NCBI RefSeq assembly: GCF_040358255.1
Contig: NZ_CP132938.1
Location: forward strand, 1,054,001 to 1,118,000
Direction: 5' to 3'
Length of the DNA stretch: 64,000 nt
Source: Tunturibacter gelidoferens
GTDB taxonomy: Bacteria > Acidobacteriota > Terriglobia > Terriglobales > Acidobacteriaceae
This document shows positions 1 through 64,000 of the stretch, one piece after another. Numbering within the stretch: position 1 is the first letter of the stretch; the number at the start of each line of letters is the position of its first letter. The position numbers were made by a program, and so were the translations under genes. A model generated the notes under the pieces. That model searched no databases. It worked only from the letters and a program-made list of their open reading frames with translations, and was not told where the DNA came from.

Positions 1-2196
1 GCCCTCGAGTCCACCGAGATTCGTGATCTCCTCGCCGTCGTGGAACGCGTCGCAGCGTGGCGCAACCTCATCGACCCTCCCCCAAATGGGACCCGCTATG
101 AGTGGCCAGGAATCGCCGCATTCTCCGCGCCTTTGCTCGCCTACGACCTCGCGCCACTCCTTCGCGTCCTGCGCGGCAAGATCGAACCCGACGGCAGCCT
201 CAACGACGACGCCTCCCCCGAACTCAATCGCATCCGACGCGCGATGGAGCGCCAGTACCGCGCCATCGAAGCAAGCCTCCGCAGATCCCTGCAAACCCTT
301 AGCGAAGGCGGCAGCACGCAGGAAGATCTCATTACCATCCGCGGCGACCGCTTCGTCATCCCGGTAAAATCCGAATTTAAGCGCAAAGTCCCTGGCGTCG
401 TTCACGGTTCGTCCTCCTCCGGACAGACCGTGTTCGTCGAGCCACTCGAGACCATCGAGCAGAACAACGAGCTTGTCCGGCTCCTTGATGAAGAGCAATC
501 GGAGATACACCGCATTCTCGTCGCGATGACGCACGCTCTCGGTCAAAACTCCGCAGCGATTCATCTCGGCGCGTGCATTCTTGCGGAGGTCGAATCGCAC
601 CATGCTCGCGCTCGTTTCGCCGAGACCCTCAACTGCTCCCGCCCAAACTTCACGCAGGAGCTAGCGCTTACGGCCGCTCGCCATCCTTTGCTGGAGCTGC
701 GCATGCGCGCTGACGCCGTGGTCGAAGGCATCGAACCCACCGCGCCAGTTCCGCTCACCATCATTCTTCCTGCCGAAGCCAAACAGCTTATTATTAGCGG
801 CCCCAACACCGGAGGAAAAACCGTCTCTCTCAAGACCCTCGGCCTTCTCGCACTGATGGCCCAGGCAGGCATCCCTGTTCCCGCCGAAGAGGCGAATCTT
901 CCACTTTTCAAAAGCATCTACGCTGACATAGGCGACGCCCAATCCATCGAGCGCAATCTCTCCAGCTTCTCCGCCCACGTCGTCAATCTCGATCGGATCT
1001 CGCGGGAAGCGACCTCAGATTCGCTTGTCCTGCTCGACGAACTGGGCTCGGCTACAGATCCCGAAGAAGGTGCCGCGCTCGCAGTCGCCATCGCCACTCA
1101 CTTTCTCAAGCTCAATGCATGGTGTTGCATCACGACTCACCTCACCTCCCTGAAGGTCTACGCTGCCAATCACCCGGGCGTCCTCAACGCAGCCGTCGGC
1201 TTCGATCAGCAGACCCTCACCCCTACCTACGAGTTGCGCCTCGGTGTGCCGGGAGCCTCTGCGGGTCTTAACATCGCAGCACGACTAGGCCTTGCCCCCG
1301 AAATCATCACCGCAGCCCGCGCCCAGATGACCACGCAGACCGCTGACATCGGCGCCTTTCTCGACCAACTCCACAACCAGCTCACCGCAGCTGCAGCCGA
1401 GCGCGAAACCTTGCAGCTTCGCGAACGCGAGCTGTCCCGCGAAAAGGCTCGGGTCGAAGTCGAAGGCCGGGTTGAACAAAAGACCCGCACTAAAGAGCTC
1501 GAAGCCAAACTCAGCTCTCTCCTCGAAGACTTCGCCTACCAACTCCGCGAAACCGTAAAAGCCATTGACGACAAGGCTCTTGCCCAAAAGATCGCTCGCG
1601 ACTCCGACCGCCGCATGGCCACACTCCGTCGCGAGTTCTCCGAGCAGTTCAACTCCACCGTCGTGGCCCACACAACGCGCGCGGATAAGAACGACCCAGC
1701 CGCCCAACCCCACATCCCCAAGGGCATCAAGGTCGGTGATCTCGTAAAACTCAAGTCGCTCGGCCGTCAGGCAAGAGTAGACCGGGTCATCGACACAAAA
1801 AACTTCGAAGTGTCGATGGGGCCGATGAAGATGCGTGCCGCCATAGACGACATAGCGGAGGTCGAGTCTGTAAACGTAGTCACGCCGCTCGAAGCCGCGC
1901 GAAAACGCGGAGGCATCACCGTTGCCACAGCCAACAACGACACCGACTACATGACCTCCGAGATCAACGTCATCGGCCGCACCGCAGACGAAGCTCAGAC
2001 AGAGGTGGAACGCTTCCTCGACCGCGCCTTCCTCGCCGGCCTGCCGCGCATTCGTATTGTGCACGGCACCGGCATGGGCATCCTGCGCCGAACCCTGCGT
2101 GAATACCTCCGCAATCATCCTCACGTCACGACCGTCACCGAGCCGCCGCAGAATCAAGGCGGACAGGGTGCCACCGAAGTCGAACTGCGCCAATAA
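1..2196 (+). CDS. mutS2: Endonuclease MutS2 (5' end outside the window)
   Basis: The reading frame is open from base 1, so the N-terminus lies upstream; 731 residues are visible against about 780-800 usual for MutS2. The MutS-type ATPase is clear: Walker A GPNTGGKT at 799-822 and Walker B with LLDELGSATDPEE near 1030-1060. A long charged coiled-coil (about 1360-1560) follows, and a C-terminal Smr domain (about 1957-2150) carries HGTGMGILR. MutS2 proteins act on branched DNA to restrain recombination, or on collided ribosomes. The Smr motif that is normally LDLRG reads INVIG here, so nuclease activity of that domain is uncertain. The dehydrogenase gene follows after 63 bp on the same strand. 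Confidence 0.95.
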   Translation, partial: ALESTEIRDLLAVVERVAAWRNLIDPPPNGTRYEWPGIAAFSAPLLAYDLAPLLRVLRGKIEPDGSLNDDASPELNRIRRAMERQYRAIEASLRRSLQTLSEGGSTQEDLITIRGDRFVIPVKSEFKRKVPGVVHGSSSSGQTVFVEPLETIEQNNELVRLLDEEQSEIHRILVAMTHALGQNSAAIHLGACILAEVESHHARARFAETLNCSRPNFTQELALTAARHPLLELRMRADAVVEGIEPTAPVPLTIILPAEAKQLIISGPNTGGKTVSLKTLGLLALMAQAGIPVPAEEANLPLFKSIYADIGDAQSIERNLSSFSAHVVNLDRISREATSDSLVLLDELGSATDPEEGAALAVAIATHFLKLNAWCCITTHLTSLKVYAANHPGVLNAAVGFDQQTLTPTYELRLGVPGASAGLNIAARLGLAPEIITAARAQMTTQTADIGAFLDQLHNQLTAAAAERETLQLRERELSREKARVEVEGRVEQKTRTKELEAKLSSLLEDFAYQLRETVKAIDDKALAQKIARDSDRRMATLRREFSEQFNSTVVAHTTRADKNDPAAQPHIPKGIKVGDLVKLKSLGRQARVDRVIDTKNFEVSMGPMKMRAAIDDIAEVESVNVVTPLEAARKRGGITVATANNDTDYMTSEINVIGRTADEAQTEVERFLDRAFLAGLPRIRIVHGTGMGILRRTLREYLRNHPHVTTVTEPPQNQGGQGATEVELRQ

Positions 2197-2259
2197 CCGG
2201 CATGCGATAAACTGCGCACAATCGGGCCCGATCACCCACGCTCATTGCAAAGGAAGCCC

Positions 2260-3210
2260 ATGCCCTCTCACCGCACGCGCATCACCGTCATCGGTTGCGG
2301 CCACGTAGGAACCAGCTGCGCCTATGCCCTGCTTCAAAACCACCTCGCACGCGAGATCGTCCTAATTGGTGACACCGAAAACCTTGTACACGGGGAAGCT
2401 CTCGACCTACAGCAAGCCGTCCCGCTCGGCACCCCCGTGAAGATCTTCGCTGGCACCTACAAGGACGCAGCCGCAAGCGCCATTGCGATCATCACCGTAG
2501 GCACGCCAGGAAAGTTCAGCGGTTCACGACTCGACATGCTGGCAGGCAACGCCATTATCGTTCGTAGCTGCATCGCCAAGCTCATGGCAGAGGGATTCGA
2601 CGGCGTACTTATTATCGCCACGAACCCTCTGGATGTCCTCACTTACATTGCTCAAACAGAATCGGGATTGCCCGTTAGCCAGGTCATAGGCACCGGAACG
2701 CTTTTAGACACAGAGCGTCTCCGCCACATTCTCGGTGAGAAGCTTAACGTCGATGCACGCTCAGTCCACGCCGCCGTAATCGGCGAACATGGAGATTCTT
2801 CGGTCGCGGTGTGGAGCGCGGCTCAGGTCGCTGGCATCCCCCTCGCTCAATATCCTGGCGTCGACACGCTGCCATCTCAGGAAGAACTTCTGATCAGTGT
2901 TCGCCACGCCGGCCCGGAGGTCGCCGCACTCAAAGGCAACACCTGCTTTGCTATCGCCGCCTGTGTCACTCGTATTTGCGAGGCTATCCTCCGAGACGAG
3001 CGTTCTGTTCTCATAGTCTCAACTATGATGACCGGCCAGTACGGCCTTAAAGAAGTCTCACTAAGCACGCCTTGCATAGTAGGCAACTGCGGTGTCGAGA
3101 CTGTCCTCGAATTACGCCTCAATGAAGTCGAACAAAAGTCTCTCGAAGCATCAGCCGCGGTGCTAAAACATGCATACGCACAACTCCAGAAAAACGAATC
3201 GCCGCTATGA
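2260..3210 (+). CDS. L-lactate/malate dehydrogenase family protein
   Basis: NAD-dependent 2-hydroxyacid dehydrogenase of 316 residues. Visible are the Rossmann motif GCGHVGTS (12-19), NPLDVLTY (122-129), the substrate-binding arginine in LDTERLR (Arg153, equivalent to Arg171), the catalytic histidine in IGEHGD (His177, equivalent to His195) and Arg90 in SRLDM (equivalent to Arg109). It resembles L-lactate dehydrogenase overall. However, the specificity position, Gln102 in lactate and Arg102 in malate dehydrogenase, is Gly84 here (GKFSGSR), so the substrate is not certain. The ATG at 2260 is preferred over an in-frame TTG at 2245 because AAAGGAAG stands just before it. Confidence 0.85.
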   Translation: MPSHRTRITVIGCGHVGTSCAYALLQNHLAREIVLIGDTENLVHGEALDLQQAVPLGTPVKIFAGTYKDAAASAIAIITVGTPGKFSGSRLDMLAGNAIIVRSCIAKLMAEGFDGVLIIATNPLDVLTYIAQTESGLPVSQVIGTGTLLDTERLRHILGEKLNVDARSVHAAVIGEHGDSSVAVWSAAQVAGIPLAQYPGVDTLPSQEELLISVRHAGPEVAALKGNTCFAIAACVTRICEAILRDERSVLIVSTMMTGQYGLKEVSLSTPCIVGNCGVETVLELRLNEVEQKSLEASAAVLKHAYAQLQKNESPL

Positions 3211-3347
3211 ACTACACCTCTTTGGCATCGATCTGTACCAACGCGGAGGAAAATCGCCGACGCTCTTGAACACGCTGAAAACAAAGGTGGGCACGCCGCG
3301 GCGTTCTCCGCCAAGGCCCGTAAGCTGAGGCGATCGCTATCCGTCGC

Positions 3348-4886
3348 TTATGTTCCGCAGAAGGTCTGACTGACGCGCTCCTCAGGGCGTGCGGGGGTGG
3401 CATACTTTTTCAGATCTGGCCTGTTCTCGTATGGCCGTGACACTACGTCCAGCAGTTCCTCAAATGGCTGGAAGTCTTGCCGCTCCACCGCGGCATTCAG
3501 CGTTGCCTCCACCAGGTGATTGCGCGGCATAAATGCCGGACTTGCGATTCGCATGGCCGCAGCGCGGGTCGATGCGGGTATAGGCTCCACTTCCATGCGC
3601 TGACGCCATCCAGTAGCCCACTTGTCATAGCTTGTTGGTTCATCGAACAACAAGCGCGCTCCTTCCTCGCTTTCCGATCCGTCCACGACATCGCAAAGTC
3701 GTCGAAAAGTAAGGGTGAAGTCTGCGCGGTTGGCGGCCATGCGGTCCAGCAGATCCTGTGCCAGCGCCGCATCTCCATCACTCTCTGTAAACAGGCCCAG
3801 CTTACGGCGCAGACCAGCGACGCGAGCCGCCTCGTACTGCGTTATGAAGCCGGCAAGCGCTTCCTTAGCCGAAACCAGCGCGTTCGCCTCGCTTCCCGTC
3901 TCCTGCTCCAGAATGGGCAGCAAGGTCTCAGCCAGGCGTGTCAGGTTCCAGTGTGCTGCAGGGGGCTGGTTGCCATAGGCATAGCGTCCCTGGTGATCGA
4001 TCGAGCTGAACACCATGGCCGGATCGTACGCCTCCATAAAAGCGCAGGGTCCGTAGTCGATGGTTTCACCCGAGATAGAAGTGTTATCGGTGTTCATAAC
4101 GCCATGGATAAAACCGAGGAGCATCCATTGTGCGACCAGTTGTGCTTGTCGACTAACCACTCCATTCAGCAACGCCCGGTAAGGCTGTTTCGTCTCTGCA
4201 GCCTCAGGATAGTGTCGCGCGATCGCATAATCCGCCAGAATTCGTGTCCCTTCCGTATCACCCCGTGCAGCGAAGTACTGGAAGGTGCCCACACGAAGGT
4301 GGCTCGCCGCCACTCGCGTCAGCACGGCTCCAGGCATGACCTCTTCGCGCATCACCTGTTCGCCCGTCGTCACCGCAGCAAGTGCCCGGGTGGTCGGCAC
4401 GTTCAGCGCCGCCATGGCCTCGCTCAGAATGAACTCACGCAAGACCGGACCCAGAGCGGCTCTGCCGTCGCCGCGCCGGGAGTAGGGTGTAGGCCCCGAG
4501 CCCTTGAGTTGGATGTCGTAGCGTATGCCGTCACGCCCCACCACTTCTCCCAGCAGATTGGCGCGGCCGTCACCCAGCTGAGGCACAAAATGTCCGAACT
4601 GATGTCCGGCATAGACTATCGCCAGAGGTTCAGATCCTTCAGCCACGCGGTTGCCAGCAAATATCTCGACACCTTCAGGGCTTATCAGAGCGTCAGGATC
4701 CAGCCCAAGCTTCACGGCCAACTCCACATTTATCTTGACCAGGCGCGGAGCACGAACAGGGGTAGGATCCAATCGCGAGTAGAAGCCTTTAGGCAACCGA
4801 GCGTAGGTGTTTTCAAAGTTGAAGCGAAAGGGTTGGCGGTCGGAACCGCCTTTTACGGGCGGTTCGGCCGCATCGGTTGAACTCAT
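3348..4886 (-). CDS. selO: Protein adenylyltransferase SelO (UPF0061/YdiU)
   Basis: Pseudokinase-fold enzyme of 512 residues that transfers AMP from ATP to Ser, Thr or Tyr of target proteins, usually linked to the oxidative stress response. The family core is intact: YAGHQFGHFVPQLGDGRA, the nucleotide-binding QLKGSGPTPYSRRGDGRA, the catalytic-loop equivalent MNTDNTSISG and the metal-binding IDYGPCAF. The C-terminus ends FCGT, so a cysteine (residue 510) stands near where eukaryotic SelO carries selenocysteine. It lies downstream of dnaN on the same strand but a perfect 22-bp palindrome separates them, so it probably has its own promoter. 137 bp of featureless sequence separates it from the dehydrogenase gene. 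Confidence 0.95.
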   Translation of the reverse strand: MSSTDAAEPPVKGGSDRQPFRFNFENTYARLPKGFYSRLDPTPVRAPRLVKINVELAVKLGLDPDALISPEGVEIFAGNRVAEGSEPLAIVYAGHQFGHFVPQLGDGRANLLGEVVGRDGIRYDIQLKGSGPTPYSRRGDGRAALGPVLREFILSEAMAALNVPTTRALAAVTTGEQVMREEVMPGAVLTRVAASHLRVGTFQYFAARGDTEGTRILADYAIARHYPEAAETKQPYRALLNGVVSRQAQLVAQWMLLGFIHGVMNTDNTSISGETIDYGPCAFMEAYDPAMVFSSIDHQGRYAYGNQPPAAHWNLTRLAETLLPILEQETGSEANALVSAKEALAGFITQYEAARVAGLRRKLGLFTESDGDAALAQDLLDRMAANRADFTLTFRRLCDVVDGSESEEGARLLFDEPTSYDKWATGWRQRMEVEPIPASTRAAAMRIASPAFMPRNHLVEATLNAAVERQDFQPFEELLDVVSRPYENRPDLKKYATPARPEERVSQTFCGT

Positions 4887-5036
4887 AACCCATTTTACGT
4901 TGGCTGTCGCTTGTTGTTTCCCTTCAAAAAGGTTTCTCGGTCAAGCCCCCCATGCTGACTAAGACGTTGCATAGCTTCCGCCGAGTCGCTTTCGAATGAG
5001 ATGTGGTGGCAGGTCCAAGCTATTTGAAACAGCATG

Positions 5037-5082
5037 AAAATAACCCATAAACTGGCCAAATGGCCAGTTTATGGGTTATTTT
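5037..5082 (-). terminator. Perfect 22-bp stem hairpin, dnaN terminator (bidirectional sequence)
   Basis: Left arm 5037-5058 and right arm 5061-5082 are perfect complements with an AA centre. The core is TAACCCATAAACTGGCCA with A/T runs at both ends, so it can end transcription in either direction. It lies 26 bp after the dnaN stop and 150 bp before the selO start. Confidence 0.9.
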
Positions 5083-5107
5083 TTACAATCTTCAAACTCG
5101 CTCAAAG

Positions 5108-6283
5108 TCAGATTCTCATGGGCATTAGGATGTATCTGTATTTCACATCCTCATTCGCATCTTCGGGCCGCATCTGCCCCGCGCTCTGTGCATCCTTGAA
5201 CTCCAGACGTACCTCGCCCGTGTTGCCAATAGCCTTCAAAAAATCGATAAGATACTGGCTGTTAAACCCCACCACCAGCGGATCGTAGTTATAGGGCGTC
5301 TCAATCGTATCTTCCGACTCACCCGCATCTGTGCTCGACGACGAAAGCTTCAGCTCATTCTGCTCCAGCCGAATCTTGATGGCGCCGCTTCGCTCATCCG
5401 CAAACTGCGCCACACGCTGAATAGAACCCATCAGATCTTCACACCGGACGATCACAAACTTGTTGTTATCGCGCGGCAGCACCGCCTCATAGTTCGGAAA
5501 CTGCCCGGTCAGCTTGCGGCTGGTCAGCACACGCCCACCAACCCGGAAGAACAGGGTCTGATCGTCATCGCCAAACTCTAGCGTCTCAGCTTCGGTCGAG
5601 CCTAGCAGAGAGGAGAGTTCACTCAGCGCCTTGCGCGGAATCAGCGTCTTCTTCTCGCCCGACACGCCATCCAACGTCTCCCCCAGCTTCTCGATATGCG
5701 CCAGCCGATGCCCGTCGGTCGCAACCATGGCCATGCTCTCTGCCTTCAGAACCAGCAGCGCCCCATTCAAAGTGTAGCGAGACTCTTCGTTTGAGATCGC
5801 GAAGATAGTCTTCGAAACCATGTTCTTCAGCGAAGGAACCGAGATCTTCACCGCGCCGCTAGCCGGAAACTCCGGCACCTGCGGAAAGTTCGCCCGCGCC
5901 ATCCCGACCATCTTCGTATTCGACCGGCCCGCCCGGATCTGCACCCAGTGATTGTCCATCAGCTTGATCGAGATCTCGCCCTCAGGCAGCAGCTTGATGT
6001 AGTCGTACAGCTTCCGCGCCGGAATTGTGCAAGCCCCCGCCTTCTTCACCTTGGCCGCGCAGCTTGTCCGCAGACTTTGATCGAGATCCGTCGCGGTAAT
6101 GGTCAACCGGTCGCCGCCCTCGCTCTGCGTCGCCTCGAACAGAAAGTTCGACAGGATCGGAATCGTCGTCTTCCGCTCGACCACGCTCTGTGCAGCGGTC
6201 AACTCTCGCAGCAACTCCGCACGGGAAACTGTGATCTCGAGGTTGCCGGTTGGGGCTGCGCTCGTCTCGGTCGGCAAAGTCAT
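5108..6283 (-). CDS. dnaN: DNA polymerase III subunit beta (sliding clamp)
   Basis: 391-residue ring-clamp protein that tethers the replicative polymerase. It shows the three-fold clamp layout: ITVSRAELLRELTAAQSVVERKTTIPIL at the N-terminus (in pieces), the central TDGHRLAH and the C-terminal VKYRYILMPMRI with the family's typical LMPMR end. The ATG at 6283 has AGGAG 7 bases before it; an in-frame ATG at 6376 has no good ribosome binding site and would make an unusually long leader. Even from 6283 the N-terminus has about 15 extra residues (Thr/Ser/Pro-rich). dnaN is on the same strand as dnaA but 4.7 kb away with unrelated genes between, unlike the usual dnaA-dnaN pair. Confidence 0.96.
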   Translation of the reverse strand: MTLPTETSAAPTGNLEITVSRAELLRELTAAQSVVERKTTIPILSNFLFEATQSEGGDRLTITATDLDQSLRTSCAAKVKKAGACTIPARKLYDYIKLLPEGEISIKLMDNHWVQIRAGRSNTKMVGMARANFPQVPEFPASGAVKISVPSLKNMVSKTIFAISNEESRYTLNGALLVLKAESMAMVATDGHRLAHIEKLGETLDGVSGEKKTLIPRKALSELSSLLGSTEAETLEFGDDDQTLFFRVGGRVLTSRKLTGQFPNYEAVLPRDNNKFVIVRCEDLMGSIQRVAQFADERSGAIKIRLEQNELKLSSSSTDAGESEDTIETPYNYDPLVVGFNSQYLIDFLKAIGNTGEVRLEFKDAQSAGQMRPEDANEDVKYRYILMPMRI

Positions 6284-6858
6284 CTCGGGCTCCTGGGTCG
6301 CACTGGTCACAGTTTTGTCTCCATCTTCGTAGTTGGTGCTGGCCAAACTGTACACCGAATCGAACTCGCGATGCATCTCGGCCGCTCAACGTCTGCTTGA
6401 TTCTAGGGGTGAAACGCCCTCCAGCGCGACAGATTTCTTTGTGGAAACCACGGTCGTTGTGTGCGATGCCGAAACCAGCCAAAACTTTCCATCAACGGCG
6501 ATTACTGCTTCTAAGAAACAAAAGAAAAAGAGACAAATACTAGTAGCAGTAACCGTTCTCGCTTGAAAAGTGGATATCTATCCCATCGATCTCATAAATA
6601 GGTGTTTATGCCAGCGTCCTGTTTTAGAAAACCGGCCAGCCTAAAGCGTAAGTTAAGGAAGACTAGCTCCGCTCGTATGATCAACCGCCCTCTTATCCCA
6701 CTTCCTCACAGCCACACCTTTAAACTTGCGAGAAGACTCATCCTCAACCGTGGGAATATTCACCAAATAAAACAGAATCATGCATTTACCCCAACCACTT
6801 TTTTCACACCTGCGTCTCATGCCAGAGGATAATCAGTCCCGAACCCAAAGGAGCCAGC
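6284..6858. other. Intergenic region between divergent dnaN and SDR gene
   Basis: 575 bp with no convincing gene; small ORFs at 6602-6832 lack a ribosome binding site and good codon use. It must hold the dnaN promoter. One DnaA-box-like sequence, TTTTTCACA, lies at 6800-6808, but there is no cluster. Confidence 0.5.
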
Positions 6859-7548
6859 ATGAAGATCGCTCTCTTCGGAGCCAGTGGTGCCACCGGAAAA
6901 CTCCTCACACAGCGCTGCATCCTCGCCGGCTACGAGGTCACAGCGCTGTTCCGGTCCACCCCGCCTCCCCATTTCCTCTTCACACGTCCTGCGTCTCCAG
7001 GCGCTCGGGAGCCCCTGAACTTCAAGATCGTCCGAGGCAGCGCCTTCGACCCTGCGCCCGTGCGTCAAACCATCGCGGGCGCCGACATAGTCCTGTCAGC
7101 GCTTGGCGCAAACTCCCTCAAGAAGGAAGACGTCCTCGAGCGCGCCATCCCGCAGATCATCGCCGCGATGCAGGACACCGAAACTCAGGCCAAGCCTGTC
7201 CGCCGCATCATCGTTCTTGGGTCCGCCGGCGCGCTCTCCACCTCGCTCGACAAGCAGCCCGCCTGGCGTCGCTGGATCGTCCAGAACATCGTCTACAACA
7301 CCCTCCTCAAGTGGCCCGTGGCGTCGCAGATCTCACAATGGAACAATCTCTCCCACAGCAGCCTCGACTGGACCATGGTGATGCCTCCCATGCTCACCAA
7401 CACGCCCGGCCGCGGCGCCTATCGCATAGACGGCGACGCCTTGCCCCCAAACGGCAGCCGCATCTCTCGGGAGGACGTAGCCGACTTCATGATGCAGCAG
7501 ATCGGTAGCCCTCAATGGATTCGCAAAGGCGTCTACATCACCTGGTGA
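6859..7548 (+). CDS. NAD(P)-binding atypical SDR family oxidoreductase
   Basis: 229-residue Rossmann-fold protein starting MKIALFGASGATGKLL, which is the GxxGxxG dinucleotide-binding signature of the NmrA/biliverdin-reductase-B-like atypical short-chain dehydrogenases. Further family features are LGSAGA (a YxxxK-less active-site region) and the Trp/Met-rich WTMVMPPMLTN segment. AAAGGAG at 6847-6853 fixes the ATG at 6859. The substrate cannot be told from sequence. It stands alone between dnaN and a small secreted protein gene, both separated by non-coding DNA. Confidence 0.85.
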   Translation: MKIALFGASGATGKLLTQRCILAGYEVTALFRSTPPPHFLFTRPASPGAREPLNFKIVRGSAFDPAPVRQTIAGADIVLSALGANSLKKEDVLERAIPQIIAAMQDTETQAKPVRRIIVLGSAGALSTSLDKQPAWRRWIVQNIVYNTLLKWPVASQISQWNNLSHSSLDWTMVMPPMLTNTPGRGAYRIDGDALPPNGSRISREDVADFMMQQIGSPQWIRKGVYITW

Positions 7549-7630
7549 AAGAAAAGAGGGGAACTTCCCAGCGGTGTTCCCGTACCTCACTCACCCCCGC
7601 ATCGCAGATCGCAACAGAAAGAAAACCTCA

Positions 7631-8197
7631 ATGATCCTAAAGCTCCCGACGAAACTCGCTGCGTCGCTCCTCGCCATCGCTCTCTTCTGTCTTCCCACCC
7701 CGGCTCCTACTCAGACGCCAGCAAAAGATCTAAACGCCAACTTCTTAGGCAAGTGGACAGGCCAGTTGGAGTATCGCGACTTCCAGAGCAACGCCCAGGT
7801 CTTCCTCCCAACCTGGTTGACCATCACCGAAACCGCCGACCAAAGGGCCCTTCAGTTCAACTACATCTACGACGACGGTCCATCGAAGACCGTTCGCGAA
7901 TTCACAACCGTCACCCTGGACCCAATCGCTGCAAAGATCACCTTCACCTCCGATCGCGATAAATCCACTGACATCTACACTCTTCAGGGGCTCGAGGACT
8001 TCTCCAAGCTTGGCCGTGGCACCCTCATCCTCACCGGTCATGGCAAAGAGAACGACAGGCCTGTAGACGTCCGAATCACACTCACCCTGCGCCGCAACCT
8101 CTACACCTATCGCAAGGAGACCCGCCGCCCCGGCGAAGACTTCAAATTCCGCGACGCTTACACCTTCACCCGCGCCGAGCCGCCCTCGACGCCCTGA
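7631..8197 (+). CDS. Secreted protein of unknown function
   Basis: 188 residues with a clear signal peptide (Lys-rich start, hydrophobic ASLLAIALFCL, then a Pro/Thr-rich stretch). The mature part begins with FLGKWTGQLEYRDF and has alternating beta-strand-like segments, which suggests a small beta-barrel or lipocalin-like fold; I do not recognise a named family. The ATG at 7631 is chosen because it places the signal peptide at the N-terminus; a GTG at 7574 would add 19 polar residues in front. The gene is 82 bp after the SDR gene on the same strand and ends 27 bp before the convergent TPR gene. Confidence 0.7.
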   Translation: MILKLPTKLAASLLAIALFCLPTPAPTQTPAKDLNANFLGKWTGQLEYRDFQSNAQVFLPTWLTITETADQRALQFNYIYDDGPSKTVREFTTVTLDPIAAKITFTSDRDKSTDIYTLQGLEDFSKLGRGTLILTGHGKENDRPVDVRITLTLRRNLYTYRKETRRPGEDFKFRDAYTFTRAEPPSTP

Positions 8198-8223
8198 GTG
8201 TCGCGACTCTCAAGGGTGCACTA

Positions 8224-9882
8224 CTAGTTGTTCATCGCAGTCTCGGCTGCCCCAGCCATCTTTACCGCATGCGCCACATCCGTCCTCTGGCTGGTCTTGC
8301 CAAAGTCCGTCTGCCGAGCCGCCGCCGTGTAGAACGCACGCGCCTCCTCCGGCTTCTTGTCCTTCTCCGCAGCCATCCCAGCGCTCAGCAGCCCGTTCAG
8401 CCGGTTCAGGCTAAGCTTCAGGGCCATCTTGTACTCCACCAGCGCCTCACCCGGTCTCTTTTCCATCATCAGAAGATCACCCAGCATCTCCCGCGCTGGA
8501 ATATCCACCTCGCCCTGCCCCAGCTTGTCCTGCTGGTCGGCGGCCTTGCGCATTGCCGTTGCAGCCTCCTCCGGCTTGTTCTCTGCGAACGCCTGCCAAC
8601 CCACCATCTCATTCCTCTCCACCTCCATCGAGCTGATGCGCGACGCATAAGGAGATTTCTTCAGCGCCTCAACTGCCTTATCGAACTCCGTCAGCGCCGA
8701 AGCGGCGAGTTTTGCATTCTTCAGGTGTCCCGCCGCTACGCCTTGGCCCCAGTACGTATCGAACTTCAGATACTCCTTCGAACCCGGTGCCGGGGCCTCG
8801 GCAGCCAGAGTCTTCCAGTCATGCATCTCAATGCCGTATACTGCTCGCACCTCGTTGTCCAGGCGATTCCCGCCATGCTTCATGTCGTCCATGCCCGGCA
8901 TGGCCTCCATCCGGTTGCCGACCGACCGCATGTCGTAGGTCAGCTCCTTAGCTTTCTGATCCTGCCCCACCTGCAAATACGCATAGATCAGGAACTCCTT
9001 CGCATGCATCTGATGCGCGGCCCCCGGTTGGCCCGCGGCCTCTGCCTTCTCCGACTCCTTCACCGAAGCCACGTTCGAATTGATATCTTCCTGCCACATT
9101 CCCAGCCGCGCAAAGATGTGACCCGGCATATGCAGCGCATGGGCCGACGCAGGCGCAATCTTCGCGTACTCTCGCGCCGCCTGCAGACCCTCCGGTGCCA
9201 GCGCCGGAGTATCGCAAGTATGAATGATGTAGTGCGCGAGCCCTGGATGGTCTGGATGCGCCTCGAATAAAGGGATCAGAATCGCCAGCGCTTCATGCTC
9301 ATGACTCAACGAGGTATCTATCGGTGACTCCGCGGCGAGGATCGCCAATGCGTCGAACGCCGCCCCTTCCACATCGTCGGGATAAGCTGCGTGGAGCGCA
9401 TTCATCTTCGTTTCATATGCATCTGCCCTCTGTTGAAACGTCGCATCTTTAGGATCGAAGAACGCGCTCAAAGCCCCGATATAGGCCTGCTCGCGCGTCG
9501 TCACCACTGCAGGAGGCGCAGCCAGCCTCCGAGCCTCGGCCATCTCCTCCTCGCCGGTCTTCAGCGCTGCGGACTCTGGCTCTCCCCAAAGCTCCTGGTA
9601 CTTCGTCATTGCCACACCCCAGTGCGCCATCGCGCATCCCGGGTCATCCTTCGCGATCGCACGAAACTGCATCTCGGCCTGGGTGTATCCAAACGAGTGC
9701 AGCAAAGCCACACCATGCTCCATCGGCCCCTGCGACCGCGCCGCACACGACGTCGGAAACGAAACCCGTCCCAGCGTCCGATCCGCATCATCGTGATGAT
9801 GGTGGTGCTCCGCCGGCATTGATTGGGCATACGCGCACATCGCCGCGCACAAAGCTCCAAGGAAAAGAAAGGTCTTTCGCAT
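8224..9882 (-). CDS. Secreted tetratricopeptide-repeat protein with His-rich N-terminus
   Basis: 552 residues with a signal peptide (MRKTFLFLGALCAAMCAYAQ) followed at once by a run of five histidines and acidic residues (AEHHHHHDDAD), which may bind metal. The remainder is helical with TPR-like units, for example GYTQAEMQFRAIAKDDPGCA and KRPGEALVEYKMALKLS, and conserved His/Cys segments (HYIIHTCDTP, HALHMPGHIF). It matches a group of uncharacterised TPR proteins common in soil bacteria. No enzymatic role can be assigned. It is convergent with the preceding secreted protein gene and divergent from the NTF2-like gene at 9990. Confidence 0.8.
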   Translation of the reverse strand: MRKTFLFLGALCAAMCAYAQSMPAEHHHHHDDADRTLGRVSFPTSCAARSQGPMEHGVALLHSFGYTQAEMQFRAIAKDDPGCAMAHWGVAMTKYQELWGEPESAALKTGEEEMAEARRLAAPPAVVTTREQAYIGALSAFFDPKDATFQQRADAYETKMNALHAAYPDDVEGAAFDALAILAAESPIDTSLSHEHEALAILIPLFEAHPDHPGLAHYIIHTCDTPALAPEGLQAAREYAKIAPASAHALHMPGHIFARLGMWQEDINSNVASVKESEKAEAAGQPGAAHQMHAKEFLIYAYLQVGQDQKAKELTYDMRSVGNRMEAMPGMDDMKHGGNRLDNEVRAVYGIEMHDWKTLAAEAPAPGSKEYLKFDTYWGQGVAAGHLKNAKLAASALTEFDKAVEALKKSPYASRISSMEVERNEMVGWQAFAENKPEEAATAMRKAADQQDKLGQGEVDIPAREMLGDLLMMEKRPGEALVEYKMALKLSLNRLNGLLSAGMAAEKDKKPEEARAFYTAAARQTDFGKTSQRTDVAHAVKMAGAAETAMNN

Positions 9883-9989
9883 GCTCCCAAGGCTATGCCT
9901 TGATCCTCCAACTCCGCAACAGCTTCATTCGTGATTAACCAGAATCTCTCTGACCTTAGTAAAGTAGGTCTGTTACTCAAGGAGCTTCC

Positions 9990-10592
9990 GTGAAGCCAGC
10001 GAACCGAATCGTCGCTACCCTGCTGTCCTTATCTCTCGCAACTCTCGCGCATGCGCAGACCTCTGCGGCCCCGGCGCAGCCATCAACTCCTCCTACGTTG
10101 ATCGGTTCCATCGCAACGAGAACCGACTGGCCGCAGGCCAAACCCGACGACGTGAAATCACCCGAAGCGATTCTCAATGCTGTCTACAGCGTGATCTCTG
10201 GCCCCAAGGGCCAGGCGCGTGACTGGGACCGTATGCGCTCGCTCTTTATTCCTGATGCGCGCCTTATTCCTGCAACGACGTCAGCTGCTAGTGGGCGTAG
10301 TGACGCGGTTGTTCTTACGATTGACGGCTATATCTCTCGCAGTCAGGGGCGGATGACTACTAATGGATTCTTTGAGCGCTCTATTCACAATGAGATCGAG
10401 CAGTTCGGCAATATCGTTCAGGTTTGGAGTACTTACGAGTCTCGCCATAACGCTGATGATCCCACTCCTTTTATTCGGGGGATCAATAGCTTTCAGTTGT
10501 TGAAGGACGGGGATCGCTACTGGGTGGTCAACATCTTCTGGGATTCCGAGTCCCCGACCAATCCGATTCCAGAAAAATATCTTCGGAAGTAG
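9990..10592 (+). CDS. Secreted NTF2/SnoaL-like (DUF4440-type) protein
   Basis: 200 residues with a signal peptide cut after about ALAHAQ. The mature part has the cone-shaped NTF2-like pattern: a helix with AILNAVYSVISGPKGQARDWDRMRSLF (in pieces), a strand region DARLIP, and a C-terminal strand with GINSFQLLKDGDRYWVVNIFW. The start is GTG at 9990 with AAGGAG 5 bases upstream. The second half shows more T-ending codons than the first, a small departure from its neighbours. Function is unknown; such domains are either small enzymes or ligand binders. An A/C-rich repeat and an inverted pair of hairpin repeats follow its stop. Confidence 0.8.
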   Translation: MKPANRIVATLLSLSLATLAHAQTSAAPAQPSTPPTLIGSIATRTDWPQAKPDDVKSPEAILNAVYSVISGPKGQARDWDRMRSLFIPDARLIPATTSAASGRSDAVVLTIDGYISRSQGRMTTNGFFERSIHNEIEQFGNIVQVWSTYESRHNADDPTPFIRGINSFQLLKDGDRYWVVNIFWDSESPTNPIPEKYLRK

Positions 10593-10593
10593 A

Positions 10594-10740
10594 TTTTTTT
10601 CCGGCGCTGGTGGAAAGGCATTTTAATTGGGATTTTTGAGGAAAATGGTGTTTTTGTCGTGGTGTTTTGGTGGTGAGAACGTGGTGGTTTGCGTGGTGGA
10701 CGTGGTGGGCTAGCAGCGTGTTTTTTGGCTGCTAAAAGTA
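10594..10740 (-). repeat. A/C-rich interspersed repeat, copy 1
   Basis: On the minus strand this stretch carries CACCACCAAAACACCAC, a long run of CACCAC-like units and A-runs. It matches copy 2 at 45030-45177 over most of its length, including AAAAAACACGC at one end and CGCCGG followed by a homopolymer run at the other. It lies just after the stop of the NTF2-like gene. Confidence 0.75.
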
Positions 10741-10771
10741 CGCCACGTTTTTGAACTATTTTTTGGGGGAC

Positions 10772-10854
10772 TGTCCTGCCGGACGAGCCCACTGCGCGTG
10801 GGGCGGTCACTTCGTGACTTGTATACCGCTTCGCTTGGTCCTCCCGTTGGTCGG
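10772..10854 (-). repeat. Hairpin repeat family 1, copy A
   Basis: Begins TGTCCTGCCGGAC, then hairpin CCCACTGCGCGTGGG, hairpin GTCACTTCGTGAC, a TATACC box, a short variable part and the end box GGTCCTCCCGTTGGTCGG. It has the shortest variable part of the five copies. With copy B it forms an inverted pair between two convergent genes. Confidence 0.9.
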
Positions 10855-10866
10855 GGGAAGATCGTG

Positions 10867-10963
10867 CCGACCAACGGGAGGACCGATGCCGCCGATCCTG
10901 CCTAGACCGGTATACGCGTCACGAAGTGACCGCGCTCCGCGTAGGAGGCCCGTCCGGCAGGAC
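10867..10963 (+). repeat. Hairpin repeat family 1, copy B
   Basis: Inverted relative to copy A, 12 bp away, so the two end boxes (18 bases each) are perfect complements and would form the inner stem of a very large hairpin. The second small hairpin differs in sequence but keeps pairing (CTCC...GGAG). It ends 7 bp before the dnaA stop codon and could act as terminator for dnaA. Confidence 0.9.
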
Positions 10964-10970
10964 GCAGGGG

Positions 10971-12398
10971 TTAGCTCAATGTCTCCATCAGCTTGTTGAT
11001 GGTGCGGTTCAGGTCCTTGTCAGCCCGGCGCTGTTCGTCGATCTTCGAGATCGAATGCATCACGGTCGTGTGGTGCTTACCGCCAAACTGCCGCCCGATC
11101 TCGGGCAGGGAAGCCTCCGTCAACTGCTTGGCCAGGAACATCGCAATCTGCCGCGGCACCACGATCTGTCGGGAGTTGTTTTTCTGCTTCAACTCCGCGA
11201 CCCGCATGCCGAACTGCTCAGCTACAGTGCGCTGAATCGTCTCAATCGTAATCTTGCGGACCTGCGTATCGATGAACTGCTTCAGGCACTGCTGCGTTAC
11301 GGCAAGCGTGATCTCGACGCCATGCATGCTGCACCAGGCGATCAGCCGCACCAGCGCGCCCTCGAGCTCGCGCACGTTCGTCCGCACGTTCGAGGCGATA
11401 AACATCGCGACATCCGTGGGAAGCTGCGTCTGTTCGCTCTCTGCCTTCTTCTGCAAAATCGCAACCTTGGTCTCGAGATCCGGCGGCTGAATGTCGGCGA
11501 TCAGGCCCCACTCAAAACGTGACCGCAGGCGATCTTCAAAGTCGGCGAGTTCTTTCGGAGGCCGGTCGCTGGCAATGACAATCTGCTTCATGCTCTCGTG
11601 CAGCGTGTTGAAGGTATGGAAGAACTCCTCCTGGGTGCGCTCCTTGCCGGCGAGAAACTGAATGTCGTCGATCAACAACACGTCGACGTTGCGGAACTTG
11701 TCGCGGAAGCCGGTCATCTTGTCGTAGCGGACCGAGTTGATCATCTCGTTGGTGAACTTTTCGCCGCTGACGTAGCTGATGGAGGCGTGCGGCTGCCTGC
11801 GTTTTACGTCGTGGCCGATCGCGTGCATCAGATGGGTCTTGCCCATACCGACGCCGCCGTAGAGGAAGAGCGGGTTGTAGGCCTTCGAAGGCCGTTCTGC
11901 CACGGCCTGTGCCGCTGCCGATGCAAACTGATTGCCGCTTCCGATGACGAAGGCGTCGAACTGGTAACGCGGGTTGAGCTGCGAGGCTGCGCTCCAGTCA
12001 AATCGCGCCTGCTCGGGCGTCGGCCCCGATACTGAGTTCGTCGATCCGCCGAGGCGCTGCTTGGGTGCGTTTTGGCTGTGGCTCGGCAGAGGCGCAAAAC
12101 CGCCGTCTTCCCGGACCTTGGGCGCGCGCGGGTCCTGCTCGGGTGTGGTGAACGCGACCGACTCGACGTCCAGTCCGAGGTTGTCAATAGCTTCCTGGAT
12201 GAGGTCGGCGTAGCGATCGCCGATGTGCTGAAAGTCCGTGGAGGGAATTCGCACGAAGAGCTTTTTGCCCTCAAGATGTGAGAACCGTGTCGGCTTGAGC
12301 CAAGTCTCGTAAGACTGGCGGTTGATCTTCTTCTCAAGCGCAGCCAGAATACGAACCCAATAATTCAATACGGCGGTAGCCGTCGGAACGAATGACAT
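10971..12398 (-). CDS. dnaA: Chromosomal replication initiator protein DnaA
   Basis: 475-residue AAA+ initiator that opens the origin by binding DnaA boxes. Domain I is at 1-90 (W-rich start, YETWLKPT), followed by a Pro/Ser/Gln-rich linker. Domain III has Walker A GGVGMGKTH near residue 183 and Walker B LLIDDIQFL near 242. Domain IV ends with the signature GRQFGGKHHTTVMHS near 436. Length and motifs are typical. The gene is transcribed away from rpmH, with 726 bp of non-coding DNA upstream and the hairpin-repeat pair directly downstream. dnaN does not follow it, which is unusual. Confidence 0.98.
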   Translation of the reverse strand: MSFVPTATAVLNYWVRILAALEKKINRQSYETWLKPTRFSHLEGKKLFVRIPSTDFQHIGDRYADLIQEAIDNLGLDVESVAFTTPEQDPRAPKVREDGGFAPLPSHSQNAPKQRLGGSTNSVSGPTPEQARFDWSAASQLNPRYQFDAFVIGSGNQFASAAAQAVAERPSKAYNPLFLYGGVGMGKTHLMHAIGHDVKRRQPHASISYVSGEKFTNEMINSVRYDKMTGFRDKFRNVDVLLIDDIQFLAGKERTQEEFFHTFNTLHESMKQIVIASDRPPKELADFEDRLRSRFEWGLIADIQPPDLETKVAILQKKAESEQTQLPTDVAMFIASNVRTNVRELEGALVRLIAWCSMHGVEITLAVTQQCLKQFIDTQVRKITIETIQRTVAEQFGMRVAELKQKNNSRQIVVPRQIAMFLAKQLTEASLPEIGRQFGGKHHTTVMHSISKIDEQRRADKDLNRTINKLMETLS

Positions 12399-13124
12399 TC
12401 TTTAGTTTCCTTGTCTTGTTTCCTGTTCCAAACCAGACGTGGCACTTCTTTCAGTCGTGCGGTTCACACGATAAGCAGCAAATAGAGGTCCATCCCTGCC
12501 CCTGAGGACAGGTGAAGACGGCCCCTGTGTTGCCAGAATTCTCTCCGCTGAGCACCCGTTGCAACACTGGCCGCGGAGAGGAGTAGTTCAACGTAAAGCA
12601 GAGTGCGGGACGGCTGGGCTTGCAGAAAAACGTGTTGCGAATCGGGTTCGATAGTAGCACGGAAAAGATGGCGTTTTTCAGACCTTCGCATCAAAAAAAG
12701 GAAGTTGCACCATTACCAGTGAAGAACTGAAATCAAGCGTCTGTAGCAGGGAGAAAATACGTTGCGACCCAGATGTTTCTTCTCTACTAATGCGAAGTTT
12801 CTTGTGTTAAGAGATTCGCGATCCGGTCTCTTTGTGTGGTGGGTTGATATCACTATCAGGATATCCGGTGTGTCTGTTTTGCGGTGCATGTGCGCGCCTT
12901 TGGTGGCAGTGATTTTCTTTTACAGGATAGTTTGTTGAGTCGTCTCATTTCGAAACTTTCGTCTCCCCATCGCATTCCATCGTCGCTGCGAAGGAGTTCG
13001 ATGGCTGATCCGATCAAGAGTCTTCGCTGAAAATAAGTTCGTCACTGGCACAAAGGACCCTTTATGGAACGCTCGGCGCGTTTCCAGATTTCAATGACTG
13101 GGCTTTGACAGCAGAGTCCGCCGA
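12399..13124. other. Non-coding region upstream of dnaA
   Basis: 726 bp without a gene I can support; the ORFs at 12451-12694 overlap one another and have no start context. It must contain the dnaA promoter. It is a natural place to look for oriC, but I found no cluster of TTWTNCACA boxes on either strand. Confidence 0.5.
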
Positions 13125-13475
13125 CTAGGTTTGTCCCTCAGGCGGTTGCTCCGGGTAATAGAACGCATGTATCGCTTTAATCTGTCCATCTACGATGTGA
13201 ATTCGGTCAAAAACGTGATCCACTCCATTAACAGTCTCCATGTCGAAGACGGTTGCAACATAATCTCCCTCGACAATGTGCTGCTTTAGCTGAATACCCC
13301 TGACCACGGGGAGAATTTGCGTAAGGAATCCGAGTATGGTTGCACGACCCGTCAATTTTGGCATGCGCGGCCCTTCAAATGTTACGTCTTCGGCAAAGGA
13401 CACTTTGGACAAGTCCTTTGTTGCAAAGCAATCCAAATAGGCTTCGACCACAGCGACTTTCTGTTCTCGTGACAT
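13125..13475 (-). CDS. SnoaL-like / NTF2-family protein
   Basis: 116 residues with a typical nuclear-transport-factor-2-like layout: an N-terminal helix REQKVAVVEAYLDCFATKDLS, then FAEDVTFEGPRMPKLTGRATILGFL and the final strands VNGVDHVFDRIHIVDGQIKAIHAFYYPE (in pieces). Such small proteins are ketosteroid-isomerase-like enzymes or ligand binders. The ATG at 13475 has GAGGAG six bases upstream; a longer frame from 13583 lacks support. It sits alone between dnaA and rpmH, divergent from rpmH. Confidence 0.8.
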   Translation of the reverse strand: MSREQKVAVVEAYLDCFATKDLSKVSFAEDVTFEGPRMPKLTGRATILGFLTQILPVVRGIQLKQHIVEGDYVATVFDMETVNGVDHVFDRIHIVDGQIKAIHAFYYPEQPPEGQT

Positions 13476-13590
13476 GACTGCTCCTCGCTCGCATATGATC
13501 TCAGACGCGCCACTGAGAGCCAATGAGCTTGGTTTTCGGGCAACTGACCTTATCTGAAGCGTGTGGCCAAAAGGACGCAGCATTACGGCT

Positions 13591-13618
13591 GTGAAAATCC
13601 CGTCCGATCGGGTATACT
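13591..13618 (+). promoter_or_regulatory. Candidate sigma-70 promoter for the rpmH run
   Basis: GTGAAA at 13591-13596 and TATACT at 13613-13618 are separated by 16 bases, about 65 bp before the rpmH start. The -10 is near consensus and the -35 matches four of six. Confidence 0.55.
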
Positions 13619-13683
13619 CAGAGATTGTTGCAACAGCCTAAAAGTTTGAGCAGGTGTTCTACCCTGCGCAGGAGTTTTTTGTC

Positions 13684-13839
13684 ATGCCGAAGCGTACTTT
13701 TCAACCCAACCGTCGCCACCGCGCCAAGACCCACGGCTTTCTTTCCCGCATGAAGACCAAGGCGGGTGCCGCTGTCCTCAGCCGCCGCCGTGCCAAGGGG
13801 CGTCACAAGATCGCCGTCAGCGCCGGTTTCCGCGACTAG
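13684..13839 (+). CDS. rpmH: Large ribosomal subunit protein bL34
   Basis: 51-residue basic protein starting [19 protein letters not shown] with the family's [19 protein letters not shown] core; slightly longer than the 44-46 residues of most L34. The ATG at 13684 is preceded by AGGAG in CAGGAGTTTTTTGTC. It opens the conserved rpmH-rnpA-yidD-yidC-khpB run, though here a hairpin and a small extra gene stand between it and rnpA. Confidence 0.98.
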
Positions 13840-13949
13840 TCTTTTTGCTTAGAGCCAGTTAGCCGATCAGCGTCTTGATGGGCGCTTGATATACAGGTTC
13901 CTCAGGAACTCGTAAGCAATAGAAAATCTGAAAGAAGTATATGTGGTTT

Positions 13950-13996
13950 GCAAAGACCATCGGGGAGAGCTATCGCTCTCGTTCGATGGTGTTTGC
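13950..13996 (+). terminator. Hairpin after rpmH
   Basis: GCAAAGACCATCG (13950-) pairs with CGATGGTGTTTGC (-13996), with an inner GAGAGC/GCTCTC stem and a four-base loop, then CTTTTG. It is a long near-perfect stem with a weak T-run, so it could be a terminator or an attenuator for the downstream genes. Confidence 0.65.
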
Positions 13997-14203
13997 CTTT
14001 TGATAGCCACCGCTCTGGGTTTCGAGGTCCATCATTCAGATTCGAAATGAGTTCCGTCTGCGGCGGGATTGCATCGGCTAAACCAACATCTACCAGCATG
14101 TAAGGCATCTGTTTTGGGGCAACCATCCGGCCGCGGCAGGTCTCTTAATGGTTGTCGGCAACGTTGAGATAGTGGTCGACGGCCGACAAAGGAGAGAATT
14201 GTC

Positions 14204-14350
14204 ATGGCACAGAACATGAATCAGCCAAACCAGGGAAATCAAGGGAACAACCCGTCGCAGGGCAGCAACCAGGGCAACACGACGACGAAGAAACCGGGTC
14301 AAGAGACAAACGTGAAGAGTGGAGACAGCAGCTCCACCCCTAAGAAATAG
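14204..14350 (+). CDS. Small Gln/Asn/Thr-rich protein, 48 residues
   Basis: Begins MAQNMNQPNQGNQGNN and continues with repeated NQGN and SGD/SSST units, ending TPKK. It is hydrophilic, low in complexity, and has no hydrophobic core, so it is probably disordered. Support for a real gene: AAAGGAG at 14188-14194, nine bases before the ATG, and a GC-rich hairpin with T-run 46 bp after the stop. It lies between rpmH and rnpA, where no gene is usual. I know of no function. Confidence 0.65.
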   Translation: MAQNMNQPNQGNQGNNPSQGSNQGNTTTKKPGQETNVKSGDSSSTPKK

Positions 14351-14395
14351 GTAGCGGTTGTTTTTGCAGGAACGCAGAGGGTGATCGTCCCTCGA

Positions 14396-14420
14396 GAAGC
14401 TCGCCGGGCCGGCGGGCTTC
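14396..14420 (+). terminator. Rho-independent terminator after the 48-codon gene
   Basis: GAAGCTCGCCGG pairs with CCGGCGGGCTTC over almost the whole arm and is followed by TTTG. It lies 88 bp before rnpA, so rnpA needs either read-through or its own promoter. Confidence 0.75.
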
Positions 14421-14508
14421 TTTGCGTGAAGAGGGTGAGGCGGCTGAGGGCGCTGGAAAGAAGGGAAGCTTGTAGGATGGAGACAGCGAGCCGTCTGCTT
14501 GTACGCCA

Positions 14509-14946
14509 ATGACCGCGAATCCAAATTCGATCTTTCGCCTGCGGAAACACGCCGACTACCAGCGCGTGTATAAGGCCAGCCGCAAACAGTTCGCGAAACA
14601 GATGAGCTACTTCTTTACGCTTCGCCCTCAGCTTGGGGCCGATGGAACTCCATTGCGGGATGCGGATGCGTCGAGTCCGCGTGTGGGGCTGACGGTGGGG
14701 AAGGTGATGGGAAAGGCGGTGGACCGCAACCGCATCAAGCGCCGGATGCGCGAAGCCGTTCGCAAGAATCTTGCAACACTGAACACACCGGTCGATGTGG
14801 TTCTGCACCCGCGCCGCAGCGTCATCGATCTCGACTATCCGACCCTGGAGCGCGAGGTGGCAAGCGTCTTTCGCGCTATTCAGAGGGCGGCTGAACGGCA
14901 GCCCAGAGAGGGCGCGGTCCAGCCGATGTCTTCCAGGTCGCGGTGA
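14509..14946 (+). CDS. rnpA: Ribonuclease P protein component
   Basis: 145-residue basic protein that binds RNase P RNA and helps process the 5' ends of tRNA precursors. The family pattern is clear: [18 protein letters not shown] at the start, [20 protein letters not shown] containing the RNR motif, and REAVRKNL. It is longer than the usual 115-130 residues because of a C-terminal tail rich in Arg, Gln and Ser and a short insertion ([11 protein letters not shown]). No strong ribosome binding site precedes the ATG. yidD starts 4 bases after its stop. Confidence 0.95.
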
Positions 14947-14950
14947 ACCG

Positions 14951-15241
14951 ATGATGGACCCTCAGCCCAGTCTCGGCGTCCGCGTGGCCTACGGCCTTTA
15001 CAAAACGATCGTTTCGCCGGTGCTGCATGCCTTCAGTCCGAGTCAATGCCTCTACCTTCCGACGTGTTCGGAGTATGCCTATGTTGCGCTGGTTCGCTTC
15101 GGTGTCGTGAAGGGGTCGTGGCTGGCGCTTCGGCGCGTCGGCAGGTGCCACCCCTTCGCTAAGGGCGGGCTGGACCCGGTGCCTCTGCGAAGCTCGAAGG
15201 CTACCGTGGCCGCACCTATTTCCACAGACCATTTATCATAA
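14951..15241 (+). CDS. yidD: Membrane protein insertion efficiency factor YidD
   Basis: 96 residues with the YidD signature: an amphipathic start ([18 protein letters not shown]), [19 protein letters not shown], and [15 protein letters not shown] with the conserved cysteines. YidD proteins assist YidC-dependent membrane insertion. The start is at ATG 14951 (or the next ATG at 14954), 4 bp after the rnpA stop, so translation is probably coupled. The C-terminal 20 residues are variable. Confidence 0.93.
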
Positions 15242-15303
15242 AGGTAGCGTCTCCAAAGTCTGCGGAGGCGGCCTTACGTTTAGCAAAGAATAGGAAGTCT
15301 CTT

Positions 15304-17106
15304 TTGGCAGAGTTCAAAAACCCCAATCAACAGGGCGGCGGCGACAATAAATCGCTCCTCGTCATGATGCTCGTCCTGGTCACCGTCTTCTTTGGCCTGC
15401 AGTACTTCCGCGCGAAGAATAATCCGCAGACGGCCTCCCCTAACGTTAGCCAGAGCACAGCAGCTGTGGGTGGAACGCAAGCCCCCGCGCAGCCTCCGGC
15501 TTCCCCGGCAGTGACAAATTCAACCGCAGCTGCTCCTGCGGCCTCCGGGGTTCCGACGGTGCAGGCCCCTGCTGAAGCGACCACCACGGTCGAAAATGAG
15601 CTCTACCGCATCACCTTCACCAACCGCGGCGGTCAGGTGTCGAGCTGGATTCTGAAGAAGTATAAGGACTCGGACGGCAAGCCGCTGAACCTGGTGCACA
15701 CGCAGGCTGCGCAGCAGTTTGGATATCCGCTGTCGCTGTATACCTATGATGCTGCGTTGACGGCGAGCTTGAGTAAGGCACTGTATGTGCCGTCGGCTAG
15801 CGGGGCGCTGGCAGCTCCTGCGAGTTTGACATTCAACTACTCGGACGGGGCGACGACGGTTCGCAAGACGTTCTCGTTTGACGAGACCTATGTTCTGCAC
15901 GCCGATGTTGAGGTGACGCGCAACGGCGCACCGGTTCGCGCGCTGATCAACTGGCCGGGTGGGTTTGGCGACCAGGACAATGCATCCGCCTACGCGGGGG
16001 CGCAACTTGACTACGCACAGAACGCGAAGGAGCAGCACCTGGCCGCGAAGAAGGTCTCGGGCGGCGAGACGCTCAATGGACCGTTCGACTGGGCCGGTAC
16101 CAGCGATACCTACTTTGCAGCGATCTTCCTGCCGGATTCGCCAGACACCGCGACTGTGGCGATGTTGCATAACCAACTGGACGTAGCCAAGACAATTCGG
16201 CGGACGGGGCTCGGATCCGGCGCGCCGGCCAAGGGAGCGATTGAGGTGCCGGTTCTCGGTGCTGCGCTCGGTGACACGAGTGGCCGCACTCAGACCCGCG
16301 TGTATGTTGGCCCTAAGGCAGTGAACGTTTTGCGCGGCATTCACGCGACCGGCAATACAATTTCGCTCGAGCCGCTGTTGGACTTCGGCTTCTTCGGGCC
16401 CATCGGCAAGTATCTCTTCCTCTCGCTGCAGTTCATCCACGCCCACATTACGTCGAACTGGGGCTGGTCGATCGTGCTGTTGACGGTGTTGATCAACCTG
16501 CTGATTCTGCCGCTGCGCGTGAAGACGATGCAGAGCGGTCTGAAGATGCAGCGCATTCAGCCGCAGATGGACGCGATCAAGGAGCGCTACAAGAAGTACA
16601 AGGCGACTGATCCGAAGCGCAACGAGATGAACGTCGAGATCATGAAGCTGCAGAAGGATAACGGCGTGAACATGTTCGGGGGTTGTATTCCGACGTTGAT
16701 CCAGATGCCGCTGCTGTTCGCCTTCTTCAGCATGCTGCCCAAGGTGGTGGAACTACGCCAGGCGCACTGGTTCTGGCTTCCGGATCTCTCAAGCGCAGAC
16801 CCATACCACATCCTGCCGATCGTGATGATCGTGAGTCAGTTCCTGGTGCAGTTCTATACGCCCTCACCCGGCGTCGATCCGCAGCAGCAGAAGATGATGG
16901 CGTTCATGATGCCGGCGGTGTCGGGTTACATGACCTGGAATTACGCGTCGGGTCTGGCTCTCTACTGGACGATCGGCAACCTGATCAGCATTGCGCAGCA
17001 ATCTGTGATGAACCGCACCAGCCTTGGCCGTGAGATGCGTGAGATCGCCGCCAAACGAGCCCGCCGCAAGGCAGGAACGCCGACGACCATTTCGGGAAAA
17101 CGATGA
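15304..17106 (+). CDS. yidC: Membrane protein insertase YidC
   Basis: 600-residue Oxa1/YidC/Alb3 insertase that places proteins in the inner membrane, alone or with SecYEG. TM1 is at residues 17-35, followed by a long Pro/Ala-rich linker and the large periplasmic beta-sandwich domain (about 90-345) found in Gram-negative YidC. The insertase core follows: GWSIVLLTVLINLLILPLR with the groove arginine, a coiled cytoplasmic hairpin (MQRIQPQMDAIKERYKKY), FGGCIPTLIQMPLL and the final TMs. The start is TTG at 15304 with AGGAAG upstream. The tail RKAGTPTTISGKR is basic, as usual. Confidence 0.97.
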   Translation: MAEFKNPNQQGGGDNKSLLVMMLVLVTVFFGLQYFRAKNNPQTASPNVSQSTAAVGGTQAPAQPPASPAVTNSTAAAPAASGVPTVQAPAEATTTVENELYRITFTNRGGQVSSWILKKYKDSDGKPLNLVHTQAAQQFGYPLSLYTYDAALTASLSKALYVPSASGALAAPASLTFNYSDGATTVRKTFSFDETYVLHADVEVTRNGAPVRALINWPGGFGDQDNASAYAGAQLDYAQNAKEQHLAAKKVSGGETLNGPFDWAGTSDTYFAAIFLPDSPDTATVAMLHNQLDVAKTIRRTGLGSGAPAKGAIEVPVLGAALGDTSGRTQTRVYVGPKAVNVLRGIHATGNTISLEPLLDFGFFGPIGKYLFLSLQFIHAHITSNWGWSIVLLTVLINLLILPLRVKTMQSGLKMQRIQPQMDAIKERYKKYKATDPKRNEMNVEIMKLQKDNGVNMFGGCIPTLIQMPLLFAFFSMLPKVVELRQAHWFWLPDLSSADPYHILPIVMIVSQFLVQFYTPSPGVDPQQQKMMAFMMPAVSGYMTWNYASGLALYWTIGNLISIAQQSVMNRTSLGREMREIAAKRARRKAGTPTTISGKR

Positions 17107-17223
17107 GGTTTGGTGCGATAAACGCGCCATCGTCGGGCAGCGCGACCCCAAAGCAGCGATACTTTGAGAGAATCAAATAACCAGGGGTTGAAACTTCATT
17201 CCCTTGAAATCGGTCTTAAGAAA

Positions 17224-17844
17224 ATGACGAACCCCCTGATGGATCAGGGCCGTGCAGTGAAGAAGATCGCGGACTTCCTGAAAACTTTAACAGACATAGG
17301 AAGTCTCGATTTGCAGTCTCACATCCTTGCCTGCAACGGCCACGTGCAACCCAACGCTGACACTCCAACCGGCGCGAACTCCTCTGCCGTACCCGGCGCT
17401 TCCGGCTCCGAACCGTCGCCTTTGATTTGCGTCGAGTTTACCGGCACAGATACTCCTCTTCTCCTTGCGCGTAACGGCGAGCTGCTCCACGCCATCGAGC
17501 ATCTTGCCGCCAAGATCCTCCGGCTCGAGCCCGAAGAACACGACCTGATCTTCTTCGACGCAGAAGGCTTCAAAGCCAAACGCGACCGGGAACTCCATCT
17601 CGCTGCCGAGACAGCCATCGAGCAGGTTCGCGCCACTGGCAGACCCTACTCCTTCCCGCCTATGACTTCGCGTGAACGCCGGATGCTTCACCTCGCCCTG
17701 ACCAAGTCTGGATTGCCTACGGCCTCTTCCGGCGAAGGCCCCAGACGCTTTGTGGTTCTCTATCCAGAGGGCCCGGCGCCTGCGCAGCCGATCCCGACGG
17801 CCGACCGTACACGCGCCATTCGCAACAGTTTCCGTCGGCGCTAA
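17224..17844 (+). CDS. khpB: RNA-binding protein KhpB/Jag (KH and R3H domains)
   Basis: 206 residues. An N-terminal AVKKIADFLKTL helix is followed by the type II KH core TPLLLARNGELLHAIEHLAAKIL and a C-terminal R3H-like part with MTSRERRMLHLALTKSGLPTASSGEGPRR (in pieces). KhpB binds many small RNAs and mRNAs and influences division and cell-envelope functions in Firmicutes; its position behind yidC is conserved. The ATG at 17224 is chosen over a TTG at 17164; neither has a strong ribosome binding site. The family's HHGC-type nucleotide loop is replaced by LARNGE. Confidence 0.85.
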   Translation: MTNPLMDQGRAVKKIADFLKTLTDIGSLDLQSHILACNGHVQPNADTPTGANSSAVPGASGSEPSPLICVEFTGTDTPLLLARNGELLHAIEHLAAKILRLEPEEHDLIFFDAEGFKAKRDRELHLAAETAIEQVRATGRPYSFPPMTSRERRMLHLALTKSGLPTASSGEGPRRFVVLYPEGPAPAQPIPTADRTRAIRNSFRRR

Positions 17845-17874
17845 CGACGCATTCATAGCGAGTTATTGGGAAGG

Positions 17875-18444
17875 TCAACTTTGCGAGCGAGGGAGCAGAC
17901 TGCTAGCTTCCCATCTCTGCTTCACCGAACTTCCTTTGGGAGCCACCGCGATCGTCACGGATTGACCATCGAGGTAACGGTGCCAGTCTTCGGACTCTGC
18001 CACCTGCTTGAGCCCGGCATTCCGCTCCATGAGGAAGGCCGTGAGGTGGCGCTTGACCAGGATCTTCGTCGCGAGCCGTCCTATCGCGCCCCAGGGAGCG
18101 GTGAATCGAATCTCGTCGCGCAACCGGGTACCGTCATCCATGGCCGCGAAGTGATGTTCATGCTCAAAGTGTGAGAAGACACCCGTAACCATGACGTCAC
18201 GAAAGTACGAATAGGGTCGCAGAACCTCGATGCGGCTCTTGTGTCGCAGTTTCAAACCGAGATGCCGGCCGCGAAAGGTTACTGTCTCGCCCTCGCTGAT
18301 CAGACCCTTCGTCACCCCTTCTACTGCCTGCTCTCGGGAAGAACGCGCCGATGCAAGATGAAGATCAACACTCAGGGACAGCAGAAAACATCGTTCTACC
18401 GGTGCATCGATCCAGCTTTCTAGTCGAATCGTCTCCATGTCCAT
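17875..18444 (-). CDS. SRPBCC family protein (paralogue 1)
   Basis: 189 residues with the Bet v 1/START-like pattern: APVERCFLLSLSVDLH at the N-terminus, VTFRGRHLGLKLRHKSRIEVLRP, a strand pair with FEHEHHFAAMDDGTRLRDEIRF, and the long C-terminal helix. These proteins bind hydrophobic ligands or act as cyclases. The second copy at 19512-19994 shares the same motifs, and a quinone oxidoreductase gene lies between them. It is convergent with khpB, 30 bp away. It has a 20-residue C-terminal tail missing in the paralogue. Confidence 0.85.
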   Translation of the reverse strand: MDMETIRLESWIDAPVERCFLLSLSVDLHLASARSSREQAVEGVTKGLISEGETVTFRGRHLGLKLRHKSRIEVLRPYSYFRDVMVTGVFSHFEHEHHFAAMDDGTRLRDEIRFTAPWGAIGRLATKILVKRHLTAFLMERNAGLKQVAESEDWHRYLDGQSVTIAVAPKGSSVKQRWEASSLLPRSQS

Positions 18445-18491
18445 GGCCCAGTCACCGTTTACTCTTCAGTACTTGGCGTAACAGAAATAGA

Positions 18492-19400
18492 TTACGCCAG
18501 TAATAGTATCTTTCCTATCCCACCTTTTGCTGCAGCTGCCTGAGCCTCGCCCGCTTCGGCGAGCGGCACCATCCTGTCGATTGGAATGGCAAACCGTCCG
18601 GCAACCAAGTCTTCGGCCAACGTTCTCAGTGTTTTAGCGTCTGGCACGGCCTTAACCGCCTCGACCCTGACCGTGGGATGCAACTTCGCATCTGTCGGGG
18701 GCCCCAGTACCGAAGCGAAGACTCCCCCCGGTTTCACCTTTGCCAGGAGTTTGTTCGCGGTCTGGCCGCCAACCGCGTCCGCGACCGCATCGAGAAATCC
18801 GATTTTCTCCATTGCCGCCGAGTCATCAAGCGCGACTATGTGGTCGGCCTTCAAGGTCTCCGCCTCTTGTAGCTGCGACTTTCTCACTCCCGCGATTACG
18901 ATAGCCCCGGCCTTCTTCGCGGCCCATACCGCCGACCGGCCAACGCCGCCGACTGCACCGGAGACCAGCACGGTCTGGCCGGATTGAATCTTCGTGCCGC
19001 GAGTAATCAGCTGCTCCCCAGTCAGTGCCACCAGAGGCAGTGCTGCCGCATGCACGGGATCCAGCTTCTCCGGAACGAGCGCGAGATCGGTCGCTTTGAC
19101 TACCACCAGCTCAGCGTAGGTTTTTGTCGCGAATCCCATCACTTTGTCGCCGGGCGCAAAGCCGCTCACGCGTTCGCCTACCTCACGAACGATCCCTGAG
19201 AGATCTCGTCCGATGATCGCGGGCAGCTCCAGCGGAAAGTGCTGCTTCGCCTCTCCGCTCCGCATCTTGTAGTCGATCGGATTGATACTGGTGGCCACAA
19301 CCCTCACCAACACCTCACCCCTGCCGGCAACGGGGTCTGGAACAACTTCATACTTCAACTTATCCGGTCCACCATACTCATGCAGGACGACAGCCCTCAT
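18492..19400 (-). CDS. NADP-dependent quinone oxidoreductase-like MDR enzyme
   Basis: 302-residue zinc-independent medium-chain dehydrogenase. It starts MRAVVLHEYGGPDKLKYE, has INPIDYKMRSG, the GroES-like fold segment IIGRDLSGIVREVG, and the Rossmann motif VSGAVGGVGRSAVWAAKKAGA. The zinc-binding cysteines of alcohol dehydrogenases are absent, as expected for the quinone reductase group. It probably reduces quinones or conjugated carbonyls with NADPH. It is 47 bp upstream of the first SRPBCC gene and 111 bp downstream of the second, all on the minus strand, so the three may form a unit. Confidence 0.92.
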   Translation of the reverse strand: MRAVVLHEYGGPDKLKYEVVPDPVAGRGEVLVRVVATSINPIDYKMRSGEAKQHFPLELPAIIGRDLSGIVREVGERVSGFAPGDKVMGFATKTYAELVVVKATDLALVPEKLDPVHAAALPLVALTGEQLITRGTKIQSGQTVLVSGAVGGVGRSAVWAAKKAGAIVIAGVRKSQLQEAETLKADHIVALDDSAAMEKIGFLDAVADAVGGQTANKLLAKVKPGGVFASVLGPPTDAKLHPTVRVEAVKAVPDAKTLRTLAEDLVAGRFAIPIDRMVPLAEAGEAQAAAAKGGIGKILLLA

Positions 19401-19511
19401 CGAACACCTCTAGAAGGGTGAGATGCATACAGAACCACTCCCGCACTTGAAGTGGTTAAACAGATGGAGACTAAATTTGTTGTGCCTGGGATCGAAGATC
19501 GGGACGTAGCC

Positions 19512-19994
19512 TTAGTCCGCTAGTGTTTCTTCCGGAAGATACTTTCGCCACTCCTGACTCTCGGCTACTTTTTTCAGCAGCTTCATCCTGCGCCGAAGCA
19601 CCCGGGAGATGTAAGGCACAAGGATCGTACGGGCGACGATTCTCCCCGCCCACGAAAGCGGAAGAGTGAACCGAATCTTGTCGTTCAAAACTGTGCGTCC
19701 ATCGATGTAGAAGAGGTGATGGTCGTGTTGGAACCGCTTGAAACGTCCCCTCCCCATCGTGTCCTGAAAAAACACAGGCGATTCGTATTGGGTAATGAGG
19801 GTCTCATGCATCTGCGGAAAGCCGAACTTCCATCCTGCCCACAGCAGCTTGTCTCCAGGTGCAATCGTTCCCCTGGTCTTGCCTTCGATCGGCTTCATTC
19901 CCAGCGTTTTTCCCACCAACTCAATGTTGGTCGAAAGCAGGAAACATCTCTCGATCGGAGCATTGATATGAACACTGTCGCTAATCGTAAACAT
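19512..19994 (-). CDS. SRPBCC family protein (paralogue 2)
   Basis: 160 residues, related to the protein at 17875-18444: both have APxERCFLLS near the N-terminus, an FKRFQHDHHLFYIDGRTVLNDKIRF-like strand pair (in pieces), an LPLSWAGRIVARTILVPYI-like segment and a final KVAESQEWRKYL. Likely a hydrophobic-ligand binder of the polyketide-cyclase/START group. The conserved His-rich FxHDHHxF segment in both copies is notable. Function unknown. Confidence 0.85.
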   Translation of the reverse strand: MFTISDSVHINAPIERCFLLSTNIELVGKTLGMKPIEGKTRGTIAPGDKLLWAGWKFGFPQMHETLITQYESPVFFQDTMGRGRFKRFQHDHHLFYIDGRTVLNDKIRFTLPLSWAGRIVARTILVPYISRVLRRRMKLLKKVAESQEWRKYLPEETLAD

Positions 19995-20153
19995 CGGTCC
20001 CCTGTCGATTGTACTGCTGTTCAGCTTGCAGACTCAATCTAAACCTTTGTCCGTCAACAGATCCGCGGCGTCGCCGAACACCCTCGCCCTGCTCTATCGA
20101 TACTTATCGCTTGATCATCAGTGATGGAGATCTCAGGAAACAGGTCCTCAACA

Positions 20154-20507
20154 TCATGCGAATCCACGTTCTGCTTCAGCCTTCTGGTGACAGCTATGGC
20201 ATACCAGCTGGGTGTTTCTTGCAGTATACCCATCGATGGCACGAAAACGATCAAGTTCCGCGCCGCGTTCCGGCAACGTTGTATGGCACAACGCGCAAAG
20301 TCCAAGCTGACTCTTCCGCTTCGCCTCTTTCAGCTTGCGGCGCTGGGTCGGCGTTCCACGCTCGTCGAACTCCAGGTGCTTGAGGATGTATCGCCGCATC
20401 TGAAACAGGCGTTCGCGATCGTCGCCGGTGACAGCAACGATTCGCTCGCGCAACTGATCGAGGATTGTAATCGCCGCTGCCCGGTCCTGATTGGAGAGCG
20501 AAGCCAT
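20154..20507 (-). CDS. HNH-like zinc-finger protein
   Basis: 117 residues. The N-terminal half is helical (AITILDQLRERIVAVTGDDRERLFQMRRYILKHLEFDERG in pieces). The C-terminal half has two Cys pairs, CALCHTTL and CHSCH, with AELDRFRAIDGYTARNTQLV between them. This matches the zinc-finger scaffold of HNH endonucleases, but the first motif that should hold the catalytic His reads LDRF, so nuclease activity is doubtful. The ATG at 20507 has AGGAG six bases upstream and is preferred over the ATG at 20522. It is 63 bp downstream of thrS on the same strand. Confidence 0.75.
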   Translation of the reverse strand: MASLSNQDRAAAITILDQLRERIVAVTGDDRERLFQMRRYILKHLEFDERGTPTQRRKLKEAKRKSQLGLCALCHTTLPERGAELDRFRAIDGYTARNTQLVCHSCHQKAEAERGFA

Positions 20508-20570
20508 CGTCAACTCCTCCACGTCGATTGAGAGAGCAACCGTCTTAAATCACAGAGCAACCGACCTTAA

Positions 20571-22589
20571 TCACAGACCAACCGACTTCGAAGCGACCAA
20601 TCCCCCGGCTCGTTCGATAAAGTCGTTGAGCGCAACACTGCCCTCATCGCCCTTTCCGCGTGTCCTCACACTCACGGCTTCCGTAGCCGCTTCCTTGTCG
20701 CCCACCACCAATACGAAAGGTACCTTCTGCAGGGTGAACTCGCGGATCTTCGCGTTCATCTTTTCATTCCGCTGGTCGAGCTCCACGCGCAGGCCCTCAG
20801 CTTCAAGCTTCGCCTTCACCGCGACGGCATACTCTACGTGCTTCTCCGAGATGGGTACGATTCCGATCTGCACCGGCGCGAGCCACAGCGGAAAAGCGCC
20901 GGCGTAGTGCTCAATCAGCACACCGAAGAAGCGTTCCACCGAACCGAACAGCGCACGATGCACCATCACGGGTTGATGCAGCTCTCCGTCCTCGCCCTTG
21001 TACTCCAACTGAAAACGCGCGGGCAGATTGAAGTCGAACTGTACGGTCGACAGTTGCCACAGCCGTCCCAGGACGTCCACGAGCTTGATATCGATCTTCG
21101 GGCCATAGAATGCGCCCTCGCCGGGGATGGCCTTAAACGCGACGCCGCGTTTGGTAAGTACACCCTTGAGGGCCGACTCGGCATTCTCCCAGTCGCCAGG
21201 GTTGCCGACGAACTCTCCTGACTTCTTGGGATCGTGCAGAGAGAGCTCGACCCGGTACTCGTTAAACCCGAAGGTCTTCAGCACAGCTTCGGCGAAGTCG
21301 AGACACCCTTCAATCTCGTCGACGACCTGCTCCGGCATGCAGAAGATGTGCGCATCATCCTGCGTGAAGCCGCGTACGCGCAGCAAACCGTGCATCGTGC
21401 CCGACCGCTCGTAGCGATACACGTTGCCGAGCTCCGCGTATCGCACGGGCAGGTCGCGATAACTCTTGGGCGAGTTCTTGTAAATCAAGATGTGGCCGGG
21501 ACAGTTCATCGGCTTCAGCCGGTACTCCGCGTCGTCGAGCTCCATCGGCGGATACATGTTCTGCGAATAGAAACCTTCATGTCCCGAGATCTTCCAAAGC
21601 TCTCGTCGCATGATGTGCGGCGTGTAAACCATATCGTAACCGCGACGGATACATTCTTCGCGCATCCAGTCTTCCATCGTCTTACGAATGAGTCCGCCCT
21701 TGGCATGCCAGAAGATCAACCCCGATCCCGCGACCTCCTGGATGGAAAACAGATCGAGCTGCTTGCCGAGCACGCGATGGTCGCGAGCCTTGATCTCCTC
21801 GAGCCGCTTGAAGTGGGCGTCGAGATCCTTCGTGTTGAAGAATGCAGTGCCGTAGATTCGCTGCAGTTGCTGATTCTTCTCATCGCCCAGCCAATAGGCT
21901 CCGGCAACCGATGTCACTTTGAACGCCTTCACGCGGCCCGTGGAAGGCACATGCGGGCCACGGCAAAAGTCGACAAACTTGCCGTTGCGATAGAGCGAGA
22001 TCTCGTCGCCCGGCTGCGTAAACTTCTCGATGAAGTGGACCTTCATGAATTCGCCCTGCTCGGCGTAGTCCTTCAGTCCCATCTCGCGCGACTCTTCCTC
22101 ACGCAGAAACTTCTCATCGCGCGCAACGACCGCGCCCATACGCGTCTCGATCGCGGCGAGATCTTCGTCGCTGAACGGCGTCTCACGGTACACGTCATAG
22201 AAGAAGCCGGAGTCCGTCGCCGGTCCATGTCCGAGCTTGGTCTCGGGAAAGAGTTCGAGAATCGCCGTAGCCATCACGTGCGCGGCGGAGTGACGCACCA
22301 CCTTCAGTGCAGCCTCGTCGCTCTCCTTCAGGAGCTCGAGCGCCACATCTTCCGTTAGGGGCGCGGTCAAATCGACCAACCGCTCTCCACTCTCAGCGCC
22401 GCCATACATCGCGGCTTCTGAGGTCTCATCCGTCTCAACAGCTCCGGTAGTCGCCGGCGTCAGCGGACGAATCCGCGCTACTACCACCGCTGCAGCTAGT
22501 CGTGGCGAGATGCTCATCGCCACGTCATACGCTGTCGTACCGCGCGAAACCTCGCGCACTGAACCGTCCGGAAGCTGAATCCTGATCAT
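20571..22589 (-). CDS. thrS: Threonine--tRNA ligase
   Basis: Class II synthetase of 672 residues. The TGS domain starts MIRIQLPDGS, the editing domain has HSAAH and CRGPHVP, and the catalytic core has the three zinc ligands in MNCPGH, MHGLLRVRGFTQDDAH and VMVHRAL, followed by the anticodon-binding domain at the C-terminus. An insertion of roughly 27 residues (Thr/Glu/Gly-rich, about 47-73) interrupts the TGS domain just before ERLVDL. The ATG at 22589 fits the family start; an upstream in-frame start at 22685 would add 32 residues not seen in the family. It probably shares a transcript with the HNH-like gene. Confidence 0.96.
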   Translation of the reverse strand: MIRIQLPDGSVREVSRGTTAYDVAMSISPRLAAAVVVARIRPLTPATTGAVETDETSEAAMYGGAESGERLVDLTAPLTEDVALELLKESDEAALKVVRHSAAHVMATAILELFPETKLGHGPATDSGFFYDVYRETPFSDEDLAAIETRMGAVVARDEKFLREEESREMGLKDYAEQGEFMKVHFIEKFTQPGDEISLYRNGKFVDFCRGPHVPSTGRVKAFKVTSVAGAYWLGDEKNQQLQRIYGTAFFNTKDLDAHFKRLEEIKARDHRVLGKQLDLFSIQEVAGSGLIFWHAKGGLIRKTMEDWMREECIRRGYDMVYTPHIMRRELWKISGHEGFYSQNMYPPMELDDAEYRLKPMNCPGHILIYKNSPKSYRDLPVRYAELGNVYRYERSGTMHGLLRVRGFTQDDAHIFCMPEQVVDEIEGCLDFAEAVLKTFGFNEYRVELSLHDPKKSGEFVGNPGDWENAESALKGVLTKRGVAFKAIPGEGAFYGPKIDIKLVDVLGRLWQLSTVQFDFNLPARFQLEYKGEDGELHQPVMVHRALFGSVERFFGVLIEHYAGAFPLWLAPVQIGIVPISEKHVEYAVAVKAKLEAEGLRVELDQRNEKMNAKIREFTLQKVPFVLVVGDKEAATEAVSVRTRGKGDEGSVALNDFIERAGGLVASKSVGL

Positions 22590-22819
22590 CTGTTCGCTCA
22601 CATCTTCAAGAATAGATGGTTGCCGCAAATCGCGTCGAGGCGACGGCTTGCGAATGGGACACGAACCTCGGCCGCCGTCGGTCATAACGGCGGGCGTTAC
22701 TACCGAACCATGCCGTTGACACGAGCGTGCTATGGCCTCGTCGGGAGGCTCCGGCTACGGTAATGATGTTTGAGAGTGTCCAGAAATTCGGGTGAAACTC
22801 CCCACAGGACGACAACTAC

Positions 22820-23149
22820 ATGCAGGTCTTACTTAGAAGATCCGAGTTCCGGCAGGACATTCACTGTTCGGTTTGCGGTCAGGGCTTCCGCCTCTACTGG
22901 GAATCGAGTTCCCCTGCCGAACGTGCTACCACGCGCTCTATCGTTCTCGGCGAGCTCCGCGACCATCACTCTCCAGAACAGAGCGACGATAAGACTGCTG
23001 CGGCTCACCCCTTCGATCTGTTTCGTCTCCCGGGCTGGACGGGCTCGCCGCGATTCACCAGGACGGCGATGCTTGCCGGTCCTGCTCGGATACCCAGCGA
23101 GATCTCAAAAGTCGTCATGATCTCCAAACGGGCAAATCAGGAGCGATAG
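22820..23149 (+). CDS. Small protein with a single CxxC knuckle
   Basis: 109 residues; starts MQVLLRRSEFRQDIHCSVCG and has GFRLYWE, SPAERATTRSIVLGELRDHH and FDLFRLPGW. One Cys-x2-Cys pair suggests half a zinc ribbon, which could need a partner or dimer. No signal peptide or membrane segment. Codons favour C or G at the third position, like the surrounding genes, which supports coding. A weak AGGAC precedes the ATG. I do not recognise a named family. It is divergent from thrS. Confidence 0.55.
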   Translation: MQVLLRRSEFRQDIHCSVCGQGFRLYWESSSPAERATTRSIVLGELRDHHSPEQSDDKTAAAHPFDLFRLPGWTGSPRFTRTAMLAGPARIPSEISKVVMISKRANQER

Positions 23150-23317
23150 TCAGTCACGCAAGCCTGTTCCTTCTCCCTTCAATAGGGAGTCGAAGCGGCG
23201 GCCCGATAGATGAGCCGCGCTTTGTGTTGAACCAAGATCCAATCTAGTCTGGTTTCTTCTGCCACCCCATCCAACTACCGAATCTATCGCCTGAATTGAG
23301 ACCAGGAGCGAAAGAAA

Positions 23318-23346
23318 AGGACCGCACCCCTATGGGCAACGGTCCT
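23318..23346 (-). terminator. Terminator of the 44-residue protein gene
   Basis: On the minus strand AGGACCG pairs with CGGTCCT across a 15-base loop, and TTTTCTTTC follows; the flanking GAAAGA/TCTTTC bases extend the stem. It begins 31 bp after the stop at 23377. Confidence 0.75.
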
Positions 23347-23376
23347 GTCTTTCTTTTACGGCTGTCGCTGCTTTAG

Positions 23377-23511
23377 TTAAGCGATCTCTGGAACACTCTT
23401 CATCGTACGTTCTGCGGGGATATGTTTCTTCAACCACACATTCGCCCTCCACCGACCGAAAAACGGTGCCACGGCGATCATTCCAAAAGCGATACCTAGT
23501 GCTAAGCGCAT
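23377..23511 (-). CDS. Small membrane-associated protein, 44 residues
   Basis: Begins MRLALGIAFGMIAVAPFFGR, one hydrophobic segment of about 18 residues, then a basic cytoplasmic-type part (WRANVWLKKHIPAERTMK) and a short polar end. AAAGGAG is eight bases upstream of the ATG, and a good terminator follows, so it looks like a complete monocistronic gene. It is too short for usual ORF callers. Function unknown; the layout (one N-terminal TM and a positively charged tail) is that of small membrane regulators. Confidence 0.7.
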   Translation of the reverse strand: MRLALGIAFGMIAVAPFFGRWRANVWLKKHIPAERTMKSVPEIA

Positions 23512-23747
23512 AAAACGTCTCCTTTCTCCCCTTGGGTTTTAAGGACCCCTCCAGGGATTGAACCGGCAGATTAGTTTGCAAAACATTGCATGTTGCAACT
23601 GTTGATACCCCACTATCCGCCCGCCGAACCACCCTCGATATCCCACCTTGGTGTTACAGGCGGCACGGCAGTGGAATTTGCGAGTTCGACCCGGGTCACG
23701 GTGCCCGCCGCACTATTCAAAGCCGCGCCATCGCCTAAAATAGCCCC

Positions 23748-25232
23748 ATGTCCTACACGGCAGCGGTCGACCATCTCTACGCTTTAGGGCAGGAACTTGC
23801 CCCCGCAACACCCAGTACGCCCCGCCGCAAATTCGACCTCGCCCACATGCGAGTCCTCGCCGCGGCACTCGGCGACCCCCAAACGACCTTTCCCTCGATT
23901 TTGATCGCTGGAACCAACGGGAAAGGCTCTACCGCCGCGACCCTGGCCAGTATCCTCAGCGCCGCCGGCTACCGTACCGGCCTCTACACTTCACCCCACC
24001 TGATCCGCGTCAACGAACGAATCCAGATCGACGGTCATCAAATTCCGGACGAAGACTTCGCCCGCCTCTACTTCCAGGTCGACGAGACCGCCCGCCATCT
24101 TGTCGAAGCCGGCGACCTGCCATACCCGCCCAGCTTCTTCGAGGTGCTCACCGCGGTAGGCTTTCTTTACTTCTCTGGAGAGATCGCGACGCACGCGGAA
24201 AAGACCACGGTAGACATCGCCATCGTTGAAGTGGGTCTTGGTGGACGTCTCGACGCCACCAACATCGTTGACCCGCTCCTCTCAATCCTCACCGACATCG
24301 CTCTCGACCATCAGGACTATCTCGGCAACACTATCGCAGAGATTACCCGCGAAAAAGCCGGCATCCTGCGCCCCAACGGCACTCTCATCACCCTCCCTCA
24401 ACACCCCGACGCGAATCAGGCTATCGGCGAGGCTGCAGCCACTCTCAATCTCCGCGCCATCAACGCCGCCAGCTACATTCCCGGACAGACTCCAGGTGTT
24501 TCGAGATCCGTTCCAGGCCACCAAGTGGGAGCGTCAGGAAAGCAAGCGACAACCCCGCTTCCAGCCAACCACTACAGCATTACGCTCGACGGGGAAGCCC
24601 TCGAAGTGAATTCGCCCCTCTCCGGGCATCATCAGCAGCGTAATATTGCGCTGGCAATCGCCGCTGCGGCAGAGTTACGTCACTTAGAAGGTTACAAATT
24701 AGGCCAGATTGCTGGAGAAAGTAACCAAATTGGTTACAAAATAACCAATGCCCATATCGAAGCAGGAATTCGGAATACGCAATGGCCCGGCCGCCTCGAA
24801 CTCTTTAGCTTCCCCAGCGGCCCGCAGCTTTTGCTCGACGTAGCGCATAATCCGGCCGGTGCCTGGACGCTCCGCGCCGCGATCGCACAGCTTCCCGAAG
24901 CCCAGCCTCGCACCCTCGTCTTCAGCTGCCTCCGCGACAAGGATCTCAACGAGATGGCGCAGATACTCTTTCCGCTCTTCGACGCCTCCTCTACAGATTC
25001 CAAACGCAGCAAGGACCACATTGTCTTCGCTCCAATCGATAATCCCCGAGCCGCCCATATCGACGATCTCCTGGCCGCTGCCCACGCTCTCGATATTCCA
25101 GCTCATGCTGCCCCTCACCTTGCCGCCGCCCTCGCCCAGGCGCGTGCCGTAACGCCCTCAAACGGTCTCATCATCGCCACCGGCTCCGTCTATTTAGTGG
25201 GCGAGATCCGCCGCCTCGCCGGAGAGCTATGA
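23748..25232 (+). CDS. folC: Bifunctional dihydrofolate/folylpolyglutamate synthase
   Basis: Mur-ligase-type enzyme of 494 residues that adds glutamate to dihydropteroate or folates. Visible are the P-loop GTNGKGST near residue 54, the family signature GLYTSPHLIRVNERI, EVGLGGRLDATN, the DHQDYLG box and the C-terminal Rossmann-like domain with LLDVAHNPAG. It is longer than the usual 420-440, mainly through an insertion near residues 243-265 (Pro/Gly/Ser-rich) and one in the C-terminal part. The stop overlaps the start of plsC by four bases (ATGA), so the two are translationally coupled. Confidence 0.95.
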   Translation: MSYTAAVDHLYALGQELAPATPSTPRRKFDLAHMRVLAAALGDPQTTFPSILIAGTNGKGSTAATLASILSAAGYRTGLYTSPHLIRVNERIQIDGHQIPDEDFARLYFQVDETARHLVEAGDLPYPPSFFEVLTAVGFLYFSGEIATHAEKTTVDIAIVEVGLGGRLDATNIVDPLLSILTDIALDHQDYLGNTIAEITREKAGILRPNGTLITLPQHPDANQAIGEAAATLNLRAINAASYIPGQTPGVSRSVPGHQVGASGKQATTPLPANHYSITLDGEALEVNSPLSGHHQQRNIALAIAAAAELRHLEGYKLGQIAGESNQIGYKITNAHIEAGIRNTQWPGRLELFSFPSGPQLLLDVAHNPAGAWTLRAAIAQLPEAQPRTLVFSCLRDKDLNEMAQILFPLFDASSTDSKRSKDHIVFAPIDNPRAAHIDDLLAAAHALDIPAHAAPHLAAALAQARAVTPSNGLIIATGSVYLVGEIRRLAGEL

Positions 25233-26101
25233 ACGACTCTCCTCTGGCGGAAAACCTGCCGGACAAGACTGAGAACGGCGCCGCTTCCGTATCCGAACCA
25301 AAGCCTTCGGCTCAGCCTGCCTTCTCCGTAGAAGAGCGGGAGGGTCTACCCTTCACGTCGAAGCAGCCCCCGCTTTTGCTTCGCTGGTTGTCGTATCTTC
25401 TTCTAATTCCCCTTGTTGGTATTGCGACTGCGGGTTTCGGATGCATCTCCCTCCTGGCCGGCCTTTGGGATAAGTCTGGCCGCCAGCAGCACGCGATTGC
25501 ACACCTCTGGGCGCGCACGCTCCTGCTCATCAGCCTATCTCCCGTCAAGATCATCGGACGCGAAAAGCTCCACGAGCAGGAGACCGCCGTCTACGCCTCC
25601 AACCATCTCAGTTATATGGACACGCCAGTCCTCTTCGCCAAACTGCCCTTCCAGTTCCGCATTCTGGCCAAGCAATCGCTCTGGAAGATTCCGTTCATCG
25701 GCTGGTACCTCAATCGCTCTGGCCAGGTTCCGGTGGATTCGAAGAGTCCCCGCTCCCTGATAGCCAGCCTGAACCGGGGCGTCGCCACGCTGAAGCATGG
25801 TCTGCCACTGGTTCTCTTTCCGGAAGGGGGCCGTGCAGCGACAGGCCAGCTCCAAACGATGATGTCCGGCTGCGCCTATATGGCCATCAAGGCCCAGGTT
25901 CCCCTGGTGCCGCTCACTCTCATCGGAACCTACGAACTTCTTCCCATCCACGTCTACGCTCTTCATCCTCGCCCCGTCTTCATCGTCATAGGCGACCCAA
26001 TTCCTACCGTCGGCCTCAATGCCCGGGACGCGGACTCACTTACTCAGCGGCTCTACGACTCCATCTCCGCCACGTACTCCCAGTACTCCACCAATCAATA
26101 G
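25229..26101 (+). CDS. plsC: 1-acyl-sn-glycerol-3-phosphate acyltransferase
   Basis: 290-residue membrane acyltransferase for the second acylation in phosphatidic acid synthesis. An N-terminal polar stretch of about 45 residues is followed by a TM segment (LLLIPLVGIATAGFGCISLLAG), then the four LPAAT motifs: NHLSYMD (H-x4-D, about 125), the arginine-containing block FQFRILAKQSLWKIP, FPEGGR (usually FPEGTR) and the final VPLVPLTLIG. The ATGA overlap with folC fixes its start. A parS-like palindrome lies 33 bp after its stop. Confidence 0.93.
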   Translation: MNDSPLAENLPDKTENGAASVSEPKPSAQPAFSVEEREGLPFTSKQPPLLLRWLSYLLLIPLVGIATAGFGCISLLAGLWDKSGRQQHAIAHLWARTLLLISLSPVKIIGREKLHEQETAVYASNHLSYMDTPVLFAKLPFQFRILAKQSLWKIPFIGWYLNRSGQVPVDSKSPRSLIASLNRGVATLKHGLPLVLFPEGGRAATGQLQTMMSGCAYMAIKAQVPLVPLTLIGTYELLPIHVYALHPRPVFIVIGDPIPTVGLNARDADSLTQRLYDSISATYSQYSTNQ

Positions 26102-26133
26102 TGAGTTTCACTTGTGGCCAGTTACGGAGAAGA

Positions 26134-26149
26134 TGTTCCACGTGGAACA
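26134..26149. other. parS-like site 1
   Basis: TGTTCCACGTGGAACA, a perfect 16-bp palindrome one base different from the common bacterial parS TGTTTCACGTGAAACA on each arm. It is a likely nucleation site for ParB. Confidence 0.9.
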
Positions 26150-26177
26150 CAGCGACAAGTCGTATGATTAATCTGCC

Positions 26178-26957
26178 ATGAAGCCCCGCATCGCCATCCC
26201 CGTTCCCACGAGTACAGACCTCGCCTATAACCAGCGCTCATGGCCCCAGTACGCGGCCGCGGTAGAACGTAGTGGGGGCGATCCGGTCGAAATCCCGCTG
26301 AACGAGACTCCCAAAGCGATCGCGGATCTGATCAACACCTGCCAGGCCGTCCTCCTCCCCGGCAGCCCCGCCGATGTAAACCCGCAGAAATACGGCCAGG
26401 AACCCATCCCTGAGTGTTCTCCCGCGGACAACGCCCGGGAAAATGTGGACGAACTACTCATCCAGGACGCCCACAACCTCTACAAGCCAATCTTCGCCAT
26501 CTGTTTCGGGCTGCAGTTCCTCAACGTCTGGCGAGGCGGCACATTGGTGCAAGATCTCTCAATCCTCCCGGTAAACCATGCCGCCGGCAGAAGTGTCGCT
26601 ATAGCCCACAACGCCGCAATCGCGCCCGACTCCCTGCTGGGCTCTTTCCTGGACCCCTCCGAGGCCCCCCAGCAGGATGAATTCCTCCGCCTGCCTATCA
26701 ACTCCAGCCACCATCAGGCTATCGGCATCCCCGGTGATGGTCTCCGCGTCGCCGCGCGCTGCCCGCAAGACGGAGTCATCGAAGGCGTTGAGGGCGGCCA
26801 GGCCAGCGAAGGCGCCACCTCACACTTCGTTCTGGGCGTCCAATGGCATCCCGAGCGGAGCTATGACCTCAGCCCCTCGTCCCGCGCTCTCTTCGATCGT
26901 TTCGTCGAGCAAGCCGCCACTTGGACCCCGCGCCCTATCCACACCTCCGTCGCCTGA
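26178..26957 (+). CDS. Gamma-glutamyl-gamma-aminobutyrate hydrolase family (peptidase C26)
   Basis: 259-residue class I glutamine-amidotransferase-like hydrolase. It has the N-terminal RIAIPVP and WPQYAAAVERSGG, the family's LLPGSPADVNPQKYG segment, the nucleophile cysteine in FAICFGLQFLN (about 108), and the His-Glu pair in VQWHPERS. Members such as PuuD cleave gamma-glutamyl amide bonds; the exact substrate here is not shown. It lies between plsC and rsmG with a parS-like site on each side, which is about chromosome context and not its function. Confidence 0.88.
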   Translation: MKPRIAIPVPTSTDLAYNQRSWPQYAAAVERSGGDPVEIPLNETPKAIADLINTCQAVLLPGSPADVNPQKYGQEPIPECSPADNARENVDELLIQDAHNLYKPIFAICFGLQFLNVWRGGTLVQDLSILPVNHAAGRSVAIAHNAAIAPDSLLGSFLDPSEAPQQDEFLRLPINSSHHQAIGIPGDGLRVAARCPQDGVIEGVEGGQASEGATSHFVLGVQWHPERSYDLSPSSRALFDRFVEQAATWTPRPIHTSVA

Positions 26958-26977
26958 AGGCATCGTTCTATTCATAA

Positions 26978-26993
26978 CGTTCCACGTGGAACA
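26978..26993. other. parS-like site 2
   Basis: CGTTCCACGTGGAACA matches sites 1 and 3 at 15 of 16 positions; only the first base differs. It is 20 bp after the peptidase C26 stop and 54 bp before rsmG. Confidence 0.85.
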
Positions 26994-27047
26994 CTCCTAT
27001 TCCCAAGACTCAACCGCTGAGACCTAACCCTGAGATACTGGACTTCC

Positions 27048-27650
27048 ATGCCAACCCTCTCAGAGGCGGAGATCGCCTCACTCCTGACCCCATATCTTCC
27101 GAATGCAGCACCTGTCGTCGTCTCTCAGCTCTCCCTCTACCTCGAACTCCTCCTCAAGTGGAACGCCCGCACCAACCTCACCGCAATTCGCGACCCCGAG
27201 GAGATCGTCCGTCGTCACTTCGGCGAAAGCCTGTTTGCAGGACAACATCTAGCCCCCGAAATCAGGACGCTCCTCGATTTCGGCTCCGGCGCAGGTTTTC
27301 CCGGCCTGCCCATCGCCATTCTCCGCCCCGAGATCGCCGTAACTCTCGCCGAATCTCAAAATAAAAAGGCCACCTTTCTGCGCGAAGCCGTTCGAACCCT
27401 TGGCCTGCCGGTCGAAGTATGGGCGGGTCGGGTCGAAGCCATGCCAAAAACCATTCAATTTCATACAGTTACGCTTCGCGCAGTGGACAACATGGCGGCC
27501 GCCTTATCGTCTGCTGCTCCCCTCGCCGAAAAAGAACTCCTTCTACTCGTGGGAGCCCCACCAATCCAGCCTCCCGATTTTACCCTTCGAGCCCCGATCC
27601 CCATCCCCGGTACCCAAACCAGCATCCTTCTTCGAGCTACTCGCCAATAA
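27048..27650 (+). CDS. rsmG: 16S rRNA (guanine527-N7)-methyltransferase RsmG
   Basis: 200-residue SAM-dependent enzyme that methylates G527 of 16S rRNA. Class I fold: the N-terminal YLELLLKWNARTNLTAIRD, the SAM-binding LLDFGSGAGFPGLPIAI (about 77-93), and LAESQNKKATFLREAVRTLG with the family's KKxxFL. The C-terminal part is somewhat shorter and Pro-rich. The gene is usually close to parA and parB near origins, as here. It ends one base before the parS-3 block. Confidence 0.95.
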   Translation: MPTLSEAEIASLLTPYLPNAAPVVVSQLSLYLELLLKWNARTNLTAIRDPEEIVRRHFGESLFAGQHLAPEIRTLLDFGSGAGFPGLPIAILRPEIAVTLAESQNKKATFLREAVRTLGLPVEVWAGRVEAMPKTIQFHTVTLRAVDNMAAALSSAAPLAEKELLLLVGAPPIQPPDFTLRAPIPIPGTQTSILLRATRQ

Positions 27651-27651
27651 A

Positions 27652-27667
27652 TGTTCCACGTGGAACA
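27652..27667. other. parS-like site 3
   Basis: TGTTCCACGTGGAACA, identical to site 1, starting two bases after the rsmG stop and 148 bp upstream of the parA start. Confidence 0.9.
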
Positions 27668-27814
27668 AAAGATTTCCACATCGCTTCTCCCGAAAGCCTT
27701 CAATCCAGACGCCAAAAACACGTATCCCACAAGTTCTCCACAGCCTTGCCCGTTCTGCACAGATCAGCCGCCATTGCCACGCCGCCCGCCGCCCGATACC
27801 CTGCAACTACCGCA

Positions 27815-28771
27815 ATGACGACTGAACAGCTCACTCCCAAGCCTGAAGACGCAGCACAAAAGCCCGCAGAAACTACTCCCAAGCCGTCCAAAGTCATTGC
27901 CGTCGTCAATCAAAAGGGCGGAGTCGGCAAGACGACCACTGCCATCAACCTCGCAGCTGCCCTCGCCCTCGAAGGCCTCAATACCCTTCTCATCGACTGC
28001 GATCCGCAGGCCAATTCCACCGGAGGACTTGGCTTCGCCCGCGCCAGGGACGGCGAGGAAGCCCGTCTCAGCATCTACGACATCCTGGTTGGCCAAACCA
28101 CCATCGCCGAAGCTCTTCTCTCCACCGAAATCGACACACTGAAGCTCGTTCCCAGCAGCAAAAACCTCATCGGCGCCACCATCGAGCTGATATCCCTCGA
28201 CCGCCGCGAATACAAGCTCCGCGACGCCATCGAGCCCATCCGCGCCGATTACCCGTTTATCCTCCTCGACTGCCCCCCGGCCCTCGACCTGCTCACCCTT
28301 AACTCCCTCGTCGCCGCTGACAGCCTCCTCGTCCCCATGCAGGCCGAGTACTTCGCCCTCGAGGGCATCTCCGAGCTCATGAGCACACTCGACCGCGTCG
28401 GTCAGGCATTCAACCCCGGCCTTGCTCTCGAGGGCGTCCTCCTCACCATGTACGACGACCGCACGAACCTCTCCCAGCAAGTCTCGGAGAATTTGCAAGC
28501 CTTCTTTACGGACAAGCTCCTCAAGACCACGATTCCCCGCAATATCCGCCTCGCCGAAGCCCCCAGCCACGGCAAGCCCGTCTCGCTCTACGACCCCAGG
28601 TCTCGCGGCTCGGAGGCCTATCGCGAGTTGGCCCTTGAACTCCTGACTCGCAATAAGATGGACAGCCCAGAAGAGAAACGCAGAAAAAGGGCAGCCGCAG
28701 CAGCCGCAAGCTCTCTCAAGTCTTTCAACAAACCTGAAAAGAAGACCCGCTTCTGGCAGTCCAGCAAATAG
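27815..28771 (+). CDS. parA: Chromosome partitioning ATPase ParA/Soj
   Basis: 318-residue Walker-type ATPase. The deviant Walker A KGGVGKTT is at 34-41 with the signature lysine, followed by LLIDCDPQANSTGG (A') and the Walker B-like FILLDCPPALDLLTLN. It drives movement of ParB-bound origins. The ATG at 27815 places a 25-residue Lys/Pro/Glu-rich leader before the first strand; no strong ribosome binding site is seen, and an upstream open frame into rsmG is not coding. The C-terminal 30 residues are Lys/Ala-rich. A hairpin repeat separates it from parB. Confidence 0.95.
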   Translation: MTTEQLTPKPEDAAQKPAETTPKPSKVIAVVNQKGGVGKTTTAINLAAALALEGLNTLLIDCDPQANSTGGLGFARARDGEEARLSIYDILVGQTTIAEALLSTEIDTLKLVPSSKNLIGATIELISLDRREYKLRDAIEPIRADYPFILLDCPPALDLLTLNSLVAADSLLVPMQAEYFALEGISELMSTLDRVGQAFNPGLALEGVLLTMYDDRTNLSQQVSENLQAFFTDKLLKTTIPRNIRLAEAPSHGKPVSLYDPRSRGSEAYRELALELLTRNKMDSPEEKRRKRAAAAAASSLKSFNKPEKKTRFWQSSK

Positions 28772-28784
28772 AACAGAACTCACA

Positions 28785-28885
28785 CCGACCAACGGGAGGG
28801 ATCACTACAGATCCGCGAAGCCACAACAAGGTATACAAGTCACGAAGTGACCGCCCCACGCGCAGTGGGACCGTCCGGCAGGACA
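28785..28885 (+). repeat. Hairpin repeat family 1, copy C (between parA and parB)
   Basis: Begins with the end box CCGACCAACGGGAGG, then a variable part, GTATAC, the hairpins GTCACGAAGTGAC and CCCACGCGCAGTGGG, and ends CGTCCGGCAGGACA. It starts 14 bp after the parA stop and ends 36 bp before the parB start, so it would be in the middle of a parAB transcript. Confidence 0.9.
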
Positions 28886-28920
28886 AGCCTCTCATTTCAA
28901 AAACAGAAAGCCGAAAAATC

Positions 28921-29844
28921 ATGCCAACCGTCACCGCAGATCCCAAACGCCGCGCCTTGGGCAAGGGCCTTGAATCCCTCCTCCCCCAGCGTCCCACGCC
29001 TGCTCCTATATCTCTCTCCGCAGCGGCAGCACCTGCCGCAGAACCAACCGGCAAGCCGCTGGAGATCTCCCTGGACCAGATCGAACGCAACCCGTTCCAG
29101 ACCCGCAGCCACTTCGACGAGGCCAAGTTAGCGGAGCTGGCGCAGTCCATCACAGCGTCAGGCGTAGTACAACCTATTGTCGTGCGGCCACTTAGCGGAG
29201 GCCGCTATCAGCTCATCACCGGCGAACGCCGCTGGCTGGCCAGCAAAAAGGCAAACAAAAACACCATCCCGGCTATCGTCCGTCAGGTCTCAGACGAGCA
29301 AACGCTCGAGATGACCATCGTCGAAAATCTCCAGCGCGCCGATCTCAACCCCATCGAGCAGGCTCGCGCTTATCAGCGTCTCAGCAACGACTTCAAGATG
29401 ACTCAGGAACAGATGGCCTTCCGCACCGGCAAGGAACGGGCGAGTGTAGCTAACTTCCTTCGTTTGTTACGTTTGCCTGAATCGGTCCAACAAAAAATCG
29501 AGTCCGGCGACCTCTCCTTCGGCCACGCCCGAACCCTCCTGGCGCTCGATTCCCCTGAAGCCATCACCGCTGCCGCCCAAAAAGTCATCGCGCTATCACT
29601 CTCTGTCCGACAGACCGAAAGCTACGTACAAGGCCTCATCAATCCTGAGGCAAAAGAGAAGAAGGAGTCGAAGGCCGACGCCCAACCCGAAGATCCCAAC
29701 GTCCGCGAAGCGCAGGATCGTCTGCGCCGCACCCTCGGTCTCAAGGTCCGCATCGAGGACAAAAACGGCAAAGGCCGCGTCATCATCGAATACTCCGGCC
29801 TCGAAGACTTCGACTCGATCCTCACCGCCTTAGGCGGTCAATAG
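28921..29844 (+). CDS. parB: Chromosome partitioning protein ParB/Spo0J
   Basis: 307-residue parS-binding CTPase clamp. It begins with KRRALGKGLESLLP, typical of chromosomal ParB, then the N-terminal domain with IERNPFQTRSHFDE, SGVVQPIVVRP and the CTP-binding GERRW, then ENLQRADLNPIEQA, the central HTH region (MTQEQMAFRTGKERASVANFL in pieces) and the C-terminal dimerisation region LEDFDSILTAL. Box II GERRxR reads GERRWL here. It acts with ParA and the parS-like sites at 26.1-27.7 kb. Confidence 0.96.
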   Translation: MPTVTADPKRRALGKGLESLLPQRPTPAPISLSAAAAPAAEPTGKPLEISLDQIERNPFQTRSHFDEAKLAELAQSITASGVVQPIVVRPLSGGRYQLITGERRWLASKKANKNTIPAIVRQVSDEQTLEMTIVENLQRADLNPIEQARAYQRLSNDFKMTQEQMAFRTGKERASVANFLRLLRLPESVQQKIESGDLSFGHARTLLALDSPEAITAAAQKVIALSLSVRQTESYVQGLINPEAKEKKESKADAQPEDPNVREAQDRLRRTLGLKVRIEDKNGKGRVIIEYSGLEDFDSILTALGGQ

Positions 29845-29914
29845 TTTCTTTGAAAACTCAGGCCGAGCAGCAACGCACCAAAAATCCTCAACAGAAACGT
29901 CCAGGAGACTGCAC

Positions 29915-31213
29915 ATGCGTTACGCGAATCACGTGAAACACTATCTGCTCCTTATTTTGTTACAAATTGCAGTTTCTTCCGTGTTCGCTCAAACGACACC
30001 ACGCACCCTCCTCCGCGCCGGTCATGTCCTCGACGTGAAAACCGGCGCAGAACCTGCCGCGCAGACCATCATCGTCACCGGCGACCGCATTACCGCGATC
30101 GCGCCGACGGCCTCTACCCCGAAGCAGCCCGGCGATATCGAGATCGACCTCACGAAATACACCGTCATGCCAGGCCTGATCGACGTGCACACCCATCTCA
30201 CCATGGCGCCGAACTTTGACCCCTACTACGAACTCTCCATGACTCCCGCCAAAGAGGCGATCATCGGCGTCGAAAACGCAAAGGTCACGCTCGAAGCCGG
30301 CTTCACCACTGTGCGCAACGTTGGCGCGAACGATTTCACCGACGTTGCCTTACGCGATGAGATCAACGCTGGTCATATTCCCGGCCCGCATATGCAGGTC
30401 TCCGGCCCCGCCCTCGGTATCACCGGCGGACACATGGACGAGAACCTTCTCCCGTACGAGTACCATGTCCACGGCCAGGGTGTAGCCGACGGCATCCCCG
30501 CCGTTCAGCACCAGGTCCGCGAAAACATCAAGTACGGTGCCGACCTCATCAAGATCGGAGCCACCGGAGGCGTCCTCTCCAAGGGCGACGATCCGCAAGC
30601 CTCGCAGTACACCCTAGAAGAGATGCAGGCCATCGTCGCCGATGCTCATCGTCTTGGACGCAAGGTGGCGGCCCACGCGCATGGAGCACAAGGCATCCTC
30701 TTCGCCACCGAAGCTGGCGTCGACTCCATCGAACACGGCAGCTACATCAACGACGAAGATATCGCCCTCATGAAGAAGAAGGGCACCTACCTCGTTCCGA
30801 CGGCTTATCTCATCGATTGGGCTCAGCAGTACGCCAATCTGCCTCCTTTCTATGCTCAGAAGATGAAGGACGTCAGCGCCGTTGAAAAGCAGAACATCGC
30901 AAAAGCGATCAAAGCCGGCGTCAAAATCGCGCTCGGCACAGACGCGGCCGTCTACCCGCATGGACTCAACGCGCACGAGGTCGATGTCTACGTCAATCAG
31001 TTTGGCATGTCGCCCCTGCAAGGCATCCAGACCGGCACCACGAACGCGGCCGATCTCATGGGCTGGACCGACCGCGTCGGCACGCTAGAACCCGGCAAGT
31101 GGGCCGACCTCATCGCCATCGACGGCGACCCGCTCAAGGACGTCAAGCTCCTCCAGCACGTCCCCTTCGTCATGAAGTCCGGCGTGGTCTACAAAGACGA
31201 GACTCACAAGTAG
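29915..31213 (+). CDS. Exported metal-dependent amidohydrolase
   Basis: 432 residues with a signal peptide (LLLILLQIAVSSVFAQ). Amidohydrolase-superfamily metal site: DVHTHL near 92, IKIGATGG containing the possible carbamoylated Lys, HAHG, IEHGSY and GTDAAV. It belongs with the imidazolonepropionase-like / Xaa-Pro-dipeptidase group whose members are periplasmic and cleave dipeptides or lactones. AGGAG is seven bases before the ATG. The methyltransferase-like gene follows 24 bp after the stop and is probably cotranscribed. Confidence 0.92.
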   Translation: MRYANHVKHYLLLILLQIAVSSVFAQTTPRTLLRAGHVLDVKTGAEPAAQTIIVTGDRITAIAPTASTPKQPGDIEIDLTKYTVMPGLIDVHTHLTMAPNFDPYYELSMTPAKEAIIGVENAKVTLEAGFTTVRNVGANDFTDVALRDEINAGHIPGPHMQVSGPALGITGGHMDENLLPYEYHVHGQGVADGIPAVQHQVRENIKYGADLIKIGATGGVLSKGDDPQASQYTLEEMQAIVADAHRLGRKVAAHAHGAQGILFATEAGVDSIEHGSYINDEDIALMKKKGTYLVPTAYLIDWAQQYANLPPFYAQKMKDVSAVEKQNIAKAIKAGVKIALGTDAAVYPHGLNAHEVDVYVNQFGMSPLQGIQTGTTNAADLMGWTDRVGTLEPGKWADLIAIDGDPLKDVKLLQHVPFVMKSGVVYKDETHK

Positions 31214-31237
31214 CAGGAAAGAAATCTCCGAATCAAT

Positions 31238-31966
31238 ATGAAAGCCTCAGCCCTTGAGTTTCGTCTTCGTTTCATCATTGGCATCATCATTTACCTGCTC
31301 GGATTCATTGCCCCGTGGAACAGCCTGCTGCACCTGGACTCCATCCGCACCTGGCAGTACCTTGCCGCATGGCCCGCGCGTAGCGGCTGGCTTGGCTTCA
31401 GTGCTGCCACTATCGCGGTTCTGGTCCTCGGCATCGTCTGCGCCTTCGTAGGAGCGTTCCTGCGCACCTGGGGCTCCGCTTACGTCGATCCCTCCATCGT
31501 TCAGGCTGGCGCGATGCACGGCGAAGGGTTCGTGGCGGCTGGTCCCTATCGCTATCTCCGCAATCCGCTCTACCTGGGCACCTTCTTCCACACCTTCGCG
31601 CTCGCGCTTCTCATGCCGCCCAGCGGAGCGATCTTCTGTATCCTCGCCATCATCCTCTTCCATCTACGCCTCATCTTAGGAGGAGAGTTCTTCCTCACGG
31701 CAAAACTCGGTGCTCCTTATCTTGAGTACTGCGCCAAAGTCCCACGCCTCTTCCCGTCATTCACCGCACGCATTCCCGCGTTCCCCATGCGCCCCACCTG
31801 GCCCACAGCATTCCTATCCGAAATCTACATGTGGGGTGTGGCCATCTCCTTCGCGACGCTCGGCTGGCGCTACAACTCCATGCTCATCATCAAGGGTGTC
31901 CTCATCTCACTCGGCCTCTCCCTCATCGTCCGCGCCTTCCTCAAGCCCGCACCCAAGAGAGCCTAG
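31238..31966 (+). CDS. Isoprenylcysteine methyltransferase-like membrane protein
   Basis: 242 residues with about five to six hydrophobic segments and the ICMT/phospholipid-methyltransferase signature GPYRYLRNPLYLGTF, followed by GGEFFLTAKLGAPYLEYCAKVPR with the conserved EE/Y-type pattern. Such bacterial proteins methylate isoprenoid-type or lipid carboxyl or amino groups with SAM in the membrane; the substrate is unknown. It is the second gene behind the amidohydrolase. Its stop codon overlaps that of the convergent GNAT gene by four bases (CTAG). Confidence 0.82.
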   Translation: MKASALEFRLRFIIGIIIYLLGFIAPWNSLLHLDSIRTWQYLAAWPARSGWLGFSAATIAVLVLGIVCAFVGAFLRTWGSAYVDPSIVQAGAMHGEGFVAAGPYRYLRNPLYLGTFFHTFALALLMPPSGAIFCILAIILFHLRLILGGEFFLTAKLGAPYLEYCAKVPRLFPSFTARIPAFPMRPTWPTAFLSEIYMWGVAISFATLGWRYNSMLIIKGVLISLGLSLIVRAFLKPAPKRA

Positions 31967-32517
31967 AGAGTTTCGGGACAGCCCGGATTCATCAGCAGAT
32001 AGGACAGGTGATTTGAGCCTGTAGGTGCATAGAACTCTTCGTGCGTAAAAGAAAAACCAAGCCTTCCGATGAGGCGTCGCGACGCGGCATTTTTCGGGTG
32101 ATGTCCCACGAACAATCCTCGGACTTGCAGCGTCTTGAATGCGAAATCGATAACGGCTCGTGCCGCCTCTTGAGCAAGGCCCTGCCCCTGGTAACTAGGT
32201 TTCAGATGGACTCCCATCTCAAAGATGCGGCCATCGTTTTTATAGGGCCGAAGTCCGGCACACCCGGCAAAATCATCGCTTTGAAGCAGGAAGACAGGCC
32301 AATACTGAACCTGGTGGTCGATCAACATGGCTCTCTCACGAGCTAGCCGCGCACCGATCTCACGATCGGTAAAGGGCCCGCCAATCAGCGAAGACACTCC
32401 AGGATCGCCCCATAGTTCAAGGGCGAGGGGAAGGTCTCCTTCGCTCCACTGTCCAAACCCTAAGCGATCTGTCAGAAGAAAGTAGTCGTGCGGTCGAGTC
32501 AAAGAGGAATCCGCCAT
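31963..32517 (-). CDS. GNAT family N-acetyltransferase (RimJ/RimL-like)
   Basis: 184 residues from the ATG at 32517 (an ATG at 32547 would add ten). The GNAT motifs are plain: TDRLGFGQWSEGDL at the start, GCAGLRPY in strand 4, EMGVHLKPSYQGQGLAQEAARAV with the acetyl-CoA pyrophosphate-binding QGQGLA, and PKNAASRRLIGRLGFSF. RimJ/RimL-type enzymes acetylate N-termini or small molecules. The stop overlaps the convergent ICMT-like gene. Confidence 0.88.
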   Translation of the reverse strand: MADSSLTRPHDYFLLTDRLGFGQWSEGDLPLALELWGDPGVSSLIGGPFTDREIGARLARERAMLIDHQVQYWPVFLLQSDDFAGCAGLRPYKNDGRIFEMGVHLKPSYQGQGLAQEAARAVIDFAFKTLQVRGLFVGHHPKNAASRRLIGRLGFSFTHEEFYAPTGSNHLSYLLMNPGCPETL

Positions 32518-32683
32518 CTGTAAAGGGAAAACCCGCCGCACCCACATCAGATCGTGGACACAGCGGGTTGGTGTTACTGATGCTCACGCTTCAGCAGACT
32601 AGACTCTGAGGCGCATCAATCGGGGAGGGCTTGTCTCATGCGACACGACCGCACCAACCGGCACACTCAGCGTCGCAGTCGAA

Positions 32684-32980
32684 CTACTTCTTTACCGGTG
32701 CGATTGTGTCCTTTGCAACCTTGGCCACGCGGAACTTCACCACGGTCTTGGCCTTGATCTTGATGGTCTCACCCGTCTGCGGGTTGCGGCCAAGACGCGC
32801 CTTACGCTCTGCCTTTACCAGCTTGCCGATCCCAGGAATGGTGAACTCGCCATTCTTCTTGGTCTCTTTCACTGCGGTCTCTGCCAGCAGTTCCAGGAAA
32901 CCAGCGGTCTGCTTGTTGGTGAGTTCGAGCTTTTCCGCCAGGTGGCGAACCAGCGCTGTCTTTGTCATTCCCTTTGCCAT
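32684..32980 (-). CDS. HU family DNA-binding protein
   Basis: 98-residue histone-like protein. Helices MTKTALVRHLAEKLELTNKQTAGFLELL (in pieces), then GEFTIPGIGKLVKAERKARLGRNPQTGETI with the DNA-intercalating arm proline in RNPQTGE, and a Lys-rich end. It compacts and bends DNA. 166 bp of non-coding DNA separates it from the GNAT gene. The 587 bp upstream hold its promoter and nothing else I can identify. Confidence 0.95.
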   Translation of the reverse strand: MAKGMTKTALVRHLAEKLELTNKQTAGFLELLAETAVKETKKNGEFTIPGIGKLVKAERKARLGRNPQTGETIKIKAKTVVKFRVAKVAKDTIAPVKK

Positions 32981-33567
32981 GTGTTGCTCCTTCTTGCTTT
33001 CGATATAGAGTCTAAGGTCTGCTCACCTTGCCCACATAAAGTTTTCGTAAAGCGCATCCAGTTTTGCAATGCGAAATCACCAGTGTTCATGCGGGTGCGG
33101 AGAACCGTACCGCAATTCACCTTCAGCCTTTCCGCGCGCTTTGTCAACTCTCTTTCTTCGGTTTCCACAGGTTTTTTCCGGTTTTTCTCGGTTTTGTTCG
33201 AAAACAGGTACATTTTTCTCATAAATTTCCAAGAAAATCCCAGATTTGAGGCGCAAAGACCTCACCAGCAGCCTCGTTTTAGGAAGGGTCTGATCCCTAA
33301 AAAAAGTGTTTTACCCAACGATCTATGCACGAAATTTCATCACGAATTCAGGCCGCGATAAACCGCGATGGCAAGCTAGCCGCAATAGCCAGATAAAAAT
33401 ATCGCGCCCTGCCATTCAGCCTCCATGCGCCAAAACTCGTAGCGTCCCCCCGAATCGATTCCACGAGTCAACACCGCAAAGTTTTCCGGTAGTGGGTCAG
33501 ATTCCTGATTGCCGCCTTCTCGTCCAAGTGCAAACTTCCGGATTGCCGACAACCCGCGAAGTGCATC
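32981..33567. other. Non-coding region upstream of the HU gene
   Basis: 587 bp; more A/T-rich than its surroundings in 33060-33260 (several TTTTC runs, for example near 33175). Small ORFs overlap each other on both strands and have no ribosome binding sites. I see no hairpin with a T-run. It presumably carries a strong HU promoter. Confidence 0.5.
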
Positions 33568-34281
33568 CTAACTAACCGCCGACGATAAGGCTGTGGCGTC
33601 CAGCGCTGGCGACCTGGCGCCCCTGATGACAAGCCACAGCATAAACGCCACCTCCCCGAAAGAGGCGGGCTGAGCGTAGGTAAACACCTTGTCGTAGTAT
33701 TGCGGCAACAGTATGCCCGTAAGGCTCAGGATCATCCACGCCAGGCCATCGAGGGCGAGCCAGATGCCCAGGAAGCGCGGCAGCAATCGCGACCCGTACA
33801 CCAGCAGCGCGAGCGGTAAGAGCCACAGACCAAAAAATATTTCGTCAACAACAAGTCCCTGAAAATGAAGATTAAGGAACAGCATAGCCAGAGCATCCCG
33901 CTGAGGCTTTTCAAATAGCGATAGGAAGTCAGCCCCGCGCACCAGAACGAGGGCAGCGATTGAGTTCAGCTCATTCAGAAACGCTATCGGGATCGAGACA
34001 ACAACGAACGTCACCATGAGCGAGGCGTACCGCCGGTTGACCCCCTTGAGCAGGTCGTATAAAGCCAGCGCCACGAAGATAAAACCGGCCTGACTGATGA
34101 GTTGGGCCGCGATGCCGAGGCGAAAAAGCGTCTCGGAGGCCGCAATGTTGTTGGCCGTCGCCGCTGCGTTTCCGTGCACGAGTAGCTTGCTGGGAACATA
34201 GACCATGGCGAAGACGCCAGGTATTGAGAAGAGTAGATACAGCAGTCCTGCGAATCTGCCTGGGTTCTTCGTGGAACTCAT
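33568..34281 (-). CDS. DUF4386 family membrane protein
   Basis: 237 residues with about six hydrophobic segments. The start RFAGLLYLLFSIPGVFAMVYVP and the LFRLGIAAQLISQAGFIFVALALYDLLK block are typical of DUF4386 proteins, whose role is unknown. The C-terminal part has LLPLALLVYGSRLLPRFLG and EVAFMLWLVIRG. It stands alone on the minus strand. The 328 bp between it and the next gene are more A/T-rich and hold no recognisable element. Confidence 0.88.
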   Translation of the reverse strand: MSSTKNPGRFAGLLYLLFSIPGVFAMVYVPSKLLVHGNAAATANNIAASETLFRLGIAAQLISQAGFIFVALALYDLLKGVNRRYASLMVTFVVVSIPIAFLNELNSIAALVLVRGADFLSLFEKPQRDALAMLFLNLHFQGLVVDEIFFGLWLLPLALLVYGSRLLPRFLGIWLALDGLAWMILSLTGILLPQYYDKVFTYAQPASFGEVAFMLWLVIRGARSPALDATALSSAVS

Positions 34282-34609
34282 GTTCCCTCCCTCGTTGTAA
34301 GGGGCCTTGGTAAAAGGGGTCTATCGGAGAAACGGCGAAGGCTGTCGAAATGTTACGCCACACAATGAAACCAGGTGATTTCTCACAGAACCTCTTGCAA
34401 CCAGGCCTGATCCGGTTCTAGGCCGTATAAAGGGCTAACCGGAAACTGACCCACCACATCCTGGGTCCTTACAAAAGAAAATATCGGAACCATTCATTCA
34501 CTAATATGAAACAAAATTATAGATATGCTCAAAATCATTTCATCTCGTTGCAGCGATGTGATATGGTCCTCCGCAGCAAATCTCCGCAGCAAATCCAAGG
34601 AGTGAAGTC

Positions 34610-36349
34610 ATGCACAAAGCACTCTCCCCCTCGCGCGTCGACGGAGTCCTCCCTTCCGTTTCGAAATTTCTCCTCCTCGCATCCCTCGCCCTCTGCACCG
34701 CCTCTGCGCAAGTCGTCCCCGTGCCGCCGACCCCGCAGGTAGGCTCTTCGAACCCAGCCACGGCCGAGCCTCTTGTCTCTCGCCCCCCCACCAAACCCTG
34801 CGTCGTCTCTCTGCTCAGCAACGCAGCCTTTGAAAACTTCAACGGCGCGCCCCTCACCTACGCGCCTCCCGCAGCCTGCCCCGGTCCCTGGGCGAAGGTC
34901 GTCCTCACTGCCGACTTTACCGTCACCGCCGGCCGCCAGTTCGACCGCAGCGCCTGGTTCTATCTCGGCGACACCAACATCTTCTACGGCACCACCGCCG
35001 AACCTCGCGCCGCCCTCAGCCCCTCCTGGCACATTGAGCGTGATGTCACCGACCTCACGGCACTCTTCAAATCGCCACAGACCGGCCTCGCCTCCATCGG
35101 CAACATCGTCAACTCCACCTACACCGGCATCATCTACGCCAGCGCCGCGCTCGAGTTCTACCCAGCCTCCTGGCAAGCCCCCGCTCCCGTCACGCCCGAC
35201 ATCGTTGTACCAGTAAGCTCCGGCAACGGCCCCGTCACCCTCAACACCACCACCGACCAGGCCACCGCCACCCTCAACCTCCCACGCAACGTTGAGAAGG
35301 TCTACCTCGACGTCATCTCGCAAAGCCAGATCGGCGACGAGTTCTGGTACCTCTGCGTCCCCAGCGCCGTCGCAGGCGAGCTCGAAACCTGCGGCAACAC
35401 CGCCTTCCGCGAGACCGAAATCTCCATCGACGGCAAACCCGCCGGCGTCGCTCCCGTCTACCCTTGGATCTACACCGGAGGCCTCGACCCCTATCTCTGG
35501 GAGCCCATCACCGGCGTCCAGACCCTCGACTTCAAGCCCTACCGCGTCGACCTCACGCCCTTCGCCGGCCTCCTCGCCGACGGCAGCACACACACCGTCG
35601 CCGTCAGCGTCTACAACGCCAACGGATACTTCCTCTCCACCGCCAACATGCTCGTCTACACCGACCACGGCAGCAAAGAAGTCTCAGGCGGAGTCCTCAG
35701 CAACACCCTCAGCGCCGCACCAAATCCTGAGGTCGTTCAGAACCTCTCCACCGACTCCAGCGGCACCACCACCGGCACCGTCAACGTAGGCTCCAATCGC
35801 ACCTTCGCCATTACCGGATACGTCAACACCTCGCACGGCCGCGTCGAAACCACTGTCGCACAAAAGGTCAACTTCCTCAGCGCCCAGACTTTCAACGTCA
35901 ATCCGGTAACCCAACCCGAAATCCAAAACCTGGTTCAGACCAGCACCGTCGACTCCGAGACCACAACTCGCGACAGTTTCCTAATCGAGAAGACAACCAG
36001 GCACATCTCTTTCCCCCTCACCCTCGACTACACCTTAATCAATAATCCCGACGGTACCTTCACGCAGACAGTCTCAGTCGACCAGCGGAACCTCCACACT
36101 GAAGCGAAGTCTCTTGACGGCTTTTCCTACTTTCATTCCAACACTCAAGAGCAGGTCGCTTCAAAGGACACTATTCAACTAAGCTCCGGCTTCAGCATCC
36201 TTGCGCCCGGCGTAGGCACCTCCAGCGCCTCCTACCGCAGCAACGACTCCCTCGGCGACTGCTACAGCCGCTCTCTCACCGCCGCGAACCAGAAGCTGAC
36301 CTCCGTCACCGACGGCAAAGGCTGCCACGACCACAACCCCTGGTTCTAA
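34610..36349 (+). CDS. Secreted peptide-N-glycosidase A (PNGase A) family protein
   Basis: 579 residues with a signal peptide (LLLASLALCTASAQ). The mature part shows the PNGase A pattern: PPAACPGPWAKVVLTADFTVTAGRQFDRSAWFYLGDTNIFYGTTAEP (in pieces), SWHIERDVTDLTALF, GNIVNSTYTGIIYASAALEFYP and a second beta domain to the end. PNGase A proteins cleave the glycosylamine link between Asn and N-glycans; the family is known from plants, fungi and a few bacteria, including an acid-active enzyme from Terriglobus roseus. AAGGAG stands eight bases before the ATG. The C-terminal part is Thr/Ser-rich and A/C-rich in codons. Likely substrates are plant or fungal glycoproteins. Confidence 0.85.
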   Translation: MHKALSPSRVDGVLPSVSKFLLLASLALCTASAQVVPVPPTPQVGSSNPATAEPLVSRPPTKPCVVSLLSNAAFENFNGAPLTYAPPAACPGPWAKVVLTADFTVTAGRQFDRSAWFYLGDTNIFYGTTAEPRAALSPSWHIERDVTDLTALFKSPQTGLASIGNIVNSTYTGIIYASAALEFYPASWQAPAPVTPDIVVPVSSGNGPVTLNTTTDQATATLNLPRNVEKVYLDVISQSQIGDEFWYLCVPSAVAGELETCGNTAFRETEISIDGKPAGVAPVYPWIYTGGLDPYLWEPITGVQTLDFKPYRVDLTPFAGLLADGSTHTVAVSVYNANGYFLSTANMLVYTDHGSKEVSGGVLSNTLSAAPNPEVVQNLSTDSSGTTTGTVNVGSNRTFAITGYVNTSHGRVETTVAQKVNFLSAQTFNVNPVTQPEIQNLVQTSTVDSETTTRDSFLIEKTTRHISFPLTLDYTLINNPDGTFTQTVSVDQRNLHTEAKSLDGFSYFHSNTQEQVASKDTIQLSSGFSILAPGVGTSSASYRSNDSLGDCYSRSLTAANQKLTSVTDGKGCHDHNPWF

Positions 36350-36383
36350 TCACACCTGAAGCAACCCAAATCATAGGGTTCCC

Positions 36384-36412
36384 CCATCCATCGCGTAGTT
36401 TGCGATGGGTGG
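36384..36412 (+). other. Hairpin after the PNGase A gene
   Basis: CCATCCATCGC pairs with GCGATGGGTGG (one wobble) across a seven-base loop, 34 bp after the stop. No T-run follows, so it may be a repeat element rather than a terminator. Confidence 0.5.
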
Positions 36413-36419
36413 GAGTACC

Positions 36420-36528
36420 TCTCCCCCGATTTGCCCGCCGCTGCCTCTGCTGTTGCCGTTGCCGCTGCTGTTGCTGTTGCCTGCCCTTTTGTTGTCATTC
36501 CGCAGCGAAGCGGAGGAATCTGCTGTTG
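36420..36528. repeat. TGTTGC-type microsatellite and GTCATTCC hairpin (family 2)
   Basis: About 36440-36482 is a run of degenerate six-base units such as TGCCGT, TGCTGT and TGTTGC. GTCATTCCGCAGCGAAGCGG plus AGGAATCTGC at 36494-36523 follows, an extended version of the family-2 hairpin seen at 37785, 44701 and 44809. It is non-coding. Confidence 0.7.
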
Positions 36529-36649
36529 TCTTTGCCGCCCCCCCATTAGACTTCGTCCTCTCGACCGAAGCCGTTCACAGAAGCACCGCATCTGAATCCA
36601 ATCCCACTCCACATCATCCATAGGAGACAATCAATCCAGAGGACAACCG

Positions 36650-37702
36650 ATGCAGATCGGCATTGACAGCTTCGCCGCACTCGTTCCAGATCCCGTCACG
36701 GGCCACACCGTCACCGCGCAGCAGCGCATCGCCCATCTCCTCGAAGAGATCAAGCTCGCCGACGAAGTTGGCCTCGACCACTTCGGCCTCGGCGAGCATC
36801 ACCGGACCGAGTACCTCGACTCCGCCCCCGCCGTCATCCTCGCAGCGGCAGCCTCCATCACCAAAACCATCCGCCTTACCTCTGCCGTCACCGTCCTCAG
36901 CGCCGCCGACCCCGTCCGCGTCTTTCAGGAGTTCGCAACCCTCGACCTCATCTCCGGTGGCCGCGCAGAGATCGTCGCCGGCCGCGGCTCCTTCATCGAG
37001 TCCTTCCCGCTCTTCGGCCTCAAGCTCGAAGACTACGACGACCTCTTCGCAGAAAAGCTTGATCTTCTCCTGACCCTTCGCCAGAGCAACAACATCCACT
37101 GGTCCGGCAAACATCGCGCCGCGCTCACCGGACAAGGAGTCTTCCCGCGCCCGCTGCAAAACCCGCTGCCCGTCTGGCTCGGCGTCGGTGGCACACCAGA
37201 GTCCTTCGCCCGCGCCGGCATGCTCGGCCTTCCTCTCATGGTCGCCATCATCGGCGGCGAGCCCCACCGCTTCCGCCCCCTCATCGACCTCTACCGCGAA
37301 GCAGGCAAACAAGCAGGCCACGCGCCAGACTCGCTCAAAGTCGGCATCCACGCCCTCGGCTACGTAGCCGACACAGACCAGCAGGCCTCCGACGACTTCT
37401 TCCCCGGCTACGCCGAAGCCTTCACCAAGATCGGCAAAGAACGCGGCTGGCCGCCAGTCACTCGCAGCCAGTTCGAAGCCCTCCGCCGTCCCACCGGCGC
37501 CCTCATGGTCAGTGATCCCGAAACCGTAGCCTCAAAGCTCCTCAAGATGAACGAAGCCCTCGGCGGCATCTCCCGCATCAGCTTCCAGATGAGCGTAGCC
37601 GCTCTGCACCACGACAAACTCCTCCATGCCATCGAGCTCCTCGGCACGAAGGTAGCTCCCATCATCCGCAAATCTCTCTCAGTACCCAACGCGGCAAAAT
37701 AA
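36650..37702 (+). CDS. LLM class flavin-dependent oxidoreductase
   Basis: 350-residue luciferase-like monooxygenase with a TIM-barrel pattern: DEVGLDHFGLGEHHRTEYLDSAPAVILAAAA (in pieces), SAVTVLSAADPVRVFQEFATLDLISGGRAEIVAGRGSF and PLPVWLGVGGTPES. It belongs with the Atu2307/SP_0267-like group. These use reduced FMN or F420; the substrate is unknown. It has no close operon partner: hairpin-repeat DNA lies both before and after it. Confidence 0.92.
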   Translation: MQIGIDSFAALVPDPVTGHTVTAQQRIAHLLEEIKLADEVGLDHFGLGEHHRTEYLDSAPAVILAAAASITKTIRLTSAVTVLSAADPVRVFQEFATLDLISGGRAEIVAGRGSFIESFPLFGLKLEDYDDLFAEKLDLLLTLRQSNNIHWSGKHRAALTGQGVFPRPLQNPLPVWLGVGGTPESFARAGMLGLPLMVAIIGGEPHRFRPLIDLYREAGKQAGHAPDSLKVGIHALGYVADTDQQASDDFFPGYAEAFTKIGKERGWPPVTRSQFEALRRPTGALMVSDPETVASKLLKMNEALGGISRISFQMSVAALHHDKLLHAIELLGTKVAPIIRKSLSVPNAAK

Positions 37703-37784
37703 ATCGAACGCTCTAGCTTCTGCCCCAGCAGTAGCAGTAGTCGTACCGTAGTCTTGTCGTAATACTTGTCTTTGCCTTCTTGTT

Positions 37785-37806
37785 GTCATCCCCGTAGGGG
37801 ATCTGC
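37785..37806 (+). repeat. Family-2 hairpin, GTCATCCCCGTAGGGGATCTGC
   Basis: CATCCCC pairs with GGGGATC around TA; TTGTTG precedes and TGTTGC follows, as in the other members. It lies between the LLM and patatin genes. Confidence 0.75.
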
Positions 37807-37994
37807 TGTTGCACTTGCACATCCCAAAAAAGCAGACACGCACCCCAATAAATGAAAAGATGAGATGCTGATCGCGCGCGGCAGGCTCTCTGGGCTGCCG
37901 CCGCTATCAGCCGCAATAACATTGTTCAAAGGACCACTGCAAACTCTTTCCCGTCCGGACCCGCCAGGTGCTGTCGATATTGGAGGACTTTGGT

Positions 37995-40289
37995 ATGTCG
38001 CTGTATCGAAGAACCGGTCGCACTCTGTTCCGTTCCCTCATACTCCTCATCACTACCGGCATCACTCACAGCCAGACCATCCCTGCAACCACCCCATCTC
38101 CTGCTCCCGATCTCGCTCCAGCGACCACGGCACCCAAATCCCAGGACGCAGCCCCCACCGCCAGCCGTCATCCCCGCGTAGCCCTCGTCCTCGAAGGTGG
38201 CGGAGCCCTCGGCTTTGCTCACATCGGCGTCCTTCAGTATCTCGAGCAGCACCACATCCCAGTCGACCTCGTCGTCGGCACTAGCATGGGCGGCCTGGTC
38301 GGCGGACTCTACGCCACCGGTCGAACCCCCGACGAGATCCGAGAACTCGTCCAGAACATCGACTGGACCCGCGCCATCGGCGGCCGCGTCCCCTTCTCCG
38401 ACCTCTCCTACCGTCGCAAGCAGGACCGGATCGAATACCCTAACCGCCTCGAGTTCGGCCTCCGCCACGGCATCTCCCTGCCTGAGGGACTCAACTCCGG
38501 CCATGAGGTCGGCCTCATCCTCGACGCCGCCACCCTCGCCGACTACAACCTCAAGTCCTTCGACGATCTCCCCGTTCCCTTCCGCTGCGTCGCCACCAAC
38601 ATGAACACAGGCAAAGCCCACGTCTTCGACAACGGCTCCCTCGCCCGAGCCCTCCGCGCCACCATGTCCATCCCCGCGATCTTCGTCCCCGTCGTCATCG
38701 ATGGCGTCACCTACACCGACGGCGCAGCAGTAGACAACCTCCCCGTCGACGTCGCAAAAGCCAACGGAGCAGACTTCATCATCGCCAGCTACCTAGACAA
38801 CTCAGGCGGCCCACAGACAACTCCCGGCTCTTTCCTCGCCACCACCGGAAACTTCGTCAGCATCGCCATCGCCGCTAACGAGATGCACAGCCTCGAAGCC
38901 GCCGACATCCTCATCACCTCTAAACTTCAGGGCTTCACCAGCAGTATGTTCACCAAATCCAGCGAGATCATCCCCAAAGGTGTAGACGCGGCCGAAGCCA
39001 AAGCCAAACTCCTCGACCGCTTCTCCGTCACCGACGCCGAATGGGCGGCATACGTCGCCCAGCGCAACTCCCGCCGCAAGACCGAAGTCCCCGATCCCCA
39101 ATTTGTAACCGTAGCAGGTGTAACTGGCCCAGCCCGCGTCGAGATCGAACGGAGCCTTCAGCAGGTCATCAACAGACCCATCAACGCTGCCTTCCTCGAC
39201 AAGGAGATGACCCGATACGTCGGCTATGGCACCCTCAACGCCGCTGGCTACAACCTTATCGACCGCAACGGCGCAACCGGGCTCTCCATCAACGCCTACC
39301 CCCGCTACAACGGCCCTCCCTTCCTTGACCTCGCCATCAACATCGATGGCGGCGACACCCAGGACGTCCTCTTCGGCATGGCCGGCCGCATCATCTTCCA
39401 GAACCTCGGAGGCTTCCGCTCCGAGTGGCGCACCGACATCTTCTTTGGCTACTCCTACGGCGTCCGCAGCGAGTACTACCGGCCCTTCACGCCCCACAGC
39501 AACTTCTTCTATGCTCCCCGCGCCTACGCCACCAGCAGCCGGTTCGACTTCTACAACGAAGGCTCCCGAACCTCGCAGTATCAAATCAACCAGAACGGCG
39601 TCGGCTTCGATGTCGGCTACACCTGGCGCCGCAACGCCGAACTCCGCCTCGGTCAGGACGAGTACTGGTACTCCGTCTCCAAACGTGTCGATTTCGACAA
39701 CCTCTCCATCCCGCCCCAGCAGCAAAGCGTCTCCTCTCTCCGCTACACCTACTACGGCACCGACAATGCCGTACTCCCCTTCCGAGGCGTCAACACCTTT
39801 CTCCGCGTCGAACGCCACGAGCCCTCCAAAGGCAACGACCCCTTCACCCTCGCCGAAGCTCGCGTAGCCGGATACCTTCCCCTCAACGAAAAAAACAGCG
39901 TCTTCCTTACCGCCAGTGGAGGCACCGCATTCGGCGCGCCGCCAGAGGTCACCGACCTCCAGGGCTTCCCACTCGGCGGTCCATTCCGCCTCGGCTCCTA
40001 CGGCCGCAACGAACTCCTCGGCACCCAGTACTGGCTCTTTCAAGGCGGATACGAACGCAAGATCTTCCGGCTACCACCACTCCTCGGCGAAGGCGTCTAT
40101 GCCGTCGGCTTTTTTGAAGGAGGCAAGGTCTACAACAATCTCAACCCCGTGGACGAACTTGAATCCGAAGCTTGGGACGGAAGCGTCGCCGTCATCGTCC
40201 GCACCGCTCTCGGCCCCATCTATATAGGCGGAGCCGCTGGCAACAACGATCACCGCAAGTGGTGGTTCGGCCTCGGCCACGTCTTCTAG
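37995..40289 (+). CDS. Patatin-like phospholipase with POTRA and outer-membrane barrel (type Vd architecture)
   Basis: 764 residues. A basic start with a hydrophobic segment (signal peptide) and a Pro/Ala/Thr-rich linker are followed by a patatin domain: oxyanion loop GGGALG (about 68-73), nucleophile Ser97 in GTSMGG and Asp about 241 in DGAAVDN. A short POTRA-like domain follows (about 365-440), and the rest has the alternating strands and Tyr/Phe-rich hairpins of a BamA/FhaC barrel, ending GLGHVF with a terminal Phe. This is the layout of PlpD-type (type Vd) autotransporters, where the lipase crosses through its own barrel. GGAGG eight bases before the ATG at 37995 decides the start. Confidence 0.9.
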   Translation: MSLYRRTGRTLFRSLILLITTGITHSQTIPATTPSPAPDLAPATTAPKSQDAAPTASRHPRVALVLEGGGALGFAHIGVLQYLEQHHIPVDLVVGTSMGGLVGGLYATGRTPDEIRELVQNIDWTRAIGGRVPFSDLSYRRKQDRIEYPNRLEFGLRHGISLPEGLNSGHEVGLILDAATLADYNLKSFDDLPVPFRCVATNMNTGKAHVFDNGSLARALRATMSIPAIFVPVVIDGVTYTDGAAVDNLPVDVAKANGADFIIASYLDNSGGPQTTPGSFLATTGNFVSIAIAANEMHSLEAADILITSKLQGFTSSMFTKSSEIIPKGVDAAEAKAKLLDRFSVTDAEWAAYVAQRNSRRKTEVPDPQFVTVAGVTGPARVEIERSLQQVINRPINAAFLDKEMTRYVGYGTLNAAGYNLIDRNGATGLSINAYPRYNGPPFLDLAINIDGGDTQDVLFGMAGRIIFQNLGGFRSEWRTDIFFGYSYGVRSEYYRPFTPHSNFFYAPRAYATSSRFDFYNEGSRTSQYQINQNGVGFDVGYTWRRNAELRLGQDEYWYSVSKRVDFDNLSIPPQQQSVSSLRYTYYGTDNAVLPFRGVNTFLRVERHEPSKGNDPFTLAEARVAGYLPLNEKNSVFLTASGGTAFGAPPEVTDLQGFPLGGPFRLGSYGRNELLGTQYWLFQGGYERKIFRLPPLLGEGVYAVGFFEGGKVYNNLNPVDELESEAWDGSVAVIVRTALGPIYIGGAAGNNDHRKWWFGLGHVF

Positions 40290-40424
40290 CGTTATTCCCT
40301 TGACAGCGCTTCGCAGACGCCAAGTAGACTGATCCCGATTCCGAATCAAACAAAACACTCGCTTCCGCCACAATCGCGAAGCCAGCTAAACCCGCAGAAG
40401 ACTCACAGCAACATCAGGAGAAGC

Positions 40425-41333
40425 ATGAATCCCTCACGCCGTCTGTTCCTGCAACAGTCCGCTGCCGTTGGCCTCGCCTCCCTCGTTCCCTTCCGATCCG
40501 CATTCGGCGAAACCAGTCTCCCCATCGGCGTGCAGCTATACACCGTGCAGGACGAGCTAAAAAAAGATGCCCTCGCAACCCTCCACGCCCTCGCCAAGAT
40601 CGGTTACCGCGAGGTCGAGTCCTTCCCCCTCCAGGACATCAACGCCGCCCAGATGCGGACCATGCTCAACGACGCGGGCCTCAAATGCCCCAGCGCCCAT
40701 CTCTTCTTCGGCATGGCCGACAACGCCCAACTCTTCGATCAGGCCAACACCCTCGGCGCCCACTACGTCGTCAGCTCCGTCCTCCTTCCCGCCTCGCCGC
40801 AGGCCTTCGACGTCTCAAAGATGATGGATCTCATCAAAGCCTTCACCCTCGACGACTTCAAAAAGATCGCCGCCAAGGCCAACGAGATCGGCGCCCAGGC
40901 CCAGAAGGCCGGTCTCCAGTACGCCTATCACAACCACAACTTCGAGTTCCGCGACTACGACGGCCACACCGGCTACGAGATTCTCCTCAGCGAGACCGAC
41001 CCCAAACTCGTCAAGTTCGAGCTCGATTGCGGCTGGATGGTCACCTCCGGCCACAATCCCATCGACTACTTCACCAAGTATCCCGGCCGCTATCCCCTCA
41101 TGCACGCCAAGGACTTCCCCGCCGGCACTCCCGTCACCACCACTCTCGGCGTCGACCCCGCACATCGCCCCACCGAAGTCGGCCGCGGCCACATCGACTT
41201 CAAACCCATCATCGCCGCCGCCGAGAAGTCCGGCCTCCAACACATCTTCGTCGAGCAGGATCCACCCATCGAAGGAATGACCTCACTCGAAGCAGTCCGC
41301 GTCAGCTACGATGCTCTCCGCCCCATCGTCTAA
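40425..41333 (+). CDS. Tat-exported sugar phosphate isomerase/epimerase-like protein
   Basis: 302-residue xylose-isomerase-like TIM barrel. The twin-arginine signal SRRLFLQQSAAVGLASL directs it to the periplasm. The barrel has IGVQLYTVQDELKKDALATLHALAKIGYREVESF (in pieces), then YHNHNFEF, ELDCGWM and GRGHIDFKPI with metal-binding Glu, Asp and His residues. Close relatives act on sugars or inositol; the exact reaction is unknown. A SigA-like TTGACA lies upstream near 40300 but its -10 is weak. Confidence 0.9.
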   Translation: MNPSRRLFLQQSAAVGLASLVPFRSAFGETSLPIGVQLYTVQDELKKDALATLHALAKIGYREVESFPLQDINAAQMRTMLNDAGLKCPSAHLFFGMADNAQLFDQANTLGAHYVVSSVLLPASPQAFDVSKMMDLIKAFTLDDFKKIAAKANEIGAQAQKAGLQYAYHNHNFEFRDYDGHTGYEILLSETDPKLVKFELDCGWMVTSGHNPIDYFTKYPGRYPLMHAKDFPAGTPVTTTLGVDPAHRPTEVGRGHIDFKPIIAAAEKSGLQHIFVEQDPPIEGMTSLEAVRVSYDALRPIV

Positions 41334-41414
41334 ACGAAAGAAAAGATCATCGCCGCGAACGCATCCCGCGAACAAATCTGCATCCTACATCCAGGCATTG
41401 CTCCAGGGGGAAAC

Positions 41415-41609
41415 ATGGGAACCGAGGAATTAGAACTAGCCGAAAGTCGTCGCTCTATGAGCAAGCTCATCCTGTTCGCAACCATCGCATCGGGAGTCAT
41501 CGCAGCCTATCTGATGTACCGCCGCGGCGAACCGTTCGGAACCATCGCAAAGCAGGCAATCACCAACCCCGTCGGTTCGCTGATGACCGAAGTAAAAAAC
41601 AAGCTCTAA
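41415..41609 (+). CDS. Small single-span membrane protein, 64 residues
   Basis: N-terminal acidic/polar part (GTEELELAESRRSMS), one TM segment (KLILFATIASGVIAAYLMY), and a basic tail RRGEPFGTIAKQAITNPVG. GGGGG lies before the ATG (CCAGGGGGAAACATG). I do not recognise a family; size, codon use and ribosome binding site support a real gene. It is 81 bp after the TIM-barrel gene on the same strand. Confidence 0.7.
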   Translation: MGTEELELAESRRSMSKLILFATIASGVIAAYLMYRRGEPFGTIAKQAITNPVGSLMTEVKNKL

Positions 41610-41807
41610 TCTTGTCTGCCCCGAACTTATAAAATGTGGTCATCTCGACCAGAGCCAGTCCAGACACTCATAAACGCCCGAGCCTATTCCAGACACTGAT
41701 AAACGCGTCATCTCGACCGGAGGCGTGCGGTCTCATCGCACGGCGCAGTGGAGAGACCCCCGCATTTCGCCTTTGCTGTTGCTTGTTCTCTCAAAAACAA
41801 AACCAAT

Positions 41808-42251
41808 CTACTTCGCCGTATCCAGGTGGAAGGACTCCGTATAAGCCTCCACCGGATACCCCTTCTCCTTCCACGCCGCAAGGCCACCCCTCAGCAGCTT
41901 CACTCGCGTAAAGTTCAGCGCCCGCGCCTTCCCCAACACCATCTGGCTGGTCTCATCGTCGCCGCCCGTGCAATAGATAACAGAGTTCTGGTCGCGAGAA
42001 AACTCAGCCGTATGCTCAGCGATATCCTTAGGCGCGATCCTCGTCGCGCCCGGAATAATCTCCGGATGCGCCAGAAAATCCAGCGGCTGACGCACATCGT
42101 AGAGCAGAATCTTCTTTGCCTTCAGCAGCGCATACAGGGCTTCGGGCTCAATACTCTTCACCCTCACCTCACGCTTCGCCAGGACGCGCCGCACAATCAA
42201 CCCCGCCACCACGATGCAAACTACCGCTACAACAATCGCCGTCACGCTCAT
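41808..42251 (-). CDS. Membrane-anchored rhodanese-like protein
   Basis: 147 residues: one N-terminal TM (AIVVAVVCIVVAGLIV) then a rhodanese domain with ILLYDVRQPLDFLAHPEIIPGA, the active-site cysteine in VIYCTGGDDE, and LLRGGLAAWKEKGYPV. The active-site loop has acidic residues where sulfurtransferases usually have basic ones, so activity with thiosulfate is uncertain. A hairpin repeat (copy D) lies between it and the next minus-strand gene. Confidence 0.9.
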   Translation of the reverse strand: MSVTAIVVAVVCIVVAGLIVRRVLAKREVRVKSIEPEALYALLKAKKILLYDVRQPLDFLAHPEIIPGATRIAPKDIAEHTAEFSRDQNSVIYCTGGDDETSQMVLGKARALNFTRVKLLRGGLAAWKEKGYPVEAYTESFHLDTAK

Positions 42252-42329
42252 CCCGTCCTCCAGCTACTTGGATCAGATGTTCGCTATCCAGCACCAGTTG
42301 TCGGCGCCATCAAATCCGCGAAACTCGCG

Positions 42330-42427
42330 CCGACCAACGGGAGGACCAGAGCCGATCACCAACCCAGAAAAGGTACACACGTCACGAAGTGACCGCCCCA
42401 CGCGAAGTGGGCCCGTCCGGCAGGACA
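42330..42427 (+). repeat. Hairpin repeat family 1, copy D
   Basis: End box CCGACCAACGGGAGGACC, variable part, GTACAC, hairpins GTCACGAAGTGAC and CCCACGCGAAGTGGG, end GTCCGGCAGGACA. It begins 79 bp upstream of the rhodanese start and ends seven bases before the stop of the DUF2461 gene. Confidence 0.9.
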
Positions 42428-42433
42428 GGGTCT

Positions 42434-43126
42434 TTAAAAGAGAGGCATCTTAGCCTTCCCTAAAAGCGGAGTATTCAGCAGCCTGATCAAAGGCGCGGCC
42501 ACCTTGAACCGCTCCACCACATCCTTCAGCAACCCCGGCGAAGTCGCCCGTTCCACCGGCAGAGTAGCCGACAAGCCCCACTGCTTGCACATCACCAGGT
42601 CGATCGCCGGATCATCCGCAGCAAACCCCTTAGGCGGCCGCGTCAGCGACAGCGTCTCAGTCTCCTGCATCAACGACCGAAGCTTCTTCCCCGCCATAAT
42701 CTTGCGAAACTCCAGATGATGATCCACCAGGTATCGCCGTATCGCCAGCAACTGCTCCCGCTCCGGCATGTACACCCCTGCTGCGATCAGCAGCTCGGTC
42801 GAACTCACCTGCAGATAGAACCCGCCCCCCGACGTCTTCTGCAAACCATCCCTCGCCCACCACGCCGACACATGATGCTTGTAAGGCCGCTTATCCTTGC
42901 TGAACCGAATATCGCGATAGATCCGCATCAGAATCTTGTTCGCTGGCCGCAGGTGCTCCGGCGAAAACTCCGCCATCGCCTCATTCACCTCGCCGATCAG
43001 CGCCAGCATCGGCTCCTTCAGCTGCTTCTCGTAGACATCCTTCCGCTCCCCAAACCACTCGCGGTTGTTGTTCTTCTTCAGCCCCCGCAAAAACTTCAAA
43101 GCCTCATTCGAAAACTGTGTCCCCAT
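42434..43126 (-). CDS. DUF2461 (TIGR02453) family protein
   Basis: 230 residues matching the DUF2461 pattern: LKFLRGLKKNNNREWFGERKDVYEKQLKEPMLALI (in pieces), IYRDIRFSKDKRPYKHHVSAWW, GGFYLQVSSTELLIAAGVYMPE and MPLF at the very end. No biochemical role is established for the family. Copy D of the hairpin repeat directly follows its stop and may end the transcript. Confidence 0.92.
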   Translation of the reverse strand: MGTQFSNEALKFLRGLKKNNNREWFGERKDVYEKQLKEPMLALIGEVNEAMAEFSPEHLRPANKILMRIYRDIRFSKDKRPYKHHVSAWWARDGLQKTSGGGFYLQVSSTELLIAAGVYMPEREQLLAIRRYLVDHHLEFRKIMAGKKLRSLMQETETLSLTRPPKGFAADDPAIDLVMCKQWGLSATLPVERATSPGLLKDVVERFKVAAPLIRLLNTPLLGKAKMPLF

Positions 43127-43716
43127 CCTTCAATCGTACCCTCCAGATGCGTTCCGTCTTCAGCCATCGATCACCGATGCGATCGAAGAGAAAACGCCAG
43201 CCGCACCTTTCGCCTTTTCTCATGCAGGATCAAGGTTGTGTTTTCGGCCCGGAGCTACACGCGAGGAGCGCATGCTGCTGTTCTTGCTTTTCTCCTATTG
43301 ACCTTAGCTCACAGCCAAAAAGCTCTCTCTGTGATCCGTATCTCCATGCAACAAAACCTCTAGTTCCCACAAATCCGCAATTCTTTGCACGGACTCTCAC
43401 TTTCACTCAAATAAATGCTTCCTTTTCAACAGCGATAGTTGGAGCCGCAATTGCAACTAGCTTCGCGTCAGCCAACAAGCTCCACTATCTGGAAAGCTTT
43501 CTTGGCGAACGCTCGATAGACACTACCGCAAACCAGACGGTTATGTCTCCGGTTCGGTTTTTAGGCCCCTTCAAAAAAAATCATCTCTATCTCCGTTTAT
43601 GCTGTCGTTCCTCCGACACCATTCGCCTGAGAACCTGCGGTCTTTTTCTCCCATCCGCAGCGCAAGCGAAGGCTCGGGATTCGTTTACTCTTTACAACCA
43701 GCTCTGGAGGTGTTTC
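43127..43716. other. Non-coding region before the PEP-CTERM gene
   Basis: 590 bp. An ORF is open in the PEP-CTERM frame from 43117 but its codons are unlike those of real genes here, and a good ribosome binding site appears only at 43706. I see no repeats or clear hairpins. Confidence 0.5.
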
Positions 43717-44568
43717 TTGAAAAAATTACTTGTTTTAGCCTGCCTGTTCGCCGCCGCGACCTCTTCAGCTCTCGCGGACGACTTCATCTACGGGGACAAC
43801 GCCGACAACGGCGCCCCATACGTCTTCCAAATCGATAAGACCACTGGTGCCGTCACCAACACCTACACAGGTCTCAGCGGCTTCAACGGTCGCGGTGTAG
43901 TGGTCGTCGGGACCACAATGTATTACACCTCGGCTACCACCAACGCCGTCTACTCCTACAATCTCACCACAAAAACAGACAACGGACCTTTGTTTACTGT
44001 CGCCGGCTCGAGAGCTCTTTCGACGATCGCCTACGACGGAACAAACTTCTGGGTCGGCGACTACAGTGGCACCAACCATGCCTACCTGTACAGCCCTACA
44101 GGAACGCTGCTGAAAACGGTGTCGCTCGCAGACTGCACTGGGTACTGCGACGGTCTCGAGTACTTCGTGATGAACGGTAAAGGATATCTTTTATCGAACG
44201 AGGCAGATGGCAGCGTAGATAACTACGATCTCTACGACACCAACGGCAACCTCATTCAGGCGGACTACATCAACGCAGCGGCTCACTCCGGCGGTACAAC
44301 CGGAATCGCGTTTGATGGAACCGACTTCTTCACCTCAAACATCTTTCAGGGCTCCCTCAACGAATGGACCGAAGGCGGCACTTTCGTCAAAACCATCTCC
44401 CTAACCGGCGCAACCAGCAGCAATCCTTTCCTCATCGAGGACCTGTCAGCTGATTACTCCCAGGTCCTTGGACCGCCTCCTGCCGTTCCGGAACCCAGCA
44501 CTTTCGCTCTCTTTGGGACCGGGCTGCTCGGGCTGGCGGGAGTCGTCCGTCGCAAGCTCTCCTGCTAG
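43717..44568 (+). CDS. PEP-CTERM sorting-domain protein
   Basis: 283 residues. Signal peptide (KKLLVLACLFAAATSSALAD), then a beta-propeller-like body with repeated short units such as SYNLTTKTDNG and GTNFWVGDYSG, and a C-terminal sorting signal VPEPSTFALFGTGLLGLAG followed by RRK. This tail is cut by exosortase and fixes the protein at the cell surface or in extracellular polymer. The start is TTG at 43717 with GGAGG six bases upstream. A strong terminator lies 48 bp after the stop. No exosortase gene is in the window. Confidence 0.85.
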   Translation: MKKLLVLACLFAAATSSALADDFIYGDNADNGAPYVFQIDKTTGAVTNTYTGLSGFNGRGVVVVGTTMYYTSATTNAVYSYNLTTKTDNGPLFTVAGSRALSTIAYDGTNFWVGDYSGTNHAYLYSPTGTLLKTVSLADCTGYCDGLEYFVMNGKGYLLSNEADGSVDNYDLYDTNGNLIQADYINAAAHSGGTTGIAFDGTDFFTSNIFQGSLNEWTEGGTFVKTISLTGATSSNPFLIEDLSADYSQVLGPPPAVPEPSTFALFGTGLLGLAGVVRRKLSC

Positions 44569-44615
44569 TCACTCCAACCCCAGAGTCTGCTTTCCCACGA
44601 AGCAAACCTGACCTC

Positions 44616-44646
44616 GGGCCGATCCTCCCTCGCGGAGAATCGGCCC
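44616..44646 (+). terminator. Terminator of the PEP-CTERM gene
   Basis: GGGCCGAT pairs with ATCGGCCC across a 15-base loop and is followed by TTCTTCG. Confidence 0.8.
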
Positions 44647-44700
44647 TTCTTCGCTGCCCGTCTCTTCATCCCCACCCAGCCAGGTGTCGCTTTTTTTGGT

Positions 44701-44738
44701 TTGTCATTCCCGAAGGGAATCTGCGTTTGCAGTCTCTA
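44701..44738 (+). repeat. 38-bp direct repeat, first copy (family-2 hairpin)
   Basis: Contains TTGTCATTCCCGAAGGGAA then TCTGCGTTTGCAGTCTCTA; identical to 44809-44846. CATTCCC and GGGAATC pair. Confidence 0.85.
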
Positions 44739-44808
44739 TTGCTTCCGGCTTAATCAGAGGTCCCTTAGAGCAACGCCGCAGTTGGCGTGGAGTCGCTGTC
44801 GCTTCTTG

Positions 44809-44846
44809 TTGTCATTCCCGAAGGGAATCTGCGTTTGCAGTCTCTA
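44809..44846 (+). repeat. 38-bp direct repeat, second copy (family-2 hairpin)
   Basis: Exact copy of 44701-44738, 70 bp further on, in non-coding DNA between the PEP-CTERM gene and mnmE. Confidence 0.85.
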
Positions 44847-45029
44847 AACCATCAGGCAAATTGCTATAGAACGACTCCAAACTCTTGAGACCCTGAGCGC
44901 AGTCGAATGGCGAGGCGTCCAGTACTTGCCCTGGGCGTACCGCAACCAAGGTCAAGCCGCACCTCTCTTGACTTCCCTCTCTTCCTTCACCGCGAGACCG
45001 CAAAAATAAACTTCGAAACCATGGCGCAT

Positions 45030-45177
45030 TTTTCAAAAAAAAAACACGCGGCGAAAAACCATACCCAACCCCACAATTCACCACGCTCCCACCACCAAAA
45101 CACCACGTTCAAAACACCATATTTCGCAAAAAACCGCTGCAAAACACCACAATCACCACGCCGGTTTTTTTCCCCGC
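45030..45177 (+). repeat. A/C-rich interspersed repeat, copy 2
   Basis: Same orientation-specific pattern as copy 1: a run of A, ACACGCGGC, CACCAC-rich DNA with CACCACCAAAACACCAC, AAAACACCAT, and an end at CGCCGG plus a homopolymer run. It stops about 20 bp before mnmE. Confidence 0.75.
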
Positions 45178-45195
45178 TAAGATGGAAAAATCCAG

Positions 45196-46599
45196 GTGAG
45201 CGACCCCAACTCCAACTCCGATTCCAGATTCCTCTCCGAGGACTCCAAATACTCCGAAGACACCATCGTAGCCATCTCCACCCCTCCCGGCCGCGGCGGC
45301 ATCGGTATCGTCCGTCTCTCCGGCCCCGCAGCCCGCACCATCGCCGAACCCCTCCTGAAACTTCGCCATCCCTTGGTCCCCGCCCAGGCCCGCTTCGCTG
45401 AAATCCTTGATTCCACAGGCGAAGTTCTCGATGAAGCTGTAGTCACCTACTTCCAATCCCCCCACTCCTACACCTCCGAGGACATCGTAGAAATCTCCGC
45501 CCACGGATCGCCCGTCCTCCTCCATCACCTCCTCCGCCAATGCCTCGCCGCCGGCGCCCGTCTCGCCGAACCCGGCGAATTCACCCAGCGAGCCTTCCTC
45601 TCCGGCCGCCTCGACCTTACCCAGGCCGAAGCCGTCTACGACCTGATCGAATCCACTACCCTTCATCAGGCCCGCATCGCCGCCCAACAACTTGGCGGCT
45701 CGCTATCACGTCATATCACCCCAATAAAACAACAACTTATAAGCCTGATCGCCGCGCTCGAAGCTGGCATCGACTTCGCTGAAGACGACATCGACCTCCT
45801 CGCGCAAGATCAAATCTCCTCCCAAATCACAGCAATCGAAGCCCCCCTCACCGCACTGGAGCACTCCTTTGACTACGGCCGCATCGTCCGCGACGGCTTT
45901 ACCATGGCCATAGTTGGCCGCCCTAACGTCGGTAAATCCTCTCTTTTCAATCGCCTGGTCGAACGCGACCGCGCCATCGTCACATCGACTCCCGGTACGA
46001 CACGCGACCTGGTCACCGAACGCGTATCACTGGAAGGCATTCCCCTCGAACTCATCGACACCGCAGGTCTGCGCGTTTCTACCGACGAAGCCGAATCAAT
46101 AGGCATCGCCAAATCCCGCGAAGCTATGTCCGAAGCCGATGTAGTACTCCTGGTCCTGGATGCCACTGCACTACCGCATGAAGAAGACGCGGCAGCAGTA
46201 GCCACCCTGACTGGCCGCCCCTTCCTCATTGTTATCAACAAGCAAGATCTTGAACACCCGGAATCGAACATCCTGAAACCTACTCTTCAAACGATTGAAA
46301 CGTCTGCTCTCACCGGATCGGGTATCTCTGAGTTACGTCGAGCCATCCTGTCGCTGGTCACGAAGGAAATCCCAAACGTTGAGACCGCGGTTCTCACCAA
46401 CCACCGCCAACAGCGGTCGGTATCGGACGCATTGGCGGCTCTCAATCGAGCGAGGCAAGCGGCGACCGCGATCATCCCTCACGAAATGATCCTTCTTGAT
46501 CTCTACGAAGGTCTTCACGCGCTGGACGCTTTCACAGGCTCTACGACGACCGACGACATCCTAAACCTTATCTTCAGTAAGTTCTGCATCGGAAAATAA
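45196..46599 (+). CDS. mnmE: tRNA modification GTPase MnmE
   Basis: 467-residue enzyme that, with MnmG, builds the carboxymethylaminomethyl group at U34 of tRNAs. N-terminal tetrahydrofolate-binding domain (DTIVAISTPPGRGGIGIVRLSG in pieces), a helical domain, and the inserted G domain with GRPNVGKSS, a DTAG box and NKQD. The C-terminus is the conserved FCIGK with the catalytic cysteine. The start is GTG at 45196; no strong ribosome binding site. The A/C-rich repeat ends right in front of it. Its MnmG partner is not in the window. Confidence 0.96.
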   Translation: MSDPNSNSDSRFLSEDSKYSEDTIVAISTPPGRGGIGIVRLSGPAARTIAEPLLKLRHPLVPAQARFAEILDSTGEVLDEAVVTYFQSPHSYTSEDIVEISAHGSPVLLHHLLRQCLAAGARLAEPGEFTQRAFLSGRLDLTQAEAVYDLIESTTLHQARIAAQQLGGSLSRHITPIKQQLISLIAALEAGIDFAEDDIDLLAQDQISSQITAIEAPLTALEHSFDYGRIVRDGFTMAIVGRPNVGKSSLFNRLVERDRAIVTSTPGTTRDLVTERVSLEGIPLELIDTAGLRVSTDEAESIGIAKSREAMSEADVVLLVLDATALPHEEDAAAVATLTGRPFLIVINKQDLEHPESNILKPTLQTIETSALTGSGISELRRAILSLVTKEIPNVETAVLTNHRQQRSVSDALAALNRARQAATAIIPHEMILLDLYEGLHALDAFTGSTTTDDILNLIFSKFCIGK

Positions 46600-46701
46600 C
46601 ATTGCCTACAAAAGCAGTTCTGTCGGTGATACCTGTTGAAACAACGTTCCCTGTATCCGCGCCAACAGAAGAAAGTATTGAATCCGCGAGAACGATGATG
46701 G

Positions 46702-48009
46702 CTAGTCGACGCTCGTCAGCGGCAGCGGGTCACTCTTGACCGAAATCCTTATGGGTCGCTTATAGGAGGACGATGATTCTTTTTGTCTGCTCGCTAATTC
46801 GCCCCAGCATACCCGATTGCGACCCAGCTCCTTTGCCTGATAGAGCGCCTTATCGGCCGCATCCAGAAGGTCCTCCTTACAGTTGACGTCGCTCGGGTAG
46901 CAGGACGCTCCGCCGCAACTTACCGTTGAAAGCCTGGGATGGCTGCCGGGCTCGGGTAGTGCTGGAGATCCAGCCACCTCGACGAGCTTGCGGATGCGTT
47001 CGGCGACGATCATGGCTCCTTCCTGTGTTGTGCCGGGAAGTAGAACCACGAACTCTTCACCACCGAATCTCGCCGCGAAGTCGTCCTTGCAGCGCAGACC
47101 TTGCAACAACAGAGAAGCAACTCGGACCAGTACTCGGTCGCCGTACAGATGGCCGCGAGTGTCATTTGTGAGCTTGAAGTGATCGATGTCGATCACGATG
47201 GCGGATAAGCAGGAGCCGGAGTCAATAGATTCGCTCCACAGTTTGGCAAACTGCAACTCGTAAGCATGCCGATTGGCGAGTCCAGTCAGGCTATCGATGC
47301 AGGAAATTCTTTGCAGTTCGACATTCAGGAAGGAAAGCTCTTTGCTTTGTATCTCGCTGCGCAGCCGCATCAGGAAGCCCAATCGTTCTTCTCGCCCGAT
47401 GCTGTAATTCGCAATTGCGGTCATCGAAATGGCGCAGACCGCCAAAGTGATTCCGAGGAGCTTTTCCGATGAGTTCAGGAAATGGTCGTGTTGAATGAAG
47501 ACGAGATCGCTCGCCAGCAAAATGGTCGACGCGCTGAGAGCGTAAAAGAACTGGAGCCGCATCACGACGTTGACAAAAATGACCGCTACAATCAGGCCTA
47601 CTTGAGCGTACGCGGAAGAGGCTGCATTCTTATTACTCTCGATGTAGAGGTGCGTTATTCCTATAAGGCAGCTGGCGCCGGCGATGCTTACTTCGCGATA
47701 GATCTTGTTTGGACTCCAGCGCATGCTGAGATTAATCAGCAGGGCCAGGGGCGTGACAACGCACAGTCGGATTTGTAACGGGAGCCAGGAGTTGCTGCTG
47801 TTTTGGAGAAAGTGGTCGACGAGGAGATAGATATTGAACAGACCAATCGCTACCAGACCTTCCAGCCAGAGACGCTCGGATCGTCGAGCGAGTGTTGACT
47901 GCTCGAAGGCGTTCTCAAGAGGCCGTGGCAACGCTAGTCGCTGAAACCCTCTTCGTGAAAGCCGCTCGATCTGCTGAATCGCGAGCTCGTGAATGGAAGT
48001 GCTCGGCAT
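46702..48009 (-). CDS. Membrane-bound GGDEF diguanylate cyclase
   Basis: 435 residues: a cytoplasmic N-terminal part, about six TM segments (roughly 55-235), a coiled-coil linker (SEIQSKELSFLNVELQRISCID in pieces) and a GGDEF domain. The latter has DSLTGLANRHAYE, DIDHFKLTND, the active-site GGEEF and the end DKALYQAKELGRNRV. It should make cyclic di-GMP. The I-site position that is RxxD reads CKDD at the standard spacing, so feedback inhibition may be lost. The ATG at 48009 has AGAGG upstream; a longer frame from 48165 is less likely. Confidence 0.88.
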   Translation of the reverse strand: MPSTSIHELAIQQIERLSRRGFQRLALPRPLENAFEQSTLARRSERLWLEGLVAIGLFNIYLLVDHFLQNSSNSWLPLQIRLCVVTPLALLINLSMRWSPNKIYREVSIAGASCLIGITHLYIESNKNAASSAYAQVGLIVAVIFVNVVMRLQFFYALSASTILLASDLVFIQHDHFLNSSEKLLGITLAVCAISMTAIANYSIGREERLGFLMRLRSEIQSKELSFLNVELQRISCIDSLTGLANRHAYELQFAKLWSESIDSGSCLSAIVIDIDHFKLTNDTRGHLYGDRVLVRVASLLLQGLRCKDDFAARFGGEEFVVLLPGTTQEGAMIVAERIRKLVEVAGSPALPEPGSHPRLSTVSCGGASCYPSDVNCKEDLLDAADKALYQAKELGRNRVCWGELASRQKESSSSYKRPIRISVKSDPLPLTSVD

Positions 48010-48222
48010 CTGAAGTTGCCTCTTACCTTGCAGTCTGTCTTGCATCCTTTGCCGGTGTCCTGTCCTACGCAGCCGGCAGTTCAAGGACAAGTCGTCACTA
48101 AGATGGCGCTCCCTGAATGTTACTAAAGCGGGAACCCAATACACGCATATTTGCAAGGGTTGCATGGTACTTCCGTGTCATTTGCGGAGCTCGCTCTGGC
48201 GCTATCGACCCGTTTGTCGGTT

Positions 48223-49068
48223 TCACGCGACGAGGAAGTTGTCGATCAGACGCGTTCGCCCAACATACGCTGCTACTGCGATCAGGACGTCTCTCTCTGC
48301 AGATGCGACGGGAAGGAGGGATCGGGCGTCGACGATGGCAAGGTAGTCAACCCGTATGCCCTTCGCAGTCTCCAGGGTGTTTCTCCCGATTTGCAAGAGC
48401 GTCGAACTGCGGCGTTCGCCGCTTGCGATGCTCTGCTCGATCTTAGTAAGCGATCGATGCAGAACCAGTGCCTGTTCGCGCTCCGGAATGCTAAGGTATT
48501 TATTTCTGCTGCTCAGAGCAAGGCCATCAGCATCTCGCACGATCGCACAACTCACCAGCTCAAGGTCGAAGTTCAGGTCCTGAATCATCTGTCGCAAGAC
48601 GGCTAGCTGTGCGGCATCTTTCTGTCCGAAGTAGGCGCGGTGGGGGGCAACCACGTGAAATAACTTCGCTACCACGGTGGCTACTCCGGTGAAGTGACCT
48701 GGCCGGGAGGCTCCGTCTAACCGGTCGCCGATGCCGGGCACGGTGATGGTGGTTACAGCGCCGGTTGGGTACATCCCCGTGGCCTCGGGAGCGAATAGAA
48801 CGGATACACCTTCGGCCTCGAGTTGCCTGCAATCTTGCTCGAAGGTTCGTGGATACTTGGCGAAGTCTTCTCCCGGACCGAACTGGAGGGGATTGACGAA
48901 GATCGATGCGATTACAGTTTGGCACTCGGCTCCGGCTCGCTGGACCAGGGAGAGATGGCCTTTGTGAAGCGCGCCCATGGTTGGGACAAAGCCCAGCAAT
49001 CCATCCTGCATCCGGAGTTTGCGACAGATGCTCTGCATCTCCGCAACACTCTTTACGATCTGCATCAA
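48223..49068 (-). CDS. panC: Pantothenate synthetase
   Basis: 281-residue ATP-dependent ligase joining pantoate and beta-alanine. Typical sequences: FVPTMGALHKGHLSLV (HIGH-like), SIFVNPLQFGPGEDFAKYPRT in pieces, the FGQKDAAQLAV block, and the KMSKS-equivalent LSSRNKYLS. The ATG at 49068 is followed by a second ATG; either may serve. It is 132 bp downstream of panB on the same strand, so the two probably make one vitamin B5 operon. Confidence 0.97.
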   Translation of the reverse strand: MMQIVKSVAEMQSICRKLRMQDGLLGFVPTMGALHKGHLSLVQRAGAECQTVIASIFVNPLQFGPGEDFAKYPRTFEQDCRQLEAEGVSVLFAPEATGMYPTGAVTTITVPGIGDRLDGASRPGHFTGVATVVAKLFHVVAPHRAYFGQKDAAQLAVLRQMIQDLNFDLELVSCAIVRDADGLALSSRNKYLSIPEREQALVLHRSLTKIEQSIASGERRSSTLLQIGRNTLETAKGIRVDYLAIVDARSLLPVASAERDVLIAVAAYVGRTRLIDNFLVA

Positions 49069-49200
49069 ATGACGGCTCCTCTCGCCCGCGTCGCTGCGGG
49101 TTTATCTTTAGTTCTTCACTTCTTCAGCGCACCAACGTGTGCCACCATAGTCCGCTCGACGCGACTGAGAGTTTCTTTCCTGCTCGTTTCGATTGTCCGG

Positions 49201-50115
49201 CTATCCCACCACTTCGATCGGTTCTGTCATCAATTCCCGGACCTCGCGGGAGAAGTGATAGCTCTCGGCGTCGGCGGGGAAGGTTCTGGCTTCGACGTCG
49301 TGCCGGTATTCTTCCAGTGCCTTGCGCATGACTCCTGCTACGTCGGCGTACCGTCTGACAAACTTCGCTGGAGGCGAGAAGGTCATGGTCATCATGTCGT
49401 GGAGGACGAGGATCTGTCCGTCGCAGTCGGGGCCGGCGCCGATTCCGATGGTGGAGATGTGAAGCTCTTCGGTGATGATGCGGGCGAGCTCGCGGGGCAC
49501 ACCCTCGAGGACGATGGCGAAGCAGCCTGCCTCCTGGAGGGCGAGGGCGTCGGTGCGTAGTTCGTCGATCGCTTCCATGGTCTTGCCTTGTACTTTGTAG
49601 CCTCCCATGCGATGGACGCTCTGGGGAGTGAGTCCGATGTGTCCCATGACCGGGATCTCGGCGGCTGTGATTCGCCGGATGAGTTCGGTGCGTTCGCGGC
49701 TACCTTCGAGCTTGACTGCTTCGGCTCCGGATTCCTTGATGAAGCGGATCGCGTTGGCAAGTCCTTCGCGGTCGTTGGTGTGGTAGCTGCCGAAGGGCAT
49801 GTCGGCAACCAGCAGGGCGCGTTTTACGGCCCGCCGCACTCCGCGGGTGTAGAGAAGCATCTCGTCCATGGTGACGGCGAGGGTGTTTTCGTGGCCCTGC
49901 ATGACCATGGCGAGCGAGTCTCCCACAAGGACGATGTCGAGGCCAGCCTCGTCGACGAGCCTGGCGCTGGCGTAGTCATAGGCCGTGATGGCGCTGATCG
50001 GCCGGCGTAGAAGTTTCTTTTCGAGGAGGGAGGGGACGGTTACTTTGGCGGGGGAATCGGCCTGTCGCCCACCCTGGGCTCCGGCTCGTTCCGTAGAGAA
50101 CGTGGTCAAACTCAT
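49201..50115 (-). CDS. panB: 3-methyl-2-oxobutanoate hydroxymethyltransferase
   Basis: 304-residue enzyme that adds a hydroxymethyl group to ketoisovalerate to give ketopantoate. Family motifs: ITAYDYASARLVDEAGLDIVLVGDSLAMVMQG in pieces, ADMPFGSY, MGHIGLTPQSVHRMGGYKVQG in pieces and GIGAGPDCDGQILVLHD in pieces. The start at ATG 50115 has GGAG eight bases before; the longer frame from 50181 is not supported. A leader of about 30 residues, rich in Ala, Gly and Gln, precedes the usual start of the fold. Confidence 0.97.
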   Translation of the reverse strand: MSLTTFSTERAGAQGGRQADSPAKVTVPSLLEKKLLRRPISAITAYDYASARLVDEAGLDIVLVGDSLAMVMQGHENTLAVTMDEMLLYTRGVRRAVKRALLVADMPFGSYHTNDREGLANAIRFIKESGAEAVKLEGSRERTELIRRITAAEIPVMGHIGLTPQSVHRMGGYKVQGKTMEAIDELRTDALALQEAGCFAIVLEGVPRELARIITEELHISTIGIGAGPDCDGQILVLHDMMTMTFSPPAKFVRRYADVAGVMRKALEEYRHDVEARTFPADAESYHFSREVRELMTEPIEVVG

Positions 50116-50614
50116 TGCAAATCTCCAGTGCAGCTCCGCCGCGTGTCGTCCTTGGTGAGGATGACTTTGGCTGGATACCACCTGTCCCAGCAGGTACCTG
50201 GGTCCGGGTTAAAACTTACGCGTCTTGTGGTCCTAATGGCAAGGGGTTGAAGGTTCGCTGCCCTGTCCTCGCAAGGTACACCCCCCATATTACCCGCGTG
50301 TAACCTTTTTATTATCATAAGCTTACGGGAGAGTATCTCTCGCAAATATTTCATTCTAAACGAGTTACCCGCAGATACCTAGAAACAAAAGGGTTAGAGT
50401 GTTTTCGGCACTTGTGGGGCGTCAGACCATCTCACACAATCTGACTGTTTCAATTGTAACGGTTTAGATGAAACTAATGCGCACAGTGCAAGCCATTGAT
50501 TGCAATGGGTTTGATGGCGACGGGGCCTTGACAGCTTTTTGGGATTGCAGTCGAAGAAGAAACAAGAGCACGCAAACGACAGATGCATCCCCTCAATTCA
50601 AGTACGATGCTGAG
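50116..50614. other. Non-coding region upstream of panB
   Basis: 499 bp. Part of it (50300-50460) is A/T-rich with runs such as TTTTTATTATC, and likely carries the panB promoter. The small ORFs have no start context. I see no riboswitch-like fold. Confidence 0.45.
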
Positions 50615-51394
50615 ATGGCTTGGATTGATGCCCCCAACCATCCCTTCGCGGGAATTGCCGAGAAAATAAAACGGGCCGACGAGAGAATCTTCAATCTCCA
50701 AAGTGAGATCGCCAACTTTTCAACAGAAGCAAATACCCAACTATTCCCGATCCAAATGCGAAGGAATGGCAAGAGGCGGTTGACTATCATCGCAATCTCA
50801 CCATCCCGCTGCGTTTTAGCGTTCTGAGCGGAGAGATTGTCCACCACTTGCGATCCTGCCTTGATCACATCGTCTGGTATTTCTCCAGCATTGAGTATCG
50901 GAGGGATCACGAGACAGCGATTCAGTTCCCGGTGCTCCAAATATCTCCGACGACGTAAAACGAACTGGGCGGGTATCAAAGAAAAATAAAGGGAATTACC
51001 AACGCCAATGCTTTGAAGCTCATTGAGGACGTCCAGCCATACCAAAGAGGAAGCGACGCGGTCGATGATCCTATTTGCATCGTCCATGACATGGACAGAT
51101 TCGATAAGCACCGGGAACTGACGATTGCCATTAGCTGCGCCCGAATGGTCTTCTCTCCAGGTACGGGCGACGACGGTGTTCTCGCGCTCCGTAAGTACGG
51201 TAAGGGAGAGACGCTTTCCGATGCCGAACTGCGGCCGCAAACAAGGCAATCAAGAAGAATCTTGAGGTCGCCCCGCAAATCGCGTTCGCCCAGTTCGGAA
51301 ACAGGCAAACGCAGCCTGTTATTCCAGCGGTGGCGCAACTCATGCGTGCCGTTGCTGATGTCGTTGACTTGTTCGCATGTGAGGTCAGGGATAA
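50615..51394 (+). pseudogene. Frameshifted remnant of a conserved hypothetical gene
   Basis: Coding-like segments follow one another in changing frames. From 50615: AWIDAPNHPFAGIAEKIKRA and RIFNLQSEIANFST. After about 50737, in the next frame: YPTIPDPNAKEWQEAVDYHR, then IPLRFSVLSGEIVHHLRSCL and LDHIVWYF, ending at a stop near 50957. Then GYQRKIKGITNANALKLIED, VQPY and CIVHDMDRFDKHRELTIA. After about 51241, in another frame: NLEVAPQIAFAQFGNR and RAVADVVDLFAC. Joined, these look like one protein of about 255 residues of a widespread unnamed family. At least three frame changes make it inactive unless the assembly is at fault. Confidence 0.7.
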
Positions 51395-51810
51395 TTACCG
51401 AGGGTTATTTCCCTTTGGCAAGCTAAGGGTCAGAATGACAGGCGAGAGGCAATGGCAAAGCAGATCCCTGCGGAATGACAAGCAAAAAGAGTGACGGCTA
51501 TGGCTGGAAGAACAACTGTAGCGTTGAGATGGTGGGTGAAAAGGGGCGAAAGGTTTGGCGGGACAGGCTTCGTTGGGATCCTTCGCTGCGCTCAGGATGA
51601 CAGCACGAGCAGGCAACGGCAAATGCAGCGGCAACGACAACGGCAAAAGCAACGGCAAATGCGGGGTTTCTCCACTGCGCGTACCACGATGAGACTGTGG
51701 TCCGTTTCGGTCGAAATGACGATGTTCTTGGGTGAGAGACAGCAGATCCCTGCGGGATGACGCTCAGGATGACGGCGAAGGACGGACAACATTTCGGTTT
51801 GGAGCGAAGG
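51395..51810. repeat. Non-coding stretch with family-2 hairpins and CAACGG units
   Basis: Holds inverted family-2 copies GCAGATCCCTGCGGAATGAC (51460-51479) and GCAGATCCCTGCGGGATGAC (51742-51761), a related GATCCTTCGCTGCGCTCAGG at about 51578, and a degenerate six-base run of CAACGG/GGCAAA type at about 51608-51660, the reverse complement of the unit at 36440. No gene is supported. Confidence 0.65.
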
Positions 51811-52923
51811 CTAGGCGCGGCCGCGGGCGGAACCTGGGGGTGGGGGGTAGTTGGGCTTGAGCTTTACGGGTTCGACGATCTCGGGTTCGAGCGCGATGGG
51901 GCGGTGGGCGGCGACCATCTCGGCGATGGCGAACTTGAGCGGCTCGATGCCCTCGCCGGTGACGGCGGAGATGATGAAGAAGGGTAACTTGCGGCGTTTG
52001 GCCATGGCGGTGAGCTTTTTGAGCTTTTCCGGATTTGCCACGTCGGCTTTGGCGGCCACAAGGATGGTGGGCTTGGCGGCGAGCGCGGGATCGAAGCTCT
52101 TGAGCTCTTCGGTGATGACTTTGTAGTCTGCGACGGGGTCGGGACGGGAGGTGCCTTCGGCGGCGCCGGAGTCGGAGACGTCGACGAGGTGGACGATGAC
52201 GCTGGTGCGCTCGATATGTTTGAGGAACTGGATGCCGAGACCAGCGCCGAGGTGTGCGCCTTCGATGAGGCCGGGGAGGTCGGCGACGGTGAAGGATTCG
52301 GTGTGGGGGAAGTCGCCGACCTGGACTACGCCGAGGTTTGGTTCGAGGGTGGTGAAGGCGTAGTTGGCGATCTTGGGTTTGGCTGCAGAGAGGCGCGAGA
52401 TGAGGGTGGATTTGCCGACGTTGGGGTAGCCTACGAGGCCGGCGTCGGCGAGGAGGCGGAGTTCGAGGCGGTAGGTGCGTTCTTCGCCGGCGCGGCCGAG
52501 TTCGTGCTCGCGCGGGGCCTGGTGGGTGCTGGTGGCGAAGTGCTGGTTGCCGCGGCCGCCGCGACCTCCCTTGGCGATGACGATGGTCTCGTTTGGGCGG
52601 GCGAAGTCGTGGATGAGTTCGCCAGTGGCGTCGTCGTAGAGGAGCGTGCCTACGGGAACTTTGAGGGTGGTGCTATCGCCGGCTGAGCCGGAGCAGTTGG
52701 AGCCGAGGCCGTGGCCGCCGCGCTGCGCCTTGTGCTCGGGGTTGAAACGGAAATGGACGAGGGTGTTGTGGCTGAGGGAGGAGGACATGAGGACGTCGCC
52801 TCCGTGGCCGCCGTCGCCGCCCGAGGGGCCGCCCTTGGGGACGAACTTTTCGCGGCGGAAGGCCATGCAGCCGTTGCCGCCGTCGCCGGCCTTGATACGA
52901 ATTCTTGCTTCATCAATAAACAT
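51811..52923 (-). CDS. obgE: GTPase ObgE/CgtA
   Basis: 370-residue ribosome-associated GTPase. The N-terminal glycine-rich Obg fold begins [19 protein letters not shown], with [19 protein letters not shown]; the G domain has [19 protein letters not shown] and SAVTGEG. The G4 motif, usually NKxD or TKxD, reads AKAD here. A Pro-rich tail replaces the longer C-terminal domain of some relatives. Obg acts in 50S assembly and stress control. It is divergent from the first TonB receptor gene. Confidence 0.96.
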
Positions 52924-53164
52924 TTCTATTAACAGTGTACAAGTTTGCGCGCCTGGAGCGGGCTGCGGCGATCGCGCGAGGCTCTGTGACGATGCGAGGG
53001 TGTCATGCGGGAGCGTGTAGAAGACATCATTTTTACTTCTCGTAATCCGACGTTAACGGTCTCATGCGACGCTGGGGAGACTCACAGAAAGCAAGCAAAC
53101 TTTGGCTCGTAGCAGGCGCGGAACGACGTGCAGTCTGCAGGGCGAAACAAACTCAGGAGACCAG

Positions 53165-56100
53165 ATGAAGATTTCGGGATGGATGATGCGCGGCGCGCTG
53201 GTTGCGCTGATTGCGACGTTTTGCGCGGCTACAGGACTAAGGAGCTACGGGCAGTCAGCAGTCGACGGCGCGATCGGCGGTACGGTCGAGGATGCGAGTG
53301 GTTCCGCGATTGGGAGCGCGATCGTAGTCGTCCATTCGAACGCGACGAATGCTGAACAGAACGTGAAGGTCGATGGCTCGGGTGTCTTCCGGGTGATCCA
53401 TCTACAGCCTGCAACCTACACGGTTACAATTACGGCGCCCGGGTTCCGAAGCTATCGTTCCGGTGAGGTCCTCGTCGAGGTTGGACTGCTGACAGATATC
53501 TCGCCCAAGCTGCCTGTGGGTAACGTGAGCGACACGGTTGAGGTGACGAGCGAGGCCCCGGTGCTGAATACGACGTCGCCTGATTTTTCGGGAGTCATCA
53601 ATCAAAAGATGCTGCTTGATCTTCCAGTGAACAACTATCGTTGGTCGGCTTATGCGCTGTTGACACCTGGAGTGGTTGCCGATTCGAGCGGGTTTGGGCT
53701 TTTGAGTTTCCGCGGCCAGAGCACCCTGCTGAATAATGTAACCATCGACGGAGCAGATGACAATCAGGCCTACTTTTCAGAGGAGCGTGGACGCACTCGC
53801 GCGGGATACTCGACGGCCAAAGCTTCGATTCAGGAGTTTCAGGTTAATACTTCGAACTACACGGTCGAGTATGGCCGGGCTGCTGGCGGCGTTGTGAACT
53901 CGATCACGAAGTCGGGCGGCAATAAGTTCCACGGCGAGGCGTACTTTTACGATCGCGATGCGGAGTGGGGAGCGGCGAACGCGTTTACGACGAAGACCGT
54001 GCAGGTGGTTCCGAATGGACCCTTCAGTTCGGTGAACTTCAAGCCGACGGATCGACGCAAGCAGTGGGGCGGTGCGGTGGGCGGGCCGATCTTCCGCGAC
54101 AAGCTGTTCTTCTTCTTTGCGGCTGATCGCTTTCAGAGAAACTTTCCTGCGGTCGCGGCCGCCAGCAATCCGACGAGCTTCTTTGCGACGCCTGATGCGG
54201 CGCTACCAGGCGGGAAGGTGTGCGGAGGGACAGGTGCGACGGCGCCAAGCACGATCGACGCGGCGGCGTGCACATTGCAAAACAATCTCAAGCTGGCCAG
54301 TTATGGTGCGGCCGCAACGGATTACACCAGCGGTCTTGCCAATCTGAATTCACTGCTTGGCAGTGTGCCGCGTACGGGCGATCAGACGATCTTCTTTCCT
54401 AAAGTGGACTGGCAGATCAACGGAAAGAATCATGCTTCGTTTGAGGTGAACCGGTTGCGTTGGATCTCACCGGCCGGTATCCAGACCGGCGCTACTGTCT
54501 TTGATGGTTCGCATAGTTTTGGCAACGACTATGTACGCGATACGTTCGGCATTGCGAAGCTGGATACGTTGATTACGAACAACATCAGCAACGAGGTTCG
54601 TTATCAGTACGGGCGCGATTTTGAGTTCGAGTTCGCCCAGGATCCTGCGGCCTATGAGACTTCGAACCTGGTGGGCCCGACCCTGGGAGGGTATAGCAAT
54701 CCGTTTGGCGGACTACCGCCGAGTGTCTCGATTACGAACGGCTTTACGTTTGGAACACAGACGTTTCTGCAGCGTGCTGCGCTGCCGGATGAGCGCAGGA
54801 ATCAGGTTGCGGATACGGTGAACTGGATTCGCGGAAACCACAGCATTAAATTTGGCGGCGACTACATTCATACGAATGACCTGATCAACAATCTCTTTGC
54901 GCAGTATGGCGGATATAGTTACTCCACGTTGACGAACTACCTAACGGACTTGTATCTCTCACAGAATCCGAAGACAGTTGCCCAGGCGCATAACTACAGC
55001 TCGTATACGCAGGGGTTTGGTCGTCCAGGCCTCGATTTCAATACGGGGGACTATGGGTTCTTCGTGCAGGATGAGTGGAAGTTGAATTCGCGGCTGAGCC
55101 TGACGGGAGGCATTCGGTATGAGTATGAACAGTTGCCGTCGCCGGTCAGCAGCCTGGTCGTTTCATCGATTCCGCAGACGGGATCGCTGCCGAGCAACAA
55201 GAGCAACATCGGTCCGCGAGTTGGCTTTGCCTACGATGTGTTCGGAGGCGGCAAGACGATTCTGCGAGGCGGCTATGGAGAGTTCTTCGCTCGTGTCATC
55301 AACTCCTCGATCTATAACGCGCTGATCAACACAGGGTCGCTCAACGGCCAGCCGAGCTTCACGTACACGTCGACGAGCGCGGGCGCACCGGTGTTTCCGG
55401 AGGTCATTCCGACGCTGGTCAACACGGGAACTCCACCGAACTCCACGTTCTTCGACAAGAACTTCAAGCTGCCGGAGATCCACCAGGCAGACCTGACGGT
55501 GGAGCAGGACCTTGGCTGGAATACGGTCGTCAGCGTGACCTGGTTGGGATCGTTTGGGCGGCGTCTGCCGAGTTTTGTCGACTTGAACCTGCCTGCTCCG
55601 ACCACCGTGACCTACACCGTGGTGGATACGTCTGGGAAAGGCCCGCTGCAGAACGGTTCCACGTTCACGTCGAACTTTTTTGCGAAGAGCACGACGTCTT
55701 CCAAGGTGTGTCCGAGCCAGCGTCCGGATTGCAACTTCGGATCGAAGACGAACATCTTCAGCGGGGTGAACTCGAACTACCAGGGTCTGGTGGGTCAGAT
55801 CTCCCATCGTCTTACGCACAACCTGCAGTTCAGCGCGAACTATACCTGGTCGCACGCGCTGGACTATGGGGAGAACAATACGACTGGAAGCTCTGCGAAT
55901 GCACTGTTGGATCCGACGAGTCTTCGCGAGGAGTATGGAAACTCGAATCAGAATGTTCCGAACCGGTTTGTCCTGACAGCGGTGGCGACGTCGCCGTGGC
56001 GCTTTACGGGTTGGAAGAGCTATCTGCTGAACGATTACGAGGTTTCGCCGAACTTCTCGGCGCAGAGCGGATTGCCCTATTCGGTGGTCACCAGCGGGAC

Positions 56101-56521
56101 GCTGTCGACGGGTCTTATCAACGGTGTGCAGTTGAATGCGGTAGGCGGTGGCGTGAACGGATCGAACGGAGCTTTCCGGCTGCCGGGGTTTGAGCGCAAT
56201 GGTCTGCAACAGCCGAGCACGAATGTGCTGGATCTTCGGCTGTCGAAGCGGTTCAATGTTGCCGAACGTGTGAAGCTGGAACTGCTTGGAGAGAGCTTCA
56301 ACATTCTGAACCGGCAGAACGTCACGTCGGTGAATACTACCGGATACTTCATCGGTACTACGACCAATGCGGCCAAACAGGTAACAGCGAACCTATTGAC
56401 GTTCAACACGAGCAGCGCGAACTCCGCTTTACCGCTGTTCGGCTCCGTGACGAACTCGAACGCGAGCGGATTCTCTTACACACCCCGTCAGGTCCAGTTG
56501 TCGGTTCGGGCGCAGTTCTAA
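53165..56521 (+). CDS. TonB-dependent receptor, Oar-like, with carboxypeptidase-regulatory domain (1)
   Basis: 1118 residues. Signal peptide (ALVALIATFCAATGLRSYGQ), a carboxypeptidase-regulatory-like domain (about 32-110; GGTVEDASGSAIGSAIVVV and GVFRVIHLQPATYTVTI), a plug domain with LNNVTIDGADDNQAY and EFQVNTSNYTVEYGRAAGGV in pieces, and a large barrel ending QVQLSVRAQF with terminal Phe. Proteins of this type import large ligands such as oligosaccharides or peptides; Terriglobia have very many. AGGAG seven bases before the ATG sets the start. The paralogue follows 238 bp later. Confidence 0.92.
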   Translation: MKISGWMMRGALVALIATFCAATGLRSYGQSAVDGAIGGTVEDASGSAIGSAIVVVHSNATNAEQNVKVDGSGVFRVIHLQPATYTVTITAPGFRSYRSGEVLVEVGLLTDISPKLPVGNVSDTVEVTSEAPVLNTTSPDFSGVINQKMLLDLPVNNYRWSAYALLTPGVVADSSGFGLLSFRGQSTLLNNVTIDGADDNQAYFSEERGRTRAGYSTAKASIQEFQVNTSNYTVEYGRAAGGVVNSITKSGGNKFHGEAYFYDRDAEWGAANAFTTKTVQVVPNGPFSSVNFKPTDRRKQWGGAVGGPIFRDKLFFFFAADRFQRNFPAVAAASNPTSFFATPDAALPGGKVCGGTGATAPSTIDAAACTLQNNLKLASYGAAATDYTSGLANLNSLLGSVPRTGDQTIFFPKVDWQINGKNHASFEVNRLRWISPAGIQTGATVFDGSHSFGNDYVRDTFGIAKLDTLITNNISNEVRYQYGRDFEFEFAQDPAAYETSNLVGPTLGGYSNPFGGLPPSVSITNGFTFGTQTFLQRAALPDERRNQVADTVNWIRGNHSIKFGGDYIHTNDLINNLFAQYGGYSYSTLTNYLTDLYLSQNPKTVAQAHNYSSYTQGFGRPGLDFNTGDYGFFVQDEWKLNSRLSLTGGIRYEYEQLPSPVSSLVVSSIPQTGSLPSNKSNIGPRVGFAYDVFGGGKTILRGGYGEFFARVINSSIYNALINTGSLNGQPSFTYTSTSAGAPVFPEVIPTLVNTGTPPNSTFFDKNFKLPEIHQADLTVEQDLGWNTVVSVTWLGSFGRRLPSFVDLNLPAPTTVTYTVVDTSGKGPLQNGSTFTSNFFAKSTTSSKVCPSQRPDCNFGSKTNIFSGVNSNYQGLVGQISHRLTHNLQFSANYTWSHALDYGENNTTGSSANALLDPTSLREEYGNSNQNVPNRFVLTAVATSPWRFTGWKSYLLNDYEVSPNFSAQSGLPYSVVTSGTLSTGLINGVQLNAVGGGVNGSNGAFRLPGFERNGLQQPSTNVLDLRLSKRFNVAERVKLELLGESFNILNRQNVTSVNTTGYFIGTTTNAAKQVTANLLTFNTSSANSALPLFGSVTNSNASGFSYTPRQVQLSVRAQF

Positions 56522-56759
56522 ACCTGGTTATTTCGAGAGGGCGGCGGCTTCGGTCGCTGCTCTTTTGTGCTTAACACGGAAGTGGCCTTTCACAATTGCC
56601 GCGTCTGCGGCTAATCTCATAGTGTCCTGTTGTTTTTGGCGTGGTGCGGACCATTTGCGGCTGCGACGCTTTGCCTGGATAGCGAAAGGGCATGGCGAGC
56701 TTTCTTTTGAATCTTCCCGTGGTTGCGGCGTAGAGCGGTACAGAATCCGCGGAGAGTGC

Positions 56760-59700
56760 ATGTCGTTCTGTCTGGGACGCGCGAAGGTGAGCGCGGGTGT
56801 GAGGAACGTTGTCCGGGCCTGCTTGCTGTGGTTTAGTGCCGCTGCTGCCATGGGGGGCTGCGCGTGGGGCCAGAGTTCGGTGGATGGGGCGGTCAGCGGT
56901 TTTGTAGTTGACGCGACGGGTGGTGCGCTGGTGGGCGCGGTGGTGCAGGTGCAGAATCTCGCGAACGGATTGACTGCTGTTGCGAAGACCGAAGGTAAAG
57001 GCGAGTTTGTCGTGTCTCATCTGCCTGCGGGAGAGTATCGGGTGCTGGTGGACTATGAGCGGTTCGCGAATCTGACGCTGGAACCGGTGGTCGTGGAGGT
57101 TGGAGGCGTGACCACGGTGGAGGCGAGGCTCAAAGTGAGTGGGGTCGTGAGTTCGGTGAACGTGACCGCAGTGCCGGAGACGCCGGCTACGGTAAGCGTC
57201 GACGAGGTGGCGTCTGCGGCCACGGCCAGTGTCGTTACACCGGAGGAGATGGAGAGGACTCCGGTGAACGGGCGGCGATGGCAGACGTTCGCTTTATTGA
57301 CGCCGACGGTCAACGCCGATCCGGAGGGGGACGGGCTGTTGAGCTTCCGCGGGGTGGCTTCGACGCAGAACAGCAGCCGGATTGATGGTGGAGACGACGA
57401 CCAGAGCTTTGGCGCGGTGCCGCGAGGGACGGGCGGGGAGAGTGCAGGGGAGATCGAAGACGCCGCGGAGACGGGGTCTTCACGACGGGTGAGTGCGGGG
57501 AGCGTGGATGGAGGGGGTGGGTACAGCCGGCACGCAGGAGCTGCTTCCACGTTTTCTCAGGAGGCGGTGAGGGAGTTTCGTGTGAGCGGCCAGAACTACT
57601 CGGCGTTGTATGGGCATGCGGCGGGAGGAATCATTACGACGGTCTCGAAGAGCGGTGCGAATGCGCTGCATGGGACGGGTTTTTACCTGGTGCGGTCGAG
57701 CGCGTTTGGAGCTACGAATCCTTTTTCGATAGCGACGACCTATGTGAATGGTGTGAGCACGAGTACCGCGGTGAAGCCCTCCGATCTTCGGCAGCAGTTC
57801 GGCGGCAGCGTTGGCGGGGCGGCGGTGAGGGATAAACTTTTTTACTTTTATACGTACGATCAGCAGCTGCGGTCGTTTCCGGCTGTCTCGACACCCTATG
57901 ATCCGAACTTCTATTTGCTGACACCAACGCAGAGTGCGCTGCTGGGCAATCGAGGCGTGACGGGGGCGAAGGTGAGTGCTGCGTTGACCTATCTCGACAG
58001 CCTGACGGGGACCGTGGCGCGGCGACAGGACCAGACGATCAACTTCGGCAAGATGGATTGGCAGGCAACGGAGCGCCATCGCGTGAGTTTGCAGTACAAC
58101 CGGGCGCGGTCAAGTGCGCCGTCGGGGGTGCGGTCTGCGCCGGTGGTGGATCTTGGAGTCGCAAGCCTGGGGAGCAGCTATGTGAAGGTGGATTCGCTGT
58201 TGGGGCGATGGATGTGGACGGTATCGCCGAAGCTGAGTCATGAGCTGCGGGTTCAGTATGGGCGTGACTTTCAGTACGAGACGGCTGCGAAGCCACTGCC
58301 CCAGGAGCCGGCGGTAGGGCCGGATGGATATGCTCCCGAGATTGCGATTGGGCCCGATGGATTTACGTTTGGGACGTCGAGCTCGCTGGGACGCACGGCT
58401 TATCCGGATGAGGATAAAGTGCAGTTGGCGGATCTGATGACGGTGGTGCGAGGGCGGCATCAGCTGCAGGTGGGCGTAGATGTCAGCTTTGTTCATGACG
58501 ATATCTCGAGTCTCAACAATCCACAAGGAGCGTTTCATTACGACAGCGGAGTTACGTCCGGTCACTCGGGTGGGTTGGTGGATTGGATCACGGACTATAC
58601 CTTCAATGTGAACGCGTATCCGAACGGCGGTTGTCCATCGATCACCGCGGCGGTGCACGATTTTTGCTTTCGCTCTTTTACGCAGAGCTTTGGACAGAAG
58701 ACAGTGACGTTCAACACGCAGGAGTGGGCGGGGTTTTTGCAGGATAGCTGGAGGGTGAGGCGGGGGCTGACAATAAGTGCCGGATTGCGTTACGAATACG
58801 AACTCTCTCCGCTGCCGCAACAGCCAAATGCAACGCTCGATGCGGTGTTTGGGCAGAAAGGCGCGACGAGTGTGTTTCCGGAGGATCGCAATAACTTCGG
58901 CCCGAGAGCGGCTGTGTCGTGGGAGCCGTTTGGGTCGGGCCGGGGAGTTGTTCGCATTGGATATGGTCTGTTCTATGGCAGGCTGCCCGGCGCCAAATTG
59001 AGCAGTGCGCTGTCAAACACGGCGCTCCCCTCTTCGACGACGAGTGTTCTGATCTTACCGACGACGGTTACAAATTGTCCGCAGGTTGCGAATCAGGGGT
59101 TTGGGTATGCCTGCTCGTACGTGACGCCGCCGCCGGCGGCTGTGGGGAAGACGACGTCGGCGATGGTGTTCGATCGGAGATTTCGCCTGCCAGCGGTGCA
59201 GCAGGGCAGCTTTTCGATTGAGCGTGAGGTGGGTGCGGGGATGGTTGCGAGTGCGACGTATCTGCTGAATCTTGATCGTCAACTGCCGAACTCGGTGGAT
59301 ATCAATATTGCTCCGTCGGTTGCGACGAAGGAGTTTCAGCTGCAGGGTGGCACCGGTGTTGTCGGTGTTCGAGATGGGGAGACGTTTGTTATTCCCTTTT
59401 ATTCGCAGAGGCTGAACACGAACTTTGGGCCCGTGACTGACATCCTTTCGAATGCAAATGCGACTTATAACGCTCTGGTGCTGGAGGCTCGGCGACGCAG
59501 CCGGGGCGGGTTGGAGTTTCGAGCGAGCTGGACGTGGGCGAAGGCGATTGACTATGGCCAGAGTAGCGGGGCGACGCCGCGGACCAACGGTCAGTTCGAT
59601 CCGTTCGACGTGCGGTATGACAAGGGGCTCTCTGCGCTGAATTATCCGCATAAGATCGTGGCCAGCGTGGTGTGGGAGCCGAAGTTTTCGATCGAACAGC

Positions 59701-60179
59701 ATTGGCTGAGGAGCACGGTGAACGGCTGGGCGGTTGCTCCTATTTTTACGGAGACGAGCGGGAGACCTTACAGCCTGGATATCTTTGGCGGAACCAGGCT
59801 TGCTGGTGGACACGAGAGTATCAATGGTTCAGGCGGGGCGGCGTATCTGCCGACGGTTGGAAGAAATACGCTGCGGCTGCCGGACACCGGGCGCGTCGAC
59901 CTGCGTTTGAGCAAGGCTGTGCTGGCGAGTGAAGGTGTGAAGGTGCGGTGGGTTGCCGAGGCGTTCAACCTGACGAATCGGGTGAACTACTCGGCGATTA
60001 TGCAGCGGGCCTACCTGGTGGGGACGGAGGTAAACGGGGTGACGCCGCTGGTGTTTCAGAATGCTGCGACGGTTGCGGCGGAGGGGCTGAACGTACGGCC
60101 GTTCGGGACGTTTACGGCGGCGTCGACGGGACAGTCGCCGGAGCGGCAGGTGCAGTTGGGGGTTAGGGTCGAGTTTTAA
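56760..60179 (+). CDS. TonB-dependent receptor, Oar-like, with carboxypeptidase-regulatory domain (2)
   Basis: 1139 residues, a tandem paralogue of the previous receptor. Signal peptide ends near CAWGQ; the regulatory domain has SGFVVDATGGALVGAVVQVQ; the plug has VNGRRWQTFALLTPT, SSRIDGGDDDQSFG and EFRVSGQNYSALYGHAAGG in pieces; the barrel ends VQLGVRVEF. It has a Gly/Ala/Thr-rich insertion (about 220-260) in the plug not seen in the neighbour. GGAG six bases before the ATG at 56760 sets the start. Codons strongly favour G at the third position, unlike the C-favouring plus-strand genes of 24-46 kb. Confidence 0.92.
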   Translation: MSFCLGRAKVSAGVRNVVRACLLWFSAAAAMGGCAWGQSSVDGAVSGFVVDATGGALVGAVVQVQNLANGLTAVAKTEGKGEFVVSHLPAGEYRVLVDYERFANLTLEPVVVEVGGVTTVEARLKVSGVVSSVNVTAVPETPATVSVDEVASAATASVVTPEEMERTPVNGRRWQTFALLTPTVNADPEGDGLLSFRGVASTQNSSRIDGGDDDQSFGAVPRGTGGESAGEIEDAAETGSSRRVSAGSVDGGGGYSRHAGAASTFSQEAVREFRVSGQNYSALYGHAAGGIITTVSKSGANALHGTGFYLVRSSAFGATNPFSIATTYVNGVSTSTAVKPSDLRQQFGGSVGGAAVRDKLFYFYTYDQQLRSFPAVSTPYDPNFYLLTPTQSALLGNRGVTGAKVSAALTYLDSLTGTVARRQDQTINFGKMDWQATERHRVSLQYNRARSSAPSGVRSAPVVDLGVASLGSSYVKVDSLLGRWMWTVSPKLSHELRVQYGRDFQYETAAKPLPQEPAVGPDGYAPEIAIGPDGFTFGTSSSLGRTAYPDEDKVQLADLMTVVRGRHQLQVGVDVSFVHDDISSLNNPQGAFHYDSGVTSGHSGGLVDWITDYTFNVNAYPNGGCPSITAAVHDFCFRSFTQSFGQKTVTFNTQEWAGFLQDSWRVRRGLTISAGLRYEYELSPLPQQPNATLDAVFGQKGATSVFPEDRNNFGPRAAVSWEPFGSGRGVVRIGYGLFYGRLPGAKLSSALSNTALPSSTTSVLILPTTVTNCPQVANQGFGYACSYVTPPPAAVGKTTSAMVFDRRFRLPAVQQGSFSIEREVGAGMVASATYLLNLDRQLPNSVDINIAPSVATKEFQLQGGTGVVGVRDGETFVIPFYSQRLNTNFGPVTDILSNANATYNALVLEARRRSRGGLEFRASWTWAKAIDYGQSSGATPRTNGQFDPFDVRYDKGLSALNYPHKIVASVVWEPKFSIEQHWLRSTVNGWAVAPIFTETSGRPYSLDIFGGTRLAGGHESINGSGGAAYLPTVGRNTLRLPDTGRVDLRLSKAVLASEGVKVRWVAEAFNLTNRVNYSAIMQRAYLVGTEVNGVTPLVFQNAATVAAEGLNVRPFGTFTAASTGQSPERQVQLGVRVEF

Positions 60180-60250
60180 GTTGTATGGCTTCTTGGAAAT
60201 CTATCGGCGTAAGCTGCTTCGTACCTGAAGTGCAGCTGGAGAAGCGGTGA

Positions 60251-60913
60251 ATGGGCCTGATCGACGTCATATCAAATCATGGGTACACAGTGACGGCGAT
60301 GGTGATGTTTCTGGCAGCGATGGGACTGCCACTGCCGATGTCGATCACGTTGCTGGCGGCGGGCGCAGCTTCCCAGCATGGTTTGAGGCTGTCGACTGTC
60401 CTGTTGGTAGCGTGGGGTGCAGGGGTAGCGGGCGATACTTTGTTTTACTTCGGCGGGCGCTATACGGGTTGGTGGTTGTTGTCCGGGATGTGCCGGATGT
60501 CGATGAACCCTGAGCAGTGCATCTTCAGTTCGGCCGGATATTTCTATCGGCGCGGACAGAAGACGCTATTGTTCGCGAAGTTTATTCCGGGGCTTGGGGC
60601 GATGGCGGCTCCGTTGGCTGGTTCGTTGAACATGCGGATTGGGCGGTTTCTCCGTCTGGATGCACTTGGAGCCCTGGCTTATTGTTCGGTGTGGCTGGGT
60701 ATCGGGTATGCGTTCAGCGGATCTCTGCGGGAGATTACAGAGTCGCTTGGAAGAGCGAGCCATGCTGCACTTTTTCTGTTATTGCTACTTGGATTCAGTT
60801 ATGCGCTGGCGTTGGTTGTTTTTACGATGCGTGCGCAGAGATACAAGGGGATCGACCGGATTACTGCGGACAATCTTTATGGCGCCTGCAGGAACAGACA
60901 CCGGAAAAGCTGA
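60251..60913 (+). CDS. DedA family membrane protein
   Basis: 220 residues with several TM segments. DedA features: FLAAMGLPLPMSITLLAAGA, WGAGVAGDTLFYFGGRYTGW and FAKFIPGLGAMAAPLAGSLNM with the conserved FIPGxR-like block. DedA proteins flip lipids and keep membrane potential. The last residues read YKGIDRITADNLYG and then a short out-of-family end. The stop (TGA, 60911-60913) overlaps the rhodanese ATG at 60913. The junction looks like a frameshifted fusion, see findings. Confidence 0.9.
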   Translation: MGLIDVISNHGYTVTAMVMFLAAMGLPLPMSITLLAAGAASQHGLRLSTVLLVAWGAGVAGDTLFYFGGRYTGWWLLSGMCRMSMNPEQCIFSSAGYFYRRGQKTLLFAKFIPGLGAMAAPLAGSLNMRIGRFLRLDALGALAYCSVWLGIGYAFSGSLREITESLGRASHAALFLLLLLGFSYALALVVFTMRAQRYKGIDRITADNLYGACRNRHRKS

Positions 60914-61230
60914 TGATCATTGCTGATGTGCGCAGTCATGGGTACTACGATCCGGGGATGCAGCGGATTAAAAACTCGATTCGAGTGGAACCGCACCGGT
61001 TGAAGGAGGAGCTGATTGCGTTGCGCGAGTTTATGGTGCCGGAGTGCGAGGTCTACTTGTATTGCAGCTGCCTTCGCGATACTACCAGCGTCAGGGTGGC
61101 GCATATGTTGATGCAGGAAAACTGCCACACGAAGGTGATTACGGGCGGGATGAAGGCCTGGATTAAAGCAGGCGGTGAAGTGGAGCTGGTTCCTGAAACA
61201 GACCTGCAGCATATGCCAAGATTCGACTAG
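60913..61230 (+). CDS. Rhodanese-like domain protein (probably once fused to DedA)
   Basis: 105 residues with the rhodanese fold: IIADVRSHGYYDPGMQRIKN, the active-site cysteine in LYCSCLRDTTSVRVAH and VITGGMKAWIKAGG. The first ATG leaves out the initial part of the domain; in the same frame upstream, RLQEQTPEKL lies inside the end of the DedA gene. TGATG overlap would allow coupled translation. It may work as a separate sulfurtransferase or be one half of a broken fusion. Confidence 0.8.
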   Translation: MIIADVRSHGYYDPGMQRIKNSIRVEPHRLKEELIALREFMVPECEVYLYCSCLRDTTSVRVAHMLMQENCHTKVITGGMKAWIKAGGEVELVPETDLQHMPRFD

Positions 61231-61243
61231 TTCGACTGACGGC

Positions 61244-61618
61244 TCAGTGCTGTGAGAGCGAGAGCGTGTTTCCGTCGGGGTCGGTGAACCATGCGACCTT
61301 TGCGGCGCCGCCGGGCGCGGTCCAGACGCCGTCGGGACTTTGCTCGAAGTGGGGATAGCGGGTGAATACGAGGCCTTTGGCGGTGAGGTCTGCTACTGAT
61401 TGGTGGATGTCTTTGACCTCCCAGCCGAGGATGGTGAAGGGCGCGGGAGTAAAGTTGCCGACGCGAACGATTCGGATCATGGTGCCGTTGGCTTCCATGA
61501 CGAGGGCGAATTTGTCGTCGTCGACGAAGCGCAGGCCGAGGAGGTCCTCGTAGAACGCGCGGGACTGGGCGGCGTCGCGGGTGGGGATGAAGGCGATGAT
61601 GGGAGTTTGGCCTAGCAT
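61244..61618 (-). CDS. VOC family (glyoxalase/bleomycin resistance-like) protein
   Basis: 124 residues with a beta-alpha-beta-beta-beta repeat: TPIIAFIPTRDAAQSRAFYEDLLGLRFVDDD in pieces, ANGTMIRIVRV, and VAWFTDPDGNTLSLSQH with the metal-binding-type Glu replaced by Asn-Thr-Leu-Ser. Function is unknown. It is convergent with the rhodanese gene, 13 bp away. Confidence 0.88.
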   Translation of the reverse strand: MLGQTPIIAFIPTRDAAQSRAFYEDLLGLRFVDDDKFALVMEANGTMIRIVRVGNFTPAPFTILGWEVKDIHQSVADLTAKGLVFTRYPHFEQSPDGVWTAPGGAAKVAWFTDPDGNTLSLSQH

Positions 61619-61676
61619 GGGGACCTCGCTGGATGGCTAGTTTATAGCGATTTTGGGTTGCCGTGGGCGAAAGATA

Positions 61677-61774
61677 TGTCCTGCCGGACGGGCCCGCTAC
61701 GCGCGGGGCGGTCACTTCGTGACTTGTCTACCCTATAGTGGCGGGTGAAGACTACTGGTCCTCCCGTTGGGCGG
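61677..61774 (-). repeat. Hairpin repeat family 1, copy E
   Basis: TGTCCTGCCGGAC, hairpin CCCGCTACGCGCGGG (paired A-T to G-C change relative to copy A), GTCACTTCGTGAC, variable part and the end box GGTCCTCCCGTTGGGCGG. It lies between the glyoxalase start and the MscS stop. Confidence 0.9.
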
Positions 61775-61789
61775 AAGGGAGGTGCAGAT

Positions 61790-62968
61790 CTAGTTGTGGT
61801 CGGTTTGTTGAAGGGGATTTGGGAGCCTCTGGTCTTCCTGCGGTTGGGCAGAGCCATCTGGACGAGAGGCGAAGCGCGTGGTGGGGAAGGCGTCGGGGTA
61901 GTTCTGCTGGATCCACTCGGTCATCTTTTCGCGGACGAGGCAGCGGAGGTCGAAGTTTTCGCTGGAGTTGCGCGAGCTCATGAGGCAGCGGAGCTCCATG
62001 GAGCGGTCGGTGAGGTTGGTGACCTGGAGGCCGCAGACTTGCTTGTTCCAGAGCGGCGAAGGGTGGACGATGGATTCGAGTTGCTGGCGAAGGTCCTCTA
62101 CTGGGATGGAATAGTCGACGTAGAGGAAGGCGGTGCCCATGATGTCGGAGGACTCGCGGGTCCAGTTCTGGAAGGAGTTTTCGATGAAGTAGCTCAGGGG
62201 CACGATGAGGCGGCGGAGGTCCCAGATGCGGATGACGACGTAGGCGGAGTTGATCTCTTCGACGCGGCCCCACTCGCCCTGGACTACGACGACGTCGTCG
62301 ATGCGGAGGGGCTCGGTGACGGCGATCTGGAGGCCGGCGAAGAAGTTTGCGGCGGTGGATTTGGCGGCAGTGGCGAGGATGAGGGAGGCGATGCCGGCGG
62401 AGGCGAGCAGTCCGGAGCCGTAGTGCCAGATGCGCGGGTCGTTGAAGGTCCAGAGGAGGGCGCCGATGTCGATGATGACCACGAAGCTGATGAGCATTCG
62501 GCGGAAGAGCTGGAACTGGGTGTGGACGCGACGGGCCTGGATGTTGTTTTCGGCGTTGAGGTCGTATCGCCGGAGCATGATGGACTGGAGGACGTAGATG
62601 CAGCCGACGGCGAACCAGCCGAGGGCGGCGACCATCGCCATGATGAGGCCCTGACGGATGGTGTCTTCGAGCTTGTCAGGCAGTCCGGGGATGATGGGGA
62701 GGATGATGAGGAGACAGGTGAGGAAGAAGATGGCGCGGGCTGGTTTGCCGAGATAACGCTGGAGTCCCCAGCCGAGAGTTTTGTTCTCTTCTTCTTTGCG
62801 GCGCAGTATGCGGAACAGGACGTAATGCACCACGTTTGCGAGCACGATGGCGGTGCAGAAGAGGAAGATAGCCAAGAACCAGGTGTGGCGAAAGTGAGGG
62901 AACGCAAGCGCGAGCGAATCTATGTGCGATGCAGTGAAGCTGGTCGGGCTATGAGTGAGTCGATTCAA
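61790..62968 (-). CDS. MscS family mechanosensitive channel-like protein
   Basis: 392 residues with four to five TM segments in the first half (HTWFLAIFLFCTAIVLANVV, IFFLTCLLIILPIIPG, MAMVAALGWFAVGCIYVLQ). The pore-lining segment SGLLASAGIASLILATAAKSTAANFFAG (in pieces) is followed by the beta domain with PLRIDDVVVVQGEWGRVEEIN and a cytoplasmic alpha/beta domain. It releases solutes at high turgor. The C-terminal 40 residues are Pro/Gln-rich. Confidence 0.9.
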   Translation of the reverse strand: MNRLTHSPTSFTASHIDSLALAFPHFRHTWFLAIFLFCTAIVLANVVHYVLFRILRRKEEENKTLGWGLQRYLGKPARAIFFLTCLLIILPIIPGLPDKLEDTIRQGLIMAMVAALGWFAVGCIYVLQSIMLRRYDLNAENNIQARRVHTQFQLFRRMLISFVVIIDIGALLWTFNDPRIWHYGSGLLASAGIASLILATAAKSTAANFFAGLQIAVTEPLRIDDVVVVQGEWGRVEEINSAYVVIRIWDLRRLIVPLSYFIENSFQNWTRESSDIMGTAFLYVDYSIPVEDLRQQLESIVHPSPLWNKQVCGLQVTNLTDRSMELRCLMSSRNSSENFDLRCLVREKMTEWIQQNYPDAFPTTRFASRPDGSAQPQEDQRLPNPLQQTDHN

Positions 62969-63052
62969 GGTTGCCCGTCTCTCCTTCGTCGGTTAGATGT
63001 AACGAAGCTGAGAGCATTTTAATATCCGGCAACTCGGCTGCGTGTGACAGCA

Positions 63053-63964
63053 CTATTTATGTTGAAGGTAGTCGAGACCGTCGAGGACCGCCTTCTCGAG
63101 GGCGATGCGCTGGTCGGAGTAGGAGTGGTCGGTGGCCATGTGGATTGCGGTGACCTCTTGGTTGCCGGCTTTGTGGAGGGCTTCAACGAAGGCGTCGTTG
63201 GAGGGTGCGAGGCCGTCGTCAGAGGTGATGACGAGGATGGGGCGGGTGGCGAGCTTGGGGGCGAGAGCGGGGATATTCCATGCGGTTGCGTTGGCGACGA
63301 CCTCTTTGGCGAGGCTTTCGGGCGTGCATCCGGCGAGCGGGGCCATGCCTTCTGCAGCGAGGTGTGAGGCGAGAGCGGCGACTGCGGCGTCTCTCTGATC
63401 GGGTTTGATGGATTGAACCCTGTCAACGCCCATATCGGCTGCGGAGATGAGGCCGACGGCTTTGATGGCGGGGTCTTGTGCGGCGACGTAGCGGGCTATG
63501 AAGCCACCCATACTGTGGCCGACGAGAACGATAAAGGACGGATCGGAGTGAAGCTTCTTTGCGTTGGCGGGGTCGCGCAGGTAGGCGATGGCGGATTGGG
63601 TGTCCTCGATGGAGTGGGTGAAAGAGAAGTCGCCGGGGGAGCCCCAGGAGCCGCGGTAGTCGAAGTAGACGACGTCCCAGCCGTCGCGGCGGATGGCCTG
63701 GGCGAGATCGAGATTTTTCTCGTTCCCGGGGAAGCCGTGAAGTAGGAGGACCACGGGATGTGGGCCTGGGCCGGGAGCGATGTAGGCAAGTGCGTTGAGG
63801 AGGGCTCCGTGGCTGGGGATCTGGAAGGTTTCGAAGGCGGCGGGGTTGGTCTTGTCGTGGGCGGGGTCAGTTGTGATGGCGGTGGGAAGCTGCTGAGCAT
63901 GGGACGGAAGGGAAAGTGTCGCACAGAGAAGCATGCTGGCGGCAATGATCTTGAGGATAGACAT
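63053..63964 (-). CDS. Secreted alpha/beta hydrolase
   Basis: 303 residues with a signal peptide (IIAASMLLCATLSLPSHAQQ). Fold elements: VVLLLHGFPGNEKN (oxyanion HG), YFDYRGSWGSPG, the nucleophile elbow GHSMGG, ILVITSDDGLAPS (acid) and ATDHSYSDQR (catalytic His). Likely an esterase or peptidase of the dienelactone-hydrolase/BAAT-like group acting in the periplasm. 27 bases follow to the window end. Confidence 0.9.
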   Translation of the reverse strand: MSILKIIAASMLLCATLSLPSHAQQLPTAITTDPAHDKTNPAAFETFQIPSHGALLNALAYIAPGPGPHPVVLLLHGFPGNEKNLDLAQAIRRDGWDVVYFDYRGSWGSPGDFSFTHSIEDTQSAIAYLRDPANAKKLHSDPSFIVLVGHSMGGFIARYVAAQDPAIKAVGLISAADMGVDRVQSIKPDQRDAAVAALASHLAAEGMAPLAGCTPESLAKEVVANATAWNIPALAPKLATRPILVITSDDGLAPSNDAFVEALHKAGNQEVTAIHMATDHSYSDQRIALEKAVLDGLDYLQHK

Positions 63965-64000
63965 GCGTTGATTGTAGATAAGTTACGGTAGTCCTCATAG

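Follow-up and report, generated by a model that had tools for sequence, protein, structure and literature searches.

The split gene and its fused relatives

The window, i.e., the whole stretch of 64,000 nucleotides of Tunturibacter gelidoferens DNA analysed here, carries a DedA membrane protein frame and a rhodanese frame side by side, which raises the question whether these are two genes or one gene that has been broken. The sequence-only reading had proposed a single fusion split by a frameshift and left four causes next to each other: a broken fusion, a sequencing error, a programmed frameshift and translational coupling. The DedA (VTT) half was delimited at 60251 to 60913 on the forward strand, from its open reading frame and from an alignment with 14 fused orthologues. 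It encodes 220 amino acids, of which the membrane part is in frame to about residue 211. The frame ends with DRITADNLYG, a nine-residue out-of-frame tail, ACRNRHRKS, and a TGA stop; the tail had been described as unrelated, and it is indeed absent from all 14 aligned relatives. Residues 28-153 matched the Pfam VTT domain (PF09335) with 36.2 bits, the gathering cut-off being 33.9.

The rhodanese half lies at 60883 to 61230 of the same strand, stop included, and was recognised from its open reading frame, by profile and by homologue searches. Its frame is set one base back from the DedA frame (-1) and is already open before the joint; it reads RLQEQTPEKLMIIADVRSHG... and has its stop at 61230. 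The half matched the Pfam rhodanese family (PF00581) with 25.8 bits against a cut-off of 22.2 and has kept the motif Y-C-S-C, whose second cysteine (TGC, 61069 to 61071) is, by motif alignment, the putative rhodanese nucleophile. As had been pointed out before, the DedA stop (60911 to 60913) and a possible rhodanese ATG (60913 to 60915) overlap as TGATG (60911 to 60915, forward strand).

Each half was searched against 61 genomes, the window's own (G000) included. The rhodanese half was matched at E <= 1e-15 in 23 of 62 genus genomes. These 23 are the window's own genome, one that carries the same species label and 21 that belong to other species. At this threshold no match was found in the other 39 genomes, some of which are incomplete, and the gene therefore appears to be dispensable in the genus. 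Close orthologues were present in 14 other genus genomes, and alignment to these fused homologues, which had been suggested as a check, gave 14 single open frames of 309-329 amino acids running through the joint; the orthologue of 309 amino acids (G009) misses about 17 DedA residues, in frame. Seven further genus homologues aligned over their full length in one frame, so all 21 homologues from other species are fused. A single open frame across both domains is thus found in the relatives and not in the window. The difference is one base: at 60877 to 60883 on the forward strand the window lacks a base that the 14 aligned orthologues and the same-species strain have, and the alignment puts the gap at about 60880, in a sequence that is not a homopolymer. 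Two separate genes with the same junction were seen in none of the 21 homologues, and the same-species strain is in frame here, so the proposal of one fusion split by a frameshift stands.

The only other genome labelled as the same species is that of strain M8UP30 (G065), deposited as Edaphobacter lichenicola (NZ_JACCCV010000001.1), now Tunturiibacter lichenicola. Its copy of the gene (C1 around 459105, L187) is in frame at the joint and has another lesion, a clean 336-bp deletion which takes away the start of DedA with roughly its first 89 codons. About 5 bp are common to both ends of the deletion, and the two flanking stretches align at 96.4 and 98.7%. The same gene thus has different lesions in both genomes at hand of the species, while the frame is broken in none of the 21 homologues from other species. 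The independent lesion in M8UP30 suggests a real loss of constraint.

A second, intact DedA-rhodanese fusion was observed in the window's genome (L002, G000:C2:3984758-3988288), which could cover for the broken gene. It is a 363-aa open reading frame with the motif Y-C-T-C, and its DedA part is 33% identical to that of the window.

Cause of the split

The locus is best explained as one DedA-rhodanese gene, quite probably inactivated in this strain by a recent loss of one base at the linker. Judged from the two genomes of the species, the lesion is most likely real and recent, and the gene most likely under decay in this species. Ribosomes would then read the DedA part plus a short wrong tail and terminate, the rhodanese half would not be made, or be made poorly as a truncated protein, and the gene would gradually fall into disuse in the window's species. 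When intact, the protein would carry, at the C-terminus of its DedA membrane domain, a rhodanese with persulfide transfer on the second cysteine of YCSC.

The rhodanese half itself shows no decay. A crude polarisation by four outgroups assigned synonymous changes in 17 codons and nonsynonymous changes in 6 to the G000 branch, with 4 more nonsynonymous ones ambiguous; the branch of the fused relative G028 is similar, with 14 and 3, respectively. The pairwise omega between the two is 0.069. Simple arithmetic from site counts gives about 60 nonsynonymous changes expected on the G000 branch, had the half been unconstrained throughout. The low number observed means that the lesion is very recent, or that the half is still functional, or that the record is wrong.

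A wrong record, i.e., a sequencing or assembly error by which a base of a gene still whole in the organism was dropped from the database entry alone, would suit the undecayed rhodanese half and the in-frame joint of the same-species strain, and a single isolated indel is the typical look of residual error. We nevertheless consider it rather unlikely, since the site is not a homopolymer, the same gene carries an independent lesion in M8UP30, and indels are rare in the assembly. The last point comes from a syntenic sample of 384 kb of G000 compared with 400 kb of G028, with a third-position filter against antisense shadow ORFs. Across about 51,000 codons in 146 conserved genes there were three frameshift calls from G000 to G028: this gene, which was the one clean case, A_457, which was ragged, and A_148, which the reverse search traced to a break in G028. 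From G028 to G000 there was one call in 139 genes. With so few calls, indels appear to be uncommon in the window assembly. In-frame stops were also listed in the same sample, for 7 genes in one direction and 5 in the reverse, most of them no more than 10 residues from an alignment end; those farther from the ends were in A_411, B_328, B_125, and B_532. A second gene with a frameshift between the genomes was noticed at G000:C2:934210-935637 versus G028:C1:294186-295666, with the break apparently in G028.

The halves could also have been uncoupled, with DedA made alone and a separate rhodanese started from the ATG at 60913 by termination-reinitiation. A weak GGA stretch ahead of the TGATG overlap, and the overlap itself, would suit such a start, the Pfam rhodanese match persists from this ATG (23.6 bits against the cut-off of 22.2), and the rhodanese halves of the two strains of the species differ by 7 synonymous codons and 1 nonsynonymous codon. 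However, the ATG corresponds to residue 222 of the fused orthologue. In an AlphaFold2 model of the fused G028 protein (22-row alignment, mean pLDDT 79.9, pTM 0.60) the predicted rhodanese begins with a strand at 203-205 and a helix at 206-214, and residue 222 is the start of the next strand; a product initiated there would be without this first strand and helix, which disfavours translational coupling. Nor does the overlap need selection for coupling, as it can arise from coding sequence alone: the fused orthologue of G035 has an ATG at the same codon and an out-of-frame TGA overlapping with it, and as in the window the ATG starts two bases past the T of the TGA. When all 14 fused orthologues were read out of frame, 10 met a stop within 11 codons, and several had a start codon nearby. 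Together with the lack of the two-gene layout in all 21 homologues from other species, this makes uncoupling improbable. Still less probable, to a degree that we would hardly expect it, is programmed -1 frameshifting, by which the full-length fusion and DedA alone would both be made. The rhodanese frame is at -1 and open upstream of the joint, as such a mechanism would have it, but the arrangement is not conserved, the relatives being plainly fused, and no slippery heptamer of the form X-XXY-YYZ was found in the DedA frame. From the four causes offered at the outset, the broken fusion is thus the best supported and a sequencing error is less likely, whilst programmed frameshifting and translational coupling are disfavoured.

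A probable selenoprotein form in related bacteria

Taken by itself, the loss of one base from the fused gene would be a common case of gene decay seen at an early stage, two strains having two lesions. A lead of greater value is the form of the fusion protein with selenocysteine (Sec) that related bacteria appear to have. We compared 79 orthologous loci from named species genomes, taken from the best 80 of 189 matching stretches, and the counts of UGA and Cys loci and genomes given below refer to this set. At the second cysteine position of Y-C-x-C, equivalent to 61069 to 61071 of the window, the codon is TGA in 38 of the 79 loci (L144, L147-L155, L157-L159, L161-L180, and L182-L186) and TGC or TGT in 40; the 79th locus is the truncated M8UP30 copy, which has Cys and fell outside the codon filter. 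The frame stays open for 52-53 codons past the UGA in all 38 UGA loci. Sixteen bases 3' of the UGA there is a hairpin, GCGCC-5 nt-GGCGC, with all five pairs present in 38/38 UGA versus 4/40 Cys loci. The third positions of codons +6, +7, +9, and +10, taken over the codons of the commonest residue, gave 0 bits in the UGA group versus 0.77-1.68 in the Cys group, where the commonest residue at +7 differs between the groups (Ala and Val, respectively).

Covariation in the hairpin amounted to one compensatory pair in one of the 38 UGA orthologues, a value reached by 17 of 500 shuffles. The second loop base is G in all 38 UGA loci but also in 39 of the 40 Cys loci, and is therefore not diagnostic. 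The folding energy of the 45-base stretch that starts with the UGA speaks against a SECIS reading, with a mean z of 0.03 in UGA versus -0.51 in Cys loci (one-sided p 0.998). Since the folding energy does not separate the groups, the SECIS argument rests on the pairing and the frozen synonymous sites, not on stability.

The scores of tRNA-Sec among the matches listed were bimodal, either at least 64.3 or at most 58.1 bits, and a line of 60 bits was applied. The gathering score is less strict, at 47, and is passed by 44 of 52 genomes, G028 included; the lower-scoring matches are presumably tRNA-Ser. Among the genomes from the best 80 of 189 stretches, tRNA-Sec of the high class was found in 30 of the 37 with UGA and in 3 of the 15 with Cys, and SelB over its cut-off in 35 of the 37 and in the same three of the 15. 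One or both were present in 36/37 UGA and 3/15 Cys genomes (Fisher p 2.7e-8, relatedness ignored). Of 14 control genomes, 5 passed the cut-off for tRNA-Sec and 2 that for SelB. Neither tRNA-Sec at the 60-bit line nor SelB at its cut-off was found in G000, G065, and G028; in G000 the best tRNA-Sec score was 45.0, below the gathering score, and there was no SelB match over 242.25 bits. The gene in the window, with its TGC and no Sec machinery found in its genome, is thus the Cys form and not a selenoprotein. We also observed two adjacent DedA-rhodanese genes in Granulicella sp. L46 (L134, active-site codons at 1202 and 2323); this genome has tRNA-Sec and SelB although both copies are Cys.

In a wider search across the phylum, 55 of 297 genomes had a homologue at E <= 1e-30. 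The 70 homologue rows divided into 29 (from 27 genomes) with one in-frame TGA, one with TAG, and 40 with neither. An in-frame TAG, perhaps the mark of another broken copy, was noted in a further DedA-rhodanese homologue of G030 (G030:C5:1917551-1918450). Beyond the five closest TGA rows there were 24 more, of which 20 were fetched as a second subfamily (L191-L210). All 20 loci have (Y/F)-C-(T/A)-UGA, and all five stem pairs were present in 14 of the 19 loci counted and not in the other five. In a tree of 78 orthologues, where the gene of G028 was placed and the broken gene of the window left out, the window's relatives formed a single all-Cys clade of 35 rows (support 100/100). The tree needs three changes between Sec and Cys, of which the starred branches force two, and its outgroup is very long.

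The in-frame UGA, the SECIS-like hairpin and the Sec machinery together make these DedA-rhodanese fusions look like a selenoprotein family, and the 38 UGA loci between L144 and L186 together with L191-L210 are probably members of it. On the grounds of sequence comparison we find it fairly probable, as a whole, that the fusions are widespread and unlisted membrane selenoproteins of Acidobacteriota, with Sec as the nucleophile and a DedA domain unlike the known flippases, that the window's clade (Granulicella, Terriglobus, Tunturiibacter) has the Cys form without an equivalent of E39 of YghB, and that the gene is decaying in two strains of the window's species. An in-frame UGA in the active site makes standard gene callers end proteins early, and annotations of the UGA-form proteins probably show DedA followed by a curtailed rhodanese. 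Searches of the open-licence PMC literature yielded no paper about a DedA selenoprotein, judged by title and the start of the abstract. The word DedA does not occur in the texts of PMC13188914, PMC12013277, and PMC1088965, supplements aside, and the parts of PMC10127716 and PMC12893004 that were consulted do not mention selenium for the DedA-rhodanese fusion. If these are true selenoproteins, selenium or sulfur transfer chemistry would be physically tied to the DedA membrane domain, and the Sec form would bear on why DedA proteins carry fused rhodaneses.

Comparison with known systems

The DedA half was compared with YghB of E. coli K-12, aligned with the 78 orthologues and the window. In YghB, E39 and D51 are what we take to be the acidic pair of a COG0586-type flippase. 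At E39, D51, R130, and R136 the window has A, S, K, and G, respectively, and these key residues, as aligned, do not support naming the DedA half an undecaprenyl-phosphate flippase. R130 and R136 are named in the part of PMC10127716 consulted. The 38 Sec orthologues (from the best 80 of 189 stretches) have E39 in 38/38, K at 130 in 38/38 and N at 136 in 37/38, while E39 was found in 5 of 41 Cys rows, all five outside the window's clade, and is missing in the other 36, window included. The membrane glutamate equivalent to E39 is accordingly missing from the window and the 35 rows of its all-Cys clade.

Neither a plasmid search nor a PDB sequence search (E <= 0.01) gave a match. Foldseek with the predicted G028 protein returned mostly rhodanese and sulfurtransferase names among the best 50 of 380 matches (best E 3.4e-4), and no DedA-named entry among these 50.

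From the NCBIfam models, NF041203 (rhodanese_LYCAU) was the best match of the window's rhodanese half and of three Sec relatives scanned. PMC13188914 lists it, in the part consulted, as a rhodanese-related (seleno)protein with the motif CxU, rhodanese form 3, and the Sec relatives have C-T-U. However, no score reaches its cut-off of 115 (the window half has 47.6, G028 52.0 and the three Sec relatives 76.8-85.3), the model of 126 positions is too short for the DedA domain, and the window has Cys. The same part of PMC13188914 lists TsoB, a rhodanese/DsbD fusion-like selenoprotein (NF045694), which by its name resembles the Sec relatives in joining a selenoprotein rhodanese to another domain of membrane type. 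It differs from them in having, also by its name, another partner domain and, as listed there, the Sec motif UxxxxU, and one of the three scanned Sec relatives gave a weak match to it, with 20.1 bits against a cut-off of 805.

The closest counterparts are the known DedA-rhodanese fusions (PF09335 + PF00581), which the sequence-only reading had mentioned for other bacteria and which are known in print. PMC10127716 reports, in the part consulted, fusions of COG0586 DedA proteins to PF00581 and calls the connection between rhodanese and UndP unclear, and PMC12893004, likewise in part, names P. aeruginosa PA1209 as such a fusion. The domain order is the same as in these fusions, PA1209 being likened by its description in that part of the source. 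The genus homologues share the fused state in 21 of 21 cases, whereas the gene in the window differs from the known fusions by its broken frame and by the lack of the four YghB residues.
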